Assembly: GCA_019359715.1 (NCBI GenBank) | Contig: JAHHGS010000122.1 | Coordinates: 1-34,660, forward strand | Source of the DNA: Aphanocapsa sp. GSE-SYN-MK-11-07L | GTDB taxonomy: Bacteria > Cyanobacteriota > Cyanobacteriia > Thermosynechococcales > Thermosynechococcaceae | Reading direction: 5' to 3' | Length of the DNA stretch: 34,660 nt | Shown: in pieces, positions 1 to 34,660 of the stretch | Position numbering within the stretch: position 1 is the stretch's first letter | Layout of the letters: each line of letters starts with the position of its first letter | Notes under the pieces: model-generated | The model's database searches: none | What the model was told of the DNA's origin: nothing | What the model saw: the letters and a program-made list of their open reading frames with translations, nothing else | Translations under genes and position numbers: made by a program

Positions 1-2
1 GC

Positions 3-107
3 TATCGCAATCGCAGAAAGCGTTTTGGACTGCGCTTCAATTTGATTGCAGGGCTGTACAACTACGAGCTTGCTCTCACTCAGCGAGCACCAGAGGCAGC
101 AATGTGA
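3..107 (+). mobile_element. 3' end of an IS5-like transposase (cut by window start)
   Basis: The first 34 codons in this frame read as the basic C-terminal tail typical of IS5-like DDE transposases of cyanobacteria (YRNRRKRFGLRFNLIAGLYN, then NYEL), ending in TGA at 105-107. The catalytic part lies outside the window. Just after the stop, around 109-125, the sequence acttttgcaagacgtcta resembles a terminal inverted repeat of such elements, but the partner end is not visible, so the boundary is not proven. The family assignment is from memory of the tail motif. Confidence 0.7.
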
Positions 108-165
108 CTTTTGCAAGACGTCTATTGAGTCCAAGCTAGAGGATGGTCATCACTCCTTATCCCTC

Positions 166-549
166 CTAGCGAATGACATGAATACCAATGCCAATCGTCA
201 ACTGTGCCCAAGTCTTGTCAGCCGTGACCGCGATCGCCTGCTGCTCCATCGCCAAGGCCAGACAAGCGCGATCGCCGAAAGAAAGACCTACAACTTTTGT
301 TTGCTGCCACAATTGAGCGGCTACTTCGGCTTGCGAAATTGTGAAGGGAATAATTTCAACTCCTAATGCCTCAAATTCATCCTGCATCGCATCTGTATCA
401 ATGCCATAGGCAAGTGATTTTTGGATCACTTCTGACCAATTTACCGTTGAGACAGCAGAATCTTGCAAGACGGCCACAACCTTGTCAGTTCCGGTTTCTT
501 GTTGAAGTAAAGCCAGCAACGCAGAGGCATCTAGGACATAGCTACTCAT
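166..549 (-). CDS. PIN-domain ribonuclease toxin, VapC-like
   Basis: This is a 127-residue PIN-domain protein, the usual size for VapC toxins, which are Mg2+-dependent RNases. The acidic active-site residues are in the expected order: Asp in YVLDASALL near the N-terminus, Glu in VNWSEVIQ, Asp in LSFGDRACLALA and Asp in VTADKTW. I chose the ATG at 547-549, which puts the PIN core two residues in. A longer reading from 576 would add ten residues with no family resemblance. This start overlaps the end of the upstream antitoxin by 8 bp, the normal coupling for toxin-antitoxin pairs. The target RNA cannot be inferred. Confidence 0.88.
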   Translation of the reverse strand: MSSYVLDASALLALLQQETGTDKVVAVLQDSAVSTVNWSEVIQKSLAYGIDTDAMQDEFEALGVEIIPFTISQAEVAAQLWQQTKVVGLSFGDRACLALAMEQQAIAVTADKTWAQLTIGIGIHVIR

Positions 550-793
550 TCGCCGCCTCTGCCCGACGTTCAGCAATCAGTTCATCGGCTAAACTCACCC
601 CTGCGGGCACCTGCTTAAAGTGCGACTGAAGACGCTGAAGCACCGCAGATGGTTTTTCAAGGATGAGTTTATCTTGCTCAATTCTGGCCACCAGCCTTGT
701 CCCAATATTGATTGAAAGCGCCCGTCGAATCTCGACTGGAATTACAATTCGACCATGTTCGCCAACCCGAATTTCACCTTGAGATAGTGTCAT
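542..793 (-). CDS. AbrB/MazE-type antitoxin, VapB-like
   Basis: This 83-residue protein has an N-terminal swapped-hairpin AbrB domain (residues about 5-48, including VGEHGRIVIPVEIRRAL and GTRLVARIEQDKLILEKP). That domain is the DNA-binding part of VapB/MazE antitoxins. The charged C-terminal half (LADELIAERRAEA) is the likely toxin-binding tail. It is the first gene of the pair and its stop overlaps the toxin start. Antitoxins of this type bind their own promoter, and a short palindrome lies just upstream of the start. The pair may be chromosomal or carried with nearby mobile DNA. Confidence 0.88.
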   Translation of the reverse strand: MTLSQGEIRVGEHGRIVIPVEIRRALSINIGTRLVARIEQDKLILEKPSAVLQRLQSHFKQVPAGVSLADELIAERRAEAANE

Positions 794-798
794 AAAAT

Positions 799-808
799 CA
801 CTTTAGTG
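799..808. promoter_or_regulatory. Candidate antitoxin operator (short palindrome)
   Basis: CACT-TT-AGTG is an inverted repeat five bases upstream of the antitoxin ATG. AbrB-type antitoxins commonly repress their own operon through palindromes in this position. At 4 bp per arm it could also be chance. Confidence 0.25.
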
Positions 809-907
809 TCGCTATTTTTTATTGTGACAGATTTTGTAAATCCGTCATTCCTGAACCGAACACTCCAGAATTGGTCATCAGAGAAGATTGCATTCATTGC
901 TCAAACT

Positions 908-1657
908 CTAAAAGCCAACCAGCTTTTCAACACTGCCACGGCGATAGAGGTTGGTCTGGCGGCGATGGGCGTATTTGGTTGGCAGTCCTGCTGCTGCCAA
1001 GCGCTGTCCAGCTTCGCCAATTTGACAGTCGAGGATCTGGGCGGCTGTTTCTAAAGGAATCCAGCTTTGGTCGAGCTGCTTGAGGAGCTTTGCCTCTGGA
1101 ATTTCCAGCATTTCGGTCAGTAAATGTTTAGCCAGTAACCAACAGGCCAGGGTATCGGCTTCGGCTCGGTGGGCTGCCCCGACCTGAAAGCCAAAGTGCT
1201 GCACCAAGTTGGGCAGGCTGCGCGAAGGTAAGTCGGCCAGCAGCAGCCGGGCAAGCTTAACAGTGCAAAACTGCTGTTCAGGCGGACGGATGTAGGGTAA
1301 GCCTAAATACTGGTATTCCGATCGCAAAAAACTATAGTCAAAGTTTAAGTTGTGGGCGGTCAGGACGCCTTTCTGCAAAATATCCTGATACTTTGGCCAA
1401 ACTTCGGCTGGCATCGGGGCAGCATCAACCATGGCTTGGGTAATGCCAGTGAACTGAGTAATCTGCTCTGGCACTTGGACTTGTGGGTTGATCAGGTGAG
1501 TCTGTTGCCAGTGAATGCCATCCGCCAAGCTAGCCTGGAGGACAGAGACTTCAATCACCCGACAGCGATGGGGACTGACGCCGGTGGTTTCAATATCCAC
1601 AATTGTCAGGGTTTGCTGACTGATTTGACGGTAGAAATTAATCAGATCGAGGGACAA
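908..1657 (-). CDS. DnaQ/epsilon-like 3'-5' exonuclease (DEDDh)
   Basis: The 249-residue protein has an N-terminal DEDDh exonuclease domain. Exo I is IVDIETTGVSPH (about residues 19-30), Exo II is AHNLNFDYSFLRSE, and Exo III is GAAHRAEADTLACW with the His and Asp of the DEDDh signature. Such domains remove nucleotides from 3' ends of DNA or RNA and occur as the DNA polymerase III epsilon subunit and as stand-alone nucleases. The last 70 residues (PLETAAQILDCQIGEAGQRL onward) form a separate small helical region that I cannot name. The start used is TTG at 1655-1657, since no ATG or GTG precedes the exonuclease fold in frame. No clear ribosome binding site was seen. It stands alone between divergent neighbours. 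Confidence 0.85.
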   Translation of the reverse strand: MSLDLINFYRQISQQTLTIVDIETTGVSPHRCRVIEVSVLQASLADGIHWQQTHLINPQVQVPEQITQFTGITQAMVDAAPMPAEVWPKYQDILQKGVLTAHNLNFDYSFLRSEYQYLGLPYIRPPEQQFCTVKLARLLLADLPSRSLPNLVQHFGFQVGAAHRAEADTLACWLLAKHLLTEMLEIPEAKLLKQLDQSWIPLETAAQILDCQIGEAGQRLAAAGLPTKYAHRRQTNLYRRGSVEKLVGF

Positions 1658-1859
1658 AATGCTTTTGTATTCAGGCGAGGGCGATCGGAATTTATTCTAC
1701 AGTCATGTTTATGCACCTCCAACCCACTTGCAATAGTGCCGAGGATAAACAGGGCAATTTGTCCTTGAGATTGCCTGAAAAATCAAAGCAGATCCGCAGG
1801 GGTTAACAAGGCCGCTATACTCCAAATATACGCACTGAACTTTTAGTAATTTTTACTGT

Positions 1860-2522
1860 GTGAGCCAAGCCATGACATCCTCCGCTGCCTCGACAACCAG
1901 AGCTGATATAGGCGAACTGCGGCGCTTAAAGTCCCTACTGCCGCCGGAATTGCAAAGTTGGGTCATGGTAGAAGCCACAATGGCCGTCAATCCACCCCTG
2001 ATCACCTGCGAAGAAGTCGGCCGAGATCAGGTAGAAGTTCAAATTGACTTGGCCCGCTGGGATCAGTTGGCCAAAGACCAGCGCAATTTACTGTTTTGGC
2101 ATGAAGTGGCCCGGATTCAAAACGATACGATTCCGAAAGACGGCTGGGAAATGGCCGCTTTGGCGATCGGGCTGGGCGGTGCCGTCGGCGAACTGTGGGT
2201 GCAAGATGGCTTGCTGCTATTGCTGGCAGTTGCCCTGTGCGGATTTTCTGGCTATCGACTCTATCAGCGCAACAGTGGCGACAAGATCATCAAAGAAACG
2301 ATCGCTGCTGATGAAAAGGCGATCGCCCTGGCCACCCGGTTTGGCTACACCTTGCCGAATGCCTATAAAAGCTTGGGTAGCGCCTTAAAGTCGCTAATTG
2401 ACCAAAGCCCGAATAAACGGCAGCGCAAAAAGTATGAAGCTCGCCTGCAAGCCCTGAAAGTCAGTGCCAGCGAAGCCAAGTCTAAAAGCCGCGCCATGCG
2501 CGGAGAAGAGGGTCGCGCCTAA
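1860..2522 (+). CDS. DUF3318 family cyanobacterial membrane protein
   Basis: The 220-residue protein matches the cyanobacteria-restricted DUF3318 family (ELRRLKSLLPPELQSWVMVE, then the HEVARIQNDTIPKDGWE region). Function is unknown. One or two hydrophobic segments occur at about residues 95-130 (AALAIGLGGAVGEL and LLLLLAVALCGFSGYRLYQR). The C-terminal third is highly basic and probably cytoplasmic (SPNKRQRKKYEARLQALK). The reading used begins at GTG 1860; ATG at 1872 is equally possible. It converges with the antiporter gene, leaving 19 bp between the stops. Confidence 0.78.
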   Translation: MSQAMTSSAASTTRADIGELRRLKSLLPPELQSWVMVEATMAVNPPLITCEEVGRDQVEVQIDLARWDQLAKDQRNLLFWHEVARIQNDTIPKDGWEMAALAIGLGGAVGELWVQDGLLLLLAVALCGFSGYRLYQRNSGDKIIKETIAADEKAIALATRFGYTLPNAYKSLGSALKSLIDQSPNKRQRKKYEARLQALKVSASEAKSKSRAMRGEEGRA

Positions 2523-2541
2523 AGTTCTGGTTGCAAAACAT

Positions 2542-3630
2542 TCAAGCTGGGTGGAAATAAAAGGCGGCTCCCAAAATCACATAGGTGGCTAGGAGTAAAA
2601 CACCTTCTAGCCAATTAGAGCGGCCGTCGAGGCTAATTAGGTTGGCAATCGTGACGGCGATCGCCACGGCCACCACTTCAAACGGATTGAAGTTGAGATC
2701 CATTGGTTGTCCGATCACCTGCCCGACTAAAACCAGCAGCGGCGCGACCAGCAAGGCCACCAGCAAACTTGACCCCATCGCCACAGAGACTGACAAATCC
2801 ATATTGTTCTTGAGCGCCACTCTGACCGCCGTCACGTACTCGGCAGCGCCACCCACCAAGGGCAGCAAAATCACCCCCGTAAACAACGGCGTTAAACCCA
2901 AGCCGCTGGTCGCTTCTTCGACCACGCCCACAAACAGCTCCGACTCAAAGGCAACGGCGACTGTAGATACAACCAGCACCCCTAGCCAAAGCCAGAGATT
3001 GGGTTGATGAGCGGTCTTGTGATCTCCTGCCTGCAATTCTTCCTCTAAATCAACCAGACCAACATCGTAGAGGTAGCGATGGGTTTTGAGCGAAAACAGC
3101 AGCGTCAGGGCATAGACAACAACCAACACGACGGAAGCGGTTTCAGACAAATGGGCGATCGCGCTTTCCTCGACGCCATCGGCGGTAAAAACCACCATCG
3201 CGGGCAGCAAAATCGCAATCACCGCCAGGGTCATCGTCGAGCCATTCACTCGCGCGATCGTCGATTGAAATTCTTGCTCTTTAAACCGGAGTCCACCCAA
3301 AAACATCGACAGCCCCATCACCAGCAGCAGATTGCTAATAATCGTGCCGGTAATACTGGCTTTGACAATATCCACCAGCCCCGCCTTGAGGGCGACCAAG
3401 GCAATAATCAGCTCCGTCGCATTGCCGAACAGGGCATTCAGCAGCGCCCCAATCGATGGCCCGGCCACGATCGCCACTTCCTCGGTGGCGGTGCTGAGCC
3501 AAATTGCGAGGGGAATAATCGCGATCGCTGAAGTGGCAAAAATTGCTAAGGAACCCCAGTCTAAATACTCTGCTAGTAGCGAAATTGGGATGAAAATCAG
3601 AAGCCCAAACGAAATGATTTTTTTGACCAT
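2542..3630 (-). CDS. cax: Ca2+/H+ antiporter, CaCA superfamily (CAX)
   Basis: The protein is 362 residues with about eleven hydrophobic segments. It carries the two inverted alpha-repeat motifs of CAX exchangers: GNATELIIALVALK (Glu near 73) and GGAAEYVTAVRVALK (Glu near 264), whose acidic residues bind Ca2+. An acidic loop (DVGLVDLEEELQAGD, about 189-203) separates the two halves, as in the family. CAX proteins use the proton gradient to move Ca2+ out of the cytoplasm. I used ATG at 3628-3630; GTG directly before it could also serve. It reads divergently from the peroxiredoxin gene. Confidence 0.92.
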   Translation of the reverse strand: MVKKIISFGLLIFIPISLLAEYLDWGSLAIFATSAIAIIPLAIWLSTATEEVAIVAGPSIGALLNALFGNATELIIALVALKAGLVDIVKASITGTIISNLLLVMGLSMFLGGLRFKEQEFQSTIARVNGSTMTLAVIAILLPAMVVFTADGVEESAIAHLSETASVVLVVVYALTLLFSLKTHRYLYDVGLVDLEEELQAGDHKTAHQPNLWLWLGVLVVSTVAVAFESELFVGVVEEATSGLGLTPLFTGVILLPLVGGAAEYVTAVRVALKNNMDLSVSVAMGSSLLVALLVAPLLVLVGQVIGQPMDLNFNPFEVVAVAIAVTIANLISLDGRSNWLEGVLLLATYVILGAAFYFHPA

Positions 3631-3763
3631 CACTGCTGAAAAATAAGGGAAAAATTGATCGGGTTAATGCCAAGGTAAAATCGTTATGATTATGATATGG
3701 TCAGCTCGGCTAGATGTAACCGATTGTAAACAATTGGTCAGGCTAATCCGCAATCACATTGAT

Positions 3764-3792
3764 TTGACATTGATTTAGGTGCTTGCTACAAG
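3764..3792 (+). promoter_or_regulatory. Putative sigma70-type promoter of the peroxiredoxin gene
   Basis: A perfect -35 box TTGACA (3764-3769) is followed by a 17-bp spacer and TACAAG (3787-3792), matching TATAAT at four of six positions. A transcript would start near 3799, giving a 40-nt leader. That leader contains the ribosome binding site AAGGAG (3823-3828), nine bases before the ATG. Confidence 0.5.
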
Positions 3793-3837
3793 CTGTTAGA
3801 GTACGCAAGACGCAAACGTTTTAAGGAGTAGTATTCC

Positions 3838-4437
3838 ATGACTGATCACGAATGCTTACGAGTTGGGCAAGCTGCTCCCGACTTTACGGCGACTGCGGTT
3901 TACGATCAAGAGTTTAAGACAATTAAACTCTCTGATTATCGGGGTAAATACGTTGTGCTGTTTTTCTACCCCTTAGACTTTACCTTTGTTTGCCCGACCG
4001 AAATTACTGCCTTTAGCGATCGCTACGGCGACTTTAAGAGCATCAACACCGAAATTTTGGGCGTTTCTGTCGATAGTCAGTTTTCTCACCTGGCTTGGAC
4101 TCAGACCGATCGCAAATCTGGTGGAGTTGGCGACCTCAACTATCCGCTGGTGGCTGACCTCAAAAAGGAAATCAGCATTGCCTACAACGTCTTGGTGCCA
4201 GAAGAAGGACTTTCTCTGCGCGGGCTGTTCATCATCGACAAGGACGGGATGATTCAACACGCCACCATCAACAACCTGGCGTTTGGGCGGAGCGTAGACG
4301 AAACCCTCCGCACCCTGCAAGCGATTCAGCACGTTCAGTCCCACCCAGACGAAGTCTGCCCGGCTGGCTGGCAACCTGGTGACCAAACCATGAATCCCGA
4401 TCCAGTCAAATCCAAGGTTTACTTCGCTTCTGTCTAA
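3838..4437 (+). CDS. Typical 2-Cys peroxiredoxin (Prx1/AhpC)
   Basis: This 199-residue peroxiredoxin reduces H2O2 and organic peroxides, normally with thioredoxin as electron donor. The peroxidatic Cys52 sits in [13 protein letters not shown] and the resolving Cys175 in DEVCPAGW, as in typical 2-Cys enzymes that work as obligate dimers and decamers. A GGVGDL motif (about 96-101) and a C-terminal YF (196-197) are present. Those two features are associated with sensitivity to hyperoxidation of the peroxidatic cysteine in eukaryotic-type 2-Cys enzymes. The start is supported by a strong AAGGAG nine bases upstream. Confidence 0.95.
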
Positions 4438-4473
4438 GGTCACGGGTATTGCTGGTTAGTGACCAGACTGGTC
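4438..4473 (+). other. Inverted repeats after the peroxiredoxin stop
   Basis: GGTCAC (4438-4443) pairs with GTGACC 15 bases later. It overlaps a second perfect palindrome, GACCAG-A-CTGGTC (4461-4473). The two are mutually exclusive hairpins. No T-run follows, so a classical terminator is not supported. They may protect the 3' end of the mRNA. Confidence 0.3.
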
Positions 4474-4671
4474 ATAGCTCTGTGATCTCTGAATGTGCTG
4501 AAGCAATCGCAAAGCACTTTAAACCTAACTAGTCGTCAATTGAATAGTTCTATCCTTGAGAAATTTGCTTCTCATTGCGTTGCTTAAGCCATCTTATGGA
4601 CTTATCGAAAGACATTACGAGCGATGCATAGGGAGCCTAGCAGTACAATGCACAAGTGATATAATAGGTTC

Positions 4672-4731
4672 ACAGTCAAGAGGTCTGACTTTTCAGATCG
4701 CGAAAGCATGGTCTTTCCTTGACTGTTTTTT
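4672..4731 (+). ncRNA. Candidate small structured RNA, or long-loop intrinsic terminator
   Basis: ACAGTCAAG (4672-4680) pairs perfectly with CTTGACTGT (4718-4726) and is followed at once by six T residues. Inside the closing stem, TCTGA-CTTT-TCAGA forms a second hairpin and GC-GAAA-GC a third with a GNRA loop, so a three-way shape is possible. A perfect TATAAT lies just upstream (4660-4665), with a poor -35 (CTAGCA) 17 bases before it. It would yield an RNA of about 60 nt ending in U. An overlapping 60-codon frame (4556-4738) has no recognisable protein content. It matches no RNA family I recognise. Confidence 0.35.
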
Positions 4732-4738
4732 GATTTAA

Positions 4739-5059
4739 ATAAGGAAGACGTGTATTTATAGAAATGGTGACACTCAGAGAGGGGTCATCATTTTTGACAA
4801 GTCTACCTATGAAACAACAATTCAATCTTTGGCAACTGACTTTAGGACAATTGGATATACTTGGGGCGTAATCAGAAATTTTTCAGAAGTTCCTCTATTT
4901 CTAGATTCAAAAGCATCAAGATTAATTCAACTCGCAGATCTGGTTGCTGACTCAGTTTTTAGATCTTTTGAAAAGGGCGATAGCAGATTTTTTCAAATCA
5001 TTGAGCCTAGATTTGACTCTGAAGGTGGAATAAAGCATGGGTTACATATTTTGCAATAA
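4739..5059 (+). pseudogene. C-terminal remnant of a DUF3800 protein
   Basis: An open frame of 106 codons, bounded upstream by TAA at 4736-4738, encodes only the C-terminal half of a DUF3800 protein. The recognisable parts are RGVIIFDKSTYETTIQ, then EVPLFLDSKASRLIQLAD and LVADSVFRSFEKGDSRFFQI, ending in GGIKHGLHILQ. Full-length members have about 200-270 residues and begin with a DES-type motif that is absent here. The first in-frame ATG (4829) falls inside the domain and no good start is present. DUF3800 proteins have an RNase H-like fold and often lie near mobile elements. I call this a truncated, probably non-functional copy. Confidence 0.7.
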
Positions 5060-5102
5060 GTCACAACGGAGTAAAACAAGTTCCTAGGACGAAGTTACCC
5101 GA

Positions 5103-6335
5103 CTAGAGGCTGATTGCTTGAGCCGCCAGCCAGCTTGTTGTCCAGGCGCTCTGAAAATTGAACCCGCCGGTAACGCCATCAATGTCTAGAACTTCGCCCG
5201 CAAAGTATAGCCCCGGACAGCAGCGACTCTCCATCGTTTTGAAGTTGACTTGCTTTAGATCAACCCCGCCACAGGTGACGAATTCTTCTTTAAATACTCC
5301 CTTCCCCCGAACAGTGTAAGTGCCTTGGAGTGACTCTTGGAGCAGCGTCCTTAGCATTGAGTTAGACAAATCTGCCCAGCGTTTTTGGTCATCAATGCCA
5401 GCGATCGCGCAGAACCGCTGCCAGAGTCGTTGGGGCAACAAGACCGGGCAATTGCTGGCGATCGCCCGCCGCGGCAACTGCGACTTAACGGCTAATAGCT
5501 GCTGCTGGAGGCTGTCTCGATTGGCGTTTGGCAGCCAGTTAACCATTAACTTGGCTCGGTAACGGTTGGCGTGCAAGATTCTGGCTCCCCAAGCAGACAG
5601 CTTCAGCACGGCTGGCCCACTCAGTCCCCAATGCGTAATTAGCAAAGCCCCAGACTGCTCTAAAGGTTTTTGATCAGGCACGATGAGTCGCAAATGAACA
5701 GGGTTAACGCTCAAGCCAGCTAGCCCTTGCAAACGCGGGTCGTCCAGGTTAAAGGTAAACAAAGACGGCACAGGCGGATGAATCTGGTGCCCAAGCTCAG
5801 TCGCAATTCGCCAGCCCTGGGGACTGCTGCCGGTTGCTAACAGCAGGCGATCGCCCTGCCAAGTTTCGCCCGACCGCCCATAAACCGTAAATAGCGGGGG
5901 TGCGGCTGGGTCTGGATTGGCTGCAACCCGGACAACGGCTGCCCCAATCATGATCCTGACTCCCAGCCGACGAGCAGTGTCCACTAAACAATCGACAATC
6001 GTGGCTGAATCATCGGTGACCGGAAACATCCGCCCATCCGCTTCGGTTTTTAGCGGCACGCCTTTGGCGGCAAACCAATCTACAGTGTCACGGGTTTGAA
6101 AGCGGCTAAAAGCTCCCCACAGCGCCTTGCCGCCACGGGGGTAATGCTGCACCAGCAGCCCCGGATCAAAGCAGGCATGAGTAACATTGCAGCGTCCGCC
6201 GCCTGAGATCCGCACCTTGGCTAGCAGTTCTCGCCCCGCTTCTAGCAGGGTTACCTGAGCTTGGGGGTTAGCTTCGGCGGCGGCGATCGCCCCAAAAAAA
6301 CCCGCTGCCCCGCCGCCAACCACAATCACACGCAT
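5103..6335 (-). CDS. HI0933/YhiN-family FAD-dependent oxidoreductase
   Basis: The 410-residue flavoprotein starts with a Rossmann FAD-binding motif (VIVVGGGAAGFFGAIAAAEA, residues 4-23) followed by LLEAGRELLAKVRISGGGRCN, the signature of the HI0933 family (also called BaiN/RdsA-like). The C-terminal FAD-contacting segment is LYFAGEVLDIDGVTGGFNFQ. Members are present in most bacteria. Their substrate is mostly unknown, although some relatives act on reduced bile-acid or other enone substrates. Start is ATG at 6333-6335. It is not obviously co-transcribed with the cytochrome genes, since a terminator-like hairpin separates them. Confidence 0.88.
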   Translation of the reverse strand: MRVIVVGGGAAGFFGAIAAAEANPQAQVTLLEAGRELLAKVRISGGGRCNVTHACFDPGLLVQHYPRGGKALWGAFSRFQTRDTVDWFAAKGVPLKTEADGRMFPVTDDSATIVDCLVDTARRLGVRIMIGAAVVRVAANPDPAAPPLFTVYGRSGETWQGDRLLLATGSSPQGWRIATELGHQIHPPVPSLFTFNLDDPRLQGLAGLSVNPVHLRLIVPDQKPLEQSGALLITHWGLSGPAVLKLSAWGARILHANRYRAKLMVNWLPNANRDSLQQQLLAVKSQLPRRAIASNCPVLLPQRLWQRFCAIAGIDDQKRWADLSNSMLRTLLQESLQGTYTVRGKGVFKEEFVTCGGVDLKQVNFKTMESRCCPGLYFAGEVLDIDGVTGGFNFQSAWTTSWLAAQAISL

Positions 6336-6449
6336 AAACCCACATCAACCGCGACGATAGTGACAATAGGATTGAAATAAGGATTGAAGGATTAAAGTCC
6401 TGTAGCAATCCTAGCTGGATTGATGTACGGGGTTGCCGCTTACAATAAC

Positions 6450-6480
6450 CAAAACAAAACCCCTCAAACTGGAGGGGTCT
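6450..6480 (-). terminator. Rho-independent terminator of the cytochrome cluster
   Basis: On the minus strand a 7-bp stem ACCCCTC/GAGGGGT (arms at 6472-6478 and 6459-6465, loop of six) is followed by TTTTGTTTTGG. It lies 30 bp beyond the petJ stop and would end the petJ transcript. Confidence 0.75.
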
Positions 6481-6510
6481 AAGCTCAATCAAACTCGGCG
6501 TTGGTAATTT

Positions 6511-6849
6511 TTAGCCAGCCCAGCCCTTTTCAGATTGGTCTAGCACGTAGGCAGCCACATTCGCGATATCGTCGTCCGTCAAGCGGCCGGCAAACGCAGG
6601 CATTGCGTTTTTACCATGCTGTACCTGATAGACAATTGCGTCTGAGGAGTTCATATTGAACTGGGCCAGAGCATCTTTCTTTAGGGTCTTGTTCGCCATA
6701 ATTACGTTATTACCACCCATGTGGCAAGCAGCGCAGTTGGCGCTAAACACCTTGCTGCCGCTACCCAAATCAGCCGCTAAGACAGGGCTGCTGAAGCTAA
6801 ATGTAAATAGGGCGATCGCCAATAAGACAATCGAAAACAGTTTTCTCAA
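6511..6849 (-). CDS. petJ: Cytochrome c6 (soluble photosystem I donor)
   Basis: This is the class I c-type cytochrome of the thylakoid lumen that carries electrons from cytochrome b6f to photosystem I or to the terminal oxidase. The heme site is CAACH (Cys39, Cys42, His43) and the sixth ligand is the Met in AMPAFAGRL (about residue 83). Residues 1-25 are a signal peptide ending [10 protein letters not shown] chose the TTG at 6847-6849: it gives [10 protein letters not shown], the expected signal-peptide start, and has AAGAGGAG seven bases upstream. The longer frame from 6891 adds an unlikely 14-residue leader. It is the last gene of the psbV-psbV2-petJ cluster. Confidence 0.95.
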
Positions 6850-6938
6850 CGGAGTTCTCCTCTTAAGGTTCAGTCTAGAACAATATATCAATTCTAAGCT
6901 GCTGTTTAGCGCTTACAGATGCCCAAAACAAAAAAATC

Positions 6939-7430
6939 TCAGAAAGTCTCTGACCCCCAGCCGGGCGCTTTTTCGGCTGCTCTCAGCACAAACGCAGCTA
7001 ATTGCTGAAGCTGCTCAGTCGAGAGCCAATCTTCCGGCACCTGACGACACCAAAAGCTCTCTTCGCTGCCATCGTAGGCCATCGGAGTGCGCTGATAGGC
7101 CACCAAGCTACTGACATTATCGCGGGGCGGAACAGCTCCCCGCAGATTTTCGAGGGATAGCGACACGATTGGGTTAGGTAAAGTCGCTCCCCCGACATGA
7201 CAGTTTTTACAGTTTTCTTCAAACAGGTGCTTTCCTACCGTTAATTCTTCTGGAGAAAATAAGCGCACTTCTCCTTCGGCATTCATCGCTAAAGGGACTG
7301 GCTCAGTTGCCTTTAAGTATTGAGCAACATAGGCATCAATGCTTGCCGCCTGGGCAGGCTGGCTGGAAACGATGAGCAGAACCGCCACCCAAAGGGGAAG
7401 CAAACAGCGGAGGATCCAGTTCTTTGGCAT
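6939..7430 (-). CDS. psbV2: Cytochrome c550-like protein PsbV2
   Basis: This is a 163-residue paralogue of PsbV. It has a signal peptide (cleavage after SSQPAQA, about residue 28) and the heme motif CKNCH (Cys74, Cys77, His78). The distal region reads YDGSEESFWCRQVPEDWLS, where PsbV has ELHPS. Cys128, about residue 100 of the mature chain, occupies the region of the sixth heme ligand. This fits the His/Cys heme coordination reported for Thermosynechococcus PsbV2. Function is not settled; it is related to the photosystem II extrinsic cytochrome and can partly replace it in some reports. It lies 48 bp after psbV and 89 bp before petJ, the gene order known from Thermosynechococcus. Confidence 0.9.
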   Translation of the reverse strand: MPKNWILRCLLPLWVAVLLIVSSQPAQAASIDAYVAQYLKATEPVPLAMNAEGEVRLFSPEELTVGKHLFEENCKNCHVGGATLPNPIVSLSLENLRGAVPPRDNVSSLVAYQRTPMAYDGSEESFWCRQVPEDWLSTEQLQQLAAFVLRAAEKAPGWGSETF

Positions 7431-7478
7431 GATTCTGAGTGTGGAAAGGGCCGAAGCAGTCGGGCTGTCAGAGCGAAC

Positions 7479-7970
7479 CTAATAGTAGATTTTGCCGCCG
7501 CCCCATTGACCTTCTAGAACCTTGGGCTGCACCAGAATATGTCCGGCGATCTCCTTTAGCTCGTCATCGGTCAAGTTACGCATAAAGGGGAAGATGTCAG
7601 CACTCTTGAGGCTAGGATGCAATTCAGCGATCGACTCTTCACCATCGTAGGTTGTCGGGTCTTTCATATAGTCCACTAGCCCAGCAATGCTATCGCGGGC
7701 AGGCGTAGCCAGAGCCAGAGTTTTCGGCGCCAAATCTAGACTGGGGTTGGTTTTGGTTACTCCACCGACGTGACAGGTCGCACAGGCATAGTTAAACAGC
7801 CGTTGCCCATCTTCAACCTGCCGGCGGGTCAAGGTAATCGTGTCTCCCTGGGCATTTAACTGTACGGTGCGGGTGGCAGCATCCAGTTGGGCGGCGATCG
7901 CGTTGCCGCTCCAAGCCTGAAAGGCGAAGAATACAGTGGCCATCACCAGCCAAATGTACCTTTTCAGCAT
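7479..7970 (-). CDS. psbV: Cytochrome c550, photosystem II extrinsic protein
   Basis: PsbV binds the lumenal face of photosystem II and stabilises the oxygen-evolving Mn4CaO5 cluster. The 163-residue precursor has a signal peptide of about 26 residues (cleavage after NAIA or AIAA). The heme site is CATCH (Cys63, Cys66, His67), and the distal ligand is His118 in EESIAELHPSLKSADIFP. In the mature chain that is about position 92, as known for this bis-histidine cytochrome. It ends with the conserved GGGKIYY. ATG at 7968-7970 has AAGGAG five bases upstream. It is the first gene of the psbV-psbV2-petJ unit. Confidence 0.97.
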   Translation of the reverse strand: MLKRYIWLVMATVFFAFQAWSGNAIAAQLDAATRTVQLNAQGDTITLTRRQVEDGQRLFNYACATCHVGGVTKTNPSLDLAPKTLALATPARDSIAGLVDYMKDPTTYDGEESIAELHPSLKSADIFPFMRNLTDDELKEIAGHILVQPKVLEGQWGGGKIYY

Positions 7971-8033
7971 AGTTCTCCTTCAAATTTCCCTAAATTTCGC
8001 TTCGTTATCTGGCTCTTGAGGCCGAAATAAACC

Positions 8034-8219
8034 TTACTTTTTTAAACCCTCTTGAGCCGCCAGAATCGCTAAGATGACAGCCTTGGCATCCTCTAGGGCT
8101 AGACGGGTCTGGGGAGCGGTGTAGCTAATTCCCAGGCGATCGCACAAAAGGCACACTTGCTCAACGCAGGTGTTGTAATCTTCGGCGATCTCGGCAATAG
8201 ACAGGTCTGCAAAACCCAT
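8034..8219 (-). CDS. Small conserved cyanobacterial protein, function unknown
   Basis: From the ATG at 8217-8219 this is a 61-residue protein beginning MGFADLSIAEIAEDYNTCVE and continuing LCDRLGISYTAPQTRLALED. That pattern is one I recall as conserved and uncharacterised across cyanobacteria. The N-terminal half (SIAEIAEDYNTCVEQVCLLC) looks like a short helix-turn-helix or IF2-N-like helical unit, but this is a weak resemblance. A longer frame begins at 8288. I prefer the shorter one because the conserved block starts there, although its ribosome binding site is poor. It lies between accD and psbV on the same strand. Confidence 0.65.
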   Translation of the reverse strand: MGFADLSIAEIAEDYNTCVEQVCLLCDRLGISYTAPQTRLALEDAKAVILAILAAQEGLKK

Positions 8220-8360
8220 AATTGCTTTTTGCTTAAGAGCAAGATTAGATTCTTTAATATCATGCCACTCTGCTGTCCCTTTCCCCAAATAAAGCCAGAG
8301 AGTTGTTACGCTGCTTTACTGGCAGATTGGTGTTAGAGCGTGATCAAACCAACCAAAGGG

Positions 8361-9287
8361 CTAGCTGTCTACCGCCAGCCCAGACAGGTTAAGCGTAGGA
8401 GCAATCAGGGGTAGAGGCTGCTCAACCGGCTGGTGCAGCCGAATCAACCGGACCAAAGTAGGCTTCAGCTGCGTGCGCGGCACAATCGCATCCAGAAAGC
8501 CCTGCCCTAGCAAATATTCGGCAGTTTGAAAATTTTCCGGCAGCTTTTCGTGCAGGGTCTGTTCAACCACTCGTCGCCCGGCAAACCCGATTGTCGCCTT
8601 CGGCTCTGCCAAAATAATGTCTCCCAGCATGGCAAAACTGGCAGTCACTCCCCCGGTTGTCGGATGGGTAAGGACAGGAATATAAAGCAGGCGCTCCTGA
8701 CGATGGCGTTCCAGAGCCGCAGAAGTCTTAGCCATTTGCATCAGGCTCAGCATTCCTTCTTGCATTCTGGCTCCCCCAGAAGCGCAGACCAAGACCACCG
8801 GCAGTCGATCGCGGGTGGCAAATTCGATCAGGCGGGTAATTTTTTCCCCGACCACCGAACCCATGCTGCCGCCCATGAACCGAAAGTCCATTACCCCCAG
8901 CCCTAAAGGCAAACTGTCTAACTGTCCCCTGCCCGTTTCGATCGCGTCTCGCAGTCCGGTTTTTTTGCGGTACTCTAGCAGGCGATCGCTGTAAGGCTTG
9001 CGGTCTTTAAACTGAAGCGGATCGCAGGCAATCAAGTGTTCATCCATGGGTATCCACGTCCCCGGATCAATCAGTTGGCGAATTCGCTCATCGCTATAGA
9101 CCCGAACGTGGTGATTGCACTCTGGGCAAACCATTTGATTAGCCCGCAGGTCTTTGGTGTAGGTCATGACGCCGCAGGCTTCGCACTTCGTCCACAGCCC
9201 ATCGGCAATTTCGCGCTCTTGGGCTTGACTGACCGATGGCGGCGATCCTGACTTCGGTCGATTTGCGAACCAATCAAATAAAGACAT
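8361..9287 (-). CDS. accD: Acetyl-CoA carboxylase carboxyltransferase subunit beta
   Basis: AccD is the beta subunit of the carboxyltransferase that moves CO2 from carboxybiotin to acetyl-CoA, the first step of fatty-acid synthesis. The 308-residue chain has the expected N-terminal zinc ribbon (Cys35, Cys38, Cys54, Cys57 in TKCEACG and MVCPECNHH). A crotonase-like CoA-binding domain follows, with the oxyanion-hole region [20 protein letters not shown] and the [13 protein letters not shown] segment. Length is normal for bacteria. Its partner accA is not in the window, as is common in cyanobacteria. Start ATG 9285-9287 gives the family-typical MSLFDWF. Confidence 0.97.
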
Positions 9288-9622
9288 AGGTCAAGTCTGC
9301 TCCCCATGCATTGGGAAATAAGTCAAGGCACTGTTTGCTTCTATCATCTCATTTTGTTGCAGCGTTGTAACTTGGGGTTCCAGTTTGGGTAGCCTAAAGT
9401 CCTGATTTATGAATGACTCTTACAACTCTTAAAATCTGAAGAAATTGCAGTTTGGTGCATAGATCCTGGAAGCAATCTGGGTACTCTGAAAATAGAGAGG
9501 CACGAGACAAAAGCTTTTGAGTTTCCGTCAAGGTGATGGACTGCAAAAGTATGGCTTGTTCTGGATCTGATCGCTCGCCTAAGTCGTCGCACCTTCATCT
9601 GCTGTCATTACCTGTTAATTCT
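9288..9622. other. Intergenic region, nothing recognised
   Basis: This 335-bp gap separates the divergent accD and 9623 genes. Open frames here (for example the minus-strand frame 9407-9598 and the 5' extension at 9533) show no family resemblance. It presumably holds the accD promoter on the minus strand, but I could not fix one. Confidence 0.4.
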
Positions 9623-9805
9623 ATGTTCTCCTCTAAATCGCCCCAATTTACTTTTCCGCTTTGGCAGTATTTAAATCAGCCTTTGTTTAGCCCTAGCATT
9701 AAGTTGCGGCTGAACCCGAAGGAATTTTGGCAGACTTACAGCATTGAACATCTCCATCGCTGCCTGCAACAGGAATGTGCTCAAAAGGGTAATTCTCACT
9801 CCTGA
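9623..9805 (+). CDS. Short hypothetical protein
   Basis: The 60-residue reading from the ATG at 9623 (MFSSKSPQFTFPLWQYLNQP ...) is compact and rich in aromatic residues, with a Pro/Leu-rich centre (LFSPSIKLRLNPKEFWQTY). The frame continues upstream to 9533, but those 30 residues look non-coding. I do not recognise the family. It is 115 bp upstream of sulfite reductase in the same direction. It could be a small cyanobacterial gene or a chance frame. Confidence 0.4.
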   Translation: MFSSKSPQFTFPLWQYLNQPLFSPSIKLRLNPKEFWQTYSIEHLHRCLQQECAQKGNSHS

Positions 9806-9920
9806 AGTTCGCTAGAATATAGAGTGATTCATCGTAATTCCGGTCGGGTTAGCGGAATTTAACTGTTGCCCTGCCAGACTGAGCTGAAGCTACTGCTCTT
9901 TAGATCACAACTTGGTGTTC

Positions 9921-11840
9921 ATGGTTACTTCTTCTACGCCTGCCCCTTCTGTGCCAAAGCTTTCTAAGCTAGAGGGGCTGAAAGAACGCAGTCAGCATCT
10001 GCGGGAACCCGTTGCGACTGAAATTCAGCAGGATACCACCCACTTTAGTGAAGATGCGGTGCAGATCCTCAAGTTTCACGGTTCCTATCAGCAGGACAAC
10101 CGGGACAATCGGGTTAAAGGGCAAGAAAAAGACTATCAGTTTATGCTGCGGACTCGCAGTCCGGGGGGATTGATTCCGCCGCAGCTCTATCTGGCCCTTG
10201 ACCGGATGGCCGACAGCTACGGCAATGGCACCTTGCGGGCAACCACGCGCCAAGGGTTCCAGATCCACGGCATTCTCAAGCGCAACTTAAAAGCGGCGAT
10301 CGCTGAAATTGTTCGCAACATGGGGTCTACCCTGGGGGCCTGTGGCGACCTGAACCGGAACGTGATGGCGCCACCTGCCCCCTTCACCAACCGCCCAGAC
10401 TACGAGTACGCCCGCACCTACGCCAACCAAATTGCTGATTTGCTGACGCCCCAAACTGGCGCTTACTACGAAATTTGGCTGGATGGTGAAAAAGTAATTT
10501 CGGGCGAAGAAGCGCCCGCCGTCAAAGCTGCCCGCCAGCGGAATGGCAACGGGACGCTGATCGCTGACCCGGAAGAGCCAATTTACGGCGAGCACTACAT
10601 GCCCCGTAAATTTAAGGTGGCAGTGACGGTGCCAGGCGATAACTCTGTGGATTTGTACTCCCAGGATGTCAGTTTGGTTGTAATGACTAATGACCAAGGC
10701 AAACTAGAGGGGTTTAATGTGTTTGCTGGCGGTGGCTTAGGGCGCACCCACAACAAAGAAGAAACCTTTGCCCGGGCCGCAGACCCAATTGGCTACGTTG
10801 ATCAAGCCGACATTTTTGATTTGATCAAGGCCATTGTTGCCACTCAGCGGGATTACGGCGATCGCGTCAGCCGTCGCCACGCCCGGATGAAATATTTGCT
10901 GCACGACTGGGGCGTGGAAAAATTCCGTAAAACCGTCGAAGGTTATTTTGGCAAGCCAATTGCTCCCTTACGTCCCCTGCCCACCTTCAAGTACCTCGAT
11001 TTTCTGGGCTGGCATCAGCAAGGCAATGGAAAACTCTTTCTGGGGATTTCGATTCAAAACGGGCGGGTTAAAGACGAAGGCAAGCTGAAGTTAAGAACTG
11101 CTCTTCGTAAAATTGTCACTACCTACAACCTGCCGATTTGTTTGACTCCGAATCAAAATCTAGTTTTTTACGACATTAGCCCGACAGACCAAGCCAAAAT
11201 CCAAAGTCTGCTTGATCAGCATGGAGTTGAATCAGAAACAGAACTTGACCCATTGGTACGAGAGGCGATGGCCTGTCCGGCTCTGCCCACTTGCGGTTTG
11301 GCGATCGCTGAATCAGAACGGGTGATTCCCAGCATTTTGACTCGGCTACGGAAGTTGCTGGATCGGCTCGGTCTGCCAGACGAGCATTTTGTCGTACGGA
11401 TGACGGGGTGTCCGAATGGTTGCGCCCGTCCTTACTTAGCAGAAGTTGGTTTTGTTGGAATTACGCCGGAAACCTACCAGCTTTGGCTGGGCGGTTGTCC
11501 CAACCAAACTCGCTTAGCCCGCACCTATCTGGAAAAATTGCCGATTCAAGACCTAGAAGTAACCCTAGAACCGCTGCTGGTCTATTTCAAGCAGGATTGC
11601 AAGCCCTCAGAAAGCTTTGGTGATTTTTGCGATCGGGTCGGGTTTGAGGCCCTGCGTGATTTTGCTCAAGCTTACGTGCCGGGAAAACCTGTGCAAGCTG
11701 GCAAAAACAGCCTCAAAAATCGCCGTCGGTTAGATGTGCGCGAAGATGTTTACCTGCAACTGAAAGAGCGGGCTAAACAAGAGGGTAAATCGCTGACTCA
11801 ACTTGCCACCGAGGCGATCGCTGCCTACTTGGCTGATTAA
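9921..11840 (+). CDS. sir: Ferredoxin-dependent sulfite reductase
   Basis: This assimilatory enzyme reduces sulfite to sulfide with six electrons from ferredoxin, using siroheme coupled to a [4Fe-4S] cluster. The cluster cysteines appear as ACPALPTC (C-x5-C) and TGCPNGC (C-x3-C). The two pseudo-symmetric ferrodoxin-like halves and siroheme-binding arginines ([21 protein letters not shown]) are present. At 639 residues from ATG 9921 it has the size of cyanobacterial and plastid Sir; TTG and GTG alternatives lie 6-9 bases upstream. The first 45 residues are low-complexity. After the catalytic fold, the last 40 residues ([20 protein letters not shown] and on) look like a ribbon-helix-helix unit, an uncommon extension of a reductase. 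Confidence 0.95.
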
Positions 11841-11926
11841 AATGTCATCGGTGCGCCCTACTCTGGCTGAGGCAATTGTGTTTCGAGCTAAAGTAACCCT
11901 GCTGCAAGGGCGGCGGTGGCTACAAA

Positions 11927-12319
11927 ATGTTGGCACTGTCCAATCTTACTTACGATCAGCGCCTGGCTCGTTTCTACGCCGAACGGATTCCCCATGAACC
12001 CCGTTGGCAGCGAGAACCTGTGATCACATTAGGTCGTTCGATCAAGCTGGTTGTTGAAGTGGTCAGTCCCAATTGGGAAACAGACTATGCCCGCAAGGTC
12101 GAGGAATATGCACTCTTGGGTGTTCCCGAATATTGGATTGTTGATTATCGTGGACTAGGAGGCATCAGCTTCATTGGCAAACCAAAACAGCCTACCTTTA
12201 CCGTCTGCCAATTGGAGGTCGAGGAATATCGTCAGCACCAATATCAACTCGGTGAGGTGGTCGTGTCGGGACTGTTACCCGATTTGCGACTTCGGTTAGA
12301 TGATGTTCTTCCTCGCTAA
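11927..12319 (+). pseudogene. N-terminally truncated Uma2-family (DUF820) gene
   Basis: The 130-codon frame holds the C-terminal two thirds of a Uma2 protein, a PD-(D/E)XK nuclease-like fold very common in cyanobacteria. Recognisable parts are SIKLVVEVVSPNWETDYARK, LLGVPEYWIVDYRGLGG and FIGKPKQPTFTV. Full-length members of this branch have about 190 residues. The first 70-90, including the LxxGxxxxM segment, are missing, and a TAA lies in frame just upstream of the ATG. The region 11842-11926 does not restore the N-terminus in another frame. I therefore call it a 5'-truncated copy; a short functional form cannot be excluded. Confidence 0.65.
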
Positions 12320-12426
12320 CAGAAGAATTTTGCAAACACGCTGCGATCGCATGGACAGCTAGTTTTCCCTAGTTCGGGAAGGCCACGATACTCCCAGTCG
12401 CTACGCGATTTGCCAATGGTTTGAAG

Positions 12427-12804
12427 TTATGCAGTCCATGCCAAAATTTTGCAAATTTGCTCCGCCACGTTCATCGCCCGATAGGGCTTGGTTAAGATTC
12501 CAGCTACAGCCAGGTCGGCAAAGCTCTCTTGATCGGAAGCCTGAATTTTAGCTGTTACTAGAATCACCGGAATATTTTGGGTTTGGGGGTTGGCTTGCAG
12601 GCCAGCAAAGGTCATCCGGCCATCCATGTCTGGCATCATCACATCGAGCAAAATGGCGTCGGGTTGCTCAGCGGCGGCGATCGCGATTCCCTTTTGACCA
12701 GAACTAGCCGTTAATACTCGCCAGCCCATACTCATCTCCAAACCCAACTGGGTAATATCGCGAATGTCCTCTTCATCGTCAATGATCAGAATGCACTTTG
12801 TCAT
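12427..12804 (-). CDS. Single-domain response regulator (CheY-like)
   Basis: The 125-residue protein is one receiver domain: acidic pocket IIDDEED (residues 7-13), phosphoacceptor Asp54 in ILLDVMMPDMDG, Thr in ILVTAK and Lys in LTKPY. There is no output domain, so it acts by protein contact or as a phosphate shuttle. The ATG at 12802-12804 overlaps the stop of the upstream kinase as ATGA, with GGAGGAG just before it. Translation is therefore coupled and the kinase is the likely cognate partner. Confidence 0.92.
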   Translation of the reverse strand: MTKCILIIDDEEDIRDITQLGLEMSMGWRVLTASSGQKGIAIAAAEQPDAILLDVMMPDMDGRMTFAGLQANPQTQNIPVILVTAKIQASDQESFADLAVAGILTKPYRAMNVAEQICKILAWTA

Positions 12805-14306
12805 GGCTCCTCCAGATTGAGCGGGAGCTGAATATGAAACGTGCTGCCCTGACTCAACACACTTTCCACCCAAATCTTGCCTCCGTGGAGATTGACAATG
12901 CTGCGACAGATCGCTAGCCCCAGCCCAGTGCCGCCTTTTTTGCGGGAATCGGAAGCATCAACCTGTTGGAACCGCTCAAAAATGCTGTGTAGTTTGTCTG
13001 TTGGAATCCCCCGTCCGTGATCCTGCACTTGCAGATGCAGCCATTCCGAAGTCAGCTCTGCCGACAGTCGAACGATGCCACCTGGCTCAGAGAACTTGAT
13101 CGCGTTACTGAGCAGATTCGTTAAAGTTTGCAGGATGCAATCGGGGTCGGCGTTGAGGGTGACGGCCATAGGCTCAATCGCGAGGCTAATCTTAGCTTGG
13201 GTGGCCATGCCCTGCATCGCTTCTCCGGCCTGGGTGATTAGCTCAGCCGCATTGCAATCAACTTTCTGGAGCGAAATCTTGCCCGCTTTAATCCGCTCTA
13301 AATCAAGAATGTCATTAATCAGGCGAATCAATCGCTCGGTACTGTTGGTGGCAATCTCTAGAACCCGCTGCCCTTGAGGGGTTAAACTGCCCAACTGTCC
13401 GGTTGCCAGCAAATCCAGCGCTCCCATCAGGGAGGTGAGTGGCGTTCGCAGTTCATGGCTGACCAGGGAGATAAATTCGTTCTCCAACTGCTTGCGTTCG
13501 GTGATGTCATTGGCAATATTGAGGGCGCAGGGCACCCCGGCTAGCTCAATTTGCTCGATCGACAATAAGACCGTGCGGGTCTGGCCAGTTTTAGTCCGAA
13601 ACTCAAACTCCTGATTGTGGACGACCCCGGTTGTCTGTAAATCGGCGATCGCTTTGGCATAGGCAATCCGATCCAGACCGGTATCAAGTTCCAACACGGT
13701 CTGCCCAATTAGTTCTGCCAGGGGATACCCTGTGATCCGGAGAAAATTGGCATTGGCATCAATAAATCTTCCTTCGGCTAGGGTGGTAATGGCGATCGGG
13801 TTGGGGCTAGAGCGAAAGGCTTTCGCAAACTTTTCTTCTGCTTGTTGGAGGGCTTGTAGGGCTAGTTCCCGCTCCTGGACTTCTTGCTGGAGCCGCTGAT
13901 TTTGGTTTTGGAGTTGCCGTTGCAGCCGCTGGATCGTGAGGTGATGCTCAACTCTGGCCAGCACCTCTTCGACCTGAAAGGGTTTGGTGATGTAGTCTAC
14001 CCCACCGATCGCAAACGCCTTCACTTTATCTAAAACATCTTCATGGGCACTGATAAAAATCACCGGAATATCTTGGGTTTGGCTGTCTGCCTTCAGGTGC
14101 TGGCAAACTTCATAGCCGTTCATTTCCGGCATATTCACATCCAGCAGGATCAAATCTGGCGGTGCGGCTTGGGCGGCTCGACACCCGGTTGATCCCTTGG
14201 TGACACTCCGCACCTTGTAGCCCTGAGTTGTCAGCAGCGTCGCCAGAAGCTGTAAATTCTCTGGCGTGTCATCAATGACGAGAATGTCACCTTTAGGTTG
14301 TCTCAT
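12801..14306 (-). CDS. Histidine kinase with N-terminal receiver and PAS domain
   Basis: The 501-residue soluble kinase has the order receiver (about 6-122, Asp56 in LILLDVNMPEMNG), coiled coil (125-160), PAS (160-270), HisKA with His284 in FISLVSHELRTPLTSL, and HATPase (TNLLSNAIKF, DHGRGIP, GGTGLGLAICRSI). There is no membrane segment. The N-terminal receiver suggests it takes phosphate from another kinase, and the upstream hybrid kinase is an obvious candidate. It lies 91 bp after that gene and overlaps the following single-domain receiver by 4 bp. The PAS ligand is unknown. Confidence 0.92.
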   Translation of the reverse strand: MRQPKGDILVIDDTPENLQLLATLLTTQGYKVRSVTKGSTGCRAAQAAPPDLILLDVNMPEMNGYEVCQHLKADSQTQDIPVIFISAHEDVLDKVKAFAIGGVDYITKPFQVEEVLARVEHHLTIQRLQRQLQNQNQRLQQEVQERELALQALQQAEEKFAKAFRSSPNPIAITTLAEGRFIDANANFLRITGYPLAELIGQTVLELDTGLDRIAYAKAIADLQTTGVVHNQEFEFRTKTGQTRTVLLSIEQIELAGVPCALNIANDITERKQLENEFISLVSHELRTPLTSLMGALDLLATGQLGSLTPQGQRVLEIATNSTERLIRLINDILDLERIKAGKISLQKVDCNAAELITQAGEAMQGMATQAKISLAIEPMAVTLNADPDCILQTLTNLLSNAIKFSEPGGIVRLSAELTSEWLHLQVQDHGRGIPTDKLHSIFERFQQVDASDSRKKGGTGLGLAICRSIVNLHGGKIWVESVLSQGSTFHIQLPLNLEEP

Positions 14307-14397
14307 GGACGGGGGGCGACAGAGTCAGAAAGGCTAATGAACAGCCTAAAAGGCAATCGAGAAGAACTAGAGAAGAAGGTTGAAGCTTTGAAGACAG

Positions 14398-16821
14398 CTA
14401 AGAAGGGCTGTAATCTTGCGTCAGTTCAATAATTTCATCAAACCGAAAGTCCGCCACTAGGGCTGCGATCGCCTCGGCAACTTGAGCCTGTTGAGCGGGA
14501 ACTTCGCTCAACAACTGGGTAATTAATTCGGCATCGACTTGAATCGCGGCCTGATGTAGGCGGGCAAGCCAATCGGACGACATGATCTGCAATGACTCTC
14601 TGGTCAAGAGGAGGTGCGGATGGGGGGCAGCGGCCGTCGGCAAAGCCCGGACATAGCGCACCCCCAGATGGTCGGCAATTTTGGCAAAAATCATCTCTTC
14701 TCGGAACGGCTTATGGACAAAATCATCGCAGCCCACGGCTAAAATTTGGGATTGCTGCTCCTCGAAGGCGGTGGCTGTCAAGGCAATGATCACTGTCTTC
14801 TGACCACCGGGTTGAGATTTGATGTAGCGGGTGGCGGCGTAGCCATCCAGTTCGGGCATCAGCATATCCATCCAAATCAGGTCGGGTTGCCAGTCTTGCC
14901 AACCGGCGATCGCGGCTTTACCATCGGCCGCGGCTTGGGTCTGAAAACCAACCGTCTTTAACAGCGTCACCAGTAGCTCTCGATTTTCTGGCCGATCGTC
15001 CACAACCAGAATTCGATAGTCCGGTTGGCCAGCGGCCAGACTGAGCACCCGGCCGACTGTAGGCAGGGCCAAAGGTTTGTGGTCAGCCAGCTCTGCTTTA
15101 ATCTGAAACGAAAAGGTCGATCCCTGATTGAGCTGGCTGCTGAAGTGAATCTCTCCACCCATCAGTTGGACGAATTGACGGCTAATGGCCAGACCTAAAC
15201 CTGTGCCTTCTTGGGTTCCGGCTCCGATCACAGACTGCAAAAAGGGCTGGAATAATTGCGGTTGTTCTGCCAGGGCAATCCCGCAGCCTGTATCTGCGAT
15301 CGTAAACTTTAGGTAATCGGCGTTGTGATGGTGCTGATAGGAAGCTGCCAGCGTCACCCCACCAACATCAGTAAACTTGACCGCATTGCCGAGTAAATTA
15401 ATCAGCACCTGCCGTAACTTGCCCTCATCACTGATCACAAACTGGGGCAGGTCAGCCGCCCAGTTGACCTGCAAGTTCAGTTTTTTAGCTTCGGCTCGAA
15501 TTTGAAACATCTCCCGCAGGGTTTGTAGCAAGCTATGCAGGTCAAAAATTGCTGGACGCAGGACAATTTTTCCCGCCTCAATCTTAGACATTTCCAGCAC
15601 ATCGTTAATTAACCCCAACAGGTGCTCGCCACTGCGATTAATAATCGTTAGAGATTCCTGTTGCTGATCGGTTAACAGGGGGTCACGCTCCATCACCTGA
15701 GCGAATCCAAGAATCGCGTTGAGGGGAGTCCGCAGCTCGTGGCTCATGTGGGCTAAAAAAGCACTTTTAGCGCGGTTGGCGGCTTCGGCTTCTTGGGCTT
15801 TTTGCTCCAACTGGTGGCTAGAATTTTCTAGCTGCCGCCGCGAAAGCTGAAGCTGACGGGAGAGCCAGTGGACGCAAACTGAGAGCAGGACGGCTGAAAT
15901 CAAACCAACCAGCACCACCGTAACCGCCAGTTGCCGAGCTGGCGCAAAGGCTTCCGCTTGACTCATTTCCACAATTAGCGAAACATCCTGGCCGTCTAGC
16001 CAACGATAGACCCCAATCACAGACTTGCCTTGGTAGTTGCGATACAAGCCAGACCCATTGATGCCACTCATAGCAGCATTAATGCCCTGGCTGCTCAGTC
16101 CCGTCGCCGGATCCTGCTGATCCGATCGCTGCTTAGAAATAAAGGTGTTCTTGTTGGTCAAAGATCCAACCAGATAGGTTTCGCCGCTTTTGCCTAGTCC
16201 AGAGCGTTCTCGGACAATTTGGTCAATCCGGTCTAGATTCACATGGGCCAGCACCACGCCCTGGCGGACTCCGGCGGGATTGCGAATCGGGGTGGCCAAG
16301 GTGACAGCAGGCTTACCGGTATCGGCAGAGAGATAAAAAATTGGCGTGAAGAATTCACCGGGTTGAACCTGCTCAAAATAGGTCACATTGGCCATAATTT
16401 CATACTCGCCCACCCGCTCTTTGTTCGTAGACAGCAGGACTCGATTGCTGCGGTTAATCAGAAACACCTCTCTCAGACTGGGCTTGAGGTTGACAGCCCG
16501 CTGCCAGTAGTCAAACAGAATGGTTTCGGTCGCAGGATGCTCGCTCCTTGTCTCCGCTGGATTCAGCAAAATAACCAGACTTCGCTGCACATCCGGCGAT
16601 CGCGTAATCAGCAGAAAGTCTCGCTCTTGCTCCTCGAACCAGCGGCTAATTTCTTCCTCCTTCAGAGAGGCGGTGACTTCCAGGCGATCGAAGGCGGCTT
16701 GCTTGAGGGCTTCTCTGGCGCTGATGAAGGTCACGCCACCCACCACTGCCACCGCAAGCAGCGACAGCAGCAGAAAAATACTGGCAATTTTATCGGTGAG
16801 GGGCTGATACCAGAGTTTCAT
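14398..16821 (-). CDS. Membrane hybrid histidine kinase (Cache sensor, C-terminal receiver)
   Basis: The protein is 807 residues from ATG 16821. Transmembrane helices lie near 9-34 and 296-319. Between them is a periplasmic double-Cache-like sensor (FDYWQRAVNLKPSLREVFLI ... TPIRNPAGVRQGVVLAHVNL). A coiled coil follows, then HisKA with His361 in AFLAHMSHELRTPLNAIL, HATPase (INLLGNAVKF, DTGCGIA, EGTGLGLAIS), and a receiver with Asp652 in LIWMDMLMPELDG. The last 75 residues (SSDWLARLHQAAIQVDAELI) are a helical tail that lacks a clear phosphotransfer His. Cache domains bind small extracellular metabolites; the ligand is unknown. TTG at 16842 is an alternative start. It is the first gene of a three-gene signalling cluster. 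Confidence 0.92.
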   Translation of the reverse strand: MKLWYQPLTDKIASIFLLLSLLAVAVVGGVTFISAREALKQAAFDRLEVTASLKEEEISRWFEEQERDFLLITRSPDVQRSLVILLNPAETRSEHPATETILFDYWQRAVNLKPSLREVFLINRSNRVLLSTNKERVGEYEIMANVTYFEQVQPGEFFTPIFYLSADTGKPAVTLATPIRNPAGVRQGVVLAHVNLDRIDQIVRERSGLGKSGETYLVGSLTNKNTFISKQRSDQQDPATGLSSQGINAAMSGINGSGLYRNYQGKSVIGVYRWLDGQDVSLIVEMSQAEAFAPARQLAVTVVLVGLISAVLLSVCVHWLSRQLQLSRRQLENSSHQLEQKAQEAEAANRAKSAFLAHMSHELRTPLNAILGFAQVMERDPLLTDQQQESLTIINRSGEHLLGLINDVLEMSKIEAGKIVLRPAIFDLHSLLQTLREMFQIRAEAKKLNLQVNWAADLPQFVISDEGKLRQVLINLLGNAVKFTDVGGVTLAASYQHHHNADYLKFTIADTGCGIALAEQPQLFQPFLQSVIGAGTQEGTGLGLAISRQFVQLMGGEIHFSSQLNQGSTFSFQIKAELADHKPLALPTVGRVLSLAAGQPDYRILVVDDRPENRELLVTLLKTVGFQTQAAADGKAAIAGWQDWQPDLIWMDMLMPELDGYAATRYIKSQPGGQKTVIIALTATAFEEQQSQILAVGCDDFVHKPFREEMIFAKIADHLGVRYVRALPTAAAPHPHLLLTRESLQIMSSDWLARLHQAAIQVDAELITQLLSEVPAQQAQVAEAIAALVADFRFDEIIELTQDYSPS

Positions 16822-17131
16822 CGACAGTGGTCGGAAAATCAACTTAATTCTACGCTGGCAACCCCAGCTCAGTTTTGCCCCGATCGCATGCAGACCCGTG
16901 CCGGATACAAGTGCAGCTCAGCGGAGCCATTACGGGCGGAGCGATCGCTAAGACGACGGGTTCCTGCCCCGTGGCGAGTCGATACTGCTGGCGCTTGGCT
17001 TGATTGTAGCGATTCCCTGCGGGACGGCAGAGCGATCGCCGCTTCGACGATCGAGCGCTTGGCACAGAGACGGCATTTTTCAGACTAGGATTTTGGCATG
17101 TCCAACTCCCGCAGCTATTCCCTGTCGAACC
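16822..17131. other. Intergenic region, nothing recognised
   Basis: This 310-bp gap lies between the kinase start and the Uma2 stop. It holds several GCGATCGC octamers and short open frames on both strands without family resemblance. The kinase promoter should be here on the minus strand, but no convincing boxes were found. Confidence 0.4.
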
Positions 17132-17710
17132 CTACTGCCATAGCCAATCCAGGCTGAGGGTCAGCCCTGGTAAAACGGACTCTCCAGACAGCGTAGCGGG
17201 GGCTTGCAAAATCTCAACCGGCTGCCCCGGACAATAAATTTCGACTTGTTTGTCTTGCGGATTGATCAGCCAGCCCAAGCGAATCCCGCTGGCCAGGTAT
17301 TCCTGCATCTTCAGCCGCGTGGTGTGCAAATTATCGGAAGGGGAGAGCAGTTCGACCACAAAGTCTGGGCATAGGGGCGGGAATTTGCGCTGTTGTTCAG
17401 GAATCAGCGCCTCCCAGCGAGATTTTTCCACCCAAGCAATATCGGGAGAGCGATCGCCACCGCCCGGAAGTCTGAAGCAAGTGGAGGAATCGAAGACCAC
17501 TCCCAGTTTTGTCTGACGGTTCCAAACGACAAAATCTGAGATTAATTCAGCATTATCTTTTCCGGTTTCTCCACCTGTCGGCGACATAATCACAAGTTCT
17601 CCAGAAGGGGTGCGCTCAAGCTTAATGTCCGGGTTGGCCGCACAGAGGCGATCAAACTGCTCCTCGGTCAGGGTTGTGATCGAGCTGAGGTCGATGGTAA
17701 AGGCTGTCAT
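17132..17710 (-). CDS. Uma2-family (DUF820) putative endonuclease
   Basis: The 192-residue protein is a full-length Uma2 member. It has FDRLCAANPDIKLERTPSGE, then ELVIMSPTGGETG, RSPDIAWVEKSRWEAL and PDFVVELLSPSDNLHTTRLK with GIRLGWLINPQDKQVEIY. The Glu, Asp, Glu and Lys-containing segments correspond to the PD-(D/E)XK core. These proteins are present in many copies in cyanobacteria. Their biological role is not established, and nuclease activity is inferred from the fold. I chose ATG 17708-17710 over the longer frame from 17755, because the family start is near TAFTIDLSSIT. Confidence 0.85.
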   Translation of the reverse strand: MTAFTIDLSSITTLTEEQFDRLCAANPDIKLERTPSGELVIMSPTGGETGKDNAELISDFVVWNRQTKLGVVFDSSTCFRLPGGGDRSPDIAWVEKSRWEALIPEQQRKFPPLCPDFVVELLSPSDNLHTTRLKMQEYLASGIRLGWLINPQDKQVEIYCPGQPVEILQAPATLSGESVLPGLTLSLDWLWQ

Positions 17711-17803
17711 CGGTGTAGACCTTTTCAGAGGTTCATCTTCTAGTGTACTGAGCAAGATTGTCGGGATCTCAATAGAGTTTCACTAAAGTCCATCTAATTG
17801 GGA

Positions 17804-17935
17804 CTAAAAGCCGTATTGCTTGACTTGCATGTTCCAAAGCGTGGCATACTCGCTTCCAAGTTGCAAAAGTTTCTCGTGCGTTCCCTCCTCAATAAGACGC
17901 CCGGCCTTCAGGACTAATATGCGCTCAGCCGGGTT
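17804..17935 (-). pseudogene. 3' stump of an ABC transporter (MsbA-like) gene
   Basis: On the minus strand, 43 codons ending in TAG at 17804-17806 read NPAERILVLKAGRLIEEGTH then EKLLQLGSEYATLWNMQVKQ. This is the segment just after the H-loop of an exporter-type ABC ATPase (usually ADRILVL..GRIVE.GTHEEL) plus its C-terminal tail. The Walker motifs, the H-loop and the membrane domain are missing. The coding resemblance stops near 17935, exactly where the neighbouring protease remnant begins on the other strand. Confidence 0.8.
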
Positions 17936-18206
17936 GATACAGGGTATACAGGTGATTTAATGCTGCCGAGGGCGAGCGTTAATGAATTAGGATTAACCAT
18001 TCGAGGCATGCAAGACGCGATCCTTGGTGATGTGTAGTTATAAAATGTTTGAAATGTATGCTGGCTCCGTCATGTGGGATGGGCAAGCCCGAAGGGTTAA
18101 GGTCAATGCATCGGAAACAGAGTCTTTGGTCGGTATGGGGTTAAGATCACTGCTCTTCCGTAGTAATGTCAGAGAACTTGTCCTGCGGGAGCATCCGGGT
18201 CTGTAG
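17936..18206 (+). pseudogene. Frameshifted clan AA (retropepsin-like) aspartic protease remnant
   Basis: The reading opens at the catalytic motif DTGYTGDLMLPRASVNELGL and continues TIRGMQDAILGD. It is broken by a frameshift near 18032, then resumes in another frame as KMFEMYAGSVMWDGQARRVK and ASETESLVGMGL before drifting again. This matches the cyanobacterial single-domain clan AA aspartic protease family (about 110-120 residues). About 25-30 residues before DTG, including the start, are absent. A short frame at 18024-18206 is only the second piece of this gene. It cannot make a normal protein. Confidence 0.75.
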
Positions 18207-18216
18207 CTTCTTAAAT

Positions 18217-19950
18217 TTAATAAGCGCCCTGCCCGAATAAAACAATTCGCATCGTTTCGACCAAGATTTCAAAGTCGAGGTTGAGTGACCAGTTGTCAAT
18301 GTAGTAAAGATCTAGCCGCGCTGCTTCATCAAAATCGCCAATTTGCGATCGCCCAGAAATTTGCCACAGCCCGGTAATCCCCGGCATCACCTGATGGCGA
18401 ATATGGTGCCAAGAATCAAATCGCTCCACATCTCGCAAGGGCAATGGGCGCGGCCCGACCAAGCTCATCTGCCCCAGCAACACGTTAAATAGTTGGGGTA
18501 GCTCATCAATGCTGGTGCGTCGCAGTAGCTTGCCGAGCCGAGTTCGGCGGGGGTCATCTTTAATTTTGAACAGCACCCCATCTACACTTTCGTTTTTGGC
18601 TTCAAGTTCAGCCTGCAAAGCCTCTGCGCCCATCACCATTGTCCGAAACTTCCACATTTGAAACACTTTGCCCTGTAGGCCAACTCGCTCTTGCGGAAAC
18701 AGGACTGACCCAGCAGAAGTCGATTTGATCGCGATCGCCACCCCAATCAGCAGCGGAGCCAGCAGCAAAACCCCAACCAGCGCCCCAATCAGATCAACCC
18801 AGCGTTTGAGCCGATACTCCAGCCCATTAATCATCGAAGGTTCAGCCCGGAGGGTTGGCAGGGCAGCAAAAATTTCCGGCACTCCCCGGCGATAGAGTAA
18901 ATCTAAGCTAGACGGCACCAACCGCAGGGTAATCCCGTGGTGCCGGAGTTGCCAATAGAGGGTCGAAGCCAATTCAGACCGGGGCAAACCCTCCGCTAAC
19001 ACTTCTTGGGCTTGAGAGTTTTTAATCGCGCGGAGGGTGTTGGCTGTGTTAGCAGTAGCAGCCAGGGCCGCTCCGACAATTTTGTAGTGGGGCTGTCGCC
19101 GGAGAACTTTCGCTAAGGCAGCTAGCCGATCGGCTGGAGCAATCAAAAACACAGCAACTCTGGCTTGAGCGTAATCAAATTGATTTAAAATCAGGGTTGA
19201 AATTAACCGAAAACCAACGGTGAGCAGCACACTGCCTGCCCAAGCGGTAAAAACCAGCGATCGCGGTGCATCGATCGTGGGGTCATAAAAATAAGAAATG
19301 GCTAGGCCAAATAGGTAAGCCGCGCTTACCAACTGCCCCACTCGCAAAAAGTTTTTCCAGTCTCGTTGCCAGCTATAAAGCCCTCCCCAGGCAAAAACAG
19401 TCAAACAAAGGACGGTAAATAGCCAAAACAGACTCGGTAGCCCTAAAAATTTCCACCAAACCAGTTGGGCTGGCAGCGGTGAGTAGAGATGATTTAACTG
19501 AGCCGCGAGCTTCCAGGCCAAAGCTAAAGCCAAACTATCACTGAATAAAAGCACTCCCAACCGATGCCATTGCCAAGTTAGGCAGTCACTCAATCGCAAA
19601 GGAGGGGGCGATCGCAGATCGGTTTTGGTTGTTTTGTCTGGATTCAACAACGCGGTCAACCAAACGTGGCCAGCAGTCTTGCTCTTAGTATTCCGCAAAA
19701 CCCAATCGCTTCTCTCTAAGCCACTAGAAAATTTGACTTTTAAAACATCCTCTGAAAAAAGTTCTGATCTTAACTGAGAGACAATGCATAGAAGTCCAGT
19801 TATTCTCTTGGGGATGACGGGTGCGATTCGCTGGCGCTTTGCGATCGACAAACTCAATTGACGGGGATGGGAAGCGCAAAACCGTAGCCGATTTGACAAA
19901 CAGCCCCGAATCGTGCAGCTAGAGTTGACGATTTCCTTAAGACCGGGCAC
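18217..19950 (-). CDS. Polyprenyl glycosylphosphotransferase (WcaJ/RfbP type)
   Basis: This membrane enzyme transfers a sugar-1-phosphate from a nucleotide sugar to undecaprenyl phosphate, the first step of an exopolysaccharide or O-antigen unit. Four N-terminal transmembrane helices (about residues 130-260) precede a CoA-binding-like soluble part. The catalytic bac_transf domain follows: [68 protein letters not shown] and [13 protein letters not shown]. The start is uncertain. The GTG at 19950 gives 577 residues, but the first 120 do not resemble the family, so TTG codons near 19647-19659 may be the true start. No other polysaccharide genes are nearby. Confidence 0.88.
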
Positions 19951-20029
19951 TCATCAGCCTAACTTATAGGAGAATCCAAGTAGCTAGAATGTAGCGACTT
20001 GCCGTCCTCTATTTTCAGACCCTCTGCTC

Positions 20030-23000
20030 ATGAATATCCATCCACTGCCAGCCAAACAGGGACTCTACGATCCACAGTTCGAGCATGATGCCTGTGGTGT
20101 CGGTTTCATTGTCCACATGAAAGGACAGCAATCCCACGCGATCGTCGAGCAGGCCTTAACGATCCTCGTCAACTTGGAGCACCGGGGCGCCTGTGGCTGT
20201 GAGACAAATACGGGAGATGGAGCCGGAATTTTAATTCAAATCCCCCATAAGTTTCTCAAAAAAGCGGCGGCAGCAGCAGGGATCACCCTGCCGGAGCCAG
20301 GGCAGTATGGAGTGGGGATGATTTACGCTTCACCTGATCGAGCCATCCGAGCCAAAAGCCGCCAGATTTTTGAGAAAATTGTCGTCGAGGAAGGACAGCA
20401 GGTGCTGGGCTGGCGCGATGTGCCGACTGACAACTCAATGTTAGGCAACACTGCCAAAGCCAGCGAACCGTTTATGCAGCAGGTGTTTATCCAGCGATCG
20501 CCCGACCTGACCGATGATCTAGCCTTCGAGCGCAAGCTTTACGTGATTCGCAAGCTGTCCCACAACGCGATTCGGGCCAAGCAAACCACACCTTACTGGT
20601 ATCCTTCCAGCTTATCTGGGCGAACGATGGTTTATAAAGGGATGCTGATGCCTGACCAGGTCGGCAAGTATTTCCCGGATTTGCAAGACCCAGACCTAGA
20701 AAGCGCCTTGGGGCTAGTCCACTCTCGGTTTAGCACCAATACCTTTCCAAGTTGGGAGCGATCGCACCCCTACCGCTACATTGCTCATAATGGCGAAATT
20801 AATACCCTGCGCGGCAACATCAACTGGATGCTGGCCCGCCAGTCGATGTTTGAGTCGGATATTTTTGGCGAGGACATCAAAAAAGTTCACCCAGTCGTCA
20901 ACATTGACGGCAGCGATTCGCTGATTTTTGACAATGCTTTGGAATTGCTGACCTTGGCCGGGCGATCGCTGCCCCATGCCGTGATGATGATGATTCCAGA
21001 ACCGTGGACGGCTCACGAGTCAATGAGTGAGCCGAAAAAGGCTTTCTATAAGTACCACTCCTGCCTAATGGAACCGTGGGATGGCCCGGCTTCGATCGCC
21101 TTTACCGATGGCACGATGATGGGGGCAGTCCTGGATCGGAATGGTCTGCGCCCTTCTCGCTACTACGTGACCAAAGACGATTTGGTGATTATGGCTTCGG
21201 AGGCTGGGGTGCTGCCGATCGCCCCAGAGCGAGTCGCTCAGAAGGGTCGCCTAGAGCCAGGGCGGATGTTCTTGGTTGACATGCAGCAGGGGCGGATTAT
21301 TGCTGATGAAGAAATTAAAACGCAGATTGTGGCTGAGCATCCTTACGGCGATTGGATTGCCGAACACATGGTTGCGTTGGCTCGGATACAAGACGCACCC
21401 GTTCCGGCCGCCGACCCCGCAACCTTGCTCCAGCGCCAAATGGTCTTTGGCTATACCTTTGAAGAACTGCGGCTCCTTGTTACCCCGATGGCCCGCGATG
21501 GCGTCGAGGCCGTAGGCGCAATGGGAGCCGATACGCCCTTGGCCGTGCTCTCGAACCGCCCCAAATTGCTCTACGAGTATTTCCAGCAGTTGTTTGCCCA
21601 GGTGACAAATCCCCCGATCGACTCGATCCGAGAAGAGATTGTGACTTCGGCTGAAACAACGATTGGAGCAGAGCGCAACCTGCTGAAGCCAGAGCCAAAA
21701 AGCTGCCATTTAATTGAGCTAAAAACGCCGATTCTCAGCAATGCCGAGCTAGCCAAGCTGAAGCATCTGGATGAAAGTGGCTTTAAATCTGTGACGCTGC
21801 CGATTTTATTCAACCCAGCCGCAGGCGTTCAGGGGTTAGAAACCGCGCTTGAGGATATTTTCGCCCAAGCCGATCAGGCGATCGCGACTGGGGTAAGCAT
21901 CCTCTTGCTCAGCGATCGCGGCATTGATGCCGACCATGCTCCGATTCCGGCCCTGTTGGCGGTAGCGGGGCTGCACCACCACCTAATCCGCAACGGCAGT
22001 CGAACCAGGGTGGGAATTGCCCTCGAATCGGGCGAACCGCGCGAAGTCCACCATTACGCCACCCTAATTGGCTACGGCTGCTGCGCGATCAATCCTTACC
22101 TGGCGTTTGAAACGATTCAGGACATGATTGAGCAGGGCTTGCTGGTGGGTGTAGACTACCTAACCGCCTGCAAGAACTACATCAAAGCGGCGACCAAGGG
22201 CGTCGTCAAGGTGGCCTCTAAGATTGGCATCTCCACAATCCAGAGCTATCGCGGCGCGCAGATTTTTGAAGCGATCGGGCTAAATCAGTCAGTGATTGAC
22301 AAATACTTTACCTGGACGGCTTCTCGGATCTCAGGTGTCGATCTAGAAATGATCGCCCAAGAAGCGATTTTGCGGCACCGCCACGCCTTCCCTGATCGGG
22401 AGATGCAGGAGCAAACCCTTGATGTCGGCGGTGAATACCAGTGGCGCAAAGACGGTGAAGCCCACTTGTTCAGCCCCGAAACCATCCATCTGCTGCAAAA
22501 GTCAGTGCGGACGGGCAATTACGAGCTGTTCCAGAAGTACGCTGCCCTTGTAAACGAGCAAAATCAGCAGCACTTCACGCTGCGGGGACTGCTGGAATTC
22601 AAGCCGCGTCAGTCTATCCCAATTGAAGAAGTGGAGCCGATTGAAGCAATTCTGAAGCGGTTTAAGACTGGGGCGATGAGCTATGGTTCGATTTCCAAAG
22701 AAGCCCACGAGTCCTTGGCGATCGCCATGAACCGGATCGGCGGCAAATCCAACACGGGCGAGGGCGGCGAAGACCCTGATCGCTACACCTGGACGAACGA
22801 TCGCGGCGACTCTAAAAACAGCGCGATTAAGCAGGTAGCTTCTGGGCGGTTTGGCGTGACTAGCCTTTACTTATCGCAAGCGCGGGAACTCCAAATCAAA
22901 ATGGCCCAAGGGGCCAAACCCGGTGAAGGCGGACAGTTACCGGGCAAAAAAGTCTATCCCTGGATTGCCAAGGTGCGCCACTCCACGCCGGGGGTGGGAC

Positions 23001-24616
23001 TGATTTCGCCGCCGCCCCACCACGATATTTACTCGATTGAAGACCTGGCCGAGTTAATCCACGACCTCAAAAACGGCAATCGGGAGGCCCGGATCAGCGT
23101 CAAGTTGGTGTCCGAGGTGGGCGTGGGCACGATCGCGGCGGGAGTCTCAAAAGCCCACGCCGATGTGGTGCTGATCTCTGGCTACGACGGCGGCACCGGC
23201 GCATCGCCTCAGACTTCAATCAAACACGCCGGTCTGCCCTGGGAACTGGGATTAGCCGAAACCCACCAGACCCTGGTGCTGAATAACCTGCGATCGCGGA
23301 TTGTGGTCGAAACCGATGGGCAGATGAAAACTGGGCGCGATGTCGTGATTGCGGCCCTGCTGGGGGCCGAGGAGTTTGGCTTTGCTACGGCTCCTTTAGT
23401 CACCTTGGGCTGCATTATGATGCGGGTTTGTCACCTCAACACCTGCCCAGCCGGGATTGCCACCCAAGACCCGCAGCTACGCCAGGCGTTCACGGGCGAC
23501 CCAGAACACACAGTCAACTTCATGACCTTCATTGCCCAGGAAGTACGGGAACTGATGGCCCAACTTGGCTTCCGCAGCCTGAACGAAATGGTCGGGCGCA
23601 CCGATGTTTTGGAACCCAAACAGGCGATCGATCATTGGAAGGCCAAGGGGCTGGATTTCTCCAACATTCTCTACCAGCCGCAAGTAGCAGCAGATGTCGG
23701 GCGCTACTGCCAAATTCCCCAAGATCACGGTCTGGAAAAATCCCTCGATATGACGGTGCTGCTGGATCTGTGCCAACCAGCGATCGAGCAAGGTCAGCCC
23801 GTCAAAGCCACCCTGCCGATCAAGAACACCAATCGCACCGTTGGCACCATTCTCGGCAACGAAATCACCAAGCGGCACTGGCAGGGTTTACCAGAAGATA
23901 CCGTTCATCTGCATTTTCAGGGCAGTGCTGGGCAAAGCTTTGGGGCTTTCGTACCCAAAGGAGTGACGCTAGAACTCGAAGGCGACGCGAATGACTACTT
24001 GGGTAAAGGACTGAGCGGCGGCAAGATCATCCTCTATCCGCCAGCCGAGTCTACCTTTGTCGCAGCAGAAAATATCATTGTCGGCAACGTTGCCCTCTAT
24101 GGTGCTACCGCGGGTGAGGTTTACATCTCTGGGATGGCAGGCGAGCGCTTTGGAGTCCGTAACTCTGGGGTAAACGCAGTCGTAGAAGCGGTGGGCGACC
24201 ACGGCTGCGAATACATGACCGGCGGCAAAGTGGTGGTACTCGGCTTGACTGGGCGCAACTTTGCGGCGGGCATGAGCGGCGGTGTCGCCTACATCCTGGA
24301 CGAAGCAGGCGACTTTGCGACTCGCTGCAACCAGCAGATGGTCGGTCTAGAAACTCTGGTTGACCCAGAGGAAATCAATGACCTTTACCAACTGATCCAA
24401 AGCCATGCCGACTACACTGGCAGCCAGAAAGCCACAAAAGTCTTGACTAACTGGGCCGAGATGGTAGCAAAGTTCGTCAAGGTAATGCCGAAGGACTACA
24501 AGCGAGTCCTGGACTCGCTCAAGCAGGCGCTAGAAGCTGGCTTAAGCGGTGATGATGCCCTGACGGCGGCCTTTGAGCAAAACGCCCGTGATGTGGCCCG
24601 AATTGGCGGCAGCTAG
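20030..24616 (+). CDS. gltS: Ferredoxin-dependent glutamate synthase (Fd-GOGAT)
   Basis: The 1528-residue flavoprotein converts glutamine and 2-oxoglutarate to two glutamates with electrons from ferredoxin, closing the GS/GOGAT cycle. Order of parts: class II glutamine amidotransferase with the nucleophile Cys22 (exposed after removal of a propeptide; [10 protein letters not shown]), central linker, FMN-binding synthase domain ([31 protein letters not shown]), and the [3Fe-4S] cluster at Cys1128, Cys1134, Cys1139 ([15 protein letters not shown]). The C-terminal GXGXG beta-helix follows. Its length fits the single-subunit ferredoxin enzyme, and no gltD small subunit is adjacent. It converges with fmdB, with 19 bp between stops. 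No NtcA site was found upstream. Confidence 0.97.
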
Positions 24617-24635
24617 GTCGTGTTGCTTTGACAAC

Positions 24636-24920
24636 TCAATGGTTAATCATCCAGGGTCGCCCCTGCGGACTTTTCAGCTTTGGCGGTTCTGGTTCGCGAT
24701 GACCTCCGGTCGGTCGTAGACCATCGCGCTTCACCAATTCGGGTTCGGGATTGGCGGTTTTGCTCAGCCGCAGAGAGCCAGAAAGCAGGATTGGGGGTGA
24801 AAAAATTCGCCTCGCTGCTGTTTGGCAGGTTGGGCAATCGGCAGGACTGCTCGACTCGGCCATGGTGCGCCACAGGTCAAAGATTCCGCAATCGTTGCAC
24901 TTAAATTCGTAAAGCGGCAT
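24636..24920 (-). CDS. fmdB: FmdB-family zinc ribbon protein
   Basis: The 94-residue protein has an N-terminal zinc ribbon (MPLYEFKCNDCG with Cys8 and Cys11, then DCPTCQ with Cys29 and Cys32). It matches FmdB, named for the methylotroph amidase cluster, where it was proposed to regulate formamidase expression. The tail is polar and proline-rich, without a fold I recognise. AGGAG precedes the ATG at 24918-24920. It follows the formamidase gene by 226 bp that carry a long inverted repeat, so its expression may be uncoupled in part. Its biochemical role is not established. Confidence 0.85.
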   Translation of the reverse strand: MPLYEFKCNDCGIFDLWRTMAESSSPADCPTCQTAARRIFSPPILLSGSLRLSKTANPEPELVKRDGLRPTGGHREPEPPKLKSPQGRPWMINH

Positions 24921-24990
24921 TTGATATTGTTCTCCTGATGGTTAACGTCAGTTCGAGGGAAGTAACTCACTTCGATGGCAAATTCGGGCT

Positions 24991-25051
24991 GCCCCCTAAA
25001 TCCCCCAATTCTGGGGGACTTCGGAAGTTACTCCCCCCAAATTTAGGGGGC
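24991..25051. repeat. Nested inverted repeat (cyanobacterial intergenic palindrome)
   Basis: GCCCCCTAAAT (24991-25001) and ATTTAGGGGGC (25041-25051) are perfect 11-base inverted arms. Between them CCCCCA-ATTC-TGGGGG makes a further hairpin. C-run/G-run repeats of this kind are scattered between genes in many filamentous cyanobacteria. Here it sits between fmdA and fmdB, and in RNA it would form a stable cruciform. No T-run is present for simple termination. An imperfect direct/inverted agtaact pair lies nearby (24961, 25026). Confidence 0.75.
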
Positions 25052-25146
25052 GAAGCGCCAAACAACAAAGCAAAGAAAGTTGTCAAGCTAACGTTCTGAT
25101 TGGATCTAATGCCTGTCAGATGGTGCAAATCAAAATTGATCATTTG

Positions 25147-26352
25147 CTAGACGGGCAGAATGTCTTTGTCGAAAATTTCGGTTGGAATTGCTAGCGTTGC
25201 ACAGGCATTCGGAATATCGACAATTCCGCTGATCCGACCTTCCACTGGCGCACAACTGAGCAAAAGATAAGCCTGCTCGCCGGTGTAACCAAACTTTTTC
25301 AGATACTCGATCGCATTTATACAGGCCCGTCGATAGGCAATATGCACATCCATATAGTATTGTTTGCCGGTGAACTCATCCACCGAAATGCCTTCAAACA
25401 CCAGATATTCCGAGTAGCGAGGCTCGACTGGGCCGGGCTTGAAGATCGGGTTAATCATGCTGTACTTGTCCATGCCACCTTTGATGATATCGACGTGAAG
25501 GTCGATAAAACCTGACATTTCGATCGCCCCACAGAACGAGATTTCACCATCTCCCTGGGAGAAGTGAATATCCCCCATCGACAGCTTGCCGCCCTCGACA
25601 TAGACGGGGAAATAGATGCGAGTGCCTCTAGAGAGGTTTTTAATGTCGCAGTTACCCCCATGCTCACGAGGCGGCACAGTCCGAGCTGCCTCGGCGGCAA
25701 CCCGCTCATAGTCCGACTTGGGCAAGGTTCCCAGCATGGCATTTTGGGGATTAGGCAAGGCAGCCAAAACCGGGGTATCCCCTGACAATCCAGCCCCGTA
25801 GGTGCGGAGGTCAGGAGCCGTTTGCACCAGTTCCAACTCGCGTTTGTTCCACTTGGCCAGCAGTTCATGGGAAGGGGCACAGCCAATCAGTCCCGGATGG
25901 GTAATTCCGGCAAACCGAACGCCTGGAATGTGTCGAGAGCTGGTGTAAATTCCCTGGAAATCCCAAATTGCTTTGGCAGGCTCAGGGAAATGGTCGGTCA
26001 GGAAGCCACCCCCATTCTTCTTGTCAAAAATTCCGGTGAACCCCCATTCATCCCCTTGCAGCGCTCCAATATCCACCAGATCGACGACTAAGATATCGCC
26101 AGGTTCAGCCCCATTCACCCAAATTGGGCCGCTGAGGACGTGTACCACGGTCAAATCGACATCGCGAATATCATCGGGGCTGTCATTATCCTTGATTTGC
26201 CCGTCTGTCCAATCCTTGCACTCGATCCGAAACACATCGCCCGGATTAACGGAGACAACGGCTGGAATGTCTGGGTGCCAGCGGTTATGCCCTGGTAGCT
26301 CTTGCTGATCGATCGGCTTTGTCAGGTCTACTTTGAACAATGTTTTTGGCAT
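25147..26352 (-). CDS. fmdA: Formamidase (acetamidase/formamidase family)
   Basis: The 401-residue enzyme belongs to the FmdA_AmdA family and hydrolyses formamide, and often other short amides, to ammonium and the acid. Conserved segments include VHVLSGPIWVNGAEPGDIL, the GDEWGFTGIF region, FAGITHPGLIGCAPS, PREHGGNCDIKNLSRGTRIY and GDIHFSQGDGE, whose His and Asp/Glu residues form the metal and active-site cluster of the family. Length is typical. GGAG lies nine bases before the ATG at 26350-26352. It follows the channel gene by 63 bp and precedes fmdB. The choice of formamide over acetamide rests on family similarity and on fmdB. Confidence 0.93.
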   Translation of the reverse strand: MPKTLFKVDLTKPIDQQELPGHNRWHPDIPAVVSVNPGDVFRIECKDWTDGQIKDNDSPDDIRDVDLTVVHVLSGPIWVNGAEPGDILVVDLVDIGALQGDEWGFTGIFDKKNGGGFLTDHFPEPAKAIWDFQGIYTSSRHIPGVRFAGITHPGLIGCAPSHELLAKWNKRELELVQTAPDLRTYGAGLSGDTPVLAALPNPQNAMLGTLPKSDYERVAAEAARTVPPREHGGNCDIKNLSRGTRIYFPVYVEGGKLSMGDIHFSQGDGEISFCGAIEMSGFIDLHVDIIKGGMDKYSMINPIFKPGPVEPRYSEYLVFEGISVDEFTGKQYYMDVHIAYRRACINAIEYLKKFGYTGEQAYLLLSCAPVEGRISGIVDIPNACATLAIPTEIFDKDILPV

Positions 26353-26415
26353 CGGTTTTCTCCAATCTTGTTGAGTTCAATCGGGCGATCGCGGAAGCTT
26401 CAATTGTGGCAATCT

Positions 26416-26964
26416 TCAGGACGAGAGGCCGCTGAAGCTGGGAACTGTCAGTAAAAGATAACCGGGCAGCCAACCGGTGAAGACGGCTTGCACAATGCAA
26501 GTCCAGCCCGCCAACTTTGAGATTGGCTTTTTCAGAACTAGAAGAATAAAAAACAATAACCACAGCACTCCCCAGGCGGCCCAGCAAAACCCGAGCCAGG
26601 TCGGCCAGAGTTGCCCATTCGCATTCAAAAACAGGCGAATTGTGACCGGAATCGCAGTAATCGCCACAAACAGCGAAAACCAGCCCAATCCCCGCCCATC
26701 TGCCCCGTTGTAACGATTCACCGCCACCCAAAAGTAAGTGAACGTGAACAGAAAAATATAAGCAGTTACCTCGAAGGGCAGGAGGTCATTCGGGGCAGCG
26801 CGGGTCGGCAAGGAAATACAGACAAATAGACCCACACCCCCGGCGAAGAAGTCCATCAGCGCCACTTCTTTGTCTGCGATATGACCGAGCAGCCAGATCC
26901 CGTTAATTAACAAGACTGCTCCCACATAAAATAGGAAAAGTCCCTGATAGCCAGTGATTGTCAT
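26416..26964 (-). CDS. amiS: AmiS/UreI family amide or urea channel
   Basis: The 182-residue integral membrane protein has six predicted helices and the family layout MTITGYQGLFLFYVGAVLLI, then VALMDFFAGGVGLFV, FEVTAYIFLFTFTYFWVAVN, and LGFCWAAWGVLWLLFFILLV with a final GWLPGYLLLT. AmiS and UreI form hexameric pores for short amides or urea. The long periplasmic histidine-rich loops of acid-gated Helicobacter UreI are not seen, so it is more like AmiS. It is the first gene of the operon with fmdA and fmdB and has a strong AGGAGG six bases before the ATG. Substrate specificity cannot be fixed from sequence. Confidence 0.92.
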   Translation of the reverse strand: MTITGYQGLFLFYVGAVLLINGIWLLGHIADKEVALMDFFAGGVGLFVCISLPTRAAPNDLLPFEVTAYIFLFTFTYFWVAVNRYNGADGRGLGWFSLFVAITAIPVTIRLFLNANGQLWPTWLGFCWAAWGVLWLLFFILLVLKKPISKLAGWTCIVQAVFTGWLPGYLLLTVPSFSGLSS

Positions 26965-27080
26965 GCGTGCCTCCTAGGTTGATGAGAGAGGAGCAGTGCT
27001 AGCAAAATATTCAGGATTTTTAATGAAGCTTCAGGGCTAAATAATTAACCGCTTAACTATAAATAGTGGAATTATTTTTT

Positions 27081-27093
27081 CGAGAATGTCTCG
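27081..27093. promoter_or_regulatory. Palindrome in the amiS / permease-kinase divergent intergenic region
   Basis: CGAGA-ATG-TCTCG is a perfect 5-bp inverted repeat with a three-base centre, extending imperfectly to TTCGAGA...TCTCGcgAA. It lies between two divergent transcription units, 117 bp from the amiS ATG and 88 bp from the kinase ATG, in an AT-rich stretch. It is a candidate operator for the MarR-type regulator at 30055, by position only. Confidence 0.4.
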
Positions 27094-27132
27094 CGAAGCA
27101 CACTTTTGCTAAGCCAAACCATCAAAATGTTT

Positions 27133-27159
27133 TGTATCGGAATGTTATGTGTCGGAGTG
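27133..27159 (+). promoter_or_regulatory. Tandem direct repeat before the permease-kinase start
   Basis: TGTATCGGAATG (27133-27144) and TGTGTCGGAGTG (27148-27159) agree at 10 of 12 positions with a 15-bp period. If the kinase starts at ATG 27182, both lie in its leader. They could be tandem regulator sites. The second copy overlaps the alternative GTG start. Confidence 0.35.
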
Positions 27160-27181
27160 GCAGTCGATAGGGGTGCAACCG

Positions 27182-30019
27182 ATGGTGGCTCATTCGATCT
27201 TGACCATTATCAAGGAGCGGCGCGATTACAACGCCTGGGTGGCAACCGAAACCCTGGAAGACTATTCGCTGCGGTTCGCACCCCGCTCGTTTCGGAAGTG
27301 GTCAGAGTGGTTGGTGGCCAATACGGCGATCGGCGGACTGTCGTTTTTAGCCCTAGAAGCGATCGGCGGCTCGATCGCAATCAGCTACGGCTTTGCTAAT
27401 TCTTTTTGGGCGATCGTTGTGGTCGGGCTGATTATTTTTCTGACTGGGCTGCCGATCACCTACTACGCCGCCAAGTACAACGTCGATATGGATTTGCTGA
27501 CGCGGGGAGCCGGATTTGGCTACATTGGCTCCACGATTACTTCCCTGATCTATGCCTCGTTTACGTTTATTTTCTTTGCCCTGGAATCGGCAATTATGGC
27601 CCAGGCGCTGGAGCTTTATTTTCGCCTGCCGCTGCCGCTGGGCTATGTCGTTTGCTCCCTGGTAATTATTCCGCTCGTCTTTTTTGGCGTGACGCTGATT
27701 AACCAGCTCCAGCTCTGGACTCAGCCGATCTGGCTGGTGCTGATGGTGCTACCCTATCTGTGTGTTGTCTATAAAGAACCGCAGGCCTTCGCCAACTGGC
27801 TGCATTTTGCGGGTCAATCGACCAGTGGAGCCGGGTTTGACCCGCTGCTGTTTGGGGCGGCTGCGACAATTTCTTTCTCGCTGATTGCCCAAATCGGTGA
27901 GCAGGTTGACTACCTGCGCTTTCTGCCCGACCAAGCAGCCAATAATCGAGGCAAATGGTGGTTGGCGATGGTTTTGGCGGGGCCGGGTTGGATTATTTTA
28001 GGCTGCGCTAAGCAATTAGGCGGTGCGTTTTTGGCCTCGTTGGCGATTAGTCATGGCGTGAGTCTGGCCAAAGCAAATGAACCGACTCAGATGTACCTGG
28101 TTGGGTTTGAGTATGTGTTTTCTCATCCAGAGGTAGTGGTGGCAGCGACAACGCTATTTGTGCTGATTTCCCAGATCAAAATTAATGTCACTAATGCCTA
28201 TGCTGGCTCTTTGGCCTGGTCTAATTTCTTTTCTCGCCTCACCCATAGCCATCCGGGGCGGGTGGTCTGGCTGGTGTTTAATGTGGCGATCGCCCTCCTC
28301 TTAATGGAACTGGGCGTATTTTCCACTCTGCAAGCGGTGCTGGGTCTTTACTCCAACGTGGCGATCGCTTGGATTGGCGCGCTGGTGGCGGATCTGGTGA
28401 TCAATAAACCCTTGGGACTTAGCCCGTCTTACATTGAGTTCAAGCGGGCTCATCTCTACAACATTAATCCGGTCGGGTTTGGCTCAATGGCGATCGCCTC
28501 GCTGGTTTCGATTCTGGCGTTCATTGGTTTATTTGGTGAAGTTCCAAAAGCGTTTGCTTCTTTTATTGCCCTGGCTGTGGCGTTTATTCTGGCCCCAGTG
28601 CTGGCGATCGTCACTAAGGGCAAATACTACATCGCTCGCCCAGATACGCACTCGATTCATCTTAGGGGTCAAACTGAATGTCGGATTTGTCAGCAAGACT
28701 ACGAGCCGCCCGACATGCTGTTTTGCCCAATTTATGATGGCTCAATTTGCTCCCTCTGTTGCAGCCTTGATGCCTGCTGCCACGATGCCTGTAAAATTAT
28801 TCCGGCTGCCATTCCCACTCACACTTCAAACCAACCGTTGTTTCCTCAACCTATCGCCACCAAAAAGTTCTGGCAGGACAAGCTCTCACCCCAGCTCGGG
28901 GGCAGATTGCTCCGCTACCTGCTGGTGTTTGTCTCACTGTCTGGCTTGGCTGGGGCCACCCTCGGTTTTGTTTATTATCGCCAGGTTGTAGCTGCCCCCG
29001 ATCTGCCGGACAATATTGCCAAACAGCTCACGGCGACTTTACTGGGTGCCTATGGCATTTTCTTAGTGCTGATTGGAATTGGCTCTTGGTGGCTAGTGCT
29101 AACTCGAGAAAGCCGTCAACTGGCCCAAGAAGAACTCGATCAGCGCAATCTTCAGCTTCAGCAGGAGGTAAAAGAGCGCCAACTGGCAGAGCTGCAACTG
29201 CAAGAGAAAGCCCAGCAGCTAGAGCAAACGTTACTCAATCTCCAACAAGCCGAAAAGCAGTTAATTCAGACTGAAAAAATGGCGGCTCTGGGCGGATTGG
29301 TGGCCGGGATTGCCCATGAAGTCAACACGCCAATTGGCATTAGCGTCACGGCCGCTTCTCTGCTGGTTGAAAAAACCGAGGATTTCTGGCAAATCTTCCA
29401 AAGTGGCAGCATGAAGAGATCGGACTTGGCCAAGTTTTTGGATCTAGCCCAGCAGAGCAGCCAAATGACGCTGACCAATTTGCAGCGGGCGACGGAGCTG
29501 ATTCAAAGCTTCAAGCAAGTGGCGGTCGACCAATCGAGCGAATCAAAGCGGCTGTTTAACCTGAGTCAGTATCTGGAAGAAATTTTGCTGCAGCTTAGCC
29601 CTAAACTTCAGCCCACCCAGGATCAAATTAAGATTGCGGTTGAGGGCGATCGCACTCTTTCTCTCAACAGCTATCCGGGCGCATTTTCGCAAATTATTAC
29701 CAACCTGGTGCTTAACTCACTGCTGCACGCCTTTGAGCCTGGGCAATCTGGTACGATTAGCCTCCGATTTAAACAAATTGCTCACCAGCTCAACCTGGAA
29801 TATGCCGATGATGGCAATGGAATTGCGCCAGCGCATCTGAGCAAAATTTTTGAACCCTTTTTTACCACTAAGCGCGGGCAGGGCGGCAGCGGCTTGGGGT
29901 TGCACATTGTCTATAACCTGGTGACGCAAAAGCTGGGGGGCACCATCTGCTGCGAGAGTCAGCTCGGCCAGGGGACTAAATTTATCATCCAGTGGTCGAT
30001 GACCGGAGTGGATCAGTGA
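27182..30019 (+). CDS. NCS1-type permease fused to a histidine kinase (transceptor sensor kinase)
   Basis: The 945-residue protein (numbered from ATG 27182) has a full NCS1 (cytosine/purine/hydantoin permease-like) body with about 12 helices at 40-480: WLVANTAIGGLSFLALEAIG, LPITYYAAKYNVDMDLLTRG, AGFGYIGSTITSLIYASFTF. A nine-cysteine module follows at 500-538 (CRIC, LFC, ICSLCC, ACC, DAC). Two more helices lie near 577-601 and 616-640, then a Gln/Glu-rich coiled coil at 641-699. The kinase has His712 in AGIAHEVNTPIGI, ITNLVLNSLLHAF, DDGNGIA and GGSGLGLHI. A GTG at 27149 would add 11 residues; the ATG has AGGGG upstream. It is divergent from amiS-fmdA-fmdB and 35 bp before a receiver gene. Role inferred: it senses or transports a nitrogen compound and signals to that receiver. 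Fusions of SLC5 transporters to kinases (CbrA) are the known analogue. Confidence 0.9.
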   Translation: MVAHSILTIIKERRDYNAWVATETLEDYSLRFAPRSFRKWSEWLVANTAIGGLSFLALEAIGGSIAISYGFANSFWAIVVVGLIIFLTGLPITYYAAKYNVDMDLLTRGAGFGYIGSTITSLIYASFTFIFFALESAIMAQALELYFRLPLPLGYVVCSLVIIPLVFFGVTLINQLQLWTQPIWLVLMVLPYLCVVYKEPQAFANWLHFAGQSTSGAGFDPLLFGAAATISFSLIAQIGEQVDYLRFLPDQAANNRGKWWLAMVLAGPGWIILGCAKQLGGAFLASLAISHGVSLAKANEPTQMYLVGFEYVFSHPEVVVAATTLFVLISQIKINVTNAYAGSLAWSNFFSRLTHSHPGRVVWLVFNVAIALLLMELGVFSTLQAVLGLYSNVAIAWIGALVADLVINKPLGLSPSYIEFKRAHLYNINPVGFGSMAIASLVSILAFIGLFGEVPKAFASFIALAVAFILAPVLAIVTKGKYYIARPDTHSIHLRGQTECRICQQDYEPPDMLFCPIYDGSICSLCCSLDACCHDACKIIPAAIPTHTSNQPLFPQPIATKKFWQDKLSPQLGGRLLRYLLVFVSLSGLAGATLGFVYYRQVVAAPDLPDNIAKQLTATLLGAYGIFLVLIGIGSWWLVLTRESRQLAQEELDQRNLQLQQEVKERQLAELQLQEKAQQLEQTLLNLQQAEKQLIQTEKMAALGGLVAGIAHEVNTPIGISVTAASLLVEKTEDFWQIFQSGSMKRSDLAKFLDLAQQSSQMTLTNLQRATELIQSFKQVAVDQSSESKRLFNLSQYLEEILLQLSPKLQPTQDQIKIAVEGDRTLSLNSYPGAFSQIITNLVLNSLLHAFEPGQSGTISLRFKQIAHQLNLEYADDGNGIAPAHLSKIFEPFFTTKRGQGGSGLGLHIVYNLVTQKLGGTICCESQLGQGTKFIIQWSMTGVDQ

Positions 30020-30054
30020 GCATAATGTTTTAATACACCTGTTTAGATCGAGCA

Positions 30055-31197
30055 ATGTGTACACTTTCTGCTCAAGATGACGAGATTTGCTTCGCTGAAG
30101 AAACAGAGCAAATTCAGACCGAAACCAGTTGGAAAATTCTGATTGTGGATGACGAGGTGGAAGTCCACAATGTCACCCGATTGGCGCTTAGAGACTTCAC
30201 GTTTGCTGGCAAATCTCTCTCATTTATGAGCGCTTACTCCGCTCAAGAAGCCACTCAACTGATCCAAGCCCACCCAGATATTGCGATCGTTTTTCTAGAT
30301 GTGGTGATGGAAAACGAAAGCGCTGGCTTATATTTGGTTAAATTCATTCGAGAAGATCTAAACAATCATTTGGTCAGAATCATTCTCCGCACCGGGCAAC
30401 CAGGGCAAGCTCCCGAAAATGTGGTGGCAGTCAATTACGGAATTGACGATTACAAAACTAAAACTGAACTGACGGCGCAAAAATTATTTATTACCGTAGT
30501 GACGGCGCTCAGAGCTTTTTCAACCTTAATTACCCTCTTAGACAGCAGCCGCGAGCTAGAGGCGAAAATTATTCAGCACAAGCAGGCAGAAATTGCCCTG
30601 CGGGTGAGTGAAATGAGCGCGATCGCCAAGGCAAACCAGCTCGAACAATCACTGCAAGCCCTGCGGCAGAGCCAACTGCAATTTGGGCAGCCAGCCGAAT
30701 TCTTGAATCAGCGAGTTGCAGAAGCAACCCAAGAAGTGCTGAATCTGCCAGAGCCAACTGATGCCTTTCAAACCATGTCGGTGATGACCCGGATTGCTCG
30801 GATGCTGCTGCGGATTACCGATGAGTATTCTGCCAAACTGGGGATTTCTCAAACCAAACTTGCCGTCCTGCTTTACCTGAACACTGAGTCTGAGCTGTTT
30901 GCCAGTCCTTCTGCCCTAGCTCTGCACTGTGGGGTTTCCCGCGCCGCCATGACGGGCTTACTGGATGCCCTAGAGCAAGAAGGCTACGTGGAACGAGACA
31001 ATCATCCTTTTGATCGCCGCGCTCTCATGATCAAACTCACCCTGAAAGGTCAGCAGTTTTTGAGTTTAATTGCTCCCCAAGACCAGTACCCCCTGTCGGA
31101 GCTGATTGGTGGACTGAGTCACCTAGAACAGCAGAAACTGAATCAAATGATCACGAAGCTCTTTAAGCTGTTTGAGAAGAAAAAGGCAGAAGATTAA
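30055..31197 (+). CDS. Response regulator with MarR-type winged-helix output
   Basis: The protein is 380 residues. The receiver domain (about 27-150) has the acidic pair in ILIVDDEVEVHN, phosphoacceptor Asp82 in IVFLDVVMENESAG, Thr113 in IILRTGQPGQAPE and Lys in DDYKTKTELT. This receiver subtype usually precedes cyclic-nucleotide or kinase modules. A coiled coil follows (160-230, LDSSRELEAKIIQHKQAEIA). The C-terminus (240-375) is a MarR-like winged helix: LLRITDEYSAKLGISQTKLA, then LALHCGVSRAAMTGLLDALE as recognition helix region and GYVERDNHPFDRRALMIKLT as wing. It should bind DNA as a dimer under phosphorylation control. It lies 35 bp after the permease-kinase, its likely partner, and may control the divergent amide operon. 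Confidence 0.88.
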   Translation: MCTLSAQDDEICFAEETEQIQTETSWKILIVDDEVEVHNVTRLALRDFTFAGKSLSFMSAYSAQEATQLIQAHPDIAIVFLDVVMENESAGLYLVKFIREDLNNHLVRIILRTGQPGQAPENVVAVNYGIDDYKTKTELTAQKLFITVVTALRAFSTLITLLDSSRELEAKIIQHKQAEIALRVSEMSAIAKANQLEQSLQALRQSQLQFGQPAEFLNQRVAEATQEVLNLPEPTDAFQTMSVMTRIARMLLRITDEYSAKLGISQTKLAVLLYLNTESELFASPSALALHCGVSRAAMTGLLDALEQEGYVERDNHPFDRRALMIKLTLKGQQFLSLIAPQDQYPLSELIGGLSHLEQQKLNQMITKLFKLFEKKKAED

Positions 31198-31249
31198 AGC
31201 TAAAGGAAGAGGCTCGCTCGTGCCGTATTGAATTATCCCAATACAAAGG

Positions 31250-31840
31250 CTAGAGTCGCGATCGCCCCTGCTCAACCGCACTCCACAGGCGGGTGTAACC
31301 TGCCTGCACGGAGGGATCTAACTGGTCTACAACATCCGCAGGTAAGTTTAAGGTCCGAATTAGCTCTTGGACATCTGCCAAATCCTTGAGGCGATCGGCT
31401 GCGGATAGCCCAGAAGCTAGCTTCAGTTCAATCAATGAGAATAACTGAATCACCCGAATTCCGTCCCGCTCGATCGCTACCACGGCTGGATCAGGAAACC
31501 TGACAGGCTTCGGTTTGCCATCCCCTGGAAATTCACCTGTGGTCAAAATTTCGATCACCACGCCCGTTGTACTATCGCGGAACATCCGCGTTGCCCCCGG
31601 AAATGCAGGCACAACCCCCCGCCCTACTAACGCGGTGCGAAATGCCTCTAGCCCCTCTGGTTTCAGCAGCACATCCACATCTTGAGTTGCCCGCAAATAG
31701 CCATGCACAACAAGGGCCATCCCCCCAATCACAGCGTAATCAATCCCCGCTCTCGACAGACTTTGGGCTAAATTTTGCAGGGTTTGATAGACTTTTCCTT
31801 GCTGCATAAAAAACTGATCGAGTTCTAGGATTCCTTGCAT
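31250..31840 (-). CDS. Nucleotidyltransferase-fold protein (AbiEii-like)
   Basis: The 196-residue protein (from ATG 31838-31840) has the minimal nucleotidyltransferase core: GIDYAVIGGMALVVHGYLRA (GG and helix) followed by TQDVDVLLKPEG (the D-x-D metal site), then VVIEILTTGEFPGDG and IRVIQLFSLIELKLASGLS. This pattern is shared by AbiEii/AbiGii toxins and by small uncharacterised cyanobacterial nucleotidyltransferase-like proteins. No AbiEi-type antitoxin or HEPN partner is adjacent, so it is an orphan. A TTG start at 31882 would add 14 residues. Its substrate is unknown. Confidence 0.8.
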   Translation of the reverse strand: MQGILELDQFFMQQGKVYQTLQNLAQSLSRAGIDYAVIGGMALVVHGYLRATQDVDVLLKPEGLEAFRTALVGRGVVPAFPGATRMFRDSTTGVVIEILTTGEFPGDGKPKPVRFPDPAVVAIERDGIRVIQLFSLIELKLASGLSAADRLKDLADVQELIRTLNLPADVVDQLDPSVQAGYTRLWSAVEQGRSRL

Positions 31841-32063
31841 CTCTCCAGGCAACTCCTTTAGTAGGCTAACTTGTCCCTTCAATCATCACGTAGCAAAATT
31901 CCAAGCGGTTGCTTAAATACTTTTGCAAATTGCCCTATGGGCAAGCATGCATCTGCCATCGCTGTCACTTATCTTACCCCCGTATTTGAGATAGAAGGCA
32001 GAAGATTAAGGGCAGAAGGGGGCTTTCCAGGATTCAGGCCAGCGGTCTATTACAAACTTAGGG

Positions 32064-33119
32064 CTAGCGAAAATACTGGAGAACCCCTGACCCGATCGCC
32101 TGGGCCATCCGGGTGCGATAGTTAGGGCTAGATAAGTTTTTGGCATCGACGCGCCCCGTCACATAGCCTGTTTCAATCAGCACGGCAGGCATCGATGTTT
32201 TTCGCAACACGTAAAATCTGGCTCGTCTGACACCGCGATCAGAAACGCTGATCGAGCGCAAAATCGTGTTGTGAATAATCCGAGCCAAGTTGTACCCATC
32301 GTTGTAGTAGTAGGTTTCTAGCCCATTTACCCCTGGCTGGCCAAGGCTGAGCGCATTCGCATGAATCGAGACAAAAATCCGGGCTTTCGCCCGCTCGGCG
32401 ATCGCCACTCGCGGCGCTAAATCTAGCTCTAGGTCTTCATTGCGGGTCAGGACGGCTTGCAGTCCATTTTTAGCCAAAAACTGAGCCAGCTTGCGGGAAA
32501 TATCGAGGACAACCGCTTTCTCCCTCAGTCCACCTCGCCCGACCGCGCCGGGGTCTGCTCCACCGTGTCCCGGATCAATCGCAATCACGACTCTGCCCTT
32601 GGGATAGGAGGAAGGATTAGGCACAGTGATCGGCACTCCGTCCGTTGGTGAAGTGGCAACTTTGGCATCGGGAACAGCGATCGCGATCGGATCGGTTTGC
32701 GGGGCGGCACTAGGATCCAGGGCCAGCAGTTTAGGAAGTTGAATAAACCAGCGATTAGGAGCTAGACCCCTAACCATCACATCCTGGGAGCGTAGCGTAT
32801 ACCGATGACCCAGCTCGACCACCAGCCGCACGGTGCGGGGGGTAAACTGTCCCACCCGCGCTTCTTTGACAAACCGACCAATCTTCTTCTCGGCTGGGGG
32901 GCGACGCAAATTAATTCCCGGCAGATCAACTACTAGGCGGGTTGGGTTAGCAACCAGTTGGACTGTCGGCTTCACGTCAATATCAGTCACGATTTCTAAC
33001 CGACTGAGGCGAGCATTAAAGCGCCAGTAGTCAAGACTAGCTGCTGTGGCAGCGTTTGCGCCCATGCCCATCAAAATAGGCAACAGCCACGCCGCTGCCT
33101 TGAGGCTAAAATTTTTCAC
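32064..33119 (-). CDS. amiC: N-acetylmuramoyl-L-alanine amidase (AMIN + Amidase_3)
   Basis: The 351-residue periplasmic enzyme cuts the amide bond between MurNAc and the stem peptide, needed for septal peptidoglycan splitting and, in filamentous cyanobacteria, for septal nanopores. It has a signal peptide at 1-27 (cleavage after ANAATAA) and an AMIN domain at about 30-130 (RLSRLEIVTDIDVKPTVQLV) for envelope targeting. A proline-rich linker leads to Amidase_3 at 177-350. Zinc and catalytic residues are present: His185 in IDPGHGGADPG, Glu200 in GGLREKAVVLDIS, His253 in VSIHANAL and Glu316 in VLIETGYV. Length is short compared with multi-AMIN cyanobacterial AmiC proteins. Confidence 0.92.
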   Translation of the reverse strand: MKNFSLKAAAWLLPILMGMGANAATAASLDYWRFNARLSRLEIVTDIDVKPTVQLVANPTRLVVDLPGINLRRPPAEKKIGRFVKEARVGQFTPRTVRLVVELGHRYTLRSQDVMVRGLAPNRWFIQLPKLLALDPSAAPQTDPIAIAVPDAKVATSPTDGVPITVPNPSSYPKGRVVIAIDPGHGGADPGAVGRGGLREKAVVLDISRKLAQFLAKNGLQAVLTRNEDLELDLAPRVAIAERAKARIFVSIHANALSLGQPGVNGLETYYYNDGYNLARIIHNTILRSISVSDRGVRRARFYVLRKTSMPAVLIETGYVTGRVDAKNLSSPNYRTRMAQAIGSGVLQYFR

Positions 33120-33178
33120 ACGCCAACACCTTCATCTCACCAACCACATCCATCATTAACCCTCAGACTAGGTAAACT

Positions 33179-33406
33179 ATGCAGCAGTTCCTACCCGCCG
33201 CCATCACCATTAGCCCTAGTGTTCTGCCCGATCTTGTTCTGAGTGTGATTGATCGCTGGACAACTTACTTCACTTTTCGATGGGTAAATTTTGTAGCAGG
33301 AACGGCAGTAACGTTTGTGATTTTATGTGTGCTCTGCTTCCTGTTTAAGGGAATTGATCGGGCAGTGATTTATAAATGGCAGCAGCGCCACAAGATGTGG
33401 CCCTAA
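33179..33406 (+). CDS. Small single-helix membrane protein
   Basis: This 75-residue protein has one clear transmembrane helix (about 36-57, VNFVAGTAVTFVILCVLCFL). A short N-terminal part with an amphipathic segment (PDLVLSVIDRWTTYFTF) precedes it, and a basic tail (IDRAVIYKWQQRHKMWP) follows, probably cytoplasmic. I do not recognise a family. It is divergent from the amidase gene with only 59 bp between the starts, so the promoters must overlap. Being small and without a clear ribosome binding site, it is less certain than its neighbours. Confidence 0.5.
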   Translation: MQQFLPAAITISPSVLPDLVLSVIDRWTTYFTFRWVNFVAGTAVTFVILCVLCFLFKGIDRAVIYKWQQRHKMWP

Positions 33407-33529
33407 AGTCTAAAGTTAAAGATGGGGGTAGGCAGCGATTGTTGAGGGTGTGGGCCGGAACTACACCTAACTAATTTTTGAACTACCAAGACTCAAAAGA
33501 GTGATTTAAGCCTGCGAGGTTATTTTTGG

Positions 33530-34216
33530 ATGTCTAGCCTGCCGATTGTTAGTACAAATGTTTTATTGCAGCGATATGCGGCGGGCGATCGCGATTTCAA
33601 GCGAGCCAATTTAAGCGGGGGAACGTTAACCGGAGTTTGCTTAGGTGGGATCGACCTCCAGGAAGCTGAGTTGTCTGGTCTTAATCTTCAAGGTGCTTAT
33701 TTGCGGATTGTTAACTTTCGAGCCGCTAACTTAACCCAAGCCAACCTTCGCAATGCCGATTTGCAGCGGGCCAAGTTCCACGCTGCAAATTTGGAAGCGG
33801 CTGACTTGAGTGCCGCCGACTTGCAGGAAACTTACCTAACGGGTGCAGCTCTAGGGCGAGCCTGTTTAGAGGACGCCAGTGCAGCCGGAGCTGACTTTCG
33901 CCAGGCTGACCTACGAGCCGCTAACTTAACCGGCGCCGATCTGCGAGAAGCCGACTTAGAATCAGCCAACTTAACTGGAGCTAATTTGACAGGGGCATGT
34001 CTAGAAACAGCGTGCTTAAAATCAGCCAATTTACAGAATGCCAATTTGCAAAATGCCAACTTAGTTGAGGCAGATTTAGGCGGGGCCAACCTCAGCGGTG
34101 CTCGGCTAACTGGCGCTGATTTGCAAGGAGCTTACTACGATCAAAACTCCTCGTTCCCAATAGGTTTTGACCCTGATCAAGCTGGCATGAAGCGAGTTGA
34201 GATATCCAGCAATTAA
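33530..34216 (+). CDS. Pentapeptide-repeat protein
   Basis: The 228-residue protein is built almost entirely of A(D/N)LxX pentapeptides, from about residue 18 (DFKRANLSGGTLTGVCLGG) to 205 (ANLSGARLTGADLQGAYYDQ). It should fold as a right-handed quadrilateral beta-helix of roughly nine turns. Cys residues recur at the inward i position near ACLEDA and ACLETACLKS. A short N-terminal cap (SSLPIVSTNVLLQRYAAGDR) and a 20-residue C-terminal tail flank it. Such proteins are abundant in cyanobacteria and mostly of unknown function. It lacks signal peptide and membrane segments, so it is predicted to be cytoplasmic. Confidence 0.93.
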   Translation: MSSLPIVSTNVLLQRYAAGDRDFKRANLSGGTLTGVCLGGIDLQEAELSGLNLQGAYLRIVNFRAANLTQANLRNADLQRAKFHAANLEAADLSAADLQETYLTGAALGRACLEDASAAGADFRQADLRAANLTGADLREADLESANLTGANLTGACLETACLKSANLQNANLQNANLVEADLGGANLSGARLTGADLQGAYYDQNSSFPIGFDPDQAGMKRVEISSN

Positions 34217-34344
34217 TCGCCAGTCACGTCGCTAAGGGAAATTCGCTCCTGCTGAAATAGGGCAACCACAGTCCCCTGAAGCTAGTTGCTCTGGTTAAAG
34301 GTTTCAGTTTGGTTGAGGCTGTCAGGTAGGTTGAAGGTAAGTAG

Positions 34345-34534
34345 CTAAGCAGAATTAAACTTAAGACGCTCTAGAGTATACCCTCCTTGTTCACTCCGAG
34401 ATGACATGCCATCCATCACCGCAATCGCTAAGTCATATTCATTATCGAACATCCGTCCGGCAATTTCGTGAGTTTTGAGCTGAAGCCATTCCGTTTCAAT
34501 GTCATTCATCTCGGAGCAATATTTGGGGAGCATG
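34345..34534 (-). mobile_element. C-terminal fragment of an IS630-type transposase
   Basis: On the minus strand the reading LPKYCSEMNDIETEWLQLKT followed by HEIAGRMFDNEYDLAIAVMD and ending YTLERLKFNSA is the C-terminal part of an IS630-like DDE transposase. The MNDIETEW segment carries the last catalytic acidic residue. The upstream part is lost at 34534, exactly where the end of another insertion sequence begins. The gene is therefore interrupted and presumably inactive, unless the rest lies beyond the window. The outer end of the element after the stop was not located. Confidence 0.75.
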
Positions 34535-34660
34535 TGACCTTGCCCCGAAAAAGTGGACAATTCCCAAGAGTCGTCAACTCAGGAGAAAGTTCACATGACA
34601 CAAAAACCCCGCAGGCTATTTACAGACGAGCAGAAAGCGGAGGCCGTCCGCATCGTCAAT
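34535..34660 (+). mobile_element. Left end of an IS3-family element with start of its OrfA
   Basis: The sequence from 34535, tgaccttgccccgaaaaag followed by tggaca, resembles the terminal inverted repeat of IS3-family elements. At 34595 an ATG with AGGAGA upstream opens MTQKPRRLFTDEQKAEAVRI, the start of the helix-turn-helix OrfA (IS911/IS3 type). The frame is open to the window end. The element has inserted into the IS630-type transposase gene. The right end and the main catalytic ORF are outside the window. Confidence 0.75.

Follow-up and report, generated by a model that had tools for sequence, protein, structure and literature searches.

A candidate amide-sensing module in which an NCS1-type permease is fused to a histidine kinase beside cyanobacterial formamidase genes

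The window, that is, the whole stretch of 34,660 nucleotides of Aphanocapsa sp. DNA analysed here, carries five intact genes, with fmdB, fmdA and amiS on the minus strand and genes for a permease-kinase and a REC-MarR regulator on the plus strand. Open reading frame and profile checks confirmed all five at the positions given in the preliminary description. The features of the region are the following.

20030-24616 (+): glutamate synthase large subunit, adjoining fmdB in convergent orientation
24636..24920 (-): fmdB, FmdB-family zinc-ribbon protein, 94 aa (PF09723 (Zn_ribbon_8), 52.9 bits; TIGR02605, 59.1 bits)
24991..25051 (no strand): palindromic repeat with 11-nt perfect arms, GCCCCCTAAAT, within the 226-bp fmdA-fmdB gap
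25147..26352 (-): fmdA, formamidase, 401 aa (NF045496, 675 bits; 2wkn, 563 bits)
26416..26964 (-): amiS, AmiS/UreI-type amide/urea channel, 182 aa (PF02293, 168.6 bits, cut-off 25)
26965..27181 (no strand): divergent intergenic region, 217 bp
27121..27150 (+): imperfect 15-bp tandem repeat, candidate operator (13/15 matches)
27182..30019 (+): permease-histidine kinase, 945 aa from ATG 27182, start chosen from homologues
30055..31197 (+): REC-MarR response regulator, 380 aa (REC, aa 28-138; MarR, aa 263-323, to about 375)

The identities of these genes were read from the sequence. FmdA exceeds the cut-off of the NCBIfam formamidase equivalog NF045496 (500 bits) and has as its closest solved relative the formamidase 2wkn, which it matches across 400 of its 401 aa. 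The fmdB product exceeds the cut-offs of both of its models, and the role of formamidase accessory factor is assigned to it by association only. The amiS gene, whose product has the acid-activated urea channel 3ux4 as a solved relative, sits 63 bp upstream of fmdA, and the palindromic unit GCCCCCTAAAT, present as a single copy in the whole window, may separate fmdB from the operon. The longest open reading frame of the permease-kinase spans 27149-30019(+), and translation probably starts at ATG 27182, because the distance from there to the conserved RRDYN equals that in homologues.

The region between the divergent genes had been described as 217 bp long and as containing repeats. Its length follows from the kinase start at 27182, and one tandem pair (27121-27150) outscores 99.5% of dinucleotide shuffles (p about 0.005), but the remaining short inverted repeats have the length expected by chance. 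An EM search of 13 upstream regions for palindromic and free motifs of 14-22 nt yielded no motif common to the homologous regions except the ordinary HIP1-like GCGATCGC, a result that weighs against reading the locus as an amide module. An NtcA-type GTAN8TAC site is absent from the 217-bp region, and promoter-like sites occur there at no more than chance level.

The permease-kinase can be divided as follows.

27182..28621 (+): divergent NCS1-type permease domain, aa 1-480 (AF2 model, fold match and hhalign)
28679..28795 (+): cysteine-rich segment, aa 500-538, with eight invariant cysteines
28832..29251 (+): linker, aa 551-690, including two hydrophobic (putative TM) helices and a stretch resembling a coiled coil (TM and coiled-coil features assigned by visual inspection of the sequence)
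29252..30016 (+): kinase core, aa 691-945 (HATPase_c, 79.4 bits)

By predicted fold and by profile, the permease domain belongs to the NCS1 superfamily. An AF2 model built from 44 homologues (mean pLDDT 80) matched CodB (7qoa) with a Z score of 34.0 over 397 aa at 3.5 A and Mhp1 with a Z score of 29.3, whereas the next LeuT-fold families reached about Z 23 and SLC5-type structures scored far lower than CodB and Mhp1. Comparison of the permease profile with 16 NCS1 (PF02133) proteins by hhalign gave 99.7% (E 6.9e-26, 428 columns). A single-sequence Pfam scan of the permease returned no match, PF02133 included, even at E 10, and a search of the PDB with the permease profile likewise returned none. 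The cysteines at positions 500, 503, 515, 523, 526, 527, 533 and 537 are invariant across fused and unfused permeases and form the pattern CxxC...C...CSLCC...C...C, which has no Pfam match and is possibly a metal site. The linker is homologous among the fused forms and recognisable in nearly all of them. The catalytic residues are intact in both signalling proteins: the kinase core has its phosphoacceptor His712 in GIAHEVN together with the N, G1, F and G2 motifs (ITNLVLNS, DDGNGI, FEPFF and GSGLGL), and the REC domain retains VDDE, the phosphoacceptor Asp82, LRTG and YKTK with Lys134. The MarR output domain of the regulator scored 37.6 bits, and the full-length REC-MarR protein was found in 1 of 386 cyanobacterial genomes, the window's own.

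Across the GTDB collection, the permease turned up in 264 stretches, the best 80 of which were fetched with their flanks. Amide linkage was defined as the presence of FmdA, FmdB, an aliphatic amidase or a urea/amide-type ABC transporter inside these flanks. Neighbour counts from the best 80 of 264 favour close relatives, with Pseudomonas over-represented, and are not independent trials because neighbouring loci are related. The permease-domain tree and the gene maps of these 80 show four groups. Group 1, as sampled among the best 80 of 264, consists of 32 permease-kinases from proteobacteria, most of which are longer and have a LuxR-type regulator next to them; 30 lie near amide genes (in Pseudomonas, Paraburkholderia and others), and both exceptions sit on short contigs. 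Their usual layout is a divergent ABC transporter-fmdA-fmdB operon, often with an amidase gene. Group 2 comprises, in the same best 80 of 264, 12 unfused permeases (clade support 0.999), 11 of them adjoining fmdA, a count that takes in one locus (L063) with fmdA cut by the contig end. Group 3 is the window's clade; kinase/REC-MarR pairs located consistently away from amide genes were looked for there, and all nine pairs among the best 80 of 264 proved to lie near such genes, their neighbours being FmdA, FmdB, aliphatic amidase or a urea/amide-type ABC transporter. The commonest layout overall is a transport-formamidase operon divergent from the kinase and regulator genes. The neighbouring amidase scored 711 bits against the aliphatic amidase equivalog, and the ABC binding protein beside members is UrtA-like, falling under the cut-off of the UrtA model. 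The core of the preliminary description, a transporter-derived sensor with its own regulator tied to amide use, thus gains support from the linkage of 9/9 and 30/32 loci.

Two sets of relatives weigh against the amide-module reading. At three group 3 loci (L045, L075 and L117), a REC-histidine kinase protein replaces REC-MarR and amide genes are absent locally; the genomes concerned do encode FmdA. Group 4, the sister clade, comprises 29 cyanobacterial permease-kinases among the best 80 of 264 (L028-L039, L046-L058) that lack both an adjoining regulator and amide genes to a distance of about 10 kb. Their kinase motifs are largely intact, and 7 of 12 sampled genomes encode full-length FmdA elsewhere. 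This orphan clade is what would be expected if the kinase-regulator pair stood beside amide genes by chance and controlled other things. Such an explanation is already disfavoured and strikes us as highly improbable, since the linkage recurs in cyanobacteria and proteobacteria with differing kinase cores and regulators, and random placement would bring a locus within 10 kb of a gene carried by 7% of genomes in well under 1% of cases. Co-occurrence at the genome level supports the amide-module reading. Of 386 cyanobacterial genomes, 13 have the permease; full-length FmdA is encoded by 8 of these 13 versus 19 of the 373 without it (Fisher 2e-7); counted by genus, FmdA occurs in 5/9 with and 10/134 without the permease (p 6e-4), which is a more sober figure than the genome or locus counts. 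Among the member genomes reached through loci, 13 of 15 encode full-length FmdA.

Some features are peculiar to the window. AmiS was found in 1 of 386 cyanobacterial genomes, again the window's own, so that the expected co-occurrence of all five genes across genomes was not borne out. Its closest plasmid relatives, in Paracoccus, are about 49% identical, and given this isolation amiS may have been acquired; it takes the place of the ABC transporter or unfused permease of other members. A query search of the window's genome found no orthologue of the aliphatic amidase. Elsewhere in that genome (G000:C145:19943-21196) lies a UrtA-like ABC binding protein, 49% identical to the amide-cluster type. 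The glutamate synthase gene is indeed next door, as had been pointed out, but its proposed link to ammonium released by the module was rejected: the gene is convergent with fmdB, and no glutamate synthase gene was found near other members in the gene maps of the best 80 of 264.

Three further observations concern the relatives. A member from Vibrio profundi (L113:10001-14993) has a kinase core 44% identical to the window's and a regulator with GGDEF and EAL domains, and there the same input may feed cyclic-di-GMP. Downstream of the aliphatic amidase, some loci (L041:16088-19768, also L040, L043 and L059) encode a protein pair with a tubulin/FtsZ-like GDGTGSG motif and no NCBIfam match, alongside a small protein; some of these loci also encode a CobW-like GTPase (ITGFLGSGKTT). 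In cyanobacteria, a conserved protein of ~200-260 aa adjoins the unfused permease (L063, L073, L077, L078, L079, L085, L092 and L093).

Linkage between the permease and amide genes, as read from the gene maps, thus crosses phyla, and the protein part that it follows can be traced. Inside its own clade, the window's kinase core shares 68-79% identity with its counterparts, but with the cores of groups 1 and 4 about 24-33% (about 25% for the proteobacterial cores), a value like that for unrelated kinases in the same loci; the permease retains 60-82% identity across lineages (around 65% where the cores share about 25%). Judging from these identities, kinase cores and regulators have probably been exchanged between lineages. 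Because the cores diverge while the permease stays alike, the amide link tracks the permease and not the kinase; that the link is kept with the permease despite core exchange is the strongest argument for the permease as the amide-recognising part.

At four loci (L063, L079, L112 and L119), a fused sensor and its regulator occur together with an unfused permease, which suggests that the two copies came to share the work once duplication had occurred. Fused and unfused forms have different fixed residues at twelve positions, some of which cluster in TM1 (48, 55, 58 and 59; FLALE in fused versus YxAD in unfused) and TM8 (341 and 345; AYAGSLAW versus AYSGSLSW). In NCS1 proteins, TM1 and TM8 hold the ion and substrate sites, as known from Mhp1. 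Ile332 and Lys333 align with Ser312 and Thr313 of the Mhp1 TM8 Na site through chained sequence alignments only, and Lys333 is invariant in fused and unfused permeases, so that use of Na at the site equivalent to Mhp1 Thr313 appears unlikely in either form, a conclusion that the chained alignments make a lead only. Loss of the Na site as the difference between the two forms was dropped for the same invariance. In TM8, the residues that do distinguish the two forms, 341 and 345, are placed one and two turns beyond Lys333. Proton-driven transport is reported for CbrA, which likewise lacks conserved sodium residues (PMC7096432).

We infer that transport has been lost or reduced in the fused form. 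The fused permease could also be a dual-function transceptor that signals and still imports amides, as CbrA, which both transports L-histidine and signals (PMC7096432), does with histidine; consistent with this, substrate-region residues, among them Asn338 in TM8 and a large part of TM3 and TM6, are invariant in fused and unfused forms. The fused forms nevertheless have common fixed substitutions in TM1 and TM8, the sensor loci still encode another transporter (an ABC system, an unfused permease or AmiS), and the ammonium sensor Ks-Amt5 binds its ligand and barely transports it (PMC8534201), so we regard a transceptor as a serious but rather unlikely alternative.

We consider it likely that the cluster is a substrate-inducible formamide (short-chain amide) utilisation module run by the permease-kinase and REC-MarR, and the sensor very probably lets the cell detect the presence of amides that it can use as a nitrogen source. 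In the mechanism we propose, the NCS1-type permease domain would bind formamide or a closely related compound, possibly urea, at the former transport site, and the conformational change would pass through the cysteine-rich segment and the two-TM linker to the kinase core, which would phosphorylate Asp82 of REC-MarR. The phosphorylated regulator would then activate or release the divergent amiS-fmdA(-fmdB) promoter, AmiS would admit the amide, and FmdA would cleave it to formate and ammonium. The pair might instead sense an amide-related cue (urea, nitrile- or cyanide-derived compounds, or the general nitrogen state) and control the amide genes within a broader response. An aliphatic amidase and an ABC transporter with a UrtA-like binding protein are indeed among the neighbours in other genomes, and the formamidase cluster of Methylophilus methylotrophus responds to formamide and urea (PMC10781810); the unfused permease, however, is tied to FmdA itself, and we hold this wider role to be improbable. 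Taking the formamide module as the preferred reading, we lean towards the view that NCS1-type amide transporter-kinase fusions constitute a distinct class of sensors in cyanobacteria and proteobacteria, in which cores and regulators have been swapped, the input has been kept, and the TM1 and TM8 changes mark the conversion from transporter to sensor.

In Pseudomonas aeruginosa, amiEBCRS comprises amide-inducible amidase genes including AmiS, as in the window, and is regulated by the AmiC sensor and the AmiR antiterminator, neither of which is among the window's genes in the amide region. The fmdCABDEF genes of M. methylotrophus likewise form an amide-inducible formamidase cluster with dedicated uptake, for which a putative positive regulator is reported (PMC10781810), but uptake there depends on a porin and a binding protein. 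A 2024 review describes amide and formamide use as inducible and reports no membrane sensor (PMC10781810). In the open-licence literature searched, we came across neither an NCS1-fused kinase nor two-component control of formamidase, and either may be described elsewhere. The system proposed here would supply a candidate amide/formamide sensor for many bacteria, as well as a candidate formamide biosensor.

In architecture, the closest parallels are CbrA/CbrB and CrbS/CrbR (SLC5-STAC-kinase), in which a whole transporter is fused to a histidine kinase that acts with a cognate regulator in the use of small nutrients; CrbS is a hybrid kinase, as are the proteobacterial permease-kinases described here (PMC5715377, PMC7096432). 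Unlike CbrA and CrbS, the window's protein has an NCS1-type input, with CodB and Mhp1 as best matches, a junction made of the cysteine-rich segment and two putative TM helices, and a REC-MarR regulator; general Pfam scans, as distinct from a STAC-specific model, name no domain between permease and kinase. Because its input domain is not of the SLC5 type, the system falls outside the CbrA/CrbS group. Ks-Amt5 of Kuenenia is also a transporter turned sensor and fused to a kinase (PMC5764959, PMC8534201), but with an Amt fold and ammonium as ligand. The NCS1 transporters CodB and Mhp1 (PF02133) match the entire permease domain in fold and profile, and differ in lacking the extra C-terminal cysteine segment and the kinase fusion. 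Transporter-fused kinases are few in kind, with SLC5 and Amt types in the literature found, and the NCS1 type, with its unfused sisters in like operons, would offer a natural before and after of the change from transporter to sensor, with about a dozen candidate residues.
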